Notes under the pieces: model-generated
Told to the model about the DNA's origin: nothing
The model's input: only the letters and a program-made list of their open reading frames with translations
The model's database searches: none
Position numbers and translations under genes: made by a program
Source of the DNA: Gammaproteobacteria bacterium
GTDB taxonomy: Bacteria > Pseudomonadota > Gammaproteobacteria > Burkholderiales > Thiobacillaceae
Assembly: GCA_018820765.1 (NCBI GenBank)
Contig: JAHJNN010000018.1
Location: forward strand, 124,001 to 188,000
DNA length: 64,000 bases
Direction of reading: 5' to 3'
Part shown: piece by piece, positions 1 to 64,000 of the stretch
Layout of the letters: every line of letters begins with the position of its first letter
Position numbering within the stretch: position 1 is the first letter of the stretch

Positions 1-27
1 ATAGCCGGAAGCAAAGCAGCCACAAAC

Positions 28-2135
<2,108 letters not shown>

Positions 2136-2139
<4 letters not shown>

Positions 2140-2723
2140 CCGCCCAGCGCGAACGGGGGCGCCTGATACTCGATCACCACGGTGCCCAGCCTCGCGTTCA
2201 GCCCCATCACCGGCAGCACCAGCAGCCACTGGCCGGGTGCGGTTTCATCGGCCTCGATCTGCTCCGCGCGCATATAGCGCTCGGCATACAGGCCATCGAG
2301 AGGGGTCCCGATGTTCTTGCGGTCGCTGGCAACGACGATCGAGCCGTCCGCCTGCGCCAGCGTCACCTGTTCGATGCCCTCCATTCTCACCAGGTCGGCA
2401 ACGTACTGGTCCACCTGATCCAGGTTGTTCGCCATCATTTCGCGCCGGATTGCCCAGGCCAGCGGCACCCCGAAACGGGTCAACGACTGCTTCACCGTGT
2501 CGGCATGCTGCGCCTCGGCCTGCCTGACCAGTTCTGCGCGCTGGCCTGCCGCGTTTTCTTCCGCCTGCTTCACCGCCCTGTCCTTCGAAACGGCCAGCCA
2601 GCCGATGATCGCCAGCGCGACGGCCACGCCGATCACGGCAACGACGATCAAAATACGATGGCGATGCCAGATTCCCATCGTGCCGGTTTCCTGCACGTCC
2701 TCACGCATCTCAGCCATGTTCAT
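2136..2723 (-). CDS. Single-pass membrane protein with sensor-like extracytoplasmic domain
   Basis: A 195-residue protein, last gene of the trehalose operon. One hydrophobic segment lies near residues 24-46 (RILIVVAVIGVAVALAIIGW), followed by an Ala/Glu/Gln-rich helix and an extracytoplasmic part that looks like a small PAS/Cache-type sensor fold (DGSIVVASDRKNIGTPLDG resembles the end of such folds). No catalytic or output domain follows, so it is not a complete receptor. The ATG at 2723 overlaps the upstream stop as ATGA; an ATG at 2717 sits at better distance from an AGGAGG and may be the true start. It may sense envelope or osmotic conditions for the pathway, but that rests on position only. 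Function unknown. Confidence 0.75.
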
Positions 2724-5700
2724 TCCTCCTCGACAGATTCGCTGCGCTCAAGCTCCGCCTTGTGCGCCCGCAGCAGCGCAAAAGGAAAATGTTCGAACAC
2801 CCGCTCCAGCGCGAGTCCGCCGCCCTCGCCCGCGGCGTGTGCCGCAACGGGTTGCCCGACCAGCACGTTGGTCCACTGCTCGTGCATCCGCTCCGGCAGC
2901 AGTTCGATCCAGGTATCGCCCCACACCGTACGCCCGACCGGGAGCCGGCCTTCTTCCCCCATGAGTCCGCCAAACAGGCGCGGCACTACGACCAGCAGGG
3001 TTTCGCCGCCGGAATGGCGGGCGAAGGCACACACCCGCTCCGCCTGCGCGCCGTGCACCTTCAATGGCAGGTAGTCACCGTCACGGAAGAGCGGCTCGGC
3101 CTCGCGCCGGCATGCCAGCGTGACCCAGGTCAGATAAATTTTGATGCGGCCGTCCTCCAGCGATTCGAGAAGGCTGTACGCGCACTTCGCCGCCCCCTGC
3201 TCCGCGTGCAGGGCCTTGATCGTCCGCAAGGCATCGCGCCGCGCCGCATAGTCCACCGCCCGCCGGTTGTCCGGGTCCACCAGGCTGAAATCCCATGTTT
3301 CATTGCCCTGATAGAGATCGGGTACGCCGGGCGACGTGAGCTTGAGCAGCACCTGCGCCAAGCTGTTGAAGGCGCCCACGCGGGCAATCCGCTGCTGGAA
3401 GGGCAGGAAGTCGCGCAGGAACAGATTGGACGGTTCCGGCGACAGCAGGGCACGGACGAAGTCGCGCGTCGCCTCCTCGTACTCGCTGTTCGGATTCATC
3501 CACGAACTGTGCAGCTTCGCCTCGCGCACCGCCTTGATCATGTAGCGCTCGACCCGCTCCGACAGCTGCGCCAGCTCCGCCGCGCCCACCGGCCCGAACG
3601 GCCACACGCCCAGCAGGATCTGATATAGCAGGTATTCGTCGTTGCGGCTCGGCGCCCGCCCGCCATCCAGCTTGCGGCGCTTGCTGCGATTGAGCTTGCT
3701 CCAGCGCTGCAGCGCACGGTGCCACTCGTCCGGCATGTCGGAAAGCGCGCTGATGCGGGCGCGCACATCCTCCGAGCGCTTACTGTCATGGGTCGAGCTG
3801 GCGATCATGGCATGCGGCCAGCGCCGCGCGCGCGCCTGGTTTTCATGGTGGAAGGCTGCGAGCGATACGCCGAAGCGATGCGGCTCGGCGCCGACTTCGT
3901 TCAACGACACCAGGCGGTTGTACTGGTAGAAGGTGGTGTCCTCGACCGACTTCGCCATCACCGGGCTGCTGTACTGCTGGAACTTCATGGCGAACGCGCA
4001 CACGGCCTGCAGGTACGCCTCGCCCTTGCCTTTACCATGCCGCTCCAGCAGCACCTCGCGCACGAAATCGAAAATACTGGGATCCGCGGCCCGGCTGCGC
4101 TTCTTCGCCACTCCCACGGCCCAGTCCACGTAGCGCTCGTCTTCCGCCGCGGTCTCGCAGTCGGCCACATAGGTGCGGTAGACGGGGAAACTCGCCACGA
4201 TTTCCATCAGCGCCGCGCGCAGGCTGTTCAGGGTGAAGTCGCAGGTGCGCCGGTCGCCCTTGGCGATTCGGGTCAGTTGCGTCGCCAGCACCTGCAGTTC
4301 GCCCGCCAGCGAGGTCTCCATGATCAGGCGCTTGTTCGTGCGCACCATCTCGTCGAAATCCGGGCGCGCCCGGATGAAGCCATGATAGATGCGGGTGAAG
4401 CGGTCTTCGGCGCCGCCGTCGACGAACAGGCCGCTGCATGCCGCGCCGAAGTCATAGCCCGTGGTGCCGTGGATCGGCCACGATTCCGGCAGATGCTCAT
4501 GGACGGCCAGGATTTTCTCCACCACCAGGTACAGCGGCCGGGCGTCGGGTTCGCCGGATCCGTTGCCGCCTGGCGGCATCAGCGAGGCCGCCATCGCCTG
4601 CAGCCGCTCGAAGTATTGCCGCGGCGCATACAGGCCGTCCGGATGGTCGATGCGCAGGCCGTTCACGTAGCCACGCGCCAGCAGTTCGCGCAGCAGGCGG
4701 TGGGTGGCCTCGAACACCTCCGGATTGTCCATGCGCAGGGCCGCCAGGTCGTTGATGTCGAAGAAGCGGCGATAGTTGATCTCGTCCGCCGCGACGCGCC
4801 AGAACGCCAGCCGGTAGGCCTGCGCTTCCAGCAGTTCGTGCATCAGGTCGAAGTGCTCCGCACCCGCTGCCGCCGTGCCGTTGAACTCCGCCAGGTTCTC
4901 CTGGATGAACTGCGCGACGTCGGCGCTACCGACATACAGCGAGGCGAGATGGTGCTTGTGCACTTCCTTGTCGCGGGCGCGCTCGGCCACCGACTCCGCG
5001 GCCACGCCGTCGCGCGAGGGGAGATGGCCAAACGCCGTGGCCAGCGACTGGAACTCCAGCAGCACCCCGTTCTCCGCCCCCAGACGCGCCTGCAGCCGCT
5101 CCAGCCCGTGCCCCAGAATGCGCGGATACTCGCGCGGATCCAGCGGGAAGCAGTGCGAGTAATAAAACACGCTGAATGCGCCCTGCTCCGCATCGAACAC
5201 CAGCTTGAGCTCGCCGTTTTCCAGCACCGCGCCATAGTGGTCGCCCAGCACCGGCAGCAGCACGCGTCCCGGCAACTCGCCGGCGATGGCATACCAGTCG
5301 ATGTCGAAGTAGCCGGCAAAGCGGGAAGCCGGCCCGTTCTCCAGCACGTCCAGCCACCAGGCGTTGTCGGCGCCCATGATGCCCATGTGGTTTGGCACCA
5401 CGTCCATGATCTGGCCCATGCCGCAGCGCTTCAATGCGGCAACGAACTGCTCGAAGTCCTCCGCACTGGCGATCTCCGGATTGAGGCTGCTGTGGTCGGT
5501 GATGTCGTAGCCATGCCGGCTGCCGGCGCGCGCCTTGAGGAGCGGTGACAGGTAGCAGTGGCTGATGCCGAGTTCGTCCAGATAGGGCAGAAGCTTTGTT
5601 GCCTGGCGCAGATTGAAATCGCGATGCAATTGCAGCCGGTAGGTGGCACGCGGAATCCACAGGCGAACCCCCTCCTCCTCCGCGCCGCCGGCGGGCCCGG

Positions 5701-7909
5701 GCACGTGCCTCACCGGGCGCTCCCGGCGCAGCGTCTGCAGGATGCCCTGCAGGTAGGGGCTGCCGTTCCAGGCTTCGTAATTGAGCGGCAGCTTCAGCCG
5801 CCAGCACGGGTAGGCCGGCTCCACCGTGCCCGGCAGATTGGGCTGCGCCTGCACGCCGAAGCCGTCTTCCATCTGCACCAGCAGCAGCCTGGATGGTGCG
5901 CGCGCCAGATAGGTGTAGACCGCGGCCGCCAGTTCGGCGGTCATCTCGGGGAAGGCCACCGGCTGCATTCCGCTGCCGGGCGGCAGGACGCCCTCGCCTT
6001 CCAGCGCCACCAGCAATTGCGCGCGGTCTTCCGAGCGCGCGATCACCTGCTGGTTGCGCACCTCGTCGTCTGGAAACAGGTGCAGCCGGTCGCGCAGGTC
6101 GATGTCCAGCCCCTGCCAGAAACCCGCCAGGGTCGGCAGGTCGTGGGTGGTCACCGCGGCCGCGGCATTGTCCGGGTAGGCCTGCGGCGGCTGCAGCCTG
6201 CCATCCTCGCGCCGTTCGAAATACAGCAGCCGGGTCGACAAGACGCCTATCGGCTGCAGGGCATCGCGTACTTCGTCCGGCACCGTGCCGAGATCCTCGC
6301 CCACGACCAGGCAGCGGTTGCGCTGGCTCTCCAGCGCCAGGATGCCCAGCAGATCCGCAAAGGGATAACGCACGTAGGCTCCTTCTGCGCCCGGCAGGCC
6401 GCGCGCCACCCAGAACAGGCGATACAGCCCCATCACGTGATCCAGGCGCAATGCGCCGGCGTCGCGCATGTTGGCGCGCAGCAATTCGATGAAGGGTTCG
6501 TAGGCCCGGGCCGTCAGCTGCTGCGGAATCCACGGCGGCAGACCCCAGTCCTGACCGTGGCGGTTGAGTTCGTCCGGCGGGGCGCCGGTACTTGCCTTGA
6601 GCGCATAAAGATCGCGCCGCATCCAGGTGGCGGCGCCGCCTTCGGCCACGCCGACGGCCAGATCGAGCATCATGCCGACGCCGAGTCCCCGCTCCCACGA
6701 ACGCGTGCCGGCCGCGCCCAATTGCCCGAAGGCCTGCCACTGCAGGTATTCGAAATACTCCACCCGTTCGAGATGGCTCTCGCAGAATGCCGCCACCTCG
6801 GGCGCCTGCGGGTCGCGCCAGGCTTGCGGCCAGGCCGGCCAGCCCCACACGCCGCTGTCCGCCTTGCGGAAGTGTTCCTGCAGCGCCTCGAACAGCGCCT
6901 GCATGCGCAGGCTTTCGCCGTGTTCGGCCTGGAAGGCACGGAACGCGCGCGCCCGCTCGCTGTTGCGGTCGAGGTGATGGCTGCGGAAATGCGCGTACAG
7001 CTGCTCCAGGATCGGGAACTTCGCTGCCGCCACGCCCGGGTAGTCCACCTGTTCCGCCGCCCGCAACGCCCGCAGCTGGGCCTGGAACGGCGGCGCATGA
7101 ACCATCGCGCGCACCTTCGCGGATTCGGCGAAATCGGCGATGGCCTCCACATCCAGATACAGCGTATTGAAGTAGGCGCGGCTGGACGGGCTGTACGGGC
7201 TCGCATGATCCGGCGCGTCGGGAAACAGCGCATGCACCGGATTGAGCAGCACCGTGCCGGCGCCGGATTCGGCACAGAACTCGATCACGTGGCGCAGGTC
7301 GCCGAAATCGCCGATACCCCAGTTGCGCTCCGAGCGGATGCCGTACAGCTGGGCTGCGAAGCCCCACACGCGCCCCTCACCGAGGATGGAGGGCGGCTGA
7401 TAACAGGCGGCCGGCGCGACGATGAAAGCCATCTCGGCGCGGGCCCCCTCGCCATCGGCGCGCTCGACGGCGAAACGGTGATAGCCCGGCTCCACCGCCA
7501 GATCCAGCGCCAGCATCCGCCGCTCGTAATCCTGTCCGTCCAGGGTGCGCCGCCCGGCCTCGTCCAGCGCCGCGGGGGAAAATTCGCCCGCGTCCTCGGC
7601 GCCGGATTCCCGGCGCAACTGCCACCGCCAGGCCCGCTGCGCCTCGCTCGCCGGCAGGTTCAAGACGATGCGATGCGGCCGCGCCGCTTCGCGCACCACC
7701 AACACCGGCGGCAGCGGCCGCGTCCATTCGCTGCGCTCGATGTCGTCCAGTGCGCGGGCGATGTCCGCTTCGCTGTCCGCCGCGATCCCCATCGCGTCCA
7801 GCAGCGCACGCTTGGTTGCGTCCGAGGTGCGATACAGCGTGCCCCAGATGTCCCGGTACGCCGGCAGCACGCCGCAGCGCTCGCACAGCTGATCGAGCAA
7901 CTCGCTCAT
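2720..7909 (-). CDS. malQ-treY: Fusion of 4-alpha-glucanotransferase (MalQ) and maltooligosyltrehalose synthase (TreY)
   Basis: One 1,729-residue frame with two complete GH13/GH77 enzymes. Residues 1 to about 740 are MalQ: WGIGDFGDLRHV, nucleophile in GALRLDHVMGLYR, acid/base in VVGEDLGTVPDEV, third acid in TTHDLPTLAGFW. From about residue 750 begins TreY (PRATYRLQLHRDFNLRQATK), with MDVVPNHMG, nucleophile in NGLRIDHPDGLY, acid in LVVEKILAVHE, and ASSTHDSKRSEDVR. A short Gly/Glu-rich linker joins them. MalQ disproportionates maltodextrins; TreY converts the reducing-end linkage to alpha,alpha-1,1, making maltooligosyltrehalose for TreZ. The frame is open upstream to 9040, but that part is antisense-frame noise inside treZ; the ATG at 7909 overlaps the treZ stop as ATGA and starts a normal MalQ N-terminus (MSELLDQLCERCGVLPAYRD). 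Confidence 0.93.
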   Translation of the reverse strand: MSELLDQLCERCGVLPAYRDIWGTLYRTSDATKRALLDAMGIAADSEADIARALDDIERSEWTRPLPPVLVVREAARPHRIVLNLPASEAQRAWRWQLRRESGAEDAGEFSPAALDEAGRRTLDGQDYERRMLALDLAVEPGYHRFAVERADGEGARAEMAFIVAPAACYQPPSILGEGRVWGFAAQLYGIRSERNWGIGDFGDLRHVIEFCAESGAGTVLLNPVHALFPDAPDHASPYSPSSRAYFNTLYLDVEAIADFAESAKVRAMVHAPPFQAQLRALRAAEQVDYPGVAAAKFPILEQLYAHFRSHHLDRNSERARAFRAFQAEHGESLRMQALFEALQEHFRKADSGVWGWPAWPQAWRDPQAPEVAAFCESHLERVEYFEYLQWQAFGQLGAAGTRSWERGLGVGMMLDLAVGVAEGGAATWMRRDLYALKASTGAPPDELNRHGQDWGLPPWIPQQLTARAYEPFIELLRANMRDAGALRLDHVMGLYRLFWVARGLPGAEGAYVRYPFADLLGILALESQRNRCLVVGEDLGTVPDEVRDALQPIGVLSTRLLYFERREDGRLQPPQAYPDNAAAAVTTHDLPTLAGFWQGLDIDLRDRLHLFPDDEVRNQQVIARSEDRAQLLVALEGEGVLPPGSGMQPVAFPEMTAELAAAVYTYLARAPSRLLLVQMEDGFGVQAQPNLPGTVEPAYPCWRLKLPLNYEAWNGSPYLQGILQTLRRERPVRHVPGPAGGAEEEGVRLWIPRATYRLQLHRDFNLRQATKLLPYLDELGISHCYLSPLLKARAGSRHGYDITDHSSLNPEIASAEDFEQFVAALKRCGMGQIMDVVPNHMGIMGADNAWWLDVLENGPASRFAGYFDIDWYAIAGELPGRVLLPVLGDHYGAVLENGELKLVFDAEQGAFSVFYYSHCFPLDPREYPRILGHGLERLQARLGAENGVLLEFQSLATAFGHLPSRDGVAAESVAERARDKEVHKHHLASLYVGSADVAQFIQENLAEFNGTAAAGAEHFDLMHELLEAQAYRLAFWRVAADEINYRRFFDINDLAALRMDNPEVFEATHRLLRELLARGYVNGLRIDHPDGLYAPRQYFERLQAMAASLMPPGGNGSGEPDARPLYLVVEKILAVHEHLPESWPIHGTTGYDFGAACSGLFVDGGAEDRFTRIYHGFIRARPDFDEMVRTNKRLIMETSLAGELQVLATQLTRIAKGDRRTCDFTLNSLRAALMEIVASFPVYRTYVADCETAAEDERYVDWAVGVAKKRSRAADPSIFDFVREVLLERHGKGKGEAYLQAVCAFAMKFQQYSSPVMAKSVEDTTFYQYNRLVSLNEVGAEPHRFGVSLAAFHHENQARARRWPHAMIASSTHDSKRSEDVRARISALSDMPDEWHRALQRWSKLNRSKRRKLDGGRAPSRNDEYLLYQILLGVWPFGPVGAAELAQLSERVERYMIKAVREAKLHSSWMNPNSEYEEATRDFVRALLSPEPSNLFLRDFLPFQQRIARVGAFNSLAQVLLKLTSPGVPDLYQGNETWDFSLVDPDNRRAVDYAARRDALRTIKALHAEQGAAKCAYSLLESLEDGRIKIYLTWVTLACRREAEPLFRDGDYLPLKVHGAQAERVCAFARHSGGETLLVVVPRLFGGLMGEEGRLPVGRTVWGDTWIELLPERMHEQWTNVLVGQPVAAHAAGEGGGLALERVFEHFPFALLRAHKAELERSESVEEE

Positions 7910-9744
7910 GGCCCGGCGTCCCTGTCGTCGAGCGTCCACACCACCGACCACGGCGCGAGCCGGCCCGGCCCGGCGTTCGCCGCCGGGGTGGCAAACACCA
8001 GCGTCCCCGATGGCGCTGTCGCGCCGATCGGGTCGCCGGACACATTCGCCAGCAGCCGCAGCGTCGAGCCGTCGCCCAGGCGCCATTCGACCCGCAGCCC
8101 GCCCGCCGCCGACACCTCGAACGCGGCCGCGTGCCCGCCCGTCCCCGGCAGGCGCGGCACGATCACCTCCCGGCGCAGTTGCAGCAGCTGCCGGTAATAG
8201 GCCAGCCAGTCCGCGTGCGCGCCGTCCCTGAGCGAATCCCAGTCGAGCCGCGAAGCGAGAAAGGTCTCGACCCGGTTCGGGTCCGGTATCGCGGCCTGCG
8301 CTGCCGGGTCGGCGAAGCGCGTGAACTTTTCGAACTCGCGCCGCCGCCCCTGCGTCACCGCCTCGCGCAGATCGTCGCCGAAATCGCAGAAGAAACGGAA
8401 CGGCGTCGCCGCCGCGAATTCCTCGCCCATGAACAGCATGGGGATGCCCGGCGCCAGCAGATAGACCGCCGCCGCGGCGCGCACCGCCGGCGCCGGCGCG
8501 ATGTGGCCGATGCGTTCGCCGAAGGCACGATTGCCGACCTGGTCGTGGCATTGCAGGAAGGTCACGAAGGCCTGCGGTGCCAGCTGCGTGCTCGGCTCGC
8601 CGCGCGCGGTCCGGTTGCGATAGAGCGACGCCTCGCCCTGATAGGCGAAGCCTTCCGCCAGGCAGCGCCCGAGATGGCGCAGCGGCGCATCCGCATAGTC
8701 CGCGTAGTAGCCGTCGGTCTCGCCGCTGCAGAGGACGTGCAGCGCGTGGTGGATGTCGTCGTTCCACTGCGCCGCATAGTGGCCATGGCCGAGATAGCGT
8801 GCCTCGTTGGCGTCGTTCTCCAGCACCAGATGCACCCGCCGTTCCGGGTCCATGAATGCGTGTACGCGTTCCGCGAGTTCGGTGAGGATATGCGGTTCGG
8901 AATCGTCGAGAATGGCATGCACCGCATCCAGGCGCAGGCCGTCGAAGCGGTATTCCTCGAGCCAGTACAGCGCGTTGTGGATGAAAAACTCGCGCACCGT
9001 GCGGCTGCCCGGCCCGTCGAAATTGATCGCCGCACCCCACGGCGTGTGATGGCGCTCGCTGAAAAACGGCTTGGCGTAGACGTGGAGATAATTGCCCTCC
9101 GGCCCGAAGTGGTTGTACACCACGTCGAGCAGCACCATCAGGCCCTTGGCGTGCGCCGTCTGCACCAGCCGCTTCAGTTCCTCCGGCCGGCCGTAGCGGC
9201 TGTCCGGCGCAAACGGCAGCACGCCGTCGTAACCCCAGCTGCGGGCACCCGGGAAGTCCGCCACCGGCATCAACTCGATCGCAGTGACGCCCAGTCCCAC
9301 CAGGTAGTCCAGCCGTTCCGTCACGCCGTCAAAAGTCCCGGCTGCCGAAAAGGTGCCCACGTGCAGTTCATACACCACCGCCTCGTCCCAGCGCCGGCCG
9401 CGCCAGTTCACGTCCTGCCAGTCGAAGGCCGCCGCATCGATCACCTCGCTCGCGCCATGCACGTCGTCCGGGTTGAAGCGCGAGGCCGGGTCCGGCACGC
9501 GCAGGCCGCCGTTCATCTCGAAGCGGTAACGCGTGCCGGCCCGGGCTTGGGCAACGACGCGCTCGAACCAGCCGTCGCCGCAGGGGGCCATCGGCAGCGC
9601 CGGCGCGTGCTGTGCGTCCTCGATGCACAGCCCCACGGCATCGCAGCCGGGCGCCCACACGCGAAAGCGTACGCCCTGCGGCGTGAGCTGCGCACCGAAG
9701 GGCATCTCGTGGCGCCGGGTCTGCACGTGCGGCGCCCTTTTCAT
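7906..9744 (-). CDS. treZ: Maltooligosyltrehalose trehalohydrolase TreZ
   Basis: A 612-residue GH13 enzyme that releases trehalose from maltooligosyltrehalose, completing the TreY-TreZ pathway in the cytoplasm. The N-terminal beta domain (FGAQLTPQGVRFRVWAPGCD) is the CBM48-like module of TreZ and branching enzymes. Catalytic landmarks are FDGLRLDAVHAI (nucleophile), HLVLENDANEARYLG (acid/base, the TreZ-typical ENDAN) and FLQCHDQVGNRAFGERI. The start at 9744 overlaps the treS stop as ATGA, and the C-terminus overlaps malQ-treY the same way, so the three are translationally coupled. An internal ATG (MPFGAQL) is a possible alternative start. Length fits the family. Confidence 0.95.
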   Translation of the reverse strand: MKRAPHVQTRRHEMPFGAQLTPQGVRFRVWAPGCDAVGLCIEDAQHAPALPMAPCGDGWFERVVAQARAGTRYRFEMNGGLRVPDPASRFNPDDVHGASEVIDAAAFDWQDVNWRGRRWDEAVVYELHVGTFSAAGTFDGVTERLDYLVGLGVTAIELMPVADFPGARSWGYDGVLPFAPDSRYGRPEELKRLVQTAHAKGLMVLLDVVYNHFGPEGNYLHVYAKPFFSERHHTPWGAAINFDGPGSRTVREFFIHNALYWLEEYRFDGLRLDAVHAILDDSEPHILTELAERVHAFMDPERRVHLVLENDANEARYLGHGHYAAQWNDDIHHALHVLCSGETDGYYADYADAPLRHLGRCLAEGFAYQGEASLYRNRTARGEPSTQLAPQAFVTFLQCHDQVGNRAFGERIGHIAPAPAVRAAAAVYLLAPGIPMLFMGEEFAAATPFRFFCDFGDDLREAVTQGRRREFEKFTRFADPAAQAAIPDPNRVETFLASRLDWDSLRDGAHADWLAYYRQLLQLRREVIVPRLPGTGGHAAAFEVSAAGGLRVEWRLGDGSTLRLLANVSGDPIGATAPSGTLVFATPAANAGPGRLAPWSVVWTLDDRDAGP

Positions 9745-12700
9745 CGCTGTGCCACCTGAAGCAGGCGCCGCATGGCGCTGCCGACGCCGGTGGCTCGCTG
9801 CACCAGCGCGTCGCTGACCTGGGAAATCGCCTGCTCCGCCAGAAACAGCGTCATCAGCGCCTCGGCCGTCGCGGCATCGGCCGGATACGACGGGTGCCCG
9901 GTCATGGCCTTGCGGTAGCTGCGGAAGAACGCCCTGCGCGCCACCCGTTCCCAATCGTCCACGTGGCGCTGCAGCGCCGAATTCACCTCCGCCGAATCGC
10001 CGGCCACATGGCCCATCGCGGCGGCCCCGGCCTGGCTCAGGGAGAGCAGCATGCAGGCCACGTCCTGCAGCGGCGTGTGCTTGCGGCGGCGCTCGGCCCA
10101 ACTGCGGCCCGGTTCCCCGCCATAGTTGGCGATCAGGAAATCGTTGTTCACCAGCCAGACCTGGCCGAGGTGGTAGTTTCCGTGGCAACGCGTCTTCATC
10201 GCCCCGGGCCGCACGCCGGACGCCCGCACGATGCGTCGATACAGCCGGGGCCGCGCCGCGAGAAGCTTGCCGGCGCTGTGCCAGTCCGCCTCAGGCAGCG
10301 CCGGCAGCGCGAGTTCCAGACGCTCGAACATCAGCTCCATTTCATGGCGCACCTTCTTCACCCAGTCGACGAGATCCGCCGGGCTGACCGGCTCGCTGCC
10401 GAAGGTGCCTGCTTCGTCGGGGCGCGCCAGCGCCCGGTGGAACTCCGCGGTGCGCTGGCCCAGGGTCTTCATCAGACTCGCATAGGCACTGTGCCAGCCC
10501 TCACCCGGCGGCTCATGGCGGGTGCGGCATTCGTCGAGAACGCGTTCCAGGAAGTCCAGCGTGGTGTGCCAGGCGTCGCCCTGGTTGGGCGCATAGCGCT
10601 CCAGGATCGCCAGGGTCGAATGCCGCCCCTGTGTGTCCGCATACTCCGCGACGCCGGCGAGTTGCGGGATATGCGGGAACGTCGCCGTCTCGGTCAGGAA
10701 GCGCGACATTTCCAGTTCGGGATGCGTCCCCTCCATCAGCCAGCGATAGCTTTTCAATACCAGCTGATCGTCGAGGTTCGCCCGCAAGCGGCCGTGCTCG
10801 GAGATGGAACGGGTGATGGTCGCCGCCCCGGCCGGGCCGGCAAATCCCGGGTAGGCGGCGGTCACGCTGAACGCCAGGCTGCCCTCGCCGAAGGCGAGCG
10901 TCTCGCCCTGCGCCATGGCCGCCACCACGTCGCAACAGAAGCGGTCGTCCCAGAAGGCGTCGAACAGCACCCCCACCCGCGCAAGCCGGCGCACCTTGGC
11001 CAGCGTGGCGTGCAGCAGCGTGCCGACGCGGCCCTCGTCGTCGTCTTCCCAGGCCAGCGCCAGCGGGATGGCGTAGTGCTGGACCCCGCCGCCGCTCAGG
11101 GTGACCGCGACGGTGGCCAGCAGCCAGTTGCCCGCTTCCGTCGTCCACTCGCGCATCACGCCGAATTCGAATTTTTCCACTTCGGCCCCGCGATGCACGA
11201 ACCAGGGCTGGGCCCGGAAGTAGCGCGGGATGATCTGGCGCTCAAGCTGGTCACGCGTGCGGCGCACCATCAGCCGGTTCACGCCCGTGTCCTCTTCCGC
11301 CCGTGCGAAGAGGGTGCGCCAGCCGCTGTCCACCAGCACCAGCACCGGCAAATCCGGCGGCATCGGACGTTCCTCGTGCCAGGCCGGCGCCTCCACATCC
11401 GCCGCCAGCCGGAAGGCGAAGCAGCCATAGCCGCCGAGGGTGAGCAGATAGGGCAATTCGCCGATGGGCGGAAAGCGGCTGCGCCCCATCAGCTCCACCG
11501 GCACCCGTTCCTTGAAGGTGGACAGGTCCAGTTCCACCGCCTGCGGCGCGCGCGACACATTGGCCACGCAGAGAATGGTCTCGCCCTCGTACTCGCGCAG
11601 ATAGGCGAGGATCTTGCGGTTGCCGGGACGCAGGAAGCGCAGCGTACCGCGGCCGAAGGCGCGGTGCTCCTTGCGCATGGCGATCAGGCGCCGGGTCCAG
11701 TTGAGCAGCGAGGACGGGTTGCGCTGTTGCGCCTCCACGTTCACCGCGCCGAAGCCGTAGACGGGGTCGGTGATCGGCGGCAGATACAGGCTGCCCGGGT
11801 CCGCCTCGGAAAATCCGCCGTTGGGTCCCCCGTTCCATTGCATCGGCGTGCGCACGCCGTTGCGGTCGCCGAGCAGAACGTTGTCGCCCATGCCGATCTC
11901 GTCGCCGTAATAGAGGATCGGCGACCCCGGCATGGTCATCAGCAGCAGATACATCAGTTCGATACGCTGGCGGTCGTTGTCGAGCAGCGGCGCAAGGCGG
12001 CGGCGAATGCCCAGATTGAGCCGCGCCTGCGGATCACTGGCATAAGCCTGGTAGAGATAGTCGCGCTCGCGGTCGGTCACCATTTCCAGCGTCAACTCGT
12101 CGTGATTGCGCAGGAAGATCGCCCACTGGCAGGTGTCCGGAATGTCCGGCGTCTGTTCCATGATCTCCACGATCGGGTGGCGATCTTCCTGCGCGATCGC
12201 CATGTACATGCGCGGCATCAGTGGGAAGTGATAGGCCATGTGGCACTCGTCGCCCTCGCCGAAATACGCATACACGTCCTCCGGCCACTGGTTCGCTTCC
12301 GCCAGGAACACGCGGTTCTGGTAATGCCGGTCGAGCTCGGCACGCATCTGCTTGATGACCGCATGCGTCTCCGGCAGGTTTTCGTTGAGGGTGCCTTCGC
12401 GCTCGCACAGATACGGCACCGCATCCAGCCGCATGCCGTCCACCCCGGCGTCGAACCAGAAGCGCATCGCGTGCATCACGGCCTTGGAGACGTGCGGATT
12501 GGCGTAGTTGAGGTCGGGCTGGTGAGAAAAAAAACGGTGCCAGTAAAAGGCCTGCGCGACCTCGTCCCAGGCCCAGTTGGACTTTTCCGTATCGGAAAAG
12601 ATGACGCGCGTCCCGCTGAATTTGGTGTCGGTGTCGCTCCACACGTAGTAGTCGCGCTTGACCGATCCCGGCGGTGCGTGCCGCGCGGCCTGAAACCAGG

Positions 12701-13058
12701 GGTGCTGGTCCGAGGTGTGGTTGACCACCAGTTCAGTGATCACGCGCAGGCCGCGGCGGTGTGCCTCGTCGATGAACCTGCGGAAGTCCGCCATCTCGCC
12801 GAAACCCGGATGGATGGTGTGATAGTCGGAGATGTCGTAGCCGTCGTCGCGCCCCGGCGACGGGTAGAACGGCAGCAGCCACAGGGTATTCACCCCCAGC
12901 TCCTGCAGATAATCGAGCTTGGCGATCAGGCCGGGGAAGTCGCCCATGCCATCCCCGTTGCCGTCGAAGAACGCCTTGACGTGCAGCTCGTAGATGATGG
13001 CGTCCTTGTACCAAAGCGGGTCCTGCTCCTGTGCCATCGCGTGTTGTCGTTTTGCCAT
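9741..13058 (-). CDS. treS: Trehalose synthase TreS fused to a maltokinase-like domain with altered catalytic motifs
   Basis: A 1,105-residue fusion. The first ~560 residues are TreS, a GH13 enzyme interconverting maltose and trehalose: WYKDAIIYELHVKAF, nucleophile D212 in DGMRLDAVPYL, acid/base E254 in FLAEANQWPED, and LRNHDELTLEMV. The C-terminal half is the aminoglycoside-kinase-fold maltokinase (Pep2/Mak) domain, which in other fusions makes maltose-1-phosphate for GlgE. Here the catalytic loop usually written HGDxHLGQ reads HGNYHLGQ (N961), and the metal-binding DFEGEP reads NYGGEP (978-983). Both Asp positions are Asn, read directly from the DNA, so the kinase half may be inactive. First gene of the operon; start at 13058 or 13037 (MAQEQDP), neither with a strong ribosome-binding site. 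glgE is not in the window. Confidence 0.92.
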   Translation of the reverse strand: MAKRQHAMAQEQDPLWYKDAIIYELHVKAFFDGNGDGMGDFPGLIAKLDYLQELGVNTLWLLPFYPSPGRDDGYDISDYHTIHPGFGEMADFRRFIDEAHRRGLRVITELVVNHTSDQHPWFQAARHAPPGSVKRDYYVWSDTDTKFSGTRVIFSDTEKSNWAWDEVAQAFYWHRFFSHQPDLNYANPHVSKAVMHAMRFWFDAGVDGMRLDAVPYLCEREGTLNENLPETHAVIKQMRAELDRHYQNRVFLAEANQWPEDVYAYFGEGDECHMAYHFPLMPRMYMAIAQEDRHPIVEIMEQTPDIPDTCQWAIFLRNHDELTLEMVTDRERDYLYQAYASDPQARLNLGIRRRLAPLLDNDRQRIELMYLLLMTMPGSPILYYGDEIGMGDNVLLGDRNGVRTPMQWNGGPNGGFSEADPGSLYLPPITDPVYGFGAVNVEAQQRNPSSLLNWTRRLIAMRKEHRAFGRGTLRFLRPGNRKILAYLREYEGETILCVANVSRAPQAVELDLSTFKERVPVELMGRSRFPPIGELPYLLTLGGYGCFAFRLAADVEAPAWHEERPMPPDLPVLVLVDSGWRTLFARAEEDTGVNRLMVRRTRDQLERQIIPRYFRAQPWFVHRGAEVEKFEFGVMREWTTEAGNWLLATVAVTLSGGGVQHYAIPLALAWEDDDEGRVGTLLHATLAKVRRLARVGVLFDAFWDDRFCCDVVAAMAQGETLAFGEGSLAFSVTAAYPGFAGPAGAATITRSISEHGRLRANLDDQLVLKSYRWLMEGTHPELEMSRFLTETATFPHIPQLAGVAEYADTQGRHSTLAILERYAPNQGDAWHTTLDFLERVLDECRTRHEPPGEGWHSAYASLMKTLGQRTAEFHRALARPDEAGTFGSEPVSPADLVDWVKKVRHEMELMFERLELALPALPEADWHSAGKLLAARPRLYRRIVRASGVRPGAMKTRCHGNYHLGQVWLVNNDFLIANYGGEPGRSWAERRRKHTPLQDVACMLLSLSQAGAAAMGHVAGDSAEVNSALQRHVDDWERVARRAFFRSYRKAMTGHPSYPADAATAEALMTLFLAEQAISQVSDALVQRATGVGSAMRRLLQVAQR

Positions 13059-13091
13059 TCGCGTGCGGGGCGCCGTCCTGCCGGATGTTGA

Positions 13092-13106
13092 CTATCCTCA
13101 GGATAG
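13092..13106. promoter_or_regulatory. Short perfect palindrome in the treS divergent intergenic region
   Basis: CTATCCTCAGGATAG is a 7-bp inverted repeat around one base. It lies between the divergent treS operon (start 13058) and the exported-protein gene (start 13187), 34 bp from treS. Position and symmetry suit an operator for a dimeric regulator. No regulator family is recognised, and a 7-bp repeat can arise by chance. Confidence 0.3.
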
Positions 13107-13186
13107 ATGCAAGCGCGCATCGTGTTCGAACGCGGCTGTCCACGCCCAGCCGTGTTCGGCCGTCACCCAGACATCAGGAGACCATC

Positions 13187-13654
13187 ATGACGACACGCAC
13201 GACCCTGGCATTGATCATCGTGGCGCTGCTGGGCCTCGCCCCACCGAGCCCCGCGGCCCAGCACGAGAAAGAGAAGACCTCGGCGAAGGCGGCTCGCCAC
13301 GAGGTGGCCGATGCCGCCGAGGCGATCAAGCAATACGGAGCCGACAAGCGCGACGAGGCTGCCAAAAAGGCGCAGACTGCGCTCGACGCGCTGGACGCGC
13401 GCATCGAGGCCATGGAGGTCCGCATCGACAGGAACTGGGACAAGATGGACAAGGCCGCACGCGAGCAGGCGCGCAGCCGCCTCAAGGCCTTGCGCGAACA
13501 GCGGGTTGAGGTGGCCGAGTGGTATGGTGGCCTGAAAAACAGCACGGTCGAGGCCTGGGACCAAATGAAGGCGGGGTTCTCGGGCGCCTACACCTCGCTG
13601 CGGCGCACCTGGGAAAAGGCCGAAACGGAAAATCCGGAGGGCGGGAAGCCATAA
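13187..13654 (+). CDS. Small exported coiled-coil protein of unknown function
   Basis: A 155-residue protein starting with a clear Sec signal peptide (TTRTTLALIIVALLGLAPPS, likely cleavage after PAAQ or nearby). The mature part is almost entirely charged and helical, with heptad-like runs of Ala, Glu, Lys and Arg (KAAREQARSRLKALREQRVE), and ends in WEKAETENPEGGKP. It resembles the many small periplasmic Ala/Lys-rich coiled-coil proteins of proteobacteria that lack an assigned role. The ATG at 13187 follows an AGGAG at suitable distance; in-frame starts further upstream lie in the shared promoter region and give no signal peptide. It is divergent from the trehalose operon. Confidence 0.8.
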   Translation: MTTRTTLALIIVALLGLAPPSPAAQHEKEKTSAKAARHEVADAAEAIKQYGADKRDEAAKKAQTALDALDARIEAMEVRIDRNWDKMDKAAREQARSRLKALREQRVEVAEWYGGLKNSTVEAWDQMKAGFSGAYTSLRRTWEKAETENPEGGKP

Positions 13655-13713
13655 GCCTCTGCGGAAATCCGTGTACCTGGCCGCTCGCCGTTGCGGCCGG
13701 CACGCGTGGGTCC

Positions 13714-13941
13714 TCAATCCTTTTTCACCCAGCGGTTGCCCTGTTTTTCGTAGGCACGTTTCACCGCGGCCCAGGCCACGCGATGCGCCGTTTCCTCCCG
13801 GCTGGCGTCATCCCGGCGCTTGTCGGGGTCGGCGTACTGTTTCCAGGCGCTGTTGAAGGCCTCGCGGTAAATGGTCTGTGCACCCTGGGGCAAATTGCCG
13901 CGAACGGACTCGGGCAGTTCGTCGTTGCGTTCGTAGGGCAT
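13714..13941 (-). CDS. chaB: ChaB-family protein
   Basis: A 75-residue protein of the ChaB family (PYERNDELPESVRGNLPQGA, then YREAFNSAWKQY and ETAHRVAWAAVKRAYEK). In E. coli ChaB is annotated as a regulator of the ChaA cation/proton antiporter, though its mechanism is poorly defined; related short proteins in other bacteria are general stress proteins. No chaA or chaC gene is nearby. It is followed upstream by the flavin reductase gene on the same strand with only 28 bp between them, so the two may be co-transcribed. Confidence 0.88.
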   Translation of the reverse strand: MPYERNDELPESVRGNLPQGAQTIYREAFNSAWKQYADPDKRRDDASREETAHRVAWAAVKRAYEKQGNRWVKKD

Positions 13942-13969
13942 GGTCCCGTTCCCCCCGCGCCCACGCGGT

Positions 13970-14632
13970 TCATCGCTCGAATACGAGCGCCTGCGGATCC
14001 GCGCCGAGTCCCTTGAGCGCGGCGGTGACCGCCTCCAGGAATCCAGGCGGGCCGCAGACGTAGAAGTTCTGCCCGAAATCGTCGACGGTCTCGCGCAGAT
14101 ACGCCTCGTCGATGCGCCGATGCTCGCAGCCGGGCGCCGCGGTGGCGGTGCACACGAAGCGGCAGCGATCGCCCAGGTCGTGGCGAAACTCCTTCTCGCA
14201 GATGATGTCCGCTGGAGTCTTGTTGGAAAAGATCAGGCCGTGGCCGGCGAGCTTCCCGCGGCGTGCCAAGTCCCGCAGGATCGCGATGAAGGGGGTGATC
14301 CCGGCGCCGCCGGCGATGAAGATGCCCGGACCGCGATGCCGAATCGTGCCGAACGGCTTCGACAGGCGGAGTGCGGCGCCGGGGTTCAAGCCGTGCAGCT
14401 TTTGCGTCACGCCTTCGTGCGGATACGCCTTGATGGTGAACTCGACAACCCGATCCTCCGTCAGCGAGGTGGGCGTGAAGGGGCGCGCCGCGTCGCGCCA
14501 TCCCGGCTCGTCGATGGTCAGCTCCACGCCCTCGCCGGGCGTGAAGCTGAATCCATCCGGCCGGCTGAGGACGAAACGCTTCACGTCGTGGGTGACGAAT
14601 TCGCTCATCAGCAGGGTGGCTTCGTAGTCCAT
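13970..14632 (-). CDS. Ferredoxin-NADP reductase-like flavoprotein
   Basis: A 220-residue oxidoreductase of the ferredoxin-NADP reductase superfamily. RPFTPTSL is the FAD-binding R-x-(Y/F)-(S/T) motif, GPGIFIAGGAGITPFIAIL is the NAD(P)-binding glycine loop, and NFYVCGPPGFLEAV is the C-terminal CGPP motif. There is no 2Fe-2S or globin domain, so it is a stand-alone reductase that could serve a separate ferredoxin, flavodoxin or haem protein. The ATG at 14632 has GGAGG 7 bases upstream; an in-frame GTG at 14662 has no such site. It sits between ChaB and a GGDEF gene. Electron acceptor unknown. Confidence 0.85.
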   Translation of the reverse strand: MDYEATLLMSEFVTHDVKRFVLSRPDGFSFTPGEGVELTIDEPGWRDAARPFTPTSLTEDRVVEFTIKAYPHEGVTQKLHGLNPGAALRLSKPFGTIRHRGPGIFIAGGAGITPFIAILRDLARRGKLAGHGLIFSNKTPADIICEKEFRHDLGDRCRFVCTATAAPGCEHRRIDEAYLRETVDDFGQNFYVCGPPGFLEAVTAALKGLGADPQALVFER

Positions 14633-14707
14633 GAAGCAGCCTCCAGTCCCGTTACGGGACACGATTGCCGGCCGCGAACAGTGTGTCCGCGGACGTCCAC
14701 CCGTCGC

Positions 14708-15727
14708 TCAGTCGAGATTGACGAGCTGGATATGGGGCGCGCCTTCGCCATTACGCTTGGCCTGGTAACAGGCTGCATCCGCGGCGGCAAGAACACTGTT
14801 CAGACTGTGATTGCGGGTCTTGAAGATGGCGAGGCCGATGCTCATGCCCAGCCGGAACGTTTCTCCATTCCAGCGCAGGGCATAGGTTTCCACCGCCCGA
14901 TGCAGTTGCATCGCGCGCTGGCGCGCCAGTTCCGCAGGACAGCGTTCCAGCAGCAAACCGAACTCGTCCCCGCCCAGCCGTGCCAGCGTGTCGCGACCGC
15001 GCACCACATCCTTGAGGCGCGAAGCGATTTCGCGGATGGCGAGGTCGCCCGCCGCGTGACCGGCCGCATCGTTGATGTTCTTGAAGTCGTCCAGGTCCAG
15101 GTACATGAAAGCCTGGGGCTCCGCATCGTCTTTGTCCTGCAGCAGGCGCCACAGGCGTTTGATCAATTCGGCACGCCGCAGGAGCTGGGTATGCTCGTCG
15201 TGCATCGTCTGCATGACCAGTTTATCGATGTGCTGCTGCAGGCTGCTGACATCCCGCAGCGAAATCACATAACCGCTTCCATGGATCGCGGTCGCCGCAA
15301 CGCTGCATTGCACGGGAACCAGGCCGCCCCCGCGGCTCATCAGGAGGGGAAACGTACCGGAGATGGCCGCGCCCCGTTGGGCTGGCAGGTCGAGGGCCTG
15401 GATCGCCTCGCCGGTCTCGCCGTCCTGCAGGCGAAGCATCGTGTCCAGCGCGTGGTCGAGCGCGTTTTTCAACGTCACCTCAAGCATCCGTTCGGCAGCC
15501 GGGTTCAGATAGGTGACACGAGCCTGCCCGTCGGCCAGGATGAGCGCATCCGGAAAGTGTTCGAATACGCCTGGCCCGATCATGTCCGGGCCCGCGTCGT
15601 CCAAGATCGAGTGCACACGAATCCTTTGCACCACAGCCGAGCGTGCATATTCCGCGGCACCCCTGGCAGGGCCCGCTCCCGCTTTGGCTGGCGTGCCTGC
15701 GCGTGCTCCCCATTCGAAGGGCATCAT
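14708..15727 (-). CDS. PAS-domain diguanylate cyclase (GGDEF)
   Basis: A 339-residue soluble protein. A PAS fold covers about residues 55-175 (FEHFPDALILADGQARVTYL, then GYVISLRDVSSLQQH), followed by a GGDEF domain with FMYLDLDDFKNINDAAGHAA and LARLGGDEFGLLL, so it should make c-di-GMP from two GTP in response to a PAS-sensed cue. The first ~45 residues are Ala/Gly/Pro rich and without recognisable fold. The ATG at 15727 is preceded by GGGAG at good distance. The gene lies 31 bp downstream of rpoS on the same strand, suggesting a shared transcript and stationary-phase output of c-di-GMP. Confidence 0.9.
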   Translation of the reverse strand: MMPFEWGARAGTPAKAGAGPARGAAEYARSAVVQRIRVHSILDDAGPDMIGPGVFEHFPDALILADGQARVTYLNPAAERMLEVTLKNALDHALDTMLRLQDGETGEAIQALDLPAQRGAAISGTFPLLMSRGGGLVPVQCSVAATAIHGSGYVISLRDVSSLQQHIDKLVMQTMHDEHTQLLRRAELIKRLWRLLQDKDDAEPQAFMYLDLDDFKNINDAAGHAAGDLAIREIASRLKDVVRGRDTLARLGGDEFGLLLERCPAELARQRAMQLHRAVETYALRWNGETFRLGMSIGLAIFKTRNHSLNSVLAAADAACYQAKRNGEGAPHIQLVNLD

Positions 15728-15758
15728 GTCGGTTCTCCCACCGGATGGCCCGGGCCCC

Positions 15759-16718
15759 TCAAGACAGCCAGTTGCCTTTGTGCACACCCCGTTCCCGGAG
15801 TTCGATGGCCAGTTCCGCCTGCGCCTCCACCTGGATCTGCCGGATCCGTTCGCGGGAAACCTGAAGGTCCCGGGCAAGTTCCTCCAGGGTGGACAAATCC
15901 TGGTCGTTCAGTCCGAAGCGTCGCTCGATCACCCAGCGGTGCTTGTCGGAAAGTTTAGCCAGCCATTCCGCCACGTAGTGTTCAAGTTCGGACCGGTACA
16001 GGCGATCATCGGGGGGTACGCAGTGCTCGTCGGCGATGGCCTCGCCCAGGGTGAGATCAGGGTCGATATCAAGCGGCGCATCGAGGGGAACCGGAGGCCG
16101 GTTCAGTTGCAGCAAACCGCGCACGGTCTCGACCGGTTTCCCGGTGAGACGGGCAATCGCCTCCGGACCCGCATCGGCAATTCCCTGCTTTTCCAGCGTG
16201 CTGCGGGCACGCAGGCAGCTGTTGAGTTCCTTGGCCACGTGCACGGGCAGGCGGATGGTGCGCGATTGCTTCATCAGCGCCAGCTCGATGGACTGCCGGA
16301 TCCACCACGTGGCATACGTGGACAGGCGAAAGCCGCGATCCGGATCGAATTTCTCCAGCGAATGCATCAGCCCCAGGTTGCCCTCCGCCACCAGATCCAG
16401 CAGCGGCAGGCCGCGTCCCAGATAGCGCTTGGCGATATAGACGACCAGCCTGAGGTTGTGCGTGATCAATACGCCGCGTGCCGCTTCGTCACCCCGGCGC
16501 ATGCAGCGGACAAATTTCTGTTCCTCCTCGGCAGTCAGTATCCGCAAACGGCTGATGTCCTCGAAATAGCGCTGCGTGATGTCCTGGGCGCCATCTTCGA
16601 TGCCGGAATTCGCGCAGGCGATCTTCTCGCCGTCGCCGGCATCGTCGGATTCTGGGTTTTCCGTCGTGGGTACGCAGGCGGTTTCAGGTTCAGCTTCATG
16701 GAAATGATCGGACCACAT
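15759..16718 (-). CDS. rpoS: RNA polymerase sigma factor RpoS (sigma-38 type)
   Basis: A 319-residue sigma-70 family factor of the RpoS group. Region 1.2 is visible as DITQRYFEDISRLRILTAEE, region 2 as HNLRLVVYIAKRYLGRGLPL and FRLSTYATWWIRQSIELAL, and region 4 as LEELARDLQVSRERIRQIQV. Region 1.1 of primary sigma factors is absent, and the length matches RpoS (about 320-330). It would direct stationary-phase and general stress transcription, fitting the trehalose, hibernation and protease genes around it. The ATG at 16718 follows AGAGG; a GTG at 16724 is in frame but overlaps that site. Other clues to identity, such as nlpD upstream, are missing, so it could be a second RpoS-like factor. Confidence 0.88.
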   Translation of the reverse strand: MWSDHFHEAEPETACVPTTENPESDDAGDGEKIACANSGIEDGAQDITQRYFEDISRLRILTAEEEQKFVRCMRRGDEAARGVLITHNLRLVVYIAKRYLGRGLPLLDLVAEGNLGLMHSLEKFDPDRGFRLSTYATWWIRQSIELALMKQSRTIRLPVHVAKELNSCLRARSTLEKQGIADAGPEAIARLTGKPVETVRGLLQLNRPPVPLDAPLDIDPDLTLGEAIADEHCVPPDDRLYRSELEHYVAEWLAKLSDKHRWVIERRFGLNDQDLSTLEELARDLQVSRERIRQIQVEAQAELAIELRERGVHKGNWLS

Positions 16719-16933
16719 GCTCACCTCTGCTTTTGTAGATGTAAGGAATGCCGCCGGACGCTGCAGGCGGCCCGTTCGGCGGTGTGGGTTCGTCTTGCCG
16801 CCCGAACCGGATCCCGGCTGCGGGCGTCCGATCGCTTAATAATGCGAGTCTCCTGGTAAAGAATAACCATCACGATGGCCCGGCATCATTCGTGCGGACG
16901 CTCAGTAGAACTACTTAGGGACCGGCGCGGGAT

Positions 16934-17533
16934 CTAAGGCGTGCAGCGCGCGGCCAGATTGATGAGTTCCGCCAGGTTGGCGGCGCCCATCTTGTGCATG
17001 ACGTGGGTGCGGTGAACTTCCACCGTGCGCGGACTGATGCCCAGGTGCTGGGCGATCTGTTTGCTGGTGAGGCCGGTTACGGCCAGCATCATGACTTCCC
17101 GCTCCCGCGGGCTAAGCCGCGCATGGCACTGCCGGACGGCCTGGACACGGTCCCGTTCCTGGCGCCATTCCTGATCCAGCTTCAGGGCGCGCCGCACCCG
17201 TTCGAGCAGGGCGCCGCCCTTGATGGGTTTTTCCAGGAAATCCACAGCGCCTGCCTGCACCGCCCGCACGGCCATGGGAATATCGCCGTGCCCGGTCAGG
17301 AAAAGAACGGGAATGGCGGCGCCGCGGGCCTTCAACGCCGCCTGGACGTCAAGCCCGGTCATGCCCGGCATGGCCATGTCCAGCAGCAGGCAGCCAGGCT
17401 GATCCGCATAGGCATCGAGAAAGGCGGGGCCGCCGGCATGCGCTTCCGCCCGCAGACCGGCGGCCTCGAGCAGCTGCACCAGGGCATCGCGAATGGCGGC
17501 GTCGTCGTCGACGATGAAGACCGTCGGATTCAC
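16934..17533 (-). CDS. FixJ-family two-component response regulator
   Basis: A 199-residue regulator with a receiver domain (VFIVDDDAAIRDALVQ, phospho-acceptor Asp in LLLDMAMPGMTG, FLEKPIKGGALLERV) and a LuxR-type helix-turn-helix (LSPREREVMMLAVTGLTSKQ, then ISPRTVEVHRTHVMHKM). This is the FixJ/TodT architecture. The GTG at 17533 overlaps the stop of the kinase gene as GTGA, so kinase and regulator are translationally coupled and surely form one pair. Target genes are unknown; the divergent or neighbouring stress genes are candidates. Confidence 0.92.
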   Translation of the reverse strand: MNPTVFIVDDDAAIRDALVQLLEAAGLRAEAHAGGPAFLDAYADQPGCLLLDMAMPGMTGLDVQAALKARGAAIPVLFLTGHGDIPMAVRAVQAGAVDFLEKPIKGGALLERVRRALKLDQEWRQERDRVQAVRQCHARLSPREREVMMLAVTGLTSKQIAQHLGISPRTVEVHRTHVMHKMGAANLAELINLAARCTP

Positions 17534-19677
17534 GGGGCGTAGGGCAACACGAAATGGAAAATGCCGCCGGGGCGGTGGGGCTCCACCCACAGGCGGCCGC
17601 CGTGGGCTTCGATCAGGCTGCGGCTGATGCGCAGGCCGACGCCCAATCCGTATTCCTTGCGGCTGGCCAGCGGCTCGAACACTTTTTCGGCATGCTCGGC
17701 ATCGATGCCGGGGCCGCTGTCGTGGACGCTGACCCGCGCCATGCGCACCTCGTGGCGGGTCTCCACGCGGATGCTGCCATGTTTCATGCCGGCGTCGCGG
17801 ATGGCGTCGATGGCGTTGCGCAACAGGTTGAGCAGCACCTGCTCGATGTGCACGCCCACCCCCATCACCGGCGGCAGCGTTCCGTCCTGGTCGAGCACGA
17901 GCTCGATGCGGCGGCTGCGCGTTTTCGGCGCCATCAGGGTGCAGGTATTGCGCACCACGGCGTTCAGGTCCAGCGGCACCGGATCGATCCGCCCACGTCC
18001 CACGAAGGCGCGCAAATGCCGGATAGCTTCCCCGGCGCGCAGGGATTGCTGACTGATCTGCTCCAGGTTGCGCATCAGCTTGTCCTGCTCCAGCGGCGCG
18101 TGGCTCAACAGCAGCTGGCCGGCCTCGGCATAGTTTGCGATGGCGGCGAGCGGCTGGTTCAGCTCATGGGCCAGCAAGGTGGCCAGCTCGTTAGCGGTCT
18201 GCAGGCGCTGCAGGCGCGAAGCCTCTTCCAGGGTTTCCCGGGCCCGGATCTCGGCCCTGTGCTGGTCGGTGATGTCGATGCCGGTGCCGATGATGTACTG
18301 GATCTGTCCTGCCTCATCCCTGAGCACCGTATTCCGCCACCCGAGCAGGCGCCGGGAGCCGTCGCGATGCCGCCAGTGGTTCTCGTGCAGGACGTGATCC
18401 TCGCCTGCCAGCAGCCGCTCATTGACGCGAAGCACGCCCGCTCTTTCGTTCGGAGGAATCAGGTCCATCCATCCCGCAGTGCCGACGAACTCGGCCAGGT
18501 CGAGGCCCGTCGTGGTATTGCAGGCCCTGTTGAATCGCACCAGCCGGCCTTCGGGGTCGACCACCATGATCAGGGCGGCGACGGTATTCAGGATGGCGTC
18601 GGTGAAATTGCGCTCGCGTTGCAGCTCGGCGCTATGCTCGGCCAGTTTTTCCTGCAGCTGCTTGTGTTCGGTGATATCCGAAATGACGGCGAGTGTATGC
18701 AGCGGTTGCCCTTGGGGGTCACGCACCAGGATGACCTTCAGATCGCTCCACAACGTGGTGCCATCCTTGCGGATATAGCGCTTTTCCGCCTGGTAGTCGG
18801 GAATACTGCCGCGCCCCAGGTTGACGAATCCTTCATCGCTGAGCGCCCGATCCTCCGGATGAGTGATCTCCGAAAACGCCTTGCCGAGCAACTCGGATTC
18901 GCCGTAGCCGGTCATGCTGCAAAACCGCGGGTTGACCAGCAGGAAACGGCCGTCGTTCGGATCGGCCTGGACGATCCCGACCGGGGCGTCCTGGAACAGG
19001 GTGCGGAACTTCCGTTCGCTCGCCCGCAAAGCCCGCTCCGCCAACTGCCGTTCCTTCATTTCGGCTTCGAGGTCGGCCGTGCGCTCGGCGACGCCCTGCT
19101 CGAGGCGCTCGGCCAGGCTGCGCAGGCCCAGCTCGGCCTGCTTGATCGGAGTGATGTCGGTCAGCGTCAGCACCACGCCGCCGATGTGATTGTCCGCCGT
19201 GCGGTAAGGCGTGATGCGGCGCAGATACCATTCCGCATTGTCGCGCGACACCTCCCGTTCGCGGGGCACCCGTTTCTGCAGCACCAGGTCGATGTCGCGA
19301 AACAGCTCGGGATCGTCGACGCGTGCGGTGATGAGGTCGATGGGACGGCCGATGTCGGTGGCGATCAGGTTGAACAGTCGGGTCGCACTGGGGGTGAAGC
19401 GCTGAATCGTGCGGTCCACCCCGAGGAACAGGGTGGCATTCTCGACGCTGGCCAGCAGATTGGCCATGTCGTTGTTGGAATCCTCCAGCTCATCCACCTT
19501 GTCGCGCAACTGGGAATTGACCGTGGACAGTTCCTCGTTGAGCGACTGCAATTCCTCCTTGGAGGTTTGGGGGGAAGGCTTCACCGGCGCGGCCTTCCCG
19601 CGGGCGGCTGGCGTTCTGGCGCGGGCGGCCTTGGCGGGTACGGCTTTTTCTCCGGGTGTTCCTTTTTTTTCAGGCAT
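17530..19677 (-). CDS. Multi-PAS sensor histidine kinase with a CheB/CheR-type coiled-coil N-terminus
   Basis: A 715-residue soluble kinase. After a Lys/Ala/Pro-rich leader, residues ~40-75 form the coiled coil (TSKEELQSLNEELSTVNSQL) that in other proteins follows a CheB-CheR methylesterase/methyltransferase fusion, and the next PAS (~76-180) is of the same origin. Two more PAS domains follow (~225-345 and ~360-480), then a FixL-type HisKA box (ATLLAHELNQPLAAIANYAE) and HATPase_c with N box LLNLLRNAIDAI, SVHDSGPGID and GLGVGLRISRSLIEAHGG. No transmembrane segment is seen, so the signal is cytoplasmic, possibly redox or a small molecule. No haem-ligand was identified. It phosphorylates the coupled FixJ-like regulator. 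Confidence 0.9.
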   Translation of the reverse strand: MPEKKGTPGEKAVPAKAARARTPAARGKAAPVKPSPQTSKEELQSLNEELSTVNSQLRDKVDELEDSNNDMANLLASVENATLFLGVDRTIQRFTPSATRLFNLIATDIGRPIDLITARVDDPELFRDIDLVLQKRVPREREVSRDNAEWYLRRITPYRTADNHIGGVVLTLTDITPIKQAELGLRSLAERLEQGVAERTADLEAEMKERQLAERALRASERKFRTLFQDAPVGIVQADPNDGRFLLVNPRFCSMTGYGESELLGKAFSEITHPEDRALSDEGFVNLGRGSIPDYQAEKRYIRKDGTTLWSDLKVILVRDPQGQPLHTLAVISDITEHKQLQEKLAEHSAELQRERNFTDAILNTVAALIMVVDPEGRLVRFNRACNTTTGLDLAEFVGTAGWMDLIPPNERAGVLRVNERLLAGEDHVLHENHWRHRDGSRRLLGWRNTVLRDEAGQIQYIIGTGIDITDQHRAEIRARETLEEASRLQRLQTANELATLLAHELNQPLAAIANYAEAGQLLLSHAPLEQDKLMRNLEQISQQSLRAGEAIRHLRAFVGRGRIDPVPLDLNAVVRNTCTLMAPKTRSRRIELVLDQDGTLPPVMGVGVHIEQVLLNLLRNAIDAIRDAGMKHGSIRVETRHEVRMARVSVHDSGPGIDAEHAEKVFEPLASRKEYGLGVGLRISRSLIEAHGGRLWVEPHRPGGIFHFVLPYAP

Positions 19678-19940
19678 CGGTCAGGTCACGAAAGCGTGAA
19701 ACAAGAAGCGCATCAAACCTCCCTCGCAGCCCACCGCAGATGGCGCTTCAACACGATTGCGAACACGCTGCGTCAACGGCAGGGATAGTAACAAGAAAGT
19801 CCGGTCTGCCCACAATCCCGCCGCGCGTCGCCGCGGCGCCGGGCCACCCTGACCAGGGTGAATCGAGACGGCTACCCGGGAATGCCGGGCCTCGGCGCGT
19901 GTCTATACGGTGACCGATCCGCCGAGAAAGGAGCCCCATC

Positions 19941-20249
19941 ATGAACACATCCGCAACCGCCGCACGTCCTCCCGCCCAAGCCTGGCTGGATCAGGCCCTG
20001 CGCGATCCCGGATCGATATTTGCGGGCCCCGAAGCGGTCGCCGAGCATCCCGGGCTCAGCCTGGCGCAGAAAATCGAAATCTTGCGTTCCTGGGAATACG
20101 ACGCGGCCGAACTCGCGGTTGCCGAGGAGGAAGGCATGCGGGGGCCGGAAAACAACCTTCTGCAGCGTATCGTCCTGACCCTCGCCGGGCTGACGCACGG
20201 CCGGGACAGCGAATTCGTGACGCTGACCAAACAGCACGGCCATCCGTGA
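19941..20249 (+). CDS. Conserved small acidic protein, function unknown
   Basis: A 102-residue protein, cytoplasmic by composition, with an AAAGGAG site upstream of the ATG. The recognisable core is LAQKIEILRSWEYDAAELAV followed by EEEGM, found as I recall in many short proteobacterial proteins without assigned function. The region between it and the divergent kinase (19678-19940) holds no gene. It stands alone, between the two-component system and a repeat element, so context adds nothing about its role. Confidence 0.75.
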   Translation: MNTSATAARPPAQAWLDQALRDPGSIFAGPEAVAEHPGLSLAQKIEILRSWEYDAAELAVAEEEGMRGPENNLLQRIVLTLAGLTHGRDSEFVTLTKQHGHP

Positions 20250-20333
20250 CGGGCTGAACGATCCGCGTTCCGGCGCCCTCGTTCAGGGCGACCGCCCGAT
20301 CCCTTGCGGCGCGTCGAGTGCCCGGTTTATGGC

Positions 20334-20452
20334 GTCACCCCGGCGAAGGCCGGTCCAGTCAACGAGGCTGGATTCCGACTTTTACCCGCAAAGGGGTAGG
20401 TCGTGGTTGTAAATCCGCTAAAGCGGCAACAACCACGCTCCGCCGGAATGAC
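20334..20452. repeat. REP-like palindromic repeat with a second hairpin nested in it
   Basis: The outer part starts GTCACCCCGGCGAAGGCCGG and ends CCGCCGGAATGAC, the two halves of a palindromic repeat whose other copy in this window is at 58963-59024. Between the halves lies an extra ~60 bp containing its own hairpin (GTGGTTGT at about 20403 against ACAACCAC at about 20429). It lies between convergent genes, downstream of both. Confidence 0.7.
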
Positions 20453-20480
20453 GATATTTCGATCTTCATCGGGCCGCCCG

Positions 20481-21485
20481 TCAGCCAAAAGGGCTGGGCG
20501 GCTGCCAGATGCCATCCCAGGCGGATTGTGCCGAAATGCGCAGGCGCTCGGGCAGCGAGAGCTTGCGCTGGAAGCTGACGTGCAGGACTTTGCCACGCTG
20601 GCAGGCGCTGCGAATGATCTCGTCGCTGGTCGCGAGTTCGTCCACCAGGCCCAGCTCCAGGGCCTTGCGGCCGAGCCAGGCCTCGCCGGTGGCGACCTTT
20701 TCCATGTCGAGCTGCGCGCGGCGGCCTTGCACGAACGTGCGGAACTGCGTGTGGATGTCCTCCAGCTCCTCGCGCAGCTTGGCACGGCCTGTTTCGGTGT
20801 TTTCGCCGAACAGGCTCACGGTGCGCTTGAATTTGCCGGCGGTGAATTGTTCCCAGTCGATGTCCCTGGCCTGCAGCCAACGGTGAAAGTTGGGAATTTG
20901 CGCGATCACGCCGATGGAGCCGATGAGCGCAAACGGCGCGGCGACGATCCTGTCGGCGGCGGCCGCCATGAGATAGCCGCCGCTGGCGGCCACGGTATCC
21001 ACCATCACGGTGAGCGGCAGCTGCGCGTCGCGCAGCCTGAGCAGCTGGGCAGCGGCGAGCCCGTAGCGGTTGACCATGCCGCCTCCGCTTTCGAGCCGCA
21101 GGTACACCGCGTCACCCGGCCTGGCCACCTGCAGGATGGCGCTGATTTCCTCGCGCAGCGCCGCAAAGGCAGAGGCCCGGATATCGCCCTTGAAATCCAG
21201 CAGGTAGCTGCAGGGGTCGGCTTCCGCGCTTTTTTGCCGGACTTTGCGTTCCACCTTGCGCTGCTTTTGCAGGATCTTGTGGATTTTCCCGGGGAGGCGC
21301 ACGGCCTCGATCCTGTCCGCGGCCGCCTCGAGCTGGCGGTTGATGTCTGTCACCTGGATCAGGCCGCTTTCCCTGCCCTTGCGGCGTGACAGGACGACAG
21401 GCGCGGCGACCAGGATCACGATGGCCAGCACGACGGTGAAGACTTCGGCCAGAAACAGGACGTACTGCGCGACAAGGCCGTTCAT
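20481..21485 (-). CDS. sohB: Inner-membrane serine protease SohB (S49 family)
   Basis: A 334-residue S49 peptidase related to SppA. The N-terminus has a membrane anchor (LFLAEVFTVVLAIVILVAAP), after which the protease domain follows. The catalytic Ser lies in TVAASGGYLMAAAADRI and the Lys in GKFKRTVSLFGENTETGRAK, the S49 Ser-Lys dyad arrangement. Length and N-terminal anchor match SohB (about 350) rather than full-length SppA (about 600). It probably degrades membrane or periplasmic peptides, including signal peptide remnants. It stands alone, with a repeat downstream. Confidence 0.9.
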   Translation of the reverse strand: MNGLVAQYVLFLAEVFTVVLAIVILVAAPVVLSRRKGRESGLIQVTDINRQLEAAADRIEAVRLPGKIHKILQKQRKVERKVRQKSAEADPCSYLLDFKGDIRASAFAALREEISAILQVARPGDAVYLRLESGGGMVNRYGLAAAQLLRLRDAQLPLTVMVDTVAASGGYLMAAAADRIVAAPFALIGSIGVIAQIPNFHRWLQARDIDWEQFTAGKFKRTVSLFGENTETGRAKLREELEDIHTQFRTFVQGRRAQLDMEKVATGEAWLGRKALELGLVDELATSDEIIRSACQRGKVLHVSFQRKLSLPERLRISAQSAWDGIWQPPSPFG

Positions 21486-21610
21486 CGTGATTTATGCGGA
21501 TGTCCGAAGGCCAGAGAACGATTCGAAGGTGCGTACGCGACGCCTTGAACGCGGAAACGATCTTCGCAGTTGGGTCCGGCACACTGCGAGAACGCGATGC
21601 GCTTCCGGAG

Positions 21611-21826
21611 CTAGGGCACTGGTTTTTCTTCCTTCTTGGTGGAGATGCCGAACGGCACGTAGGATGGGCACCAGCCGATGAGGCTGGTCACCAGGAAGGC
21701 CACCGCGATGATGCCCAGAATGATCGCAGCCGTTCCGGTGATCTGGCCGGTGAAGTACAGCGCCGCGATGATCGCGACCACGACGAGGCGAATGATCTTG
21801 TCTGTGACGCCCATGTTCTGCTTCAT
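21611..21826 (-). CDS. DUF2892 small inner-membrane protein
   Basis: A 71-residue protein with two hydrophobic helices (IIRLVVVAIIAALYFTGQI and AAIILGIIAVAFLVTSLIG) and the signature MGVTDKIIR...GWCPSYVPFGIST. This is the DUF2892/YgaP-like transmembrane family, sometimes fused to rhodanese and linked to sulfur metabolism. The ATG at 21826 (MKQNMG) has AGGAGG upstream; an in-frame start at 21847 adds only MNRRSRT. Single Cys in GWCPSY is conserved in the family. Function unknown. Confidence 0.88.
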   Translation of the reverse strand: MKQNMGVTDKIIRLVVVAIIAALYFTGQITGTAAIILGIIAVAFLVTSLIGWCPSYVPFGISTKKEEKPVP

Positions 21827-21924
21827 TGTCCGGCTCCTCCTGTTCACGCGTTGGCGTCTTCAGACTAGCCTAAAATGGGTGGTCAACAAGCATCGCAGTT
21901 TGGAGGACGGGACCCTGACCTGCC

Positions 21925-23649
21925 ATGCCCATTCATAACGCCGACATCGCCGCCCGCTTCGAGGAAATCGCCGATCGCCTGGAAATCCAGGGCGCCAATC
22001 CGTTCCGCATCCGCGCCTACCGCAATGCCGCACGCACCCTGGGCGACCTGCCGCAGGAGGCGCGCGCGCTGCTGGAAAACGGCGAGGACCTGACGCGGCT
22101 GCCCGGGATCGGCGCGGATCTCGCCACCAAGGTCCGCGAAATCGTCGACACCGGACACTGCAGTCTGCTCGAGCGCCTGCGGCGCGAATTGCCGCCCGCC
22201 GTTACCGAACTGCTGCGGGTTCCCGGCCTGGGGCCGAAGCGGGTCAAGGCGCTGTATCACGATCTCGACGTGCAGACCGTCGAGCAGCTGTACCGGGCGG
22301 CGCGCGACGGCCGCATCCGCGCCCTGCCCGGCTTCGGCGAAAAGACCGAGCTCAACATCCTGCAGGCGGTGGAAGCACATGCCAGCAAGACCCATCGCTT
22401 CAAGCTGGCGGTGGCGGCGCAATACGCCGACGCGCTTACCGCCTTCCTGGAGGCCGTTCCGGGCGTCAAGCGGGTGACGGTGGCCGGCAGCTTCCGCCGC
22501 ATGCGCGAGACGGTGGGCGATCTCGACATTCTGGTCACCGCAGCCGCAAACAGCCCGGTGATGCCACGCTTCACCGCCTACGACGAAGTGGCCGACGTGC
22601 TGTCCGCCGGCCGCACGCGCGCCAGCGTCGTCCTCAACAGCGGCCTGCAGGTCGACCTGCGCGTGGTGGCGCAGGCCAGCTACGGCGCGGCGCTGCACTA
22701 CTTCACCGGTTCCAAGGCCCACAACATCGCGATTCGCCGCATCGCGCAGAAGATCGGACTCAAGGTGAACGAATACGGCGTGTTCCGCGGCAGCGAACGC
22801 ATCGCCGGCGACGACGAGGCTTCCGTCTATGCAACAGTCGGCCTGCCCTACATCCCGCCGGAACTGCGCGAGAATCGCGGAGAGATCGAAGCGGCGCGCG
22901 GCGGGCGCCTGCCCGATCTGGTGGAACTGGCCGACCTGCGCGGCGACCTGCATGCCCATACGAAAGCCACCGACGGTCACGACAGCCTGCGCGACATGGC
23001 GCTGGCAGCGAAAGCGATGGGGCTGGAATACCTCGCCATCACCGAACATTCGCGCCACCTCACGGTGGCGCGCGGCCTCGACCCGCTGCGGCTGGCCCGC
23101 CAGTGCGACGAGATCGACCGCCTCAATCCGGAGCTCGACGGCATCACGCTGTTGAAGGGCATCGAGGTGGACATCCTGGAAGACGGCAGCCTCGACCTGC
23201 CGGACGCGGTGCTGGGCCGGCTCGACCTGGTGGTGGGCGCAGTGCACAGCCAGTTTCATCTGTCGCGCGCAAAACAGACTGCACGCATTCTGCGCGCGAT
23301 GGACCACCCCCACTTCACCCTGCTTGCCCATCCCAGCGGCCGCCTGATCGACCGGCGCGAGCCTTACGACGTCGACATGCTGTGCATCATTCGCCATGCG
23401 AAGGAACGCGGCTGCTTCCTCGAACTCAACGCCCACCCGGAGCGCCTCGACTTGCTGGATGCCCAATGCCAGATGGCGAAGGAAGAAGGCGTGCTGGTCA
23501 GCGTCAATTCAGACGCGCACAGCACTTTCGATTTCTCCAATCTCAAATACGGCGTCGGCCAGGCCCGGCGCGGCTGGCTGGAAAAGGACGACGTGCTTAA
23601 CACGCGCCCGCTCGCGGCGCTGCAGCGCCTGCTCAAGCGCACCATGTGA
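21925..23649 (+). CDS. polX: Family X DNA polymerase with PHP domain (PolX)
   Basis: A 574-residue bacterial PolX, the length expected of the family. An N-terminal 8-kDa/HhH region (RLPGIGADLATKVREIV, RVPGLGPKRVKALY) binds DNA; the polymerase palm shows GSFRRMRETVGDLDILV with the two metal-binding Asp and the third in LQVDLRVVAQ. The C-terminal PHP domain (DLHAHTKATDGHDSL, ITEHSRHL, GIEVDILEDG, NSDAHSTFDF) should give 3'-5' exonuclease and AP-repair activity. It acts in base excision repair and gap filling. Alone in its direction, 100 bp from the DUF2892 gene. Confidence 0.95.
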   Translation: MPIHNADIAARFEEIADRLEIQGANPFRIRAYRNAARTLGDLPQEARALLENGEDLTRLPGIGADLATKVREIVDTGHCSLLERLRRELPPAVTELLRVPGLGPKRVKALYHDLDVQTVEQLYRAARDGRIRALPGFGEKTELNILQAVEAHASKTHRFKLAVAAQYADALTAFLEAVPGVKRVTVAGSFRRMRETVGDLDILVTAAANSPVMPRFTAYDEVADVLSAGRTRASVVLNSGLQVDLRVVAQASYGAALHYFTGSKAHNIAIRRIAQKIGLKVNEYGVFRGSERIAGDDEASVYATVGLPYIPPELRENRGEIEAARGGRLPDLVELADLRGDLHAHTKATDGHDSLRDMALAAKAMGLEYLAITEHSRHLTVARGLDPLRLARQCDEIDRLNPELDGITLLKGIEVDILEDGSLDLPDAVLGRLDLVVGAVHSQFHLSRAKQTARILRAMDHPHFTLLAHPSGRLIDRREPYDVDMLCIIRHAKERGCFLELNAHPERLDLLDAQCQMAKEEGVLVSVNSDAHSTFDFSNLKYGVGQARRGWLEKDDVLNTRPLAALQRLLKRTM

Positions 23650-23787
23650 ATTCGCGCGAACCGCATCGAGACAAGACCCAACCGCGGAGTTGACGGAAGG
23701 CGACAGAAACCCGCCCTAAGCCATTGACATAAAAAGACAATTCTTCCGAACAAGACTGCAGCCGAATGACGGCGGTTCGGCCCAGGA

Positions 23788-23815
23788 TTGTGATGCCGAA
23801 CAATGGTCCTATAAA
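23788..23815 (+). promoter_or_regulatory. Possible sigma-70-like promoter of the EF-hand gene
   Basis: TTGTGA at 23788-23793 and TATAAA at 23810-23815 are separated by 16 bp and lie about 60 bp upstream of the EF-hand gene start, in an AT-rich patch of an otherwise GC-rich region. The match to consensus is moderate. Confidence 0.35.
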
Positions 23816-23874
23816 CAATTAAGCCATGCCGCCAGCATCCGTTCCCTGCGAATCGAAAAACATAGGAGTGCGCC

Positions 23875-24186
23875 ATGAAATCAGAAATCAGCAAGAGCAC
23901 AGTTTCACTGGCCGCCCTGCTGCTGGGCGCGGCGCTGTTGCCTGCCTATGGCGAAGGGATGTCCAAATCGGATTCGTCCTTCAGGGATTTCGACGCCAAC
24001 AAGGACGGCTACCTTTCGCTGAATGAGTTCGAGGACAAAGGCAAGGACGAACTGGCCTTCAACGCCGCCGACCTCAATGGGGACAAACGGGTGGATCCGA
24101 ACGAATTCGGCAGATACCTCGCACGGAAAGCGACCGACCCATCCAGACCCGAGGCCGGACAGCCCAAGCCTCCCGCCGGATACTAG
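23875..24186 (+). CDS. Exported EF-hand calcium-binding protein
   Basis: A 103-residue protein with a signal peptide (SKSTVSLAALLLGAALLPAY, cleavage probably after AYG or nearby) and two EF-hand loops: DANKDGYLSLNE (Asp1, Asn3, Asp5, Glu12) and DLNGDKRVDPNE. A Pro-rich tail (RPEAGQPKPPAGY) ends it. The loops are intact, so calcium binding in the periplasm is likely. AGGAG lies upstream of the ATG. A small lipoprotein gene follows 66 bp downstream on the same strand; the two may be co-transcribed. Confidence 0.85.
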   Translation: MKSEISKSTVSLAALLLGAALLPAYGEGMSKSDSSFRDFDANKDGYLSLNEFEDKGKDELAFNAADLNGDKRVDPNEFGRYLARKATDPSRPEAGQPKPPAGY

Positions 24187-24252
24187 GAACGATATTCCCG
24201 GGCTGGGACCGGCGGCCCTGAACACCGGCCATTTTCAAAAGGAGAGGGTGAC

Positions 24253-24486
24253 ATGAAGCAAGAAATGAAACATTCGGTCCTCATCGCGTCGCTATTGGCG
24301 CTTGCGCTGGCTGGCTGCCAGAAACAGGAGGAGGCACCGGCTCCCGAAATGGCCCCGGAAACGACACCCGAAATGGCGCCGGAAGCGCCAGCCCCCATGT
24401 CCGAGCCCATGGCTCCGTCCGACACCACGCCGCCCGAGGAACCTCCGCCTGCCGGCGACATGCCGGCCACACCGCCGGCGCAATAA
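24253..24486 (+). CDS. Small Pro/Glu-rich lipoprotein
   Basis: A 77-residue lipoprotein. The signal peptide ends in the lipobox LALAGC, so Cys22 or thereabouts should be lipidated. The mature part is a low-complexity run of Pro, Ala, Glu and Met with near repeats (APEMAPETTPEMAPEAPAP), likely unfolded and spanning the periplasm. GGAGAGG precedes the ATG. It follows the EF-hand gene. No family is recognised. Confidence 0.75.
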   Translation: MKQEMKHSVLIASLLALALAGCQKQEEAPAPEMAPETTPEMAPEAPAPMSEPMAPSDTTPPEEPPPAGDMPATPPAQ

Positions 24487-24626
24487 CCCACCCTGCCCGG
24501 CTTCGGCCGCGCGGACCGAGGATGGCGGCGCGGGCCTGATTTCCACAGACGGAACGGCATGAGCGCGGTCTCATTCCGCCCGTCGGGGCGGCGCTGCGCG
24601 GGTCGCCCTGATTTCGAAACGATGTC

Positions 24627-25619
24627 ATGCTCACGCTGGCCCTGACCGGAGACGTCATGCTTGGCCGCGGTGTCGACACGGCACTCCGGCACATGCAGCC
24701 GCAGGACGTGTGGGGCGATGTGCTGCCGCAGCTGCTGCAGGCCGACCTGCGCATCGCCAATCTGGAATGTGCCCTGACCAAGCACCATCAGCCGTGGACA
24801 CGCAGCTGGAAAATGTTCCACTTCCGCGCCGACCCCGCTGCCGTGCGCTGCCTTCAGGCGGCGCGCATCGACGCCTGTTCGCTCGCCAACAACCACACCC
24901 TGGACTTCGAGGAACGCGGGCTGCACGACACCCTGCATACGCTGGATGCGGCCGGCATCCGCCACGCTGGGGCCGGCATCGACGCCATCGAGGCCGCCGC
25001 ACCCGCCCTGCTCGACGTGTCTGGCGCCTCACCGTGCCGCGTGGCGCTGCTCGCCTTCACCGACAATGAGCCGGGCTTTGCCGCCGGCGAAGCGCAGCCC
25101 GGAACCAACTTCCTGGAAGTCTCACTGGGGGCAGACGCGCTACGGCGGGTGGCAGACGCGATCGCCCGGGCACGGGCGCTGGGGGCCGACTGGGTGGTGT
25201 TCTCCAACCATTGGGGCGCCAATTTCGTCGAGCGCCCTGCGCCGGACTTCCGCCGCTTCGCCCGGCGTGTGATCGAACTCGGGGCAGACGTGTATTACGG
25301 TCACAGTGCGCATATTTGCCAGGGCATCGAGATCCACCAGGGCCGCCCCATCCTCTTCGACACCGGCGACTTCATTGACGACTACGCCGTCGATCCGGTG
25401 CTGCGCAACGACCGCTCCTGCCTGTTCAAATTGATGTTCGAAGCGGGCGCACTGCGGCGCATCGAACTGATCCCGGTCATCCTTCAGGTCGCGCAGGTCG
25501 CACTGGCACGCGGCGACGATTTCGAAGCCATCGCCGCCCGCATGCAGCAGCTTTGCGCCGAACTGGGCACCCGACTCGAACGCCTGGCCGACCGGCTGGT
25601 CTACGCGCCGGGACCATGA
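24627..25619 (+). CDS. CapA/PgsA-family metallophosphatase-like protein
   Basis: A 330-residue protein of the PGA_cap (CapA) family, a calcineurin-like metallo-hydrolase fold. Motifs are ALTGDVMLGRGVD at the N-terminus, ANLECALT, SLANNHTLDFEERGL, VVFSNHWGANF and YYGHSAHICQGIEI, the metal-binding Asp/Asn/His positions of the family. In Bacillus CapA takes part in poly-gamma-glutamate synthesis, but here capB/capC are absent and there is no signal peptide or membrane anchor, so a cytoplasmic phosphatase-like role is more likely. Its stop overlaps the next gene as ATGA. Confidence 0.87.
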   Translation: MLTLALTGDVMLGRGVDTALRHMQPQDVWGDVLPQLLQADLRIANLECALTKHHQPWTRSWKMFHFRADPAAVRCLQAARIDACSLANNHTLDFEERGLHDTLHTLDAAGIRHAGAGIDAIEAAAPALLDVSGASPCRVALLAFTDNEPGFAAGEAQPGTNFLEVSLGADALRRVADAIARARALGADWVVFSNHWGANFVERPAPDFRRFARRVIELGADVYYGHSAHICQGIEIHQGRPILFDTGDFIDDYAVDPVLRNDRSCLFKLMFEAGALRRIELIPVILQVAQVALARGDDFEAIAARMQQLCAELGTRLERLADRLVYAPGP

Positions 25620-26296
25620 GCAGCATCCCCCCGGGCGAGTTGGTGAAAAGCCGCGGTGGACCTTATTCCAGCGCGCTCGGCATCGATCCCGGCGCGGCGG
25701 ATGCGGGCGAACGCTTCAAGTGGTTTCTCGCCGCCGTGCTGTACGGCACGCGCATCTCGGAATCGCTCGCCACCCGCACTTGGCGCGCATTCGCCGACCG
25801 CGGCGTGCTCACCCCCGATCGCATCCTGGCCACGGGCTGGGACGGCCTGGTTGGCATCCTCGATGCCGGCGGCTATGTGCGCTACGACTACAAGACCGCC
25901 ACCAAGCTGCTGGACGTGTGCGCGGCGCTGGCGCGCGATTATGGCGGCAGCCTCGACGCCCTGCATGCTGCCGCCGCCGATCCGCGCGATCTGGAAACCC
26001 GGCTCAAGGCCCTGGGCAAGGGAATCGGCGACACCACCGTCGCGATCTTCCTGCGCGAGCTGCGCGGCGTCTGGAACAAGGCCGAACCGCCGCTGTCGCC
26101 TCTGGCCCTGGCTGCGGCCAAGTCGCTGGGCTATCTGTGGCCTGCGGCCAGGAGCGCCGACCGCGCGCTTGCCCGGCTGCAGCAGGTGTGGGCCGCCGAC
26201 GGACAGTCGGCTCGCGGCTTTGCCGGGTTCGAGTCGGCGCTGGTGCGCGAGGGGCTGCGTATTCGCCGCATGGCTTCGCGCCACCGCGCGGACTAA
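25616..26296 (+). CDS. Helix-hairpin-helix (endonuclease III-like fold) protein lacking catalytic residues
   Basis: A 226-residue protein whose all-helical layout resembles the HhH-GPD fold: KWFLAAVLYGTRISESLATR matches the first helices, and ALGKGIGDTTVAIFLRELRG matches the hairpin. The usual hairpin Lys (as in endonuclease III) is not at its place, and the VDTHV-like Asp segment after it is replaced by VWNKAEPPLSPL; no 4Fe-4S Cys cluster is present. It may bind DNA without cutting, or be a diverged member. The ATG at 25616 overlaps the CapA stop as ATGA, so the pair is coupled. Family assignment is by eye and tentative. Confidence 0.65.
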   Translation: MSSIPPGELVKSRGGPYSSALGIDPGAADAGERFKWFLAAVLYGTRISESLATRTWRAFADRGVLTPDRILATGWDGLVGILDAGGYVRYDYKTATKLLDVCAALARDYGGSLDALHAAAADPRDLETRLKALGKGIGDTTVAIFLRELRGVWNKAEPPLSPLALAAAKSLGYLWPAARSADRALARLQQVWAADGQSARGFAGFESALVREGLRIRRMASRHRAD

Positions 26297-26303
26297 GCCC
26301 TCG

Positions 26304-26855
26304 CTACTCGGGGAGATGGTGATGGCCGACGCTCACGCGCTTGGCCTGCGGGCCCTCGGCTGCCGCCATGTCTTCGATGAACTTGACGGCGTCGCCCTCG
26401 TTGAGCTGCCCCATCGTGGTATTCACCAGATTGTCTGAATTGAAATACAGCTCGTCGCCGTCGGTGCGGCGGATGAAACCATAGCCATCCTCGGGAAACA
26501 GGCGCACTACCTCGCCGATGTATTCCGCGTCGTGGGTCTTGGTCTCGCGGCGCAGGCGACGGGAATAATCATCGAGTTGGCGCTTGGTCGCATCGAACGC
26601 GTCGCGCAGGGCGACATAGATGTCCTCGTGCCGGTCGCGGTTCACCACGATTTCGCTGCCCGGCACCCCGACGTCGATGCGCACGTTGAAGAATTTGCCC
26701 TGATGCTTGTGCTGGTGGGGCATTTCCACCACCACCCGGCAGGACATGATCGGTTCGAAAAAGGTCTCCAGTTTCTCCGCTTTGTCGCGGATGTGTGTCT
26801 CCAGCGCCTCGGAATGTTCAATGTCGCGAAACGTGATTTGCAACGGCGTTTTCAT
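26304..26855 (-). CDS. Ribosome hibernation factor fused to a cold-shock-like domain
   Basis: A 183-residue protein. Residues 1-105 are a HPF/RaiA domain (MKTPLQITFRDIEHSEALET, SCRVVVEMPHQH, EDIYVALRDAFDATKRQLDD), which binds the 30S decoding region and silences ribosomes in stationary phase. Residues ~112-180 form an S1/cold-shock-like OB fold (GEVVRLFPEDGYGFIRRTDG, ELYFNSDNL), where GYGFI corresponds to the RNP1 motif. The standard long HPF tail is different, so this is another architecture. It is nearly identical at its start to the short HPF at 41559. Probably RpoS- or stringent-controlled. Confidence 0.9.
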   Translation of the reverse strand: MKTPLQITFRDIEHSEALETHIRDKAEKLETFFEPIMSCRVVVEMPHQHKHQGKFFNVRIDVGVPGSEIVVNRDRHEDIYVALRDAFDATKRQLDDYSRRLRRETKTHDAEYIGEVVRLFPEDGYGFIRRTDGDELYFNSDNLVNTTMGQLNEGDAVKFIEDMAAAEGPQAKRVSVGHHHLPE

Positions 26856-26921
26856 CGTGTTCTCCTTCCGTTCAGATTGCGGATGAACCGGTCGGTCCCG
26901 ATTCTCGATTGCTTTTTTCGC

Positions 26922-27722
26922 CTAGCGGGCCAGCACGATCGGGCACTCGATCTCGTCGAGCATCCGTTCGAAGCCTGTCTGCGTGAGAAAGCGTTCCCGG
27001 TCGGCCAGCACCAGACAGCCAGCGCCTTCGCGGCGCGCCGTCTTGATCAGACTGTCGCCATCCAGCGCGCTCAGCCACACGCAGCGGCCGCGTATTCCGC
27101 GCGCGTTCACGGCGGTCTGGGCATCCGTGCAGGCCGCCCGATACGCATCCTCGCCGCCGGCGCTGATCAACAGCACCAGTTCGGCGCCGTTGCGGCGCGC
27201 CAGCGTGGCGCCCAATTCCAGACTGGGGGCGGACGTCGATGCGTCCTCGAACAGCGCCAGCACCGGCCCCACCCGAGAGCTCGGATGCACGCCGGTCACC
27301 CGGGTTTGGGTCAGTGTCACGACGCCGATTCCGGTCCGCTTGCCCAGCACGATAAGGTCGAACGACCGTGCCTGCGTATTCACTTCGGCCGACACCCTGC
27401 CGCGCGCCACGCGAAACGACCAGGGCAGGCGCAGGCGCCCGGCGGCCTCGGCCAGCTGACGCTGCAGGGTGTCCGCTTCGCGCCGCCAGATGCGTTCTAT
27501 GTCTCCTTGCGACAGGGTGCGCCCCGCGCCCGACAACACGCTGAATTCGCGTGCGAAGGGCAGGCCGATCAGGTGCTGCAGTTCGATGTCCTCGACGAAC
27601 AGCCCCGCCAGTTCGGCACCGAGTTCGGATGCCAGCGACGCCGCGGCCGTCAACGCTGCGGTGCTGCGCGGCGACGCGTCCAGCGCCACCAGGATCCTGA
27701 TGCCGGCAGGCTGCTCACTCAT
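26922..27722 (-). CDS. Universal stress protein-like protein
   Basis: A 266-residue protein with a UspA-type N-terminal half (RILVALDASPRSTAALTAAA, then ELAGLFVEDIELQHLIG and SFDLIVLGKRTG). The second half (PVLALFEDASTSAPSLELGA, GCLVLADRERFL) looks like a degenerate second Usp repeat. The ATP-binding G-2x-G-9x-G(S/T) signature is not obvious, so nucleotide binding is doubtful. The ATG at 27722 overlaps the end of the Lon-like gene by 8 bp, showing translational coupling to the protease; an in-frame start at 27833 lies inside that gene and is less likely. Confidence 0.8.
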   Translation of the reverse strand: MSEQPAGIRILVALDASPRSTAALTAAASLASELGAELAGLFVEDIELQHLIGLPFAREFSVLSGAGRTLSQGDIERIWRREADTLQRQLAEAAGRLRLPWSFRVARGRVSAEVNTQARSFDLIVLGKRTGIGVVTLTQTRVTGVHPSSRVGPVLALFEDASTSAPSLELGATLARRNGAELVLLISAGGEDAYRAACTDAQTAVNARGIRGRCVWLSALDGDSLIKTARREGAGCLVLADRERFLTQTGFERMLDEIECPIVLAR

Positions 27723-30129
27723 CACCGTTCCCGGGGCGACCGACGGCGCCAAGCCCGATCTTTTTCGCGTATTTGCGCCGCAGTTCGGCCAGGTGCTCGA
27801 GCCGCTGCGCCACCCGCTGGTCGAGGCTGCCATCGGTCTCGGGCGTGCCCACCGGGATGCCGGTCAGCAGTTCGAGCGCCTCATCCACCGTTGCCACGGC
27901 GTAGATATGGAAGCGCCCTGTCGCCGCGGCGTCTACCACGTCGCGGCGCAGCATCAGGTGCGCCACGTTGGACGCCGGGATCAGCACGCCCTGGCTGCCG
28001 GTCAGGCCGCGCTGCTTGCAGATGTCGAAATAGCCTTCGATCTTCTCGTTCACCGCGCCGATCGCCTGCACGCGGCCGAACTGGTCGACCGAGCCGGTCA
28101 CCGCGAACGACTGCCGGATCGGCACGTTCGCCAGCGAAGACAGCAGCGCGCACAGCTCGGCCACCGAGGCGCTGTCGCCTTCGACCTGGCCGTAGGTCTG
28201 CTCGAACACCAGGCTGGCCGCCAGCGACAGCGGCTGTTCGGCGGCATAGCGCGACGCCAGGAAGGACGACAGGATGAGCACGCCCTTGGAGTGGATCGAA
28301 CCGCCCAGCTTGACCTCGCGCTGGATATCGACCAGTTCGCCGTCGCCCAGGCGGGTATTGGCGGTGATGCGCGACGGCTGGGCGAAGCTGAAATCGCCGA
28401 GCTGGAACACCGACAGGCCGTTGACCTGCCCCACCCGCTCGCCGTCGGTGTCGATGTGCAGGATGCCGCGCAGGATGGCTTCGTGCGAGCGGTCGCGCAG
28501 GCGGTCGGAACGCTTGATCTGCGCCTCGATCGCCCGCTCGACGTCGTCGCGCGTCACCACCTCCCGCGTCTCCTGTGCCGCCCAGTAATCCGCCTCGCGC
28601 ACCAGATCGGCCAGGCTTTCCATGTGGGTGGAGACTTTTTCCGCATCCTCGGCGCGCCGCGCGCTGTGCTCGATCACCCGCGCCACGGCGCCGCGATCGA
28701 ACGGGCGCAGCGTGTCCCGTCGCACCATGGTGCCGACCAGGCGGGCGTACAGCAGGTCGTTGTCCGCACTGCGCACCACGTCGTCCTCGAAATCGGCCGC
28801 CACCTTGAACAGTTCGCCGAACTCCGGGTCGTACTGGGCGAGCAGGTAATACAGCATGCGGTTGCCGATCAGGATGACCTTGGCGTCGAGCGGAATCGGC
28901 TCCGGCTCCAGCGACACGGTGCTGACCAGGCTAACCATCTGGCCGAGCGACTCGATGCGGATTTCGCGGGTGGACAGCGCGCGCTTGAGGCCTTCCCAGG
29001 AAAACGGCTGCGACAGCAGCTTGAATGCATCCAGCAGCAGGTAGCCGCCGTTGGCCTGGTGCAGCGCGCCCGGCTTGACCAGCATGAAGTTGGTGACCAG
29101 CGCGCCAAGCTGGGATACGTGCTCGACCCGGCCCATCAGGTTCTGGTAGGTGGGATGATCCTCGTAGACCACCGGCGCGCCCTCCGTCCCGTCCCGCGCC
29201 ACAAACAGGTTGACGCGAAAGCGGCTGAAATCGGGCAGTTCGCTGGAAAGCGCGGCAAGCGCGGACATGCCTTCCTTGGGATGGCGGAATTCGTCCACGC
29301 TCTCGATGACGTTCTGCTGTACCTCGTTCAGATAGCCGCACACCACCGGGAAATCCGCATAGTCGCGGCGCAGGTCGTCGATCAGGTGGCCGACGGCGAA
29401 CAGCACCACCTCCTCGTTGAGCATGCGCACCCGCTCGATCCGTTCGCGCCGCCACTGATGGACCTGGCGGATGACCTTTTCCAGTTGTTCCTGCAGGCTG
29501 GCAATCGCCTGCTCGATGCGTGTCTTCTCCTCCTGCGGCAGCGCGTCATAGTCGTCCGGGCTCATCACCTCGTTTTTCTTCATCGGCGCAAACGAAAACC
29601 CATTGGGAGTACGCAGCAGGGTGACGCCCTGCTTGACCGCCTCGTCGCCCACCTCGCCGAATGCCTGCGTCTGGCGTTCGCTGTATTCCTCGTCGATCTG
29701 GCTCAGGCGGCGGCGGTATTCCTCGCCCTCGAACACGGCCGGAATCGTGGCCTGCAGTTCCGCCACCAGATGCTGCATGTCGGCGTGGAAGCGGGTGCCC
29801 ATGCCGGCAGGGAGTTGAATCGCGCGCGGCTTGTGCGGCTGGTCGAAATTGTGGACGTAGCACCAGTCGGGGGGCTTGGCCTCCCCGCCCACGCGCCGGT
29901 CGAGCAACTGGCGGATCAGAAAGCGCCGGCCGCTGCCGGGCCGCCCCATGACGTAGACGTTGTAGCCTGCGTGGCGCATGCCGATGCCGAAATGCGCCGC
30001 ATCGATGGCACGCATCTGGCCGATGCCTTCGGAGAGGTCGTCGAGTTCGGCGGTGGTCGTAAAGGTGAAATGCCCAGTATCGCAGGGGCGATACAGACGG
30101 TCTGGGGAAAGCGGCGGAATCAGGGTCAT
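27715..30129 (-). CDS. Lon-like ATP-dependent serine protease (AAA_32 family)
   Basis: An 804-residue protein of the LonB/YcbZ type, different from housekeeping Lon (no LON substrate-binding N-domain). The nucleotide-binding loop reads GRPGSGRR, so the usual Walker A Lys-Ser/Thr is replaced, as often in this group. The mid part has LHQANGGYLLLDAFKLLSQP (Walker B-like) and a C-terminal Lon protease domain with the catalytic Ser in VEGDSASVAELCALL and Lys in IGAVNEKIEGYFDI. It should degrade specific or damaged proteins under stress. It is coupled to the Usp-like gene and lies 9 bp from the nicotinate phosphoribosyltransferase gene, so it may be part of that operon. Confidence 0.9.
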   Translation of the reverse strand: MTLIPPLSPDRLYRPCDTGHFTFTTTAELDDLSEGIGQMRAIDAAHFGIGMRHAGYNVYVMGRPGSGRRFLIRQLLDRRVGGEAKPPDWCYVHNFDQPHKPRAIQLPAGMGTRFHADMQHLVAELQATIPAVFEGEEYRRRLSQIDEEYSERQTQAFGEVGDEAVKQGVTLLRTPNGFSFAPMKKNEVMSPDDYDALPQEEKTRIEQAIASLQEQLEKVIRQVHQWRRERIERVRMLNEEVVLFAVGHLIDDLRRDYADFPVVCGYLNEVQQNVIESVDEFRHPKEGMSALAALSSELPDFSRFRVNLFVARDGTEGAPVVYEDHPTYQNLMGRVEHVSQLGALVTNFMLVKPGALHQANGGYLLLDAFKLLSQPFSWEGLKRALSTREIRIESLGQMVSLVSTVSLEPEPIPLDAKVILIGNRMLYYLLAQYDPEFGELFKVAADFEDDVVRSADNDLLYARLVGTMVRRDTLRPFDRGAVARVIEHSARRAEDAEKVSTHMESLADLVREADYWAAQETREVVTRDDVERAIEAQIKRSDRLRDRSHEAILRGILHIDTDGERVGQVNGLSVFQLGDFSFAQPSRITANTRLGDGELVDIQREVKLGGSIHSKGVLILSSFLASRYAAEQPLSLAASLVFEQTYGQVEGDSASVAELCALLSSLANVPIRQSFAVTGSVDQFGRVQAIGAVNEKIEGYFDICKQRGLTGSQGVLIPASNVAHLMLRRDVVDAAATGRFHIYAVATVDEALELLTGIPVGTPETDGSLDQRVAQRLEHLAELRRKYAKKIGLGAVGRPGNGDE

Positions 30130-30138
30130 GTTTTCAAT

Positions 30139-31488
30139 CTAGTCGCTGGGGGAAGGCAAGGTGGCGCGATCGACCTGCGCCGCCAGTTCGTGCAGCGCAG
30201 GGGCAATCTCCACCGGGTAGTCGAATGCGTCCAGGCGGCGCAGCGGCTCCGGCAGCCGGGCCAGGTTGTCCGCCGCGTGGCGGCGTACCGCCGCCAGGTC
30301 CGGGGACGGCGCCAGACGGCGGCCGCCGCGCATCACCGGAACGAGCAGGGGCTCGCCCGGCTGCGGGTCGGTTTCCAGTGTCACCACATCCGCGACCATG
30401 CGGCCTTCGGCGTCATGCCGGCGGTACACCTGTTTGCGTCCGGGCCAGGTGGCCTTGCCTTCGGAGCGTTTGCGGCGTGCACGGCCGGCGTATTCCTGCA
30501 GCTTGTAGGCGCAATCGAGATAGGGCAGATCGCTCGACGTGTCCAGGCGTGTGCCGACGCCGAAGCCGTCCACCGGCGCGCCGGCGGCGAGCATGTCGCG
30601 CAGCACGTATTCGTCGAGGTCGCCGCTGGCGAAGAGGATGACGTGGCCGAGTCCGCCGGCGTCGAGGATGGCCCGCACCCGTCGGGCATGCTCGGCGAGA
30701 TCGCCGGAATCGATGCGCACCCCCTTGATGCGGATGCCGTCGCGCGCCAGCTTCGGCGCCAGCGCCACCACTTTGTGCGTCGCCGCCTCGGTGTCCCAGG
30801 TGTCGATCAGCAGCACCACGTTGTCGGGCTGCGCATGGGCGAAATGCACGAAGGCCAGCGCCTCGTCGTCGTGTGCCTGGATGAAGGAATGCGCCATGGT
30901 TCCGTAAAGCGGGATGCCGAACTGCCGGCCGGCCAGCACCGTCGAGGTGCCGGAAAAACCGGCGAGGTAGCTGGCGCGCGCCGCCAGCAGGCCAGCCTCC
31001 GCGCCGTGCGCGCGGCGCAGCCCGAAATCCACCAGCAGCTTGTCCGGCGCCATCAGCACCGAGCGCGCGGCCTTGGAGGCGATCAGGGTCTGCAGATGCA
31101 GCAGATTGATCAGCCGCGTCTCCACCAGTTGCGCCTGCGGGATCGGTGCGGTCACGCGCAGGATCGGCTCGTTGGGGAAGAACACGGTGCCTTCGGGCAT
31201 TGCATGGACGTCGCCGGTAAAGCGCAGCGTTTCCAGCGAAGCAAGGAAGCCCGTGCTGAAGCGGCCGGTGGACGCCAGCCAATCCAGCTCCTCCGGGGTG
31301 AAACGCAGCTGTTCGAGAAATTCCAGCGATTGTTCGAGCCCCGCCGCCAGCAGAAAACCGCGCCCGGGGCGCAGCCGGCGCACGAAGAACTCGAACACCG
31401 CGATGTCCTCCATGCCGGTGTCGTAATAGCCCTGCAGCATGGTGAGCTGGTACAGATCGGTCAGCAGGACGCTGCTCGCGACGTTCAT
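30139..31488 (-). CDS. pncB: Nicotinate phosphoribosyltransferase
   Basis: A 449-residue enzyme that joins nicotinate and PRPP to nicotinate mononucleotide, the committing step of NAD salvage. Motifs are LLTDLYQLTMLQGYYDTGM, VFEFFVRRLRPGRGFLLAAG, GFSGTSTVLAGRQFGIPLYG, GVRIDSGDLAEHARRVR and FGVGTRLDTSSDLPYL, all typical. The ATG at 31488 overlaps the nicotinamidase stop as ATGA; the open frame runs further up into that gene but has no domain there. Nicotinamidase gives its substrate and the divergent prs could give PRPP, so the three genes form a complete salvage module. Confidence 0.94.
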   Translation of the reverse strand: MNVASSVLLTDLYQLTMLQGYYDTGMEDIAVFEFFVRRLRPGRGFLLAAGLEQSLEFLEQLRFTPEELDWLASTGRFSTGFLASLETLRFTGDVHAMPEGTVFFPNEPILRVTAPIPQAQLVETRLINLLHLQTLIASKAARSVLMAPDKLLVDFGLRRAHGAEAGLLAARASYLAGFSGTSTVLAGRQFGIPLYGTMAHSFIQAHDDEALAFVHFAHAQPDNVVLLIDTWDTEAATHKVVALAPKLARDGIRIKGVRIDSGDLAEHARRVRAILDAGGLGHVILFASGDLDEYVLRDMLAAGAPVDGFGVGTRLDTSSDLPYLDCAYKLQEYAGRARRKRSEGKATWPGRKQVYRRHDAEGRMVADVVTLETDPQPGEPLLVPVMRGGRRLAPSPDLAAVRRHAADNLARLPEPLRRLDAFDYPVEIAPALHELAAQVDRATLPSPSD

Positions 31489-32099
31489 GCAGCCATATCG
31501 TGCAGGGTGATGCTGCGTGCACCGAGCCGGGCCATTTCCGCCTCGGCGCGCTCGCCGTCGCCGGGCTGGACCTCCACCGGACGGATCGCGTCGCTGAGCA
31601 GCATCACGTCGTAGCCGAGCTGCAGCGCATCGCGCACGGTGTTGAGCACGCAATAGTCGGTGGCGAGCCCGCCGACGAACAGCCGGTGGACGCCGGCGGC
31701 GCGCAGCCGCGTATCCAGGTCGGTGCCGTCGAAACCGGAATAGGCATCCCGGTCCGCCGAGGTCGCCTTGGAAATCACGCTGACGGCAGGCGGCAGCAGC
31801 AGCGCTTCGGCGAATTCCGCACCGCGCGTGTGGGCGACGCAGTGCGACGGCCACGGCCCGCCCTGCGCGCGGAACGAGCAATGCCGCTCCGGATGCCAGT
31901 CGCGCGTGGCATAGACCGGCAGACCCTGCGCCACGAATGCGCCGATATAGCGGTTGAGCACCGGCACCACCTGGTTGCCGTGCGGCACCGCCAGGCTGCC
32001 GCCGCGCAGGAAATCGTTCTGCACGTCGACGATCAGCAGGGCGTCGCCCGGCTGGAGCTGCCAGCGCGCCGGGGCCAGTTCATTTTTCATAGGGGGCAT
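31485..32099 (-). CDS. pncA: Nicotinamidase
   Basis: A 204-residue isochorismatase-fold hydrolase converting nicotinamide to nicotinate and ammonia. The catalytic triad is visible: Asp in LLIVDVQNDFLRGGSLAV, Lys in VISKATSADRDAYSGF and Cys in GGLATDYCVLNTVRDAL; DWHPERHCSF holds the metal-binding Asp/His pair. The start is the ATG at 32099 (MPPMKNEL) or 32090; neither has a strong ribosome-binding site. First gene of the NAD salvage operon, overlapping pncB by ATGA. Confidence 0.95.
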   Translation of the reverse strand: MPPMKNELAPARWQLQPGDALLIVDVQNDFLRGGSLAVPHGNQVVPVLNRYIGAFVAQGLPVYATRDWHPERHCSFRAQGGPWPSHCVAHTRGAEFAEALLLPPAVSVISKATSADRDAYSGFDGTDLDTRLRAAGVHRLFVGGLATDYCVLNTVRDALQLGYDVMLLSDAIRPVEVQPGDGERAEAEMARLGARSITLHDMAA

Positions 32100-32141
32100 C
32101 TTTCAGATTCCCGATACAGGCCTTGTGGTTGGCGAACGGTT

Positions 32142-32312
32142 CTAATGCAGTTCCTCATCCTGGTCGTGGTGAAAGACCAAGGCGGCCAACTCGACCTCGA
32201 CGGGCTCGCCCACCGGCTGCTCGGTCACATCCACCGCCTGAAACAGCCAGTGGCCGTCCTCCAGCCAGCAGTAGCCGAACTGTTCCCGGTAAAAGCATTC
32301 CCTGGGTTCCAT
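32142..32312 (-). CDS. Small acidic protein of unknown function
   Basis: A 56-residue acidic protein (MEPRECFYREQFGYCWLEDG ... FHHDQDEELH). The ATG at 32312 has AAAGG about 9 bases upstream. It lies 43 bp upstream of pncA on the same strand, so it may lead that operon. No family is recognised. GC content and codon use fit the neighbours, which supports it being real, but the short length leaves doubt. Confidence 0.5.
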   Translation of the reverse strand: MEPRECFYREQFGYCWLEDGHWLFQAVDVTEQPVGEPVEVELAALVFHHDQDEELH

Positions 32313-32351
32313 GGTGCTCGCCTTTCGGTCTGGCAGACGCTCCATCTGAGT

Positions 32352-32377
32352 CTGGCATATTATGAAAATGCTGCCAG
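32352..32377. promoter_or_regulatory. Inverted repeat in the pncA/prs divergent region
   Basis: CTGGCA at 32352-32357 and TGCCAG at 32372-32377 flank an AT-rich centre (TATTATGAAAA). This sits between the leftward pncA-side gene and prs (start 32405), where a shared operator would be expected. The AT-rich centre may be a promoter -10 region. No NAD-responsive regulator site was matched by name. Confidence 0.35.
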
Positions 32378-32404
32378 TCGCTTGAGCGGCAAGGAGACCG
32401 TTCG

Positions 32405-33391
32405 ATGAGCCGGGATGCGCTTTGCCTGTTCGCCCTCGACGCCAGCCGCCCCTATGGCGAGCGGGTGGCCGCCGCGCTGGGGATCGCGCTGTCCCGCCAC
32501 GAGGCGCGCGACTTCGAGGATGGCGAGCACAAGGCGCGCTCGCTGGAAAACGTGCGCGGCCGCGACGTCTACGTGATCCACTCGCTGTACGGCGAGCCCG
32601 GCATGAGCGCCAACGACAAGCTGATCCGCCTGCTGTTCTTCATCGGCGCACTGAAGGACGCCTCGGCCGCGCAGGTCACTGCCGTCTGTCCCTATCTCGC
32701 CTACTCGCGCAAGGACCGTCGCACCAAGCCGCGCGATCCGCTCGGCAGCCGCTACGTCGCCCAGCTGTTCGAGGCGGTGGGGACCGACCGGATGGTGACG
32801 CTCGACGTGCACAACCTCGCCGCCTACCAGAACGCCTTCCGCATCCCGGCCGAGCATCTCGAGGCCCGCGGCCTGTTCGTCGCCTGGTTCGCGGCTCGGC
32901 TGCAGGACGACGCCGTCGTGGTGGTGTCGCCCGACGCGGGCGGGGTGAAGCGGGCGGATGCCTTTCGCGACGCCCTCGCCCGTGCACTCGACCGCCCGGT
33001 CGGCTCCGCCTTCATGGAAAAGCGCCGCAGCGAAGGCGTGGTGTCCGGCGAGGCGGTGGTCGGCGATATCGACGGCAGAACCGCGATCATCCTCGACGAC
33101 CTCGTCAGCAGCGGCACCACCCTGGCGCGCGCGGCGGCGGCGTGCAAGGCGCGCGGCGCCAGCCGGGTGTTTGCCGCCGCCAGCCACGGCGTGTTTGCCG
33201 GTGCAGCGGCCGAGGTGCTGGCCGACCCGGTGCTGGAAAAGCTGCTGGTCGCCGATTCCATTCCACCCTTCCGGCTGCCGCCGGCGATGCTGGGCCGCCG
33301 GGTCGAGGTGCTGGATTCGGCGCCCCTGTTCGCCGAGGCCATCCGTCGCCTGCACAGCGGCGGTTCGCTGGTGGAACTGATGGGGGGATGA
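32405..33391 (+). CDS. prs: Ribose-phosphate pyrophosphokinase (PRPP synthetase)
   Basis: A 328-residue PRPP synthetase, making PRPP from ribose-5-phosphate and ATP. Motifs are [70 protein letters not shown] and the PRPP loop in [16 protein letters not shown]. It diverges from the housekeeping class I enzyme in the FEDGEH and HNLAAY segments and so is likely a second, specialised copy. It is divergent from pncA-pncB, whose product consumes PRPP. AAGGAG precedes the ATG. An imperfect-free hairpin follows the stop. Confidence 0.92.
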
Positions 33392-33410
33392 TGATCGTCA
33401 CGGTGCGAAA

Positions 33411-33460
33411 ATCGCGCCTTGGAAGGCGCTCCTACGTGGGAGCGCCTTCCAAGGCGCGAT
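33411..33460. repeat. Perfect 22-bp inverted repeat downstream of prs (REP-like, possible terminator)
   Basis: The left arm 33411-33432 (ATCGCGCCTTGGAAGGCGCT + CC) is exactly complementary to the right arm 33439-33460, with a 6-base loop TACGTG. It begins 20 bp after the prs stop. No T-run follows, so it is better seen as a REP-like element that may also stop transcription or protect the mRNA 3' end. Its CTCCTAC/GTGGGAG centre resembles the REP units at 61372-61549. Confidence 0.75.
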
Positions 33461-33517
33461 TGCTCGGGCGGCGATCGCGGCCCGACTGTTGACTGGAGAG
33501 AAGTATCTGCAAGGGGA

Positions 33518-34558
33518 TCAGCTACCAGCCAGATCGGCATGCCGCTGCGCCAGGTCCAGATACTCCATGGCCGCTGCGACCCACTTCCCGGGCGGATGCC
33601 TGCCGTCATCGCGCAGATGCCACAGGGCGAGCTTGGCGCGTAGCACCGCGCGGCAGCTCTGATAGAAATGAATCAACGCGTCGGGCGGGGCATCGCCGCT
33701 CGCCTCGCGATACGCTTCCAGCATCCAGCCCCCCACCTGCGGCGCGTGCAGCCGCTCGCATTCCAGCGCCAGGTAGCCCAGCTCGTCGGCTGGATCGAGG
33801 ATGCGGAATTCGCGCCTGAATTCCAGGCAATCGATGACGACCGGTTCCGCCAGCAGGCACACGTGCTCTGGCCGCAGGTCGCCGTGGCCTTCGACGATGC
33901 GGCCCTGCCGCACGCGGGAATCGAAGCATTCCGCATGGTCTTGCAGGAAGCGCAGCTGGAGATGCGCGATATGCTCCAGCCCGGCCTGGGGCAGGTCGAA
34001 TTCCGGGCTGCGTAATTCCTGCAGGTTGTCCTCGATGCGCGCGGCAAGATCGTGCCGATAGGCATCGGGCGCGATGGTTTCCGCAGCCGTTGCCGCATAG
34101 AAGCGGGCGAGACGATGGGCGAGTTGAATGATTTCTACCTGTTCGACGGTCCCGCTGCGCAGCAGATGGTCGAGCATGCGATCCGCCGGCAGCCGCAGCA
34201 TCTGCACCAGCCAGTCCACCGTCTCCCCTTTTCCGCTCAGGCTCAGGCGCCCTTCCGCATCGCGCACCAGCGGTACCACCCCGAGGTAGACCTCGGCGGC
34301 CAGCCGCCGGTTGAGCCTGACTTCCTCCTCGCAATCCCGGCGCCGCGCTTCGACCGTGCTGAAGTCGAGGTAGGGATAGCACACCGGCTTCTTCAGCTTG
34401 TAGGCATGGGTGTCGGTGAGGAAGACCCAGGACATGTGGGTCTCAACCGCGTCCACCCGCGCGGTCGCCTCCGGGTAGGCCTGCGGCCGTCCAAGGAAGC
34501 CGAGCTTGGCAGCCAGTTCCGGCTGGTGTGAAACATGTGGGGAGCGGTTTCTGTCCAT
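33518..34558 (-). CDS. Aminoglycoside phosphotransferase-fold protein (no kinase tail)
   Basis: A 346-residue protein with the APH/ChoK-like phosphotransferase fold. THMSWVFLTDTHAYKLKKPV is the N-lobe Lys region, IVEGHGDLRPEHVCLL the catalytic loop with the HGDLxxxH motif, and VIDCLEFRREFRILDPADEL the metal-binding region. It is homologous to the N-terminal half of the protein at 41876, but lacks that protein's C-terminal P-loop domain. Substrate unknown; family members are often annotated as bifunctional APH/ATP-binding proteins. The ATG at 34558 or adjacent GTG starts it, with a weak GAGGG nearby. Confidence 0.8.
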   Translation of the reverse strand: MDRNRSPHVSHQPELAAKLGFLGRPQAYPEATARVDAVETHMSWVFLTDTHAYKLKKPVCYPYLDFSTVEARRRDCEEEVRLNRRLAAEVYLGVVPLVRDAEGRLSLSGKGETVDWLVQMLRLPADRMLDHLLRSGTVEQVEIIQLAHRLARFYAATAAETIAPDAYRHDLAARIEDNLQELRSPEFDLPQAGLEHIAHLQLRFLQDHAECFDSRVRQGRIVEGHGDLRPEHVCLLAEPVVIDCLEFRREFRILDPADELGYLALECERLHAPQVGGWMLEAYREASGDAPPDALIHFYQSCRAVLRAKLALWHLRDDGRHPPGKWVAAAMEYLDLAQRHADLAGS

Positions 34559-34708
34559 CACCCTCAGCTTGATGTCCCGTCGATTTCCGTCACGCGATAC
34601 GTCAGGTGCATGGTGCGAGACGCGAAAACCATCTGCTATACCTTGATATAGACGGTGAAACCGGAACGTCACGCTTCGCCCGTTCGGCGCATACACCCAG
34701 GAACAGCC

Positions 34709-35209
34709 ATGACCCGAAATTCCATCGATGTTGCCAGCCGCGTCAGCCCACGCCTGTCGGCACTGCTCAGGGGCCGGGTCGACAATCCCGAGGCCGAACA
34801 GCCCGTCACGCTGATGGCGGTGCGCCGCTTTCTCGCCGATCTGTTGCCGGCCGATTTCAAGGAGGCCGAGCGACTGCATCATTTCGACATCAGCGAATCG
34901 CTGCTCGACGAACTGGACGCCCTCATCGAGGAGTTCGGCGCCGCAGCGCTTGCAATCGATTTCATTCAGGCCTACGCCAGCGAACCGCTCTCGCGCGCGA
35001 TCGAAGCGGTGATCAACGACGAGAACCGCGAAAACTCTGCGAGCCTCGCCACGGTCAGGGACGCCCTGATTGCCGGCCTGGGCGCGCGACTGGTGGGTGA
35101 CGGCGTCATGGAAGACGACGAGGACGACACGCTGCTGTCGGAGATCGAGGCGATGATCGAACTGTTCGGCCCCGACACCCTCGCCGAAGATTTCCTGCGC
35201 TACGAATAG
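34709..35209 (+). CDS. Acidic protein of unknown function
   Basis: A 166-residue acidic, Leu/Ala/Glu-rich, probably all-helical protein. Two stretches look like internal repeats: LLDELDALIEEFGAAALAID near residue 70 and TLLSEIEAMIELFGPDTLAE near the end. No signal peptide or membrane segment. The ATG at 34709 follows CAGGAA. A 53-residue membrane protein starts 2 bp after its stop and PfpI follows that, so the three form an operon. No family recognised. Confidence 0.7.
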   Translation: MTRNSIDVASRVSPRLSALLRGRVDNPEAEQPVTLMAVRRFLADLLPADFKEAERLHHFDISESLLDELDALIEEFGAAALAIDFIQAYASEPLSRAIEAVINDENRENSASLATVRDALIAGLGARLVGDGVMEDDEDDTLLSEIEAMIELFGPDTLAEDFLRYE

Positions 35210-35211
35210 GC

Positions 35212-35373
35212 ATGTTGAGAAAGCAGCAAACAAGGCGTGTTCTGGCGATTGTCCTGGTGGTGCTGGGCGGCGTGCTGATGGCGCTGGCGCCAGAAATATG
35301 GGCCGGGCTGGCGGTGCTGGCGCTGGGTGTGGTAATCGAGTTGCTCGGGATTGCACTGGAACGCAAGACCTAG
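35212..35373 (+). CDS. Small two-helix membrane protein
   Basis: A 53-residue frame, MLRKQQTRRVLAIVLVVLGG at the start, with a hydrophobic hairpin (residues ~11-28 and ~30-48) and a basic N-terminus and C-terminal ERKT. It begins 2 bp after the stop of the preceding gene and ends 10 bp before the PfpI start, so it is tightly packed between two coding genes on one strand. Such tiny Ala/Leu/Val-rich membrane proteins are common in stress clusters. Function unknown. Confidence 0.65.
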   Translation: MLRKQQTRRVLAIVLVVLGGVLMALAPEIWAGLAVLALGVVIELLGIALERKT

Positions 35374-35383
35374 AGGAGTTGTC

Positions 35384-35896
35384 ATGAGAGCACTTGTCGT
35401 CAGCGCCGACCATTTCGAGGATTCCGAACTGCTGTACCCGTTCTACCGGCTGCAAGAGGAAGGACTGGAAGTCGACGTCGCCTCGATCTCGACGGGGGAA
35501 ATCAACGGCAAGCACGGCTACGAGGTGGCCGTGAACAAGGCGCTGCGCGACGTCGATCCGAACGACTACGACTTGCTCGTTCTCCCAGGCGGCAAGGCGC
35601 CGGCGGCGCTGCGCAAGGACGCGGCCGCGATCGCGATCGCGCAGGCTTTCATGCGCAGCGGCAAGCCGGTTGCCGCCATCTGCCATGGACCGCAAATCCT
35701 GATCACGGCGGGTGTCCTGCAGGGGCGGCACGCCACCTGCTACGGCTCGGTTGCCGAGGAGCTGAGCGCAGCAGGCGCCATCTATGAAGACAGCGAGGTG
35801 GTGGTGGATGGCAAGCTGGTCACCTCGCGGCAGCCCGCCGACCTGCCCGCCTTCATGCGTGAAACCGTCAGGCTGCTGGGAAAGAGCGCACGCTAG
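35384..35896 (+). CDS. PfpI/DJ-1 family protein
   Basis: A 170-residue DJ-1/PfpI superfamily protein. The nucleophile elbow is AAICHGPQILITAG, with the reactive Cys followed by His; Glu near the N-terminus (HFEDSELLYPFYRLQEEG) completes the usual site. Family members act as proteases, glyoxalases or deglycases; here a stress-protective glyoxalase/deglycase role fits E. coli YhbO/YajL relatives. GAGGAG precedes the ATG at 35384. Last clear member of the operon begun at 34709. Confidence 0.92.
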   Translation: MRALVVSADHFEDSELLYPFYRLQEEGLEVDVASISTGEINGKHGYEVAVNKALRDVDPNDYDLLVLPGGKAPAALRKDAAAIAIAQAFMRSGKPVAAICHGPQILITAGVLQGRHATCYGSVAEELSAAGAIYEDSEVVVDGKLVTSRQPADLPAFMRETVRLLGKSAR

Positions 35897-35978
35897 ACAC
35901 CAAGTGGATGCCGCGTCTGCGCACCGGTCGAGGTTCACGCGGCTTCATCATTTTCGTTGTCACCAGAAGGAGCACGAC

Positions 35979-36473
35979 ATGAAAGCACGATTCGCCGGTT
36001 TCCAGCCCGTCAGGCGCGACCGCATGGTCCAGGAAACGCGTCACGACGCCTACATGGCCAAACACAAGCTGGCCGAGCCCACGGTGTGCCCGCAATGCGG
36101 CGCGGTGTTCCACGATGGGCGCTGGCAATGGCTGGTGAGGCCGGCCCAGGCGCACGAGGAAATGTGTCCGGCCTGCCACCGCATCCATGACGATTTCCCG
36201 GCTGGCTACGTGAGCGTAGGCGGCGCGTTCTTCAAGGATCACCGCGAGGAGCTGCTGCATCTGGTGAAGAACGAGGAAGCCCAGGCCAAGGCGGAGCATC
36301 CCTTGAAACGCATCATGAAAATCGCGGACCAGGACGACGGCGTCCAGATCACCACCACCGACATCCACCTCGCCCGCGGCATCGGCGAAGCGCTGCACCA
36401 TGCCTATCAGGGCGAACTGGAGTATCACTACAACGAAAAGGAAAACCTGCTGCGCGTGGTGTGGGAACGCTAG
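35979..36473 (+). CDS. Cys-rich stress-cluster protein (BCAM0308-like)
   Basis: A 164-residue protein with a zinc-ribbon-like pair of CxxC motifs, TVCPQCGAVF and EEMCPACHRI, in the first half, and a C-terminal part (VQITTTDIHLARGIGEALHH) that may be a small RNA- or nucleotide-binding fold. I recall the same family as BCAM0308 in the Burkholderia low-oxygen locus. AAGGAG precedes the ATG. Its stop codon TAG (36471-36473) coincides with the first bases of the MITE-like element, so the element may have trimmed or replaced the original 3' end. Confidence 0.75.
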   Translation: MKARFAGFQPVRRDRMVQETRHDAYMAKHKLAEPTVCPQCGAVFHDGRWQWLVRPAQAHEEMCPACHRIHDDFPAGYVSVGGAFFKDHREELLHLVKNEEAQAKAEHPLKRIMKIADQDDGVQITTTDIHLARGIGEALHHAYQGELEYHYNEKENLLRVVWER

Positions 36474-36662
36474 TGTCCTGAGTTAGAAATACGTTGATCG
36501 GACATTTGCATAGGCCAACGAAACAGGTTGATGGAAATGACGAAATCTTTCGTAGGCAAGGCGCAAACCGCAGCCAGGTTGAACACCTGGCGAGGATGTG
36601 CAACACAGTATGCGGAAGATTCTCGTCATTTCCATTCAGCGAATTTCTAACTCAGGACGCTA
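36471..36662. mobile_element. MITE-like element, copy 1 (left flank of peptide-ligase cassette)
   Basis: The left end TAGTGTCCTGAGTTAGAAAT (36471-36490) and right end (ATTTCTAACTCAGGACGCTA, 36643-36662) are inverted copies of each other with one mismatch. CTAG occurs at each outer junction, a possible target duplication. There is no coding capacity. A relative with matching ends lies at 40846-41009. A transposase of matching ends would have to be elsewhere. Confidence 0.75.
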
Positions 36663-36722
36663 GGCCGGCGCCGGCCCCGCGGATCGACGCGGCACCCGAC
36701 ACGTCCAGGCGAGGACCGTTTC

Positions 36723-37454
36723 ATGCATCCCATCACGCTGCGCCTGCCGCTCAGGATGCTGCCGCAACCGGACGAGACGACCTGCGGCCCGACCTGCCTG
36801 CATGCCGTTTACACCTACTGGGGCGGGAACGTATCGCTTGCGGAGGTGATCGAGCGCACCCACAGAATGGAACACGGCGGCACGTTCGCGATCTTCCTGG
36901 CCTGCGACGCGCTGCGCCACGGCTACCAGGCTACCATCTACACCTACAACCTGACGGTGTTCGACCCCACCTGGTTTGCGCCAGGGGTGGACATTGCCGG
37001 GCGCCTGCAACAGCAGCGGGAGGCGAAAACGCACGACGCCCGATTGCAGCACGTCACCGAGGGCTATCTGGAGTTCCTGCGGCTGGGCGGCCGGCTGCGC
37101 CTGACCGATCTTTCGCGCCCCCTGATTCGCAGCCTGCTGCGCCGCAAATTGCCCATCATCACCGGCCTGAATTCCACCTACCTGTATCGTGCGGTGCGGG
37201 AATACGGACCCAACGACGAGCCCGACGACATCCGCGGCCTGCCGTCCGGCCACTTCGTCGTGATCGGGGGCTACGACCGGAAAAAACACAGCCTGCTGGT
37301 GGCCGACCCCTACGATCTGCATCCCTACGGGCCCGCGCACGAATACTGGATCAACGTCGATCGCGTGCTCGGCGCGATCCTGCTCGGCATCGTCACGCAC
37401 GACGCCAACCTGCTGCTCGTCTATCCGCCGGGGACGGCCCCGGAGACGCCGTGA
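36723..37454 (+). CDS. C39-like cysteine peptidase
   Basis: A 243-residue protein with papain-like C39 features. QPDETTCGPTCLHAVYTYWG holds the oxyanion Gln15 and the candidate nucleophile Cys21; SGHFVVIGGYDRK holds the His, and LLVADPYDLHPYG the Asp. C39 peptidases cleave leader peptides at double-Gly sites in bacteriocin export, but here there is no ABC transporter domain, so it may process or hydrolyse a soluble peptide. GAGGA sits 7 bp before the ATG. Its stop overlaps the ligase start as GTGA, beginning a four-gene unit. No signal peptide is seen. Confidence 0.85.
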   Translation: MHPITLRLPLRMLPQPDETTCGPTCLHAVYTYWGGNVSLAEVIERTHRMEHGGTFAIFLACDALRHGYQATIYTYNLTVFDPTWFAPGVDIAGRLQQQREAKTHDARLQHVTEGYLEFLRLGGRLRLTDLSRPLIRSLLRRKLPIITGLNSTYLYRAVREYGPNDEPDDIRGLPSGHFVVIGGYDRKKHSLLVADPYDLHPYGPAHEYWINVDRVLGAILLGIVTHDANLLLVYPPGTAPETP

Positions 37455-38923
37455 GCATCCTCATCGTCGTCGACAACCCGCACGACTGGCCGCTCGACCT
37501 TGCCGGCGTCGACGTCGTTTCGGCCCGCGCCTACCTGACCGACCCGGCCTATGGCGAATGGCGCTCGGTCAAGGCATTCAACCTGTGCCGATCCTACCGC
37601 TACCAGAGCCTGGGCTACTACGTCTCCCTCCTGGCCGAGGCGCGCGGCCACAAGCCGCTCCCCAAGGTGAGCACCATGGAGGACCTGCAGTCGCAGAATC
37701 TGGTGCGGCTGCTCACCGAGGACCTGGACGACCTGGTGCAAAAGTCGCTCGCGCCCATCAAGTCGGATGCATTCGAACTCAGCATCTACTTCGGGCGCAA
37801 CGTGGCGAGCCGCCACGACCCCTTGAGCCATCGGCTGTTCAACCGCCTTCAGGCCCCGCTGCTGCGGGCCCATTTCGAGCGCCACCGGGACCAGTGGCAG
37901 CTGCGCAGCGTGCGCGCCATCGCCGCCAGCGACATCCCGCCGGCGCACCACGACTTCGTCGTGGAAGCCGCCACCGCGTATTTCACAGGCCAGCGCCGGC
38001 ACACGCGCAAGCGCCCTGCGCCGCGTTTCGACCTCGGCATCCTGCGCGACCCCGGCAACCCGGAGCCGCCCTCCAATGCCCGGGCCCTGCAGCGCTTCGA
38101 GAAGGCCGCCGCCGAGGTGGGACTGGCGGCCGAATTCATCACCCGCGCCGACCTCGGGCGGCTGCCCGAGTTCGACGCCCTGTTCATCCGCGACACCACC
38201 TATGCCAACCACTACACCTACCGCTTCTCGCGGCGGGCCACCGCGGAAGGCCTGGTGGTGATCGACGATCCGGATTCCATCCTCAAGTGCAACAACAAGG
38301 TCTATCTGGCCGAACTGCTCACCCGCCACAACCTGCCTGCGCCGCGCACGCTGATGGTCCACCCCGGCAACATCGACCGGATCATTCCCCACCTCGGGTT
38401 GCCGTGCGTGCTCAAGCAGCCGGACAGTTCGGGTTCGCTCGGGGTGGACAAGGTGGAATCGGAACCGGACCTGCTTGCCAGGGTGGGCGCCTTGCTGCAA
38501 AAGTCGGAGCTGATCGTCGCGCAGGAATGGCTGCCCACCGAATTCGACTGGCGCGTCGGCATCCTCGACCGGCGGCCGCTGTTCGCGTGCAAATACTTCA
38601 TGGCCGCCGGCCACTGGCAGATCGTCAAGCGCGAACCCGGCCGTCGCGGCTACGAAGAAGGCCCGGTCAAGGCCGTGGCGGTGGCGGAAGTGCCGGAAGA
38701 GGTGGTGAAGATCGCGCTCAAGGCGGCCAACCTCATCGGCGATGGCCTCTATGGCGTGGACATCAAGCAGGTCGGCGGCCGCTGCTATGTCATCGAGGTC
38801 AACGACAACCCCAACGTCGACGCCGGCAACGAGGACGGCGTGCTGAAGGACGCGCTCTACCGCGAGATCATGGGGTCGTTCGTGCGCCGCATCGAGGCGC
38901 GCAAGCTGGGCACTCCCCGATGA
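37451..38923 (+). CDS. RLAN-domain RimK-type ATP-grasp ligase
   Basis: A 490-residue amino acid/peptide ligase. Residues 1-~190 are the RLAN domain (SILIVVDNPHDWPLDLAGVD, WRSVKAFNLCRSYRYQSLGY) found in front of RimK-like ATP-grasps. The ATP-grasp domain follows with SILKCNNKVYLAELLTRHNL, GLPCVLKQPDSSGSLGVDKV, EWLPTEFDWRVGIL and GVDIKQVGGRCYVIEVNDNP, including Glu and Asn metal ligands. RimK enzymes add Glu or similar amino acids through ATP-activated carboxyls. The GTG at 37451 overlaps the peptidase stop, and its own stop overlaps the next start as ATGA, so synthesis is coupled. Substrate unknown. Confidence 0.92.
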   Translation: MSILIVVDNPHDWPLDLAGVDVVSARAYLTDPAYGEWRSVKAFNLCRSYRYQSLGYYVSLLAEARGHKPLPKVSTMEDLQSQNLVRLLTEDLDDLVQKSLAPIKSDAFELSIYFGRNVASRHDPLSHRLFNRLQAPLLRAHFERHRDQWQLRSVRAIAASDIPPAHHDFVVEAATAYFTGQRRHTRKRPAPRFDLGILRDPGNPEPPSNARALQRFEKAAAEVGLAAEFITRADLGRLPEFDALFIRDTTYANHYTYRFSRRATAEGLVVIDDPDSILKCNNKVYLAELLTRHNLPAPRTLMVHPGNIDRIIPHLGLPCVLKQPDSSGSLGVDKVESEPDLLARVGALLQKSELIVAQEWLPTEFDWRVGILDRRPLFACKYFMAAGHWQIVKREPGRRGYEEGPVKAVAVAEVPEEVVKIALKAANLIGDGLYGVDIKQVGGRCYVIEVNDNPNVDAGNEDGVLKDALYREIMGSFVRRIEARKLGTPR

Positions 38924-40152
38924 ACCCCGCTCCCGCGCTGCATGCATTTGCGGGCTACGGCATCGAACTCGAATACATGATCGTGGACCGCCGCACGCTT
39001 GCGGTCATGCCGCTGGCCGACACCCTGCTGCAGGCCGCAGCGCGCAGCGCGCCGGCGGACAGCCGTGCACGATTCGGCTGGTCCAACGAGATCGTGCTGC
39101 ACCTGCTCGAGATCAAGAACGCCCGCCCCGAACCTGCACTCGAACCCATGGCCGCGGGATTCCAGGCCGAGGTCAATGCCGTCAACCGGCTGCTCCAGCC
39201 TCTCGGCGCGCAACTCATGCCCGGCGCCATGCACCCTTGGATGAACCCCGCCGCCGAGACGCATCTGTGGCCCCACGCGGACGCGCCCGTCTACCAGGCC
39301 TACGACCGCATCTTCGGCTGCAGGAAACACGGCCAGGCCAACCTGCAGAGCATGCACCTCAACCTGCCCTTCGCCGACGACGGCGAATTCGCCCGGCTGC
39401 ACGCCGCCGTGCGGATCGTGCTGCCCATCCTGCCGGCACTCGCCGCGAGTTCGCCCATCGCCGACGGCAAGCCCAGCGGCTTTCTCGACACCCGCTTGGA
39501 AGCCTACCGCACGGCCGGCGAGCGCGTCCCGTCGGTGGCCGGCCGGGTGATCCCGGATACGGTCGGCAGCCGTGCCGAATACCAGGACCAGGTCCTGGCG
39601 CCGATGTACCGGGACATCGCCCCGCTCGACCCGCACGGCGTACTGCGGCACGAATGGCTCAACGCCCGCGGCGCGATTCCGCGCTTTGACCGCAACGCCA
39701 TCGAAGTGCGGGTCATCGACGTGCAGGAATGCCCGCAGGCCGACCTCGCCATCGCCGCCGCCGCGACGGCCGCCATCCGGGCGCTCTACGATGCGGCCTG
39801 GTCGCCGCTGGCCGCGCAGCAGGCCTTCGGCACGGATGCCCTGGTGGCGATCCTGCTCGCCTGCATCCGCGATGCCGAGCAGGCGGTGATCGACGATGCC
39901 GGCTACCTGCGGCTGCTGGGTCTGGCCGAGCGGCCCTGGCGGGCCGGCGAACTCTGGCAGCATCTCATCGCAACGGCGTCGCCGGCGCATTCCGCATGCT
40001 GGCGCGAACCGCTGCGGGTGATCCTGGAACAGGGGCCGCTCGCCCGCCGCATCCTGCGCGCGCTGGGGGCGGACTGCTCGCATGCGCACCTGCAGTCGGT
40101 CTACCAGACACTGTGCGACTGCCTCGCAGCGGGGCGGATGTTCGGCGACTGA
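38920..40152 (+). CDS. GCS2-like carboxylate-amine ligase
   Basis: A 410-residue member of the glutamate-cysteine ligase 2 superfamily. GYGIELEYMIVDRRTLAVMP gives the N-terminal Glu-x-Glu metal site; HLLEIKNARPEPALEPMAAG, ANLQSMHLNLPFADD and RNAIEVRVIDVQECPQADLA are family landmarks. Such ligases form amide bonds between a carboxylate and an amine with ATP. It starts as ATGA overlap with the RimK-like gene, so the two ligases act together, each perhaps adding one residue. The next gene starts 4 bp after its stop. Confidence 0.9.
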   Translation: MNPAPALHAFAGYGIELEYMIVDRRTLAVMPLADTLLQAAARSAPADSRARFGWSNEIVLHLLEIKNARPEPALEPMAAGFQAEVNAVNRLLQPLGAQLMPGAMHPWMNPAAETHLWPHADAPVYQAYDRIFGCRKHGQANLQSMHLNLPFADDGEFARLHAAVRIVLPILPALAASSPIADGKPSGFLDTRLEAYRTAGERVPSVAGRVIPDTVGSRAEYQDQVLAPMYRDIAPLDPHGVLRHEWLNARGAIPRFDRNAIEVRVIDVQECPQADLAIAAAATAAIRALYDAAWSPLAAQQAFGTDALVAILLACIRDAEQAVIDDAGYLRLLGLAERPWRAGELWQHLIATASPAHSACWREPLRVILEQGPLARRILRALGADCSHAHLQSVYQTLCDCLAAGRMFGD

Positions 40153-40155
40153 TGC

Positions 40156-40857
40156 ATGGCCGACCACCTCCTGATCACCTGCGAGCACGGCGGCAACCGC
40201 ATCCCGGCCCGCTACCGCCCCCTGTTTGCGGGCTTCGAAGCCTTGCTGCAATCCCATCGCGGCTTCGATCCCGGTGCGCGCATCCTGGCCCGCGAACTGT
40301 CGCGGGCGCTGGCCGCGCCCTTGTTCGTCTCCACCACCAGTCGCCTGCTGATCGACCTCAACCGCTCCGTCGGCCATCCTACCCTCTACTCCGAGGCCAC
40401 CCGGAATGAACCCGCCGCGGTCCGGCGCGACATCCTGAAGCGCTACTACCTGCGCTACCGCAACCGGGTCGAGGCGCACATCGCCGCAGCGGTGGCGGAC
40501 GGCAGCCGGGTGGTCCACCTCTCCTCGCACAGCTTCACGCCGGAACTCGACGGCACCCTCCGCAAGGCCGACATCGGCCTGCTCTACGATCCGGCGCGAC
40601 CCGGCGAGACCGAACTGTGCCGCCGCTGGCAGGCCCGACTCAAGGTAGCGGCGCCCGGATGGACGGTGCGCCGCAACTATCCCTACCGCGGCAGGTCGGA
40701 CGGCTTCACCGCCTACCTGCGCCGCCGCTTTTCGGCTGACGCGTATCTCGGCATCGAACTCGAAATCAATCACCGGCATGTCCTGGCCGGCGGTCCGCAC
40801 TGGCGCAGCTTGCGCCGCGACGTCATCGCAAGCCTGCGTCATGCCCTAGTGTCGTGA
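40156..40857 (+). CDS. N-formylglutamate amidohydrolase-like protein
   Basis: A 233-residue protein of the N-formylglutamate amidohydrolase (HutG/FGase) family. LLITCEHGGNRIPARYRPLF, VHLSSHSFTPELDGTLRKAD, YPYRGRSDGFTAYLRRRF and YLGIELEINHRHV carry the zinc-binding Glu/His and substrate residues. Family members cleave amide bonds of glutamate derivatives; histidine-degradation genes are absent here, so the natural substrate is likely a product of the two ligases. The last codons (L-V-S, stop, 40846-40857) are inside the MITE-like element, which therefore supplies the end of this gene. Confidence 0.9.
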   Translation: MADHLLITCEHGGNRIPARYRPLFAGFEALLQSHRGFDPGARILARELSRALAAPLFVSTTSRLLIDLNRSVGHPTLYSEATRNEPAAVRRDILKRYYLRYRNRVEAHIAAAVADGSRVVHLSSHSFTPELDGTLRKADIGLLYDPARPGETELCRRWQARLKVAAPGWTVRRNYPYRGRSDGFTAYLRRRFSADAYLGIELEINHRHVLAGGPHWRSLRRDVIASLRHALVS

Positions 40858-41009
40858 ATCAGAAATATCGAGACATAAAACAGCGTCTTTTTCCGCATGG
40901 CGGCGTTGCTCGTCGTTGCCATAGACCGAACTATGTCGCCTCCTCGCGCCTTGCCCTGCGAAAAAATCCATCCGTTTTATTTGTCCCGCTATTTCTAATT
41001 CACAACACT
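40846..41009. mobile_element. MITE-like element, copy 2 (right flank of peptide-ligase cassette)
   Basis: The left end CTAGTGTCGTGAATCAGAAA (from 40846) and right end (TATTTCTAATTCACAACACT, to 41009) are inverted copies with two or three mismatches, and both match the ends of the copy at 36471-36662 (TAGTGTCnTGAnTnAGAAAT). The interior has no gene; it shows a GC-rich centre between AT-rich arms. The two copies bracket the four-gene cassette. Confidence 0.75.
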
Positions 41010-41045
41010 GCTGTCCTGACGCCGCGCCGGGATTTCGGCTTACGT

Positions 41046-41074
41046 TTGAAACAGGAGCTTGCTATCCTGATAAT
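41046..41074 (+). promoter_or_regulatory. Sigma-70 promoter of the DksA/TraR-like gene
   Basis: TTGAAA (41046-41051) and GATAAT (41069-41074) are separated by exactly 17 bp, a near-consensus pair, 40 bp upstream of the start at 41114. It lies just outside the right end of the MITE-like element. Confidence 0.65.
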
Positions 41075-41113
41075 GCGTCAAGGGATTCCATCCAACCATT
41101 CGCAGGAGATTCG

Positions 41114-41512
41114 ATGGCTACGCTCACCCAATCGCAGCTCGATCAGCTGACCCGGAAACTGAAGGGGAACTACCAGGCCTTGTTGCGCGAAGTGCGCGAA
41201 GAACTGGACAACTCGGGCAACCAGCATCGCATCGACCTGCTCAACAACGAACCGGGCGATACCGGGGACGAATCGCTGGCCAATGCCCTGGCGGACTTCA
41301 ACCTGACCATCCTGGACCGCCATATCGACGGCATGCGCGACATCGAAGCTGCGTTGCAGCGCGTCAGGAACGGCGAGTACGGCGTGTGCATCGACTGCGG
41401 CGACGACGTCGGCTTCGGCCGCCTGGAGGCCTACCCCACCGCCAAGCGCTGCATCGTGTGCCAGGAGCAGCGCGAAAAACAGTATGCCCAGGGGGGCCAC
41501 CCGAAAATGTAA
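41114..41512 (+). CDS. DksA/TraR-family zinc-finger protein
   Basis: A 132-residue protein with a coiled-coil half (QLDQLTRKLKGNYQALLREV) and a C-terminal zinc finger, CIDCGDDVGFGRLEAYPTAK followed by RCIVCQEQ, the C-x2-C-x17-C-x2-C of DksA/TraR. Such proteins reach into the RNA polymerase secondary channel and, with ppGpp, lower rRNA transcription under starvation. It is shorter than E. coli DksA (151), and the DxxDxA coiled-coil tip is not clearly preserved (DTGDESLANALAD), so it is likely a paralogue. AGGAG precedes the ATG. A hibernation factor follows 46 bp downstream, giving a ribosome-silencing unit. Confidence 0.88.
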   Translation: MATLTQSQLDQLTRKLKGNYQALLREVREELDNSGNQHRIDLLNNEPGDTGDESLANALADFNLTILDRHIDGMRDIEAALQRVRNGEYGVCIDCGDDVGFGRLEAYPTAKRCIVCQEQREKQYAQGGHPKM

Positions 41513-41558
41513 GCGGAAGCAGGATTGCCCTGCTTCCATCCCAACCACCGGAGTCACC

Positions 41559-41864
41559 ATGAAAACCCCGCTTCAAATCACCTTCCGCGACATTCCCCAT
41601 TCCGACGCCCTCGACGCGCACATCCGCGACAAGGCGCAGAAGCTCGATCAAGTCTTCGGCGACATTATCAGTTGCCGGGTGGTGGTCGAGCAGCCCGCCA
41701 AGCATCAGCAGCAGGGCAAACCGTTCAACATCCACATCGACCTCGGCGTGCCCGGTTCGGAAATCGTGGTGGACAGGCAGGCCAACGAGGATGTCTACGT
41801 CGCGCTGCGCGACGCCTTCGATGCGGCCAAGCGGCAGCTGGAAGACTACGCGCGCCAGCTGTAA
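41559..41864 (+). CDS. hpf: Short ribosome hibernation promoting factor
   Basis: A 101-residue HPF/RaiA domain (MKTPLQITFRDIPHSDALDA, SCRVVVEQPAKHQQQG, EDVYVALRDAFDAAKRQLED), almost identical in its motifs to the longer HPF-cold-shock fusion at 26304. It lacks any C-terminal extension, as in short HPF/YhbH. It should bind 30S subunits and help make inactive 100S ribosomes or protect 70S. GGAG lies upstream. Followed 11 bp later by the phosphotransferase/ATPase gene. Confidence 0.93.
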   Translation: MKTPLQITFRDIPHSDALDAHIRDKAQKLDQVFGDIISCRVVVEQPAKHQQQGKPFNIHIDLGVPGSEIVVDRQANEDVYVALRDAFDAAKRQLEDYARQL

Positions 41865-41875
41865 GGGCACATTCC

Positions 41876-43468
41876 ATGGCCGGCCAGGCAGGCATGGACG
41901 CGATGCCGGACGCGACGGGCGATATGCCCGGGCTGATCCGCAGCCTGCATGACCCGGCCTGCTACGATCACGCGGCCGGCCCGGTCCGCGTGATCGAAAC
42001 CCATATCTCCTGGGTTCTGCTCACCGGCGAATTCGCCTACAAGATCAAGAAGCCGCTCGACCTCGGCTTCCTCGATTTCAGCAGCATCGACAAGCGCCTG
42101 CACGCCTGCTGCGATGAAGTGCAACTCAACCGGCGGCTCGCGCCGGCCATCTATCTCGACGTCGTCCCCATCACCGGCACCCCGGATGCCCCACGCGTCA
42201 ACGGGGTCGGCGAGACCTTCGAGTATGCCGTGAAGATGCGTCAGTTCCCGCCGGACGCCACGCTCGACCGGCTCGACGCAGCGGGCGGCATGACCGCACG
42301 CCACGTCGAAGCCATCGCCGCCACCCTCGCCCGCTTCCATCTCGAAGGCTGCGCGCGTGCCGCGGCGGACAGCCCCTGGGGCAGCCCGGAAGCAATCTGG
42401 CGACCGGTGGCGCAGAATTTTGCGCAGATCGCGCCGCGCCTCGACGACCCGGCCGACCGTGCGCAGCTCGACACCCTGCAGCGCTGGAGCGAAGCCGAGC
42501 ACGCCCGGCTCGCCCCGCTGATGGCCGCGCGCAAGCGCAACGGCTTGGTGCGCGAATGCCATGGCGACCTGCATCTGGGCAACCTCGCCTGGGTCGACGG
42601 CCAGCTGCTGGTATTCGACTGCATCGAATTCAATCCCGAACTGCGCTGGATCGACATCCAGTCCGAAGTCGCGTTCTGTTACATGGACCTGCTGCAGCGC
42701 GGCCATGCCGACTGGGCGTGGCTGTTCCTCAACCTCTGGCTCGAAGCCACCGGCGATTACGCAGGCCTCGCGCTGCTGCGCTATTACGCGGTGTACCGCG
42801 CGCTGGTGCGCGCCAAGGTGGCGGCCATACGCACCGGGCAGACCGCCGGCCCCGAACGTGACGCCGTGCTCACCGACGTGCGTACGCTGCTGCAACGGGC
42901 CGCGACGCTGACACGCCCGCAGCCCACGCGCCTCGACATCACCCACGGCCTGTCGGGCTCCGGCAAGACCACCGTCACGCGCACCCTGATGCAGAACCCG
43001 GGCGCCATCCGCCTGCGCTCAGACGTCGAACGCAAGCGGCTGGCCGGACTCGGCGCCCTGGAACGGAGCGGCTCCAGCATCGGGCAGGACTTATATGCGG
43101 CCGATGCCACGCAGCGCACCTACGCTCACCTCGCAAGCCTGGCGGGCGGCCTCCTCGACGCCGGCTGGCCGGTGATCGTCGACGCCACTTTCACCGCGCG
43201 CGGGCAGCGTGACCTGTTTCACGACGTGGCGCAGTCGCACGGCGTGGCATTCCGCATTCTCGATTTCCCGGTTGCCGTCGCCACCTTGCGCGAACGCATC
43301 CTCGAGCGATCGCACGCAGGCACCGACGCCTCGGAAGCCGACCTCGCTGTGCTGCAGCATCAGATCGATACCGAAGAGCCTCTCGCAACCGACGAGCAGG
43401 CCGACGTCGTCGGAGCCGACAAACCGCTGCACGCGCCTGTGCAAGGCCACTTGAACGACGCGCCCTAG
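41876..43468 (+). CDS. Bifunctional aminoglycoside-phosphotransferase-like/ATPase protein
   Basis: A 530-residue two-domain protein. The N-terminal ~345 residues are an APH-fold kinase (VIETHISWVLLTGEFAYKIK, LVRECHGDLHLGNLAWVDGQ with the catalytic HGDLHxxN, and LVFDCIEFNPELRWIDIQSE). The C-terminal ~170 residues are a P-loop kinase-like domain (THGLSGSGKTTVTRTLMQNP with Walker A GLSGSGKTT, then PVIVDATFTARGQRDLFHDV). The same architecture is widespread and unassigned; a role in phosphorylating a small molecule or nucleotide is likely. It shares the promoter region of dksA-like and hpf genes. The shorter homologue is at 33518. Confidence 0.85.
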   Translation: MAGQAGMDAMPDATGDMPGLIRSLHDPACYDHAAGPVRVIETHISWVLLTGEFAYKIKKPLDLGFLDFSSIDKRLHACCDEVQLNRRLAPAIYLDVVPITGTPDAPRVNGVGETFEYAVKMRQFPPDATLDRLDAAGGMTARHVEAIAATLARFHLEGCARAAADSPWGSPEAIWRPVAQNFAQIAPRLDDPADRAQLDTLQRWSEAEHARLAPLMAARKRNGLVRECHGDLHLGNLAWVDGQLLVFDCIEFNPELRWIDIQSEVAFCYMDLLQRGHADWAWLFLNLWLEATGDYAGLALLRYYAVYRALVRAKVAAIRTGQTAGPERDAVLTDVRTLLQRAATLTRPQPTRLDITHGLSGSGKTTVTRTLMQNPGAIRLRSDVERKRLAGLGALERSGSSIGQDLYAADATQRTYAHLASLAGGLLDAGWPVIVDATFTARGQRDLFHDVAQSHGVAFRILDFPVAVATLRERILERSHAGTDASEADLAVLQHQIDTEEPLATDEQADVVGADKPLHAPVQGHLNDAP

Positions 43469-43614
43469 CCTGTTGATTTTCATGGCATCGCGGCGTACTC
43501 GGCATCATGCGACTGCGCATGAAGCAATCTGACGCGGCGCGGCGAATTTCCAATTGTCGTTTTTCGAAGCCGCTCTACCATTCAGACGAAGGGCCACGTT
43601 TTTGCGAGGGCGTC

Positions 43615-43968
43615 ATGTCGAGAGCATCGGAGCTTCTGAAATTGCCGGGCGTGGTGAGTGCCGGGGTCTTTTCCCGAAAAGGCTTCGTGGAAGAGTTCGA
43701 AGGCGCCCTGAGCGAAGCCGAAGTGGCGGAAATGATGGAGCTGTGCGCAGCCCTGACGATGACGATGGAGATGCAGGGTCGCCTGCTGGATCGCATGCCC
43801 GGCCAGTCCGGCTGGAGCGCTCATGGCTGGATGACGTGGGGGCCCGAATGGGCCGTCGTCACGGTCTATGACGGCACCTGCATCGTGCAGGGGCGGCTGG
43901 CCCCTTTCAATCGGCTCATCGAGGCCATGACGGACGCGGCCGGCACCGAACTGATCAAGCCGTTTTGA
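43615..43968 (+). CDS. DUF2173-like protein, copy 1
   Basis: A 117-residue protein, SRASELLKLPGVVSAGVFSR at the N-terminus, which matches two more genes downstream (44218, 44570): all begin with a helix plus LPGV or LDGV and share a central GWxxxGQxGW-like segment and WAVVTVYDGTC. The fold looks like a roadblock/profilin-like alpha/beta domain. DUF2173 proteins are known from sulfur oxidisers but have no assigned role. GAGGG precedes the ATG. The stop codon overlaps the left end of a MITE-like repeat. Confidence 0.75.
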   Translation: MSRASELLKLPGVVSAGVFSRKGFVEEFEGALSEAEVAEMMELCAALTMTMEMQGRLLDRMPGQSGWSAHGWMTWGPEWAVVTVYDGTCIVQGRLAPFNRLIEAMTDAAGTELIKPF

Positions 43969-44206
43969 ACCTAAAAACCGCAGTTGACCGCTCATTAGCG
44001 TAAGGAATTTCGCATGGCTTTCGCGTTTCCGCCTCGATCACGTTCACCAGGAAGCTGCACCCGCTACACGCCCGCTGGCACGCCCGGGCACGCGCCTGCC
44101 TTTGTCGCTCGTCGTTGCAGGCCCTGGCCTGCCGCCTCCTCGCTTCGCGGCAGTCACCCACCCAGACGCGCCATCGGACGCGTCCAACTACGGTTTCTAG
44201 GTTGAA
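43966..44206. mobile_element. MITE-like element of a second family
   Basis: The left end (GAACCTAAAAACCGCAGTTG, from 43967) is an imperfect inverted match of the right end (CCAACTACGGTTTCTAGGTT, to about 44203). The interior is GC-rich, with no open frame of interest, and contains short repeats. It separates the first DUF2173 gene from the second. It differs from the TAGTGT family around 36-41 kb. Confidence 0.65.
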
Positions 44207-44217
44207 AGGAGAATCCG

Positions 44218-44550
44218 ATGCCCACACTGGATGAACTGATGACGTTGCCCGGGGTATACGGTGCGTTCGAATTTTCCTGCACCGGCGAACTCGGCGACAT
44301 GCGGGGAAATCTGGAGCGCGACTTTGCCGAGCTGGTTGCCCAGATGTGCGCCACCAATATGGCGATCTACCGCATGCAGGCCACGGGGTGGACGAAGCTG
44401 ACGGGCCAGACGGGGTTTCTACCCGAACGCGGCTTTGCCGTCGTGACCCTGGACCACGTGATGATGGGCATGAATGGCAGCGCGATCCTGGCAGACAGCC
44501 GGGAGTTCGATTACGACGCGGCTTACCTGCGCTTCAACGCCGCCGCCTGA
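44218..44550 (+). CDS. DUF2173-like protein, copy 2
   Basis: A 110-residue paralogue of the proteins at 43615 and 44570 (PTLDELMTLPGVYGAFEFSC, then GWTKLTGQTGFLPERGFAVV). It has an AAAGGAG before the ATG, which lies just outside the MITE-like element. A 19-bp gap separates it from copy 3, so these two are co-transcribed. No catalytic residues are evident; the family may bind a partner protein or act as a sensor subunit. Confidence 0.75.
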   Translation: MPTLDELMTLPGVYGAFEFSCTGELGDMRGNLERDFAELVAQMCATNMAIYRMQATGWTKLTGQTGFLPERGFAVVTLDHVMMGMNGSAILADSREFDYDAAYLRFNAAA

Positions 44551-44569
44551 CCTTGGAAGGAGCATCGCC

Positions 44570-44896
44570 ATGCCGCATCTGGAACGCCTGCTGATGCTCG
44601 ATGGCGTCGTGGCCGCACTGCGCGTCTATGACGACGGGACGCTTGCGGAGGCCACCGGCCATCTGGATCAGATCGACACGCAACTGGCGGCCGAGTTGTG
44701 CCACGCGAACGGGCGCTTCATGCTCCACAACAGCGACATGTTCATGACGCTTTCCGGCACGACGGGCTGGCCCGCCCGGGGCTGGATGATGGCGGGCGAC
44801 GAGCTGTCCGTATGCGGCGTCGCGGAAGTCGCATGTTTTGTTCGCAACAGCGAGGTGTCTTTCAACGAGGTGTTTCGCACCTTGACGGAAATTTGA
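44570..44896 (+). CDS. DUF2173-like protein, copy 3
   Basis: A 108-residue paralogue (PHLERLLMLDGVVAALRVYD, then GTTGWPARGWMMAGDELSVC). It follows copy 2 by 19 bp with an AAGGAG site. The GW pair and the final beta strand (SVCGVAEVACFVRNSEVSFN) match the other copies. Three such genes in a row suggest a hetero-oligomer or separate ligand specificities. Confidence 0.75.
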   Translation: MPHLERLLMLDGVVAALRVYDDGTLAEATGHLDQIDTQLAAELCHANGRFMLHNSDMFMTLSGTTGWPARGWMMAGDELSVCGVAEVACFVRNSEVSFNEVFRTLTEI

Positions 44897-44928
44897 GTAA
44901 CAAGGCTGACTGGTGCCACAACGGACAT

Positions 44929-47688
44929 TCAGCGGGCAAGGCTGTCAGCTTTGATCTCATGTGGTCCATTGGCGTGAAGTAGCGCGGCGAATTCACGGGC
45001 AGCCACGGGTCGGCTGATCAAGTACCCCTGGATCAGGTCGCAGCCCATGATGGAAAGAAGTGTCCTCTGGCGTTCTTCCTCCACACCTTCCGCTACAACC
45101 TGGAAATCCAATGCGCGGGCCAGGGCGATGATTCTCTCGACAATGGACTGCTGCCGCGGATCGGTGGCCAGGTTGCGGATGAAGGCGCGATCCAGCTTGA
45201 GTACATTGGCCGGCAATTGGGTTAGATAGACCAGCGACGAATAGCCTGTGCCGAAATCGTCCAGAGCAATACTGATGCCCATCGCCCGCAGCCCCAGTAG
45301 GGTGGCGTATATCTCGGGTGACTCATTCGCCGCCGTGGCTTCGAGGATTTCCAGTTCCAGGCGGCGTGGGTCGAGACTGTGCCGGTTCAGGATGTCCTCG
45401 ATCTTGGCGATCAGATTGCCTTCCTGGAAGTTCAGCGGGGAGAGATTCACCGACACCGGGATAGCCGCCAGACCCTGGCGATCCCATTCGACCATCTGGG
45501 CGCAGGCATGCTCCATCACCCACTCGCCAAGCCAGTTCCCCAGTCCGATCTCGTCGAGCAGCGACACGAACTGGCCCGGTGGCACCAGGCCGCGCTTTGG
45601 TGAGTTCCAGCGTACCAGCGCCTCCGCTGCCACGATGCACCCTGTCGTCGTCGATACCTTGGGCTGGTAATGGAGCAATAGTTCGTCTTTGTCGACGCCC
45701 TCGCGAAGGTCCTGGATCAGTTCGAAACGTGCCCGTACTTCGGCATTCAGGTTGCTGGAATAGAAGCAGAAACTGCCGGATTGGTGGCGTTTCGATTTGT
45801 ACATGGCGGCATCAGCCATTTTCAGCAAGTCCTCGAAGCTCGATGCGTTCTCCGGGAAGAGTGCGATGCCGATGCTGGCCAGCAAGGCCACCCTGCGCTC
45901 GGTAATGGCCATCGGCTCGGACAATGCATGATTGAGTTTACGCGCCAGTGCATCCAGGAAGGTCGATTCGTCACCTCGCGGCAAATCAGGCAACACCACG
46001 ACGAATTCATCGCCGCCCAGGCGTGCCGTAGTATCGCTTTGCCGGGTGGCGGCTTGGAGTCGGCGGGCGCATTCCACAAGCAATTTGTCGCCCGCAGAGT
46101 GTCCAAAGCTATCGTTGATCTGCTTGAAGTTATCGAGGTCGACGAGCATCACGGCAACCGAGGTGCGCTCCCGATTGGCACGTATCAAGGCTTGCTCGAC
46201 GCGGTCCCGAAGCAGCACCCGATTGGGCAAATCGGTCAGTGCATCGTAATGGCCCTGATGGTAGAGCTTTTCTTCCCAGGCAAAGTTTGATGCGGCCACG
46301 GCCAAGCGGTCGGTCAGCGTGTGGCATGCCTCGACGATTTCATCAAGGTTGTCGACGGGGCGTTCGTGAGCCAGGATCAGCAGGCTGTCGATGCGTTGGT
46401 TGAGCCTGACCGGAAAGATCAGGGCTTGTTCCAGGCGCCGGTCGGACAGGTGCCGCAGGCATTCCGGGCGGTTATCGCCCCATTTCAGGCTATACCATGA
46501 GTGCTCCCCGCTCACCGGAAGCAAGCGGCTGACATCCTGGCAATTCCATGCTTTTCCGGGCTGCTCCTGCGAGTCGCATGCAGTGAAGAATGTGCCGCCG
46601 CCCTGGTCATCGAGACGCATGATCCCTGCGCAGTCGCAGGGAATGGCCTGGCGGATGCGGCTTAACACCGCCTGAACGACATAGTCCATCTCCGAAGCAT
46701 TGAGGATGGCCCGGTCCAGTTCCGCCAGCAGCTGCAGCATATGGAACTTGCGTTGCAGCGCGTCGGACATGTGGTTGAAGGATTGTGCAAGGCTGCCAAA
46801 TTCGTCGTCGTCGGATATGCTGATCCGCGCCGAGAAATCGCCCGCTGCCAAGGCACGAGTGCCGTCCGCAAGCCGCTCCAGGGGACGCAACTGCCGGCGA
46901 ATCTGGTTCAGGGCCAGCAATAGCGCAAAGCCAAAGGCCAGAACCGCAATGGCGAAAAACGCCAGACGAAACTGCGTCAGGCTGCGCAGGAGGGCTTGCT
47001 TCGGTTCCGCCACCATGACGATCAGGCCGGGATGGGCGTAGGGGGCCTGCAGGCGAGCCCGCCAGAAGCCGCCAAGAAACGCCTCATTGCCGATATGCCA
47101 GGTGAAAGTACCGGTGTTTTGTCGAGTCTGGGTGCTTGGCCACGCCGTCGGCGCCGGCGCTTGCAAGTTCGGTGTGCAGTAAAGCGTCCGGTGATCCGTG
47201 TCCAGAATGCAATAGCGCTCCGGCGCGTGATCGTTACGCCATATGCTCGTCATATCCAGACGCGCAAACAACAAGCGGTCGGACACCTCGGAACGCAGCA
47301 GCATACCCGCGTCATCTCCCAAGGTCAGACGGAGTGCTGTCTTGCCGTGCGCGAGATGGCGCGCCTGGCCGGGGGTGAGGTCGGCGGAGTCGGGCCAGAA
47401 TGTCAGGCTTAGAAAGCCTTCTGGCGGTGTTTGGGACAGGTCCCCGCCATCGGTGATGCGGATCGCCTCGCGTCGCAGGACGTGGGCGCGCCAGTTCAGT
47501 TCCTGGATCACACTCATGCCCAGTGCCTTGCTGTCCTGTTGAAGACGCTGATCGTTGGCCTCCACCAGCATGTCGTTGACACGGAAATAGGCATAGACCG
47601 CAAGCCCTCCCATCGGAAGGAGTGCCGCCAGCAGAAAAAGCAGGAACAGTCGGCGCCCGAACTTGCTTTTCAGGTGCGGGCGCAGCAA
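44929..47688 (-). CDS. Membrane GGDEF-EAL c-di-GMP enzyme with periplasmic sensor, HAMP and GAF
   Basis: A 919-residue protein. TM1 is near residues 14-34 (LFLLFLLAALLPMGGLAVYA), a ~210-residue periplasmic domain follows, TM2 near 245-265 (FFAIAVLAFGFALLLALNQI), HAMP to ~315 (SDDDEFGSLAQSFNHMSDAL), GAF-like ~330-480 (YVVQAVLSRIRQAIPCDCAG), then GGDEF (LVDLDNFKQINDSFGHSAGD, RLGGDEFVVVLPD) and EAL (AAEALVRWNSPKRGL, DDFGTGYSSLVYL, VVAEGVEEE). Both output motifs look intact, so it may make or break c-di-GMP. It lies 3 bp downstream of a pseudopilin gene on the same strand, suggesting a link between pilus-like fibres and c-di-GMP. Confidence 0.93.
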   Translation of the reverse strand: MLRPHLKSKFGRRLFLLFLLAALLPMGGLAVYAYFRVNDMLVEANDQRLQQDSKALGMSVIQELNWRAHVLRREAIRITDGGDLSQTPPEGFLSLTFWPDSADLTPGQARHLAHGKTALRLTLGDDAGMLLRSEVSDRLLFARLDMTSIWRNDHAPERYCILDTDHRTLYCTPNLQAPAPTAWPSTQTRQNTGTFTWHIGNEAFLGGFWRARLQAPYAHPGLIVMVAEPKQALLRSLTQFRLAFFAIAVLAFGFALLLALNQIRRQLRPLERLADGTRALAAGDFSARISISDDDEFGSLAQSFNHMSDALQRKFHMLQLLAELDRAILNASEMDYVVQAVLSRIRQAIPCDCAGIMRLDDQGGGTFFTACDSQEQPGKAWNCQDVSRLLPVSGEHSWYSLKWGDNRPECLRHLSDRRLEQALIFPVRLNQRIDSLLILAHERPVDNLDEIVEACHTLTDRLAVAASNFAWEEKLYHQGHYDALTDLPNRVLLRDRVEQALIRANRERTSVAVMLVDLDNFKQINDSFGHSAGDKLLVECARRLQAATRQSDTTARLGGDEFVVVLPDLPRGDESTFLDALARKLNHALSEPMAITERRVALLASIGIALFPENASSFEDLLKMADAAMYKSKRHQSGSFCFYSSNLNAEVRARFELIQDLREGVDKDELLLHYQPKVSTTTGCIVAAEALVRWNSPKRGLVPPGQFVSLLDEIGLGNWLGEWVMEHACAQMVEWDRQGLAAIPVSVNLSPLNFQEGNLIAKIEDILNRHSLDPRRLELEILEATAANESPEIYATLLGLRAMGISIALDDFGTGYSSLVYLTQLPANVLKLDRAFIRNLATDPRQQSIVERIIALARALDFQVVAEGVEEERQRTLLSIMGCDLIQGYLISRPVAAREFAALLHANGPHEIKADSLAR

Positions 47689-47691
47689 GTT

Positions 47692-48165
47692 TCAGTGCTC
47701 CGATGCCACGCCAATGTAACCGCCGTTTCCGGCACGGACAATATCATCCCGTGCCTTTGTGGCGGTGAGTTGCTTCTGGGTTTGCCCGTCCGGCCCCATG
47801 CTGTACAGGTCATAGTCACTGTTCAGGGGATTCAAGTTCTTGTCACGCCGAACGGCGCCGGTATTGGGGGGAGGCACAACCTCGATTCCCAGATACTGAT
47901 AGGGGTTTCCCCACGGATCGTTGACCGGCAGGTTCCCGCCCAGTGCGGCCAGATTGGCTGGATAGGTAAACTTGATGGTGTAAAAACGCTCGATAGCCAT
48001 GCCCAGTTCGCCGATATCCGCCATCGCCTGGCTTCGCTTGGCGCGCTCGATGTAACTCTGATAATTGGGAATGGCGATCGCTGCCAAGGCCCCAGCGACA
48101 ACGAGCGCGATCAGCAGCTCAAGCAAAGTGAATGCTGCCTGATGGAAGCGCATCCGGCGCATCAT
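47692..48165 (-). CDS. GspG/PilA-like prepilin (pseudopilin)
   Basis: A 157-residue prepilin. A short basic leader (MMRRMRFHQA) is followed by AFTLLELLIALVVAGALAAI, the type IV pilin N-terminal helix with Glu5 after the cleavage site. The residue before the cleavage site is Ala rather than the usual Gly. The C-terminal part (DPWGNPYQYLGIEV, SDYDLYSMGPDGQ) resembles the calcium-binding end of GspG. No secretion or pilus assembly genes are in the window, so it uses machinery elsewhere. It pairs with the GGDEF-EAL gene. Confidence 0.85.
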   Translation of the reverse strand: MMRRMRFHQAAFTLLELLIALVVAGALAAIAIPNYQSYIERAKRSQAMADIGELGMAIERFYTIKFTYPANLAALGGNLPVNDPWGNPYQYLGIEVVPPPNTGAVRRDKNLNPLNSDYDLYSMGPDGQTQKQLTATKARDDIVRAGNGGYIGVASEH

Positions 48166-48306
48166 TACCCCATGTTGTCGTTGTGAATCAGCCAAGCATG
48201 CTGGTCAATCGATATCCCCATCAATGGATATTCGGTATGAATCCGAAAAACATGAGGCCATGAGCAAAATAAGCCTATGACGGCTGGTGATGGAATCGAC
48301 GCCGAG

Positions 48307-49404
48307 TCAGGATTGCGGCGTGATTTCGCGGGACGTGATGCGGTAGCTGAAAGTGGCCGGATCGAGGCTGTCCAGTAGGCCGGCTGCGGTTTCCCCCTGA
48401 GGGTACATGAGGAAAGGCACGGTGACGTTGCGCGAGCCCGGCAGCGGCAGGTCGTGCGCGGTGTTGTAGGCCAGCCAGTTCATCTCCCACGAACCGAACA
48501 GGCGCTTGCGCACCGCGACCACTTTTTCGTCCGTGAGGGCAAGTCCGCCGGGGGGTTCCTCCAGCACCACCTTGCGCACGTCAGCAGGGTCCACCGGCAC
48601 CCAGCCGTGCCCCGCCAGCCACACCTCGGCGCGACAGTGCTGCGCGCGGCTGATGTCGCCGCTCTTGCCCAGGCTCTTGTAGCCGAAGCGCGAATCCGCA
48701 ATGCGGATGCCGTAGACGTCCCGCGCCGGCAGGCCGGCCGCGCGCGCCAGGCCCACATACAACGCATTGAGGTCGGCGCACTTGCCCGACAGGTCGCCGG
48801 ACTCCAGCATGTAGCGGATGTCGCCCAGGCCGCAGCCGCGGGTTTTCGGATTGCGGAAGGTGTTGTCCACGATCCACCCGTAGATGGCGCGTGCCTTGTC
48901 CTGGTCGGTCTTGGCGCCGCGGGTGATTTCAAGCGCGCTCTTTTTGACGAGGCCGTCGGTGGGCAGCAGTTTCGTGGCCCGGGTATAGAGCCGGTGCGAC
49001 GCACGCGACAACGGGGCCGCCCGGCCGGCCTGGCTGAGGTCGACCGCGCGGTCGCGCGCGGCGATGCGGCTGGTGACCTCGATGACAGCTTGCTCGCCGG
49101 CTTCCCATTCCGCGTAGAGCATCTCGGCGCCGTAGTCCGGGTTGCGCACCAGGCGGGCATTTGCGGCAGTGCCCTGCCACAGGTTGCCCATCGGCCGGAT
49201 CCAGTCCTGCTCCTGCACCGAGGGCAACGGCAGCCAGACTCGGGTGGCACCTTCCGGCTTGACCACCTCCACCCGCAAGGTGACCTCGAAGCTTCGCCAG
49301 CCGTTGTCCGGCGACGGGTTGAATGCCGCCATGCCGTGGCGGGCGGGCCAGACCGCACCGACGGCCAGGGCAGCGGAAGTCAGCAGAAATTCGCGTCGTT
49401 GCAT
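48307..49404 (-). CDS. Tat-exported transglutaminase-like protein
   Basis: A 365-residue protein with a twin-arginine signal peptide (MQRREFLLTSAALAVGAVWP). The mature part contains a transglutaminase-like core: SGKCADLNALYVGLARAAGL with the Cys, AQHCRAEVWLAGHGWVPVDP with the His, and the following Asp. Family members act as cysteine proteases or amidases on the cell envelope. AAGGA precedes the ATG at 49404; the upstream frame belongs to fdhE antisense and is not used. It follows the formate dehydrogenase genes on the same strand, 105 bp from fdhE, so a link to their export is only suggested. Confidence 0.88.
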   Translation of the reverse strand: MQRREFLLTSAALAVGAVWPARHGMAAFNPSPDNGWRSFEVTLRVEVVKPEGATRVWLPLPSVQEQDWIRPMGNLWQGTAANARLVRNPDYGAEMLYAEWEAGEQAVIEVTSRIAARDRAVDLSQAGRAAPLSRASHRLYTRATKLLPTDGLVKKSALEITRGAKTDQDKARAIYGWIVDNTFRNPKTRGCGLGDIRYMLESGDLSGKCADLNALYVGLARAAGLPARDVYGIRIADSRFGYKSLGKSGDISRAQHCRAEVWLAGHGWVPVDPADVRKVVLEEPPGGLALTDEKVVAVRKRLFGSWEMNWLAYNTAHDLPLPGSRNVTVPFLMYPQGETAAGLLDSLDPATFSYRITSREITPQS

Positions 49405-49508
49405 GGAAAGTTCCTTCTTTCGGGTGTTCATCCGGCGATCGATCGAGGCGGACGAACCTGGACGCTGCGCACGACAGACAATCGCTTTGCTTGGCGAATC
49501 GGCAGGTC

Positions 49509-50426
49509 CTACGCCGGATGGCCCTGAATCAGATACCAGTTGATTCCGCTGCGGGCATACCCCGCCTCGTCCATCAGCAGATCGAGCGTCAGGCTGGCGA
49601 GCTCGTCGGCCCCCGGATCGGCAAGCGGGTCTGTGTCCTGGTGCACGACTTTCAGGTAGCTCTGGCACTCCGGGCAGCTCTCCGCCCGCACCACCTTGTC
49701 GCCACCCTCCAGGTGATAGTAGGCAATGCCGCGGGTGTTGTCGCAGTTGCTGCACTTGGCCCGCACCACGTGCCATTCCGAACTGCACAATGCGCAGCGC
49801 AGATAGCGCAGGCCGTTTTCGGCCCCGCCGATGCGCACCACCGAACTGACCGGATGCGAGCCGCATACCGGGCACAGGTTGGGCAGCTCGGGCCGCGCCA
49901 CCTGGGCGGGATCGAGCTGACGGGCGAGATGCGTCCAGTGCACCTGCAGCGCGGCGCCGATCACCGGTGCCACGGCGGCGTTCAGGTATTTCGTGGCGCC
50001 GTCGAGCAGCAGCTCGGCTTGTTCGTCGAGCCAGGCGTCCTGCCTTTCCAGCAGCGGCTGCAGCGCGGCCTGTCCGGCTGCGGGCAGGCTCGGCTGAACC
50101 GCGCGCGCCAGATGCCGGGCGGTGTCGCGCCAGCCGGACGGCCGGGGCAGACCGGCTGGCGCCAGCGGCGGCATGGCGTGCTCGCGGCATTGCGCCAGCC
50201 GTTCGGGCGCAGGCAGTCCTGTCGCGGGCGCGTCGTCCAGCTGCGCCTGCTGCGCCCGCGCAAGGCGGGCGGCAAAGCGCAGGTAGTCTCCCATGGCGTG
50301 GCGTTCGGCCAACTGCTCCAGCCTACGGGCACAGGTGAGGAAGATGTCGGCGGGCGGCAACCGCAGTTCGGGAATGCTGCCGGCCGCCGCTTCGATCTGG
50401 CCGGGTTGCAGGAGGGGCGTCGTCAT
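49509..50426 (-). CDS. fdhE: Formate dehydrogenase accessory protein FdhE
   Basis: A 305-residue FdhE. The rubredoxin-like metal centres are visible: LCPVCGSHPVSSVV, LRCALCSSEWHVV, KCSNCDNTRGIAYY and SCPECQSYLKVV, eight Cys in four CxxC pairs. FdhE binds iron and helps mature the Tat-exported catalytic subunit of formate dehydrogenase, acting in the cytoplasm. It lies 25 bp after fdnI on the same strand. Length matches E. coli FdhE (309). Confidence 0.94.
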   Translation of the reverse strand: MTTPLLQPGQIEAAAGSIPELRLPPADIFLTCARRLEQLAERHAMGDYLRFAARLARAQQAQLDDAPATGLPAPERLAQCREHAMPPLAPAGLPRPSGWRDTARHLARAVQPSLPAAGQAALQPLLERQDAWLDEQAELLLDGATKYLNAAVAPVIGAALQVHWTHLARQLDPAQVARPELPNLCPVCGSHPVSSVVRIGGAENGLRYLRCALCSSEWHVVRAKCSNCDNTRGIAYYHLEGGDKVVRAESCPECQSYLKVVHQDTDPLADPGADELASLTLDLLMDEAGYARSGINWYLIQGHPA

Positions 50427-50451
50427 GGCTTTCCTTTCCAGGGCGAGGGGA

Positions 50452-51069
50452 TTACTTGCCGGTCATCTCGCGGTACCAGGCACGGTGATGGTATTTGGCC
50501 CAGGCCTCGGACACCGTGCCCCGCGTCATGGCCTGGATCGTTCCCTTGACCCAGATGGCGGCATAGACGTGCACGACGATGCCGAGAATGACGACCCAGG
50601 CGGCCAGCGCGTGCACGACAACAGCCAGGCGCATGAGCCAGATGGGGAAATACGGCGCGAACCACGGCTGCCAGATGACGATGCCGGAAACCAGCAGCAC
50701 GGGAATGCTGATCACCATGACCCAGAACAGGTATTTCTGCCCGGCGTTGTACTTGCCGGGTTCGGGCAGGCCCTCGTCGCGGTTGCGCAACACATCCCCG
50801 ATACGCTTCATCCACTGACGGTCGGCGGGGACGATGCGGTTGAACCGCCAGAACCGCGAGGCCATGGCGATGAAAAACAGGAACATCACCGCGCCGATGA
50901 AGGGATGCAGGATGCGTGCCCAGGTGCCGCCGCCGAGCAAATGCGAGAAAAAGAAAAAGGCCGGGTGGAACAGCGCCAGCCCCGAGAGCGCGGCGAGGAC
51001 GAAGGCAATGGCCACCACCCAGTGATTGGTGCGTTCGCCGGCGGTGTAGCGTTGTATCAGCTTGCTCAT
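50452..51069 (-). CDS. fdnI: Formate dehydrogenase cytochrome b556 subunit
   Basis: A 205-residue four-helix membrane protein of the FdnI/FdoI type. Helices are near 18-36 ([20 protein letters not shown]), 52-72, 112-130 ([19 protein letters not shown]) and 145-170. NHW and the later LRNRDE and HVYAAIW supply the haem b ligands. It passes electrons from the iron-sulfur subunit to quinone. It starts as ATGA overlap with fdnH. Confidence 0.92.
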
Positions 51070-51938
51070 GATCGATTCTCCTCTTCCTCCTCTATTTCCT
51101 TGGGACCGGCGGTGACGAAATGGAAGAAGCCGGCAAACACGGCCAGGCCGATGCCAAGACTCATCAAGGGCTTGGCGATGCCCTTCCACACGCTGACCAG
51201 CGGGCTGATGCCCGGGTCCTTCGGCAGGCCTGCATACAGCTCGGGCTGGTCGCCGTGCTGCAGCACGTACATCACATGGGTGCCGCCGACGCCCGGCGGG
51301 TCATACAGCGCCGCATTGCTGAACCCCCGCTCCTTGAGGTCGGCGATGCGCCCCTCGGCGTGCAGGATCATGTCCTCCTTGGAACCGAAGACCAGCGCAC
51401 CGGTGGGACAGGTCTTGATGCAGGCGGGCTCCAGCCCGACTGCCACACGGTCGGAACAGAGCGTGCACTTGTAGGCCTTGCTGTCCTTCTTCGAGAAGCG
51501 CGGAATATTGAAAGGACAGCCGGTGAGGCAGTAGCCGCAGCCGATGCAGTTCTCCTCGTGAAAATCCACGATGCCGTTCGAATACTGCACGATCGCCCCC
51601 GGCGCCGGGCAGGCCTTGAGGCAGCCCGGGTCGGCACAATGCATGCAGCCGTCCTTGCGGATCAGCCATTCCAGCCGCCCCGGCTGCACCTCCACTTCGG
51701 AGAAGCGCATCAGCGTCCAGGACTGGTCGGACAGGTCGCGCGGGTTGTCATAGATACCCGTGGTAGTGCCGATTTCGTCGCGCAGGTCGTTCCATTCCAT
51801 GCATGCCACCTGGCAAGCCTTGCAGCCGATGCATTTGGAGATGTCGATGAGCTTGGCCACCTTCGTGGTTTGCCGAGCGGTGGGTACGGGCGTGGTGGTG
51901 GCGGAACGCGCCGTGATGTCGAGAGATTGCAGTGCCAT
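51066..51938 (-). CDS. fdnH: Formate dehydrogenase iron-sulfur subunit
   Basis: A 290-residue FdnH/FdoH. Four [4Fe-4S] centres are marked by [41 protein letters not shown] and CTLCSDR...[10 protein letters not shown]. The C-terminus has one transmembrane helix ([20 protein letters not shown]) anchoring it. It carries electrons from the molybdenum/selenium subunit to the cytochrome b subunit on the periplasmic side. It lies 9 bp after fdnG. Confidence 0.94.
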
Positions 51939-51947
51939 GGCCGTCTC

Positions 51948-54900
51948 CTAGACTTTCTCGACGTCAACCAGGAACGCCTTGAACTCCGGCGTCTGGGTGT
52001 TGGCGTCGCCCACGAATGGGGTCAGGGTATTGGTGAGATAGCCGTTCTTGGCGATGCCCATGAAGCCCCAGTGAATCGGCACGCCTACGGTATGCACCTT
52101 CTTGCCCGCCACATCCAGGGTGCGGATGCGCTTGGTGACCACCGCGACAGCGACGATGAAGCCGCGATTGGATTTCACCCGCACATGGTCGCCTGCCTTG
52201 ATGCCTTTTTCCCTGGCTAGTTCCTCGCCGATTTCCACGAACTGTTCGGGCTGGGTGATGGCATCCAGGCGGACGTGCTTGGTCCAGAAGTGGAAGTGCT
52301 CGGTGAGCCGGTAGGTGGTGCACACGTAAGGGAACTTGTCCGGCTTGCCGAAGGTGGCCCAATCGTCCTTGAACACCCGCGCGGCCGGGTTGGCCCGCGC
52401 CTTGTCGTTCTTGGGATGCAAGGGGTTGGCGGCGAGGGGCGACTCCATCGGCTCGTAGTGTTCGGGGAAAGGCCCTTCCGCCATTTTGTCGAGGGCGAAG
52501 AAACGCGCCACACCTTCCGGATTCATGATGAAGGGGCTCATGCCGTCTTCCGGAGCAGAGTCCGGTTTGAAGTCCGGAATGTCGGCGCCGCCCCATTTGC
52601 CGGTGGCGGCGTCCCAGGCAATCACCTTGCGCGTTGGATCGTAAGGCTTGCCGCTCGGATCGCAGGAAGCGCGGTTGTAGAGAATGCGCCGGTTGGCCGG
52701 CCACGAAAACGCCCAGTTCAAGGTCTGGCCGATGCCGAACGGATCGCTGTTGTCGCGTCGCGCCATCAGGTTGCCCTTCTCCGACCAGGCACCGGAGAAA
52801 ATCCAGCAGCCGCAGGACGTCGAACCGTCGTCGCGCAATTCGGCGAAGCCGTTCAACTGTTCGCCGGCCTTCACCAGCACCTTGGTCGCATCCTTCGGAT
52901 CGGTCACGTCCTTCAGCGCCTTGCCGGAATATTCCTTTGCCAGTTCTTCCGGCGACGGCGAAGCCGGCTGGCGATGCTTCCAGGTCAGGTTGAGGATGGG
53001 ATCGGGAAAGGCTCCGCCATCCTTCCTGTACATCTCCCTGATCCTGAGGAAGATGCCGGCCATGATGTCCTGGTCGTTTTTGGCATCGCCCGGCGGGTCG
53101 GCGGCCTTCCAGTGCCATTGCAGCCAGCGGCCCGAGTTCACCAGCGATCCATCTTCTTCCGCAAAGCAGGTGGAAGGCAGGCGGAACACCTCGGTCTGGA
53201 TTTTGGCCGGGTCCACGTCGTTGTATTCGCCGTGGTTCTGCCAGAACTCCGAGGTCTCGGTGGCCAGCGGGTCGATGATCACCATGTACTTGAGCTTGGC
53301 CAGGCTGTTCGACACCTTGATCTTGCACGGCGCCGAGCCCAGCGGGTTGAAGCCCTGGCAGATATAGCCGTTGACCTTGCCCTGGTGCATGTTCTCGAAC
53401 ACCTGCAGGAGGTCGTAGCCCTTGTCGAGCTTGGGCAACCAGTCGTAGGCCCAGTTGTTCTCCGCAGTGGCGGCATCGCCATACCAGGCCTTCATGGTGC
53501 TGACGAAGAACTTGCCGTAGTTCTGCCAGTAGGAGAGTTGCCCGGGGCGCAGCGGTTTGAAGGCGCGCTTGTCGATGTAGGTCTGGTAGTCCTGCTCCCC
53601 ATCGCCCGGCAGGGTCATGTAGCCCGGAAGCAGATTGGACAGCAGCCCCAGATCGGTCAGCCCCTGGATGTTGGAGTGCCCCCTGAGCGCGTTCATGCCG
53701 CCGCCCGCCACGCCGATGTTTCCCAGGAGCATCTGCACCATGGCGGCCGTGCGGATCATCTGCGAGCCTTGGGTGTGCTGGGTCCAGCCCAGGGCGTACA
53801 TGACGGTCATGGCCTTGTCGGGCGCCGAGGTCTCCGCGATCATGCCGCAGATTTTCAGGAAGTCGTCCCTGGGCGTGCCGCAGATGGAGGACACCATGTC
53901 GGGCGTGTAGCGCGAATAGTGCGCCTTCATCATCTGGTATACGCAGCGCGGGTTCTGCAGGGTCGGATCGGTGACCACAAAACCGTCGCTGCCGATCTGG
54001 TAGCCCCAGGTGGATTTGTCATAGCTGCGCTTTTCCGGGTTGTAGCCGGTGTAGATGCCATCCTCGAAGCCGAACTCATCCTTCACCAGGAAGCTGAAGT
54101 CTGTGTAGCTGTTCACGTACTCATGGTGAATCCGGTCGTGGCTAAGCAGATAGTTGATCACCCCGCCGAGAAAGGCGATGTCGGTGCCGGCGCGGATGGG
54201 GGCGTAGAAGTCCGATACCGCGGCCGAGCGGGTGAAGCGCGGATCGACCACGATCAGCTTCGCCTTGCGGTGGGCCTTCGCTTCGGTCACCCACTTGAAG
54301 CCGCAGGGGTGGGCCTCGGCGGCATTGCCGCCCATGATCAGGACCAGGTCGGTATTCTTGATATCGACCCAGTGATTGGTCATCGCACCGCGGCCAAACG
54401 TCGGGGCAAGACTTGCCACCGTCGGGCCGTGTCAGACACGCGCCTGATTATCGAATGCGAGCATCCCCAGGCTACGCGCGATCTTCTGCGTCAGGTAACC
54501 GGTTTCGTTGCTGGAGGCCGAGGCGGCGAGCATGCCGGTGGAAACCCAGCGGTTCACCGTTTCGCCCTTTTCGTTCGTGGCGATGAAGTTCTTGTCGCGG
54601 TCGTCCTTCATCAGCCTGGCAATCCGGCTGAACGCGTCATCCCAGCTGATGGGTTTCCACTCCTTGCTGCCGGGGGCACGGTATTCGGGCCGCCTGAGCC
54701 GGTTCGGGCTGTGCACGAAGTCCAGCAGGGCCGCCCCTTTTGGACACAGGGTGCCGCGGTTGATCGGATGGTCCGGATCGCCCTCGATGTGGATGATTTC
54801 CTTGTGCGCATTCTTGGCACCATCGCCCAAGCTGTAGATGAGCAGACCGCAGCTCACCGAGCAGTAGGGACAGGTACTGCGGGTTTCGGACGCGCGGGCC

Positions 54901-55019
54901 AGTTTGAAGGTCCGCACTTCCGCCAGCGCTTCCCCGGGTGCGAAACCCAGAGCCGCCAGGCTGGAACTGCCGACTCCCGCCGCGCATATTCTGAAAAACT
55001 GTCTTCGGGTCACTTGCAT
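51948..55019 (-). CDS. fdnG: Formate dehydrogenase catalytic subunit, selenocysteine-containing
   Basis: A 1,023-residue molybdopterin oxidoreductase of the nitrate-inducible FDH-N type. A Tat signal starts it (MQVTRRQFFRICAAGVGSSS), followed by the [4Fe-4S] site (STCPYCSVSCGLLIYSLGDG). At codon 196 an in-frame TGA (54434-54432) sits between DNQARV and HGPTVASL, which is the selenocysteine of FdnG (E. coli Sec196). An ORF finder splits the gene here, so the two parts must be joined. The ATG at 55019 has GGAGG 7 bases upstream. It oxidises formate in the periplasm and feeds quinone. Selenocysteine machinery (selA, selB, selC) must exist elsewhere. Confidence 0.95.
54395..54434 (-). promoter_or_regulatory. 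Selenocysteine UGA and SECIS-like hairpin of fdnG
   Basis: The UGA is at 54434-54432. Read on the minus strand, GGCAAGUCUUGCC follows 15 bases further (54417-54405), a hairpin GGCA-AGUCU-UGCC at the position and with the apical GU typical of bacterial SECIS elements that recruit SelB. The flanking codons CAC GGC CCG match fdnG of E. coli as I recall. Confidence 0.75.
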
Positions 55020-55233
55020 GTCGCGCCTCCAGTTTTCATGGGTCAACCATAAAAAAACTATAGGCACAAAAATCCGTCCGTGCCCAAACCTTTTCTTTTT
55101 TGAGTATCGGCGCGTATTCACGCTCAGAGCGCCCGACGGGACGAAGGGCCCGCCCCGGGCCGCTGATGGGTGATAACGCGCGGGTCGCGGCGAGGGTACC
55201 AGCCTTACCGGCAGGTTTCTGGGGCAGGCAAGA

Positions 55234-55515
55234 TCATGGCTGCTCGCCGGCGTGAAGCTGCGACAGGGTCACCCCCGCCGCTGCCAGCAGATCGCGCACG
55301 TGGCGCAGTTCCTGTTTGGTGCAGGTCGTGCTGTTGTGCGGGCGGTGGATGAAGCCTTCCACCCCGTTCAGGATCACGCGGAAACTCGCCCCGTGGTGCG
55401 GCTCCACGCTTGCGCCCAGGTGCGCCAGCATCGACTCCACCTCGCGCCAGTGGACATTGCCGCTGACCGGGCCTTCAAAAATGGAACGCAGCAGGATGTC
55501 GTGTTTGTGGCTCAT
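55234..55515 (-). CDS. HicA-like protein without visible antitoxin
   Basis: A 93-residue protein of the HicA/YcfA double-stranded RNA-binding fold (SHKHDILLRSIFEGPVSGNV, HWREVESMLAHLGASVEPHH, GASFRVILNGVEGFIHRPHN). The catalytic His of HicA toxins is not at the usual place near the G-S-H motif, and no hicB lies next to it, so it may be a domesticated or non-toxic RNA-binding protein. Start is uncertain: ATG at 55515 matches the family, in-frame starts at 55527 and 55551 are possible. Confidence 0.7.
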   Translation of the reverse strand: MSHKHDILLRSIFEGPVSGNVHWREVESMLAHLGASVEPHHGASFRVILNGVEGFIHRPHNSTTCTKQELRHVRDLLAAAGVTLSQLHAGEQP

Positions 55516-55581
55516 GGCAGGATTCATGCGGCCTGGAACTTCTTCCAGCATAGAACCTGAGCCGCCACAACGCGAATGGTC

Positions 55582-58032
55582 TTACGGGGTGGCGCAGTCC
55601 GCCTCGCCGACCGGCATCACGCGCTCGCCCAGGAACGCTTTCAGGTCGGCCGACGACAGCGGCCGGCTGAACAGGAAGCCCTGTACCCCGGGACAGCCTT
55701 CTTCGCGCAGAAACGAAAGCTGCGCCTCGGTTTCCACGCCTTCGGCGATGATGTCCAGACGCAGGCTGCGCGCCAGCTGGATGACGGCACGGACGATGGC
55801 GGCGTTGTCCGGATCGGCGTTGAGGTCGCGCACGAAGGAACGGTCGATCTTCAGCCGGTCGACCGCAAAGCGCTTGAGATAGCTGAGTGAGGAATAGCCG
55901 GTACCGAAATCGTCGATCGACAGCCGCACCCCCATGGCCTTCAGCTGCCGCACCGTATCCAGCGTGTTTTCCACGTCGTGCAGCAGAATGGACTCGGTCA
56001 GTTCCAGCTCCAGCAGGTGCGATGGTAGCCCGCTCCTGCCGAGCGCCCCCGCCACCGTCTCGATCAGGCCGGCGCGGCGGAACTGCAGGGCGGACAGGTT
56101 GACCGACATGATCATGTCGGGCCATCCGGCCTGCCGCCAGGCCTGCGCCTGACGGCAGGCCTCCTCCATCACCCAGGCGCCGATCGGCACAATGGCGCCG
56201 CCGTCTTCCGCCACCGGAATGAAGCGGGCCGGCACCACCTCGCCCAGTTCCGGATTCTGCCAGCGCAGCAAGGCCTCCACCCCGATCACTCTGCCCGTCC
56301 CGATCTCCACCTGCGGCTGGTAGTGCAGGTGGAACTCGGCCTGGAACAGCGCCCGGTTCAGCCGGTTCTGCAGCAGCAGGTGCTCGTGCGCCTGCCGATT
56401 CATCCGGTCGTCGAAAAAGCGGTAGGTGTTGCGGCCGGCGTCCTTGGCGTTGTACATCGCCATGTCGGCCTTCTGCAGCAGGCTGTCGAAATCCCCGGCA
56501 TCGTCGGGATAGATCGCGATGCCGATGCTGCAGGAGGCATTCAGCAGGTGGCCGTTGATCTCCACCGGCTCGGCCAGATTGGCGAGGGTCTTGCTGGCGA
56601 TCCGCTCCGCCGCGTCCTGGTCCGGAATGCCGTTCAGCAGCAGGATGAATTCGTCGCCGCCGTGGCGGCTGATGGTGTCGCTCTCGCGCACGCAATGGGA
56701 CAGGCGCGAGACCACCTCCAGCAGCAGCTGGTCGCCGGCCGCATGCCCCAGCGTATCGTTCACGACCTTGAATTTGTCGAGGTCGAGAAACAGCATGGCC
56801 ACCCGCGAGCGCGAACGTTCCGCCACGGCCAGGGCATGCTCGAAGCGGTCGCGCAGCAGCACGCGGTTAGGCAGGCCGGTGAGCGCATCGTGGCTGGCGA
56901 GAAACTCGATGCGCGCCTCCGCCTGCCTGCGCTCGGTGATGTCCCGGTCCACGCCCTGAAAGCCGATCAGCTGCCCCGACTCGCTGAACAGCGCCGACGC
57001 ACTCGACTCGAAGGTGCGATAGCTGCCGTTCTGATGGCGCCAGCGCAGCACCACGTTGCGCCAGCCGTCCTGCGCGGCAACGGCGTTGAGAAAGGTGTCC
57101 CGGCGCAACGGCCGATCGTCCGGGTGCACCAGGCTGTCGGGATCCATGGCGAGAAAGGCGTCGACCGAATAGCCCAGGATGGCGACGCCCTGCCGGTTGC
57201 TGTAGGTGTAGCGCCCGCCGCTGTCGATCGACCAGATCCAGTCGGCGGACTGCTCGGCCATGGCGCGGAAGCGCGCCTCGCTGTCGCGCAGCGCCTGTTC
57301 GGCGCGCCTGCGGTCGGTGATGTCGACGAAATTGACCACGGCCCCCACCAGTTCCCCGTTGCGGTACAGGGGATGGGACCAGTATTCCACCGGGAAGCTG
57401 CTGCCGTCCTTGCGCCAGTGCACCTCGCTGTCGACATGGGTGGGGTTGCCCTGCCGGGTCGAGTGGCGAATATGGCAGTCTTCCCTGGGATAGGGCCGGC
57501 CGTCCGCATGGGTGTGGTGAATGAGCGAATGCACGCTCTGGCCGAGCATTTCCGCTTCCGTGTAGCCCAGCATCCTGAGGCAGGCCGGGTTCACGAAGGT
57601 GCAGATGCCCTCGGCATCGACGCCGAAGATGGCCTCGGGGGACGAGTCCAGCAGCAGGCGGAAGCGCGCTTCGCTCTCGCGCAAGGTCGCCAGCGATGGG
57701 CAGGTCAGCGCCGGGCACATCTCGCCGATTGCCAGGTGTTTGTGGATCGCCTTGTCCGCCTTCCGCTGCGCGCCCGGGTCGCACCCCTCGGCCAGCAAGG
57801 CCTTGGCGGCCTGGCGCCGCTTTCTCGCCTCGCCGAGCGAAACGTCCGGATAGACCCCCAGGGCCAGCGTCTTGCGCTTGCCGGAAAAGCGGTAATCCAG
57901 CCGCCAGTAGCGCGAGCCGTCCGGCCGCAGCAGCAAATACATGCCGCCGCCATCGGTCAGCTTGACCGGTTTGCTGCCTGGCTTTGCCTGGCGGATACGA
58001 CTCTTGGTGAGCGGGGGGACAACACGGGCCAT
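55582..58032 (-). CDS. Integrase arm domain (DUF4102) fused to PAS-PAS-GGDEF-EAL
   Basis: An 816-residue protein. Residues 1-~97 are the arm-type DNA-binding domain of phage/ICE tyrosine integrases (LTKSRIRQAKPGSKPVKLTD, GGGMYLLLRPDGSRYWRLDY, RFSGKRKTLALGVYPDVSLG), normally followed by the catalytic domain. Here two PAS domains follow (~115-240, ~245-370), then GGDEF (FLDLDKFKVVNDTLGHAAGD, RHGGDEFILLL) and EAL (GVEALLRWQNPELGE, DDFGTGYSSLSYL, AEGVETEAQL). The integrase catalytic residues are absent. It may be a DNA-binding c-di-GMP protein, or an integrase remnant captured in frame. An inverted repeat lies just upstream (58055-58086). Confidence 0.88.
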   Translation of the reverse strand: MARVVPPLTKSRIRQAKPGSKPVKLTDGGGMYLLLRPDGSRYWRLDYRFSGKRKTLALGVYPDVSLGEARKRRQAAKALLAEGCDPGAQRKADKAIHKHLAIGEMCPALTCPSLATLRESEARFRLLLDSSPEAIFGVDAEGICTFVNPACLRMLGYTEAEMLGQSVHSLIHHTHADGRPYPREDCHIRHSTRQGNPTHVDSEVHWRKDGSSFPVEYWSHPLYRNGELVGAVVNFVDITDRRRAEQALRDSEARFRAMAEQSADWIWSIDSGGRYTYSNRQGVAILGYSVDAFLAMDPDSLVHPDDRPLRRDTFLNAVAAQDGWRNVVLRWRHQNGSYRTFESSASALFSESGQLIGFQGVDRDITERRQAEARIEFLASHDALTGLPNRVLLRDRFEHALAVAERSRSRVAMLFLDLDKFKVVNDTLGHAAGDQLLLEVVSRLSHCVRESDTISRHGGDEFILLLNGIPDQDAAERIASKTLANLAEPVEINGHLLNASCSIGIAIYPDDAGDFDSLLQKADMAMYNAKDAGRNTYRFFDDRMNRQAHEHLLLQNRLNRALFQAEFHLHYQPQVEIGTGRVIGVEALLRWQNPELGEVVPARFIPVAEDGGAIVPIGAWVMEEACRQAQAWRQAGWPDMIMSVNLSALQFRRAGLIETVAGALGRSGLPSHLLELELTESILLHDVENTLDTVRQLKAMGVRLSIDDFGTGYSSLSYLKRFAVDRLKIDRSFVRDLNADPDNAAIVRAVIQLARSLRLDIIAEGVETEAQLSFLREEGCPGVQGFLFSRPLSSADLKAFLGERVMPVGEADCATP

Positions 58033-58054
58033 GAGACGGGGGACGCAATTCGGG

Positions 58055-58086
58055 GTGACGGCATTTTACCCATCAGATGCCGTCAC
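58055..58086. promoter_or_regulatory. 10-bp inverted repeat upstream of the DUF4102-GGDEF-EAL gene
   Basis: GTGACGGCAT (58055-58064) and ATGCCGTCAC (58077-58086) are perfect inverted copies, with a 12-bp spacer, so the centres are 22 bp apart, about two helical turns. It lies 23-54 bp upstream of the ATG at 58032. Such spacing suits a dimeric DNA-binding protein, and arm-type integrase domains bind short repeats, so autoregulation is a testable idea. Confidence 0.5.
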
Positions 58087-58305
58087 GCGTACCGTCAATA
58101 AAGCAGAAATAGTCTGGTACGAATGGCAGTCAAAAACCACTTGACCGATTCGCGGCGGTTCAAGTCGGCCGGGCAATCCGCGGCCATTGCCTATACTGGT
58201 TTTCCCCAATTGCAGCACCCGAGCGTGCACTTCATTGCGGGGCGGCCGATGCCGCGACAGCCGCCCGCCTGCTTCTTCGCGGCCCTGAAACCGAAAGGAG
58301 CCCGT

Positions 58306-58890
58306 ATGAGCACCGTCCTGAACGAAGTCCTGGCAGCCAACCAGACCTATGCCTCGAGCTTTGGCGACAAGGGCAAGCTGCCGATGCCGCCGGCCCGGCG
58401 GTTCGCCATCCTCACCTGCATGGACGCCCGCCTCGACCCGGCCCAGTACGCCGGACTCGCCGAGGGCGACGCCCACGTCATCCGCAACGCCGGCGGCCGC
58501 GCCAGCGACGACGCCATCCGTTCGCTAGTCATCTCCTACAAGCTGCTCGGCACCCGCGAATGGTTCGTCGTCCACCACACCGACTGCGGCATGGAAACCT
58601 TCACCGACGACGTCATGCGCAAGCTCTTGCGCGGCAGCCTCAAGACCGCCAGTGTCGACGCCAGCGGCTGGCACGATACGGGCGGCGGGGGCGGTTCCGC
58701 CGAAGGCGAGCACATCAGCTGGCTCACCATTCCCAACCAGGAACAGAGCGTGCTCGAAGACGTGCAACGCATCCGCAGCCATCCCCTGGTGCCCGGCGAC
58801 ATTCCCATCTACGGCTACATCTATGACGTGAAGAGCGGCAGGCTGATCGAGGTGCCGGAGGCCACCAAGGCGGGGCAAACCCGGCCGTGA
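58306..58890 (+). CDS. Beta-class carbonic anhydrase
   Basis: A 194-residue beta-carbonic anhydrase. Zinc and catalytic residues are visible: Cys38, Asp40 and Arg42 in [10 protein letters not shown], then [20 protein letters not shown] and the His and Cys of [12 protein letters not shown]. It interconverts CO2 and bicarbonate in the cytoplasm. AAAGGAG precedes the ATG. It is divergent from the integrase-arm fusion. The two intervening bases have no gene. Length is at the short end for the class, typical of the single-domain bacterial form. Confidence 0.93.
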
Positions 58891-58962
58891 GTCAGGCCGG
58901 GGTGAAGGCGCGATCGGCGCGCCAGCCCCACCTTATTGGTTTGGCAAGAATATTTTTTAGCG

Positions 58963-59024
58963 GTCACCCGGCGAAAGCCGGGGTCCAGTCAGTCAGGCTG
59001 GATTCCGGCTTTCGCCGGAATTGA
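58963..59024. repeat. REP-like palindromic repeat
   Basis: GTCACCCGGCGAAAGCCGGG (from 58963) is complementary to the right half CTGGATTCCGGCTTTCGCCG (to 59024), so the 62 bp can fold into a long hairpin. It shares its outer ends with the element at 20334-20452. It lies between convergent carbonic anhydrase and lipoprotein genes. Confidence 0.75.
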
Positions 59025-59051
59025 CGAAACTTCAAGCTTCAGCTGGCCGGA

Positions 59052-59513
59052 TCAATAGCGCGGCACCACGCGAGCGTTCTCGCCGCTGCCTTCCACGCGC
59101 ACGCGCATGCCTTCACGCAGGCGGTCATCCCTCGGCTGCGTAATCGTGACGCGCCCGCCGGTCACCATGTTGACCGTGATCCGCTGCGCATCCTTTTTGG
59201 CGATTTTGCTCTCGGCATAGGTGCCTGCCACGCCGCCCAATACCGCACCCGCCACCGTGGCGGTGGCGCTGTCTCCCACCCCCGAGCCCAGCAGGCCGCC
59301 TGCAACCGCGCCCACGGCCGTCCCCACCCCCAGCTTGTACCGGTCACCCACCTCGATGGTTTCCAGCTGCGCAATGGTGCCGTCGCGATCCGACTGGCTT
59401 GCCACCGTGGTGTCCGTCTCACCATATTTCGTCCCCCCCAGGCTGCCCATATCCGAGCAGCCCCCCACCAAGACAACACACAACAGCAATGGCACTGAAA
59501 GTACCTGATTCAT
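59052..59513 (-). CDS. Glycine-zipper outer-membrane lipoprotein (SlyB/Pcp type)
   Basis: A 153-residue lipoprotein. The signal ends in LVGGC (Cys19 lipidated), followed by a Gly-rich two-helix zipper (LGVGTAVGAVAGGLLGSGVG, VAGAVLGGVAGTYAES) and a C-terminal beta part (ITVNMVTGGRVTITQPRDDR). This is the Rickettsia 17-kDa/SlyB glycine zipper 2TM family, which stabilises the outer membrane under stress. GGAGA precedes the ATG. Alone between two repeats/promoter regions. Confidence 0.9.
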   Translation of the reverse strand: MNQVLSVPLLLCVVLVGGCSDMGSLGGTKYGETDTTVASQSDRDGTIAQLETIEVGDRYKLGVGTAVGAVAGGLLGSGVGDSATATVAGAVLGGVAGTYAESKIAKKDAQRITVNMVTGGRVTITQPRDDRLREGMRVRVEGSGENARVVPRY

Positions 59514-59717
59514 GGCGCATCTCCTTTTGACATTTTGAATATCAGTGTAGAAAACAATCCAGGCGTCGGATGCTTAAACCGACAGGCACGGCGGATTCAA
59601 TGACCGGCCGGCCGGTCCGGCATCCAGGAGCAGTGCGAATCCTGGCTTTCAACTTAAAATCCCTACAGATGCCCTGCGCCCTCTCGCCAACCTAACCGTG
59701 CAGCACACGCCCCACTC

Positions 59718-60815
59718 ATGAACGATCTGGTACCGCAACCCGGTTCTTCCTTCCTGGCCGCATCCTGGCTTCCCGAGGTGCTGACGGTGATCGGCGCGAT
59801 CGTCGCCATCAACGTCGTTGCCTACTACCTGCTGCGCCATATCGAAAAGCTTGCCGCGCGCACGCCGGCGGTTTGGGACGACGCCCTGATCCGGGCCACG
59901 CGCAAGCCGCTGACGCTGATCCTCTGGGTGTCGGCCGCAGCCTTTGCCGTCCAGATCGTGCTCAAGCACAGCGGCACCCCCCTGCCCGAGTTTGTCGTGC
60001 ACACCCGCGACACCCTCATCGTCGCCGCGCTCGCCTGGTTTCTGCTGCGCCTGATCAGCAACGCCTCCCGCAGCATCGTCGCCCGCACCGAAGTGGCGGG
60101 CGACGGGGTCGACCGCACCACGATCGACGCCCTATCCAAGCTGGGCCGCTTCACCGTCGTCATTCTCGCCGGCCTGATCATCCTGCAAACCTTGGGGTTC
60201 AGCGTGTCCGGCGTGCTGGCCTTCGGCGGCATCGGCGGCATTGCGGTGGGCTTCGCGGCCAAGGACATGCTGGCCAATTTCTTCGGCGGGCTCACCATCT
60301 ATCTGGACCGCCCGTTCGTCGTCGGCGAATGGATCCGCTCGCCCGACAAGGAAATCGAAGGCACGGTGGAATACATCGGCTGGCGCCACACCCGCGTGCG
60401 CGCCTTCAACAAGAACCCGATCTACGTGCCGAATGCCCTGTTCACCAACATCGTGGTGGAGAACCCCACCCGCATGACCAACCGGCGCATCAAGGAAACC
60501 ATCGGCGTCCGCTATGCCGACCTCGACAAGCTGCCGGCCATCATCGCCGACGTGAAAGCCATGCTGCAGGCCCACCCCGAGATCGACACCGACACCACGC
60601 TGATCGTCAACTTCAACCAGTTCGCCGCGTCGTCGCTGGATTTCTTCATCTACACCTTCACCCGAACCGTCCAGTGGGTGCACTACCACGAGGTGAAGCA
60701 GGACGTGCTGCTGAAAGTCGCCGCCATCATCCAGGCCCACGGCGCGGAAATCGCCTTCCCCACCCGCACCCTGCACATCGAATCCGACGCCGGCGAAGCG
60801 CAGCCCGCCCCCTAG
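59718..60815 (+). CDS. Small-conductance mechanosensitive channel (MscS family)
   Basis: A 365-residue MscS-type channel. The pore helix is LAFGGIGGIAVGFAAKDMLA, followed by FFGGLTIYLDRPFVVGEWIR and NPIYVPNALFTNIVVENPTR, the hallmark beta domain, and an alpha/beta C-terminal part. Several hydrophobic helices precede it (IGAIVAINVVAYYLLRHIEK, LIVAALAWFLLRLISNAS). It releases solutes on hypo-osmotic shock, complementing trehalose synthesis in the same window. The start has a weak site; no partner gene. Confidence 0.93.
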   Translation: MNDLVPQPGSSFLAASWLPEVLTVIGAIVAINVVAYYLLRHIEKLAARTPAVWDDALIRATRKPLTLILWVSAAAFAVQIVLKHSGTPLPEFVVHTRDTLIVAALAWFLLRLISNASRSIVARTEVAGDGVDRTTIDALSKLGRFTVVILAGLIILQTLGFSVSGVLAFGGIGGIAVGFAAKDMLANFFGGLTIYLDRPFVVGEWIRSPDKEIEGTVEYIGWRHTRVRAFNKNPIYVPNALFTNIVVENPTRMTNRRIKETIGVRYADLDKLPAIIADVKAMLQAHPEIDTDTTLIVNFNQFAASSLDFFIYTFTRTVQWVHYHEVKQDVLLKVAAIIQAHGAEIAFPTRTLHIESDAGEAQPAP

Positions 60816-61097
60816 CAAACGGCGCCCTGCCTGCCGCTGCGCCGTTTGGGCGTGCAGAAGCGCCGTGCACGTGCCCCGCCCGCCTTGCCAATACGGGCTT
60901 TGAGCCCCATACTGCCCGTCGAATCGATCTTTTGGTCAGTCTCCTCTGCCCCTCGCGGGTACCTTGTCGGCTCTCCTCATTGGCATCTTCACCGCGCGCC
61001 CCGGCGCGGTTGCCGCAGCCCCCGACTGCGATCATTTGCAGACCCACGCCGGCGCGCGGCTTCGTCGCGCCATCGGCTCAATCATGAGGAACAGTGC

Positions 61098-61361
61098 ATG
61101 GCAAAAGAAGAACTTGTAGAAATGGAAGGCGTCGTCAACGAAGTGCTGCCGCAGACCCGCTTCCGCGTCACCCTGGACAACGGCTTCGAGATCACCGCCT
61201 ACGCCTCCGGCAAAATGCGCAAGCACCGCATCCGCATCCTGGCCGGCGACAAGGTCACCATCGAAATGTCGCCCTACGACCTGACCAAGGGCCGCATCAA
61301 CTTCCGCCACAAAGACACGAATTCGGCACCGCGTCCCGCCACCTCGCAAAGACGCTACTGA
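61098..61361 (+). CDS. infA: Translation initiation factor IF-1
   Basis: An 87-residue IF-1 ([57 protein letters not shown]). A charged tail beyond the usual 72 residues ([13 protein letters not shown]) marks it as the extended betaproteobacterial paralogue; the copy inside the ribosomal-protein operon would be elsewhere. It binds the 30S A site. AGGA precedes the ATG. The 280 bp upstream hold no gene. Confidence 0.93.
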
Positions 61362-61371
61362 CATCTACACC

Positions 61372-61549
61372 GTAGGAGCGGCGCCCTCGCCGCGATTGTC
61401 GTTCCGTCGCGACCGCAGCAATCGGCCCGAGGGCGAGCCTCCACAACCCCTCACCTGTGGGAGCGGCGCCCTCGCCGCGATTTTCGCACCGTCGCAACCT
61501 TCACCCCATCGGCCCGGGGGCTCACCTGTAGGAGCGGCGCCCTCGTCAC
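61372..61549. repeat. Cluster of three REP-like repeat units
   Basis: GTAGGAGCGGCGCCCTCGCC occurs at 61372, a GTGGGAGCGGCGCCCTCGCC variant at 61457 and GTAGGAGCGGCGCCCTCGTC at 61528. Inverted partner halves (CGGCCCGAGGGCGAGCCTCC at about 61423 and CGGCCCGGGGGCTCAC at about 61510) sit between them, giving two back-to-back hairpins as in REPIN arrays. Between infA and the convergent YkuD gene. No transposase of the RAYT type is in the window. Confidence 0.8.
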
Positions 61550-61573
61550 ATTGAGTCCCGGGCTTTCCCTGCC

Positions 61574-63515
<1,942 letters not shown>

Positions 63516-63864
63516 GTTAGGACGCTCTAAAAATGAATAACAAATTGTTTTCTAGTACATTTTCAGAAACAGCATCACGAATGACGGCTTATAAAGCGTC
63601 ATTTAGGACGGACATTTAACGTTATGCCTTGTCGACAGTTATGTGGCTCCGTTATGATACAGGCGTCGAAAAAGACGGGCCGGTATGGTTAGTCCGGCCG
63701 TTCCCTATTTAGGGAGCTCTGTTTGGCTTGCCAAACCCGCGACCTTCGTCCGGCGTGCTACGCACGTGGGGAGAGGTCGTGCGTAATACTCTTCTCCATG
63801 TCTTTCTCGTTGGGCGATGTTGTTCGGCATTGACCGCAACCATCTTTCAATCGGAGAAAAGATC
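63516..63864. other. Integron recombination region (attI/cassette start), no gene found
   Basis: About 350 bp with lower GC than the rest of the window. Core-like sites are GTTATGC at 63621-63627 and GTTGGGC at 63809-63815, the latter fitting GTTRRRY exactly and lying 50 bp before the next gene. Hairpins are visible: GGCCGG (63678-63683) with CCGGCC (63694-63699), and GTTTGGC (63721-63727) with GCCAAAC (63730-63736). The last, with the GTTGGGC, could be the arms of an attC-like site. The exact attI and boundaries cannot be fixed by eye. Confidence 0.5.
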
Positions 63865-64000
63865 ATGAAACCTAGAATTTCACTCATCACCATCGCGGTT
63901 GAGAACCTCGAGCGTTCCTTGCATTTTTATCGCGATGGCCTCGGTCTCGCAACGCCAGGAATCATAGGTACAGAATTTGAGTACGGGGCGGTTGCCTTCT
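63865..64000 (+). CDS. VOC-family (glyoxalase/bleomycin resistance-like) cassette gene, truncated by the window
   Basis: The first 45 residues are visible: KPRISLITIAVENLERSLHF then YRDGLGLATPGI, the start of a vicinal oxygen chelate domain (beta-alpha-beta with FYRDGLGL). CGGAGAAAAG lies upstream of the ATG. The gene runs rightwards, the direction expected for an integron cassette read away from the integrase. Substrate cannot be guessed from this fragment. Confidence 0.8.
   Translation, partial: MKPRISLITIAVENLERSLHFYRDGLGLATPGIIGTEFEYGAVAF

Follow-up and report, generated by a model that had tools for sequence, protein, structure and literature searches.

A recurring block of four genes that encode two amide ligases, a C39-like cysteine enzyme and an amidohydrolase-like protein

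Results and discussion

Four adjacent genes within a 64,000-nucleotide stretch of DNA (the window) encode a C39-like cysteine hydrolase, an ATP-grasp ligase with an N-terminal RLAN domain, a GCS2 family carboxylate-amine ligase, and an N-formylglutamate amidohydrolase-like protein (FGase). This block is conserved: 40 of 80 related loci have all four genes in the same order (C39-RLAN/RimK-GCS2-FGase). That conservation bears out an earlier note on this DNA, which had argued that two ATP-dependent amide ligases, a cysteine-peptidase-like protein, and an amidohydrolase look like a dedicated pathway for an amide or a peptide. We propose that the block works in the cytoplasm as an operon, alongside glutathione, and that its enzymes both build and recycle a small amide or short peptide containing glutamate; we give this an even chance of being correct.

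In the proposed route, GCS2 would link an amine to glutamate, or to a similar acid, through the side-chain carboxyl, and the RLAN-RimK ligase would extend the GCS2 product with another amino acid at its free carboxyl. Like phytochelatin synthase, the C39-like enzyme might work through a thioester, cleaving off the acyl part or transferring it. FGase could strip an N-acyl group from the glutamate end, or it could degrade the product. For this proposal we computed the gene structure, the recurrence of the gene order, the invariant candidate active-site residues, the modelled folds, and the alternation of GCS2 and FGase with a GNAT acetyltransferase beside ligases of this family. No paper that defines the product of an RLAN ligase was among the matches listed in our literature searches; a 2009 study by Iyer and others is said to have dealt with amidoligases.

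Gene structure and neighborhood

The genes are as tightly coupled as had been claimed, and all four are on the + strand. The GTG start of the RLAN-RimK ligase overlaps the stop of the C39-like gene by 4 bases, the ligase gene overlaps GCS2 by another 4 bases, and a gap of 3 bases separates GCS2 from FGase. All four proteins exceed the cut-offs of their Pfam families (Table 1). None of the four (0/4) match PADLOC, and we rejected the idea that the cassette is a defence system. Between 35800 and 41600, no known RNA family matched at the gathering score.

Table 1. The cassette and its surroundings, in positions of the window.
Feature	Coordinates	Strand	Evidence or remark
BCAM0308 family gene, left neighbor in host genus	36012..36473	+	NF040826, 235.3 bits
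Upstream MITE-like element	36470..36663	.	imperfect inverted ends; at CTAG of BCAM0308 stop; single copy by BLAST
C39-like cysteine hydrolase, 243 aa	36723..37454	+	PF13529 above cut-off
RLAN-RimK-like ATP-grasp ligase, 490 aa, GTG start	37451..38923	+	PF14401, 170.1 bits; PF08443, 31.7 bits
RLAN domain (modelled residues 1-195)	37451..38035	+	possible shrunken ATP-grasp-like fold, from the model
GCS2 family carboxylate-amine ligase, 410 aa	38920..40152	+	PF04107, 95.1 bits
N-formylglutamate amidohydrolase-like protein (FGase), 233 aa	40156..40857	+	PF05013, 87.2 bits
Downstream MITE-like element	40846..41009	.	relatives at 8 other genome places and one short fragment
DksA/TraR-like zinc-finger gene, right neighbor here and in L009, L010, L012, L013, L014, L022	41114..41512	+	PF01258
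Hibernation-factor-like gene, 3' of cassette	41484-41864

The statement that no ribosomal-modification target, histidine, or glutathione genes are nearby needs some qualification. Among the ten proteins that we scanned (32405-43468), there are no glutathione or histidine enzymes, but the DksA-like and hibernation-factor-like genes follow the cassette, so ribosome-related genes are nearby. The host's matches to gshA (PF08886) and gshB (PF02955) lie side by side on a separate contig (C11), so the cassette is not the genome's only gsh route.

Conserved residues and family assignments

Four residues of the C39-like protein (Q15, C21, H177, and D195) are invariant (35/35); we take these to be the Gln, Cys, His, and Asp of a C39 active site. 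In an alignment to ComA, the Cys region aligned, and the His/Asp region aligned only as a weak second stretch. Cys21 is so close to the N-terminus that there is probably no room for a signal peptide. Unlike the C39 peptidases that process bacteriocins, this protein has a C39 match alone and no fusion to an ABC transporter. It does not match the phytochelatin synthase family (PF05023), and its likeness to phytochelatin synthase is in the fold only, with 13% identity.

The second protein has the architecture of the RLAN-RimK ligases (PF14401), in which a RimK-like ATP-grasp domain is preceded by an RLAN domain in the same chain, and K283, K322, R368, E449, and N451 are invariant (47/47). It scores below the models for RimK itself (59.1 bits versus a cut-off of 143.4 for TIGR00768, and 23.8 versus 331 bits for NF007764). 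By sequence, its solved relatives are headed by D-Ala-D-Ala ligase, with RimK and LysX/ArgX among those that follow.

GCS2 has seven residues that are invariant, 35/35 (E16, E18, N56, E57, H105, N148, and R264). Glutamate as its substrate is a guess, because its scores fall well short of the cut-offs for the named models of glutamate-cysteine ligases (57.9 versus 176.4 bits for TIGR02050, and 45.2 versus 249.05 bits for TIGR02048). The GCS2 profile performed poorly against the PDB, where its best match, a C-type lectin, was spurious.

In FGase, E10, H11, H121, H125, E201, and E203 are invariant (32/32). Its family profile matches 2odf (E = 7.4e-34), and it matches no NCBIfam model. The Pfam match and the conserved polar residues place it in the N-formylglutamate amidohydrolase family, and it may hydrolyse N-formylglutamate.

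Recurrence of the gene order

The earlier note had held that scattering of these genes in relatives would count against its reading, and there is some: the RLAN ligase is solitary in 26/80 loci, and 5 of those 26 genomes have a C39-GCS2-FGase trio elsewhere. Another 9/80 loci have C39-RLAN-GCS2 without FGase within the flank covered. In 20 of the 26 genomes with solitary RLAN (of unstated completeness, MAGs included), we found no relatives of C39 or GCS2, so the ligase has a use apart from the other enzymes, and this speaks against a fixed four-step route. Low-scoring GCS2 matches came from ORFs of the seed read in the wrong frame, and we disregarded them. Of 398 genomes sampled across the phylum, with the host genome counted, 72 have an RLAN ligase, as against none of the 14 well-known genomes used as controls.

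We also clustered the flanking ORFs (up to 5 ORFs of at least 90 amino acids on each side). Most clusters track species groups, and among the 30 largest, clustering gave no fifth gene that recurs across lineages and would name a product. The clusters that do cross species groups cover 4 to 5 loci, at shifting places, and by our reading of the letters they include universal-stress-like and ABC-ATPase-like ORFs. The ABC-ATPase-like ORF, which is found at varying positions in 4 loci (3 with the cassette and 1 with a solitary ligase), could be a transporter.

A GNAT-type alternative and the origin of the RLAN domain

In other Pseudomonadota, the ligase has a different partner. Using tblastn, we found a GNAT acetyltransferase within 1.5 kb of RLAN in 44 of 45 stretches, and 30 of the 45 have a C39-like part in addition; in contrast, 0 of the 80 related loci have a GNAT within 1.5 kb. 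(Our phylogenetic tree left out L031, L044, L068, and L082 from the 80 loci and L204 and L205 from the 45 stretches.) Around a core of C39 and the ligase, GCS2 and FGase seem to replace GNAT. The GNAT and GNAT-DUF3335 systems share with the cassette a PF14401 and RimK ligase and, in those 30 stretches, a papain-like C39-type part, but they lack the cassette's GCS2 and FGase. The C39-like domain in those systems belongs to PF11814, a family to which the cassette's C39 has no match at E = 0.001. This near-strict alternation could be exploited experimentally: should the two versions yield related capped products, the core common to them would name the substrate.

The modelled RLAN domain appears to superpose on RimK/LysX ligases, and RimK and LysX/ArgX head its fold list, which suggests that this domain may be a shrunken ATP-grasp. 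The sequence gives no support. With non-overlapping alignments, hhalign did not connect RLAN to the ATP-grasp half of the ligase (an initial match was an artefact of a ~6-residue overlap between the two alignments), and a PDB profile search gave only weak matches to ribosomal S12 (E = 0.1). If right, the suggestion would give an origin to an unexplained domain.

A broader speculation, which we consider rather doubtful, is that RLAN is a vestigial ATP-grasp that lost the ATP-clamping lobe and is fused to an active one, and that bacteria combine this double ligase, and a cysteine enzyme resembling phytochelatin synthase, with either of two capping modules. The module would be GNAT, driven by acyl-CoA, or GCS2 and FGase, driven by ATP and with a matching deacylase. 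Together these would form a widespread second "glutathione-like" pathway that leads to a capped or gamma-glutamyl peptide.

Known systems and other explanations

Like the cassette, glutathione synthesis and phytochelatin synthase together include a glutamate-cysteine-ligase-family enzyme, an ATP-grasp ligase, and a papain-like Cys enzyme. But gshA and gshB of the host lie on a different contig, and the cassette's enzymes are far below the gsh models. RimK and LysX/ArgX share with the cassette ligase an ATP-grasp half with conserved candidate ATP and Mg residues, but the cassette ligase has the extra RLAN domain and does not reach their family cut-offs. In butirosin biosynthesis, BtrJ is an ATP-grasp ligase and BtrG is a deprotecting hydrolase. 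By description, at least, BtrJ/BtrH/BtrG resemble the cassette in having an ATP-grasp ligase, a papain-like enzyme, and a deprotecting hydrolase that act in sequence. BtrH is an acyltransferase with a C39-related domain (PMC10318531). Unlike the butirosin system, the cassette has no carrier-protein gene.

We also considered that the target might be a protein: the RLAN-RimK ligase would add amino acids to it, C39 and FGase would edit or reverse the tag, and GCS2 (or GNAT elsewhere) would make or modify the donor. RimK and LysX/ArgX act on proteins (RimK adds glutamate to the C-terminus of ribosomal protein S6), and besides being among the ligase's solved relatives, behind D-Ala-D-Ala ligase, they top the fold list for the RLAN domain. 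The retention of the ligase in the 20 genomes with no detectable C39 or GCS2 would be easiest to explain if the acceptor is a house-keeping protein. Ribosome-related genes do follow the cassette in the host genus, but they belong to the slot, because the hibernation-factor-like and DksA-like genes also follow BCAM0308 where the cassette is absent (L213). Beyond the Thiobacillus-type loci, a match of this kind comes right after the cassette in L019 alone. Given this, and the ligase's low score against the RimK family model, we think that protein modification is unlikely.

Alternatively, GCS2 could gamma-glutamylate an amine that serves as a nitrogen source and is later released, with the ATP-grasp ligase and C39 acting on the conjugate. 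Gamma-glutamylation is an established handle in the use of amines, and FGase works in histidine breakdown, but no set of catabolic enzymes recurs among the flanking ORFs (which were clustered, not annotated), and we consider such a breakdown route quite improbable. Maturation of a RiPP, in which C39 would cut off the leader and the ATP-grasp ligase would modify the peptide, has precedents: C39 peptidases cut RiPP leaders, and graspetides are products of ATP-grasp ligases (PMC8939145). However, the abutting genes leave no space between them for a precursor, and the C39-like protein lacks a transporter fusion; with ORFs beside the cassette covered from 90 amino acids upward, we consider a RiPP very improbable.

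Flanking repeats

The earlier note had described both ends of the block as copies of one MITE-like repeat, so that the block might move as a unit. The two elements are not copies of each other: their similarity is confined to ends of ~20 bases (TAGTGTCNTGANTNAGAAAT), which occur at 17 sites in the genome with up to 2 mismatches, versus 0 for the reversed control. The downstream element is a MITE in that it is short and multi-copy, with terminal inverted repeats and TA or CTAG edges; its ends occur as a pair, one on each side, at 6 further places in the genome. The upstream element has ends of the same type, but it matches only itself in the genome, so it is not a multi-copy MITE. Each element also overlaps the end of a gene: the stop of BCAM0308 is at the edge of the upstream element, and the stop codon of FGase is inside the downstream one.

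Matching ends at both edges would fit a mobile cassette, as would the patchy distribution of the ligase, which is present in 18/56 genomes of the host genus (19 before we dropped a weak match, G035). But in 17 of these 18 genomes, C39 and RLAN adjoin BCAM0308 in the same slot (these loci do not extend far enough to cover GCS2 and FGase). Furthermore, six relatives (L009, L010, L012, L013, L014, and L022) have the cassette without the repeats, with both junctions read and uninterrupted, and MITE ends occur at unrelated sites. A MITE is also present in a genome of the genus that has no RLAN match (L209, or G027). The earlier note had named such findings, the cassette free of MITEs and MITEs at unrelated sites, as grounds for refuting it. 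The check that the earlier note had suggested, for co-occurrence of the repeats, found no other locus with a pair of repeat ends at the cassette in 2,245,518 bases. Movement as a MITE-bounded unit is hardly credible, and we reject it in the form proposed; the repeats are later insertions at the cassette's ends and do not seem to mobilize it. A single repeat-end site, with 3 mismatches, lies ~100 bases before C39 in L048.

Carriage on plasmids was also rejected. Relatives of the RLAN ligase are on 13 of 72,556 plasmid records, all at under 60% identity, and 10 of the 13 records are over 1 Mb. GCS2 has a relative on one record (37.8% identity), a 9-kb sequence from Legionella adelaidensis that also carries fur, bamE, and dapF and looks chromosomal.

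The cassette and its neighbours

The window covers bases 124001-188000 of contig C17 in a 3.44-Mb genome, and a scan of the genome collection found the best matches to its RLAN-RimK ligase in Thiobacillus. As the earlier note claimed, four genes abut. All lie on the + strand, and each has a match in Pfam; none of the four proteins has a match above the cut-off in NCBIfam. The cassette is flanked on the left by one gene of the PfpI type and one of the BCAM0308 family, and on the right by DksA-like and hibernation-factor-like genes.

Coordinates of features (in the window unless a locus is named)
Feature	Position	Strand	Basis or remark
Gene left of cassette	33518-35938	-	
Upstream element	36470-36663		
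C39-like gene	36723-37454	+	Pfam
RLAN-RimK gene	37451-38923	+	Pfam
GCS2 gene	38920-40152	+	Pfam
FGase gene	40156-40857	+	Pfam; its end, with the stop codon, lies in the downstream element (40846-40857)
Downstream element	40846-41009		
Kinase-like frame	41525-43468	+	AAA_33 domain at its end
Three successive small ORFs	43507-43968, 44218-44550, 44474-44896		alike at starts; by eye, look like tandem paralogues
Repeat-end pair in L209	11183-11376		between kinase-like gene and prs
FGase-like ORF in L210 (genome G052)	13098-13490		130 amino acids

In several relatives, the kinase-like frame right of the cassette matches an opposite-strand gene on the cassette's left side at 30-41% identity. The slot may thus have related genes on its two sides, in the window at 33518-35938 and 41525-43468.

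Comparative work by Iyer and others in 2009 reportedly predicted RLAN neighbourhoods. No paper on this cassette was among the matches listed in the open-access literature. New here are the recurrence of the gene order in lineages far apart, the alternation of GCS2 and FGase with GNAT, the split cassettes and solitary ligases, the refutation of MITE mobility, and, as a suggestion only, a modelled fold for RLAN.

Gene order in other genomes

Of 302 relatives of the window ligase, the 80 best were retained, so this sample is tilted towards close relatives. The same gene order, which the earlier note had proposed seeking elsewhere, was found in 40 of the 80 loci; by their titles, these include Betaproteobacteria, Gammaproteobacteria, and a Neomarinimicrobiota MAG (L087). 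Nine loci have C39-RLAN-GCS2 with FGase absent from the available flank, the contig ends after GCS2 in three and after RLAN in one (L068), and FGase is 5 kb away in another (L043). The cassette minus FGase also occurs in Tectomicrobia (L080) and Deltaproteobacteria (L084) MAGs. The remaining 26 loci have the ligase alone (four with under 500 bases of upstream sequence).

Alternation with GNAT

The RLAN domain (PF14401) was found in 72 of 398 Pseudomonadota genomes sampled. Other genomes than the window's own gave 74 matches, and 45 of these, hand-picked for family spread, were fetched. Ignoring wrong-frame GCS2 matches, none of these 45 stretches has a cassette GCS2 or FGase beside RLAN, and 44 have a GNAT within 1.5 kb (L161 is the sole exception). 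A C39-like part accompanies GNAT in 30 stretches, 26 of them seen as a single fusion ORF, and is missing in 14. Four full-length fusions matched DUF3335 (PF11814) and GNAT models, while two short neighbour proteins matched GNAT models only. None of these six queries had a match in the 80 cassette or solitary loci (whose flanks vary) at E 1e-6, or in the window at E 0.001. Against the window's genome and the 26 solitary genomes, a GNAT-C39 query gave only two matches at E 1e-10, both covering the GNAT part (34 and 35% identity). A passage in PMC10318531 describes DUF3335 proteins as often fused to GNAT domains; those might be peptide ligases or acetylate.

A probable stable slot rather than a mobile unit

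The earlier note proposed that MITE-like repeats bound the cassette and move it. Its claim of the same repeat at both edges holds for the ends of the two short elements, which have TAGTGTCNTGANTNAGAAAT in common; it fails for the interiors, which differ, and the upstream element is single copy (an own-genome search returns only itself). The downstream element matches eight other places in the genome plus one short fragment, and TAGTGTCNTGANTNAGAAAT end sites number 17 in this genome at up to two mismatches (reversed control, 0). One genus genome without an RLAN match (L209, which is G027) contains a perfect pair of such repeat ends. Repeat ends are absent from the BCAM0308-to-C39 gap of relatives, and no repeat-end pair occurs at the cassette among the other fetched loci. 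Single three-mismatch sites in L023, L048 and L209 look like chance, though that in L048 is some 100 bases 5' of its C39 gene. In L014 and, less closely, L013, the CTAG junction is uninterrupted and carries the window's right flank. The window's FGase stop codon falls inside the downstream element, and the FGase frame of relatives terminates in other residues.

RLAN was detected in 18 of 56 genus genomes (19 passed the E-value; one weak match was dropped) and BCAM0308 in 31. C39 and RLAN adjoin BCAM0308 in 17 of 30 fetched BCAM0308 loci, which span BCAM0308, C39 and part of RLAN, stopping within it; in the eighteenth RLAN genome (G037), BCAM0308 and RLAN are on different contigs. In G032, DksA directly follows BCAM0308, leaving the slot empty. 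G052 has no RLAN match, and an FGase-like ORF about 6 kb past BCAM0308 suggests loss. With repeats at unrelated sites and cassettes without repeats, the MITE-bounded mobile unit is refuted in the form proposed; the site looks like a stable slot, present or absent, rather than a jumping unit.

Proposed roles and solitary ligases

The cassette proteins have invariant candidate active sites in their alignments, and the host's gshA and gshB are separate from the cassette. We propose that GCS2 would make a first amide and the ATP-grasp ligase a second, that C39 would act on the product by way of a thioester-linked acyl enzyme, and that FGase would strip an N-acyl group. The cassette parallels glutathione and phytochelatin synthase in its types of enzyme, but does not belong to those families. 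What speaks most strongly against a fixed four-step route is that 20 of the 26 solitary genomes have the ligase while whole-genome searches detected no C39 or GCS2 relative in them. Five others have full-length GCS2 and one has a broken piece; C39 is in the same six. In the five, C39, GCS2 and FGase are together, and the 4-base overlap of C39 with GCS2 gives the impression that the ligase gene was removed from between them. In a quick-method tree of 120 rows, cassette and solitary ligases form one clade (support 100), with three changes needed between the two states.

Two loci titled Klebsiella pneumoniae MAG (L069 and L073) have ligases that group with Gammaproteobacteria MAGs in the tree; they are probably mislabelled. 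RimK-GCS2-FGase, then DUF4332, is present on a 9-kb record from Legionella adelaidensis (L222, NZ_LR134436.1), which is labelled a plasmid yet carries fur, bamE and dapF.
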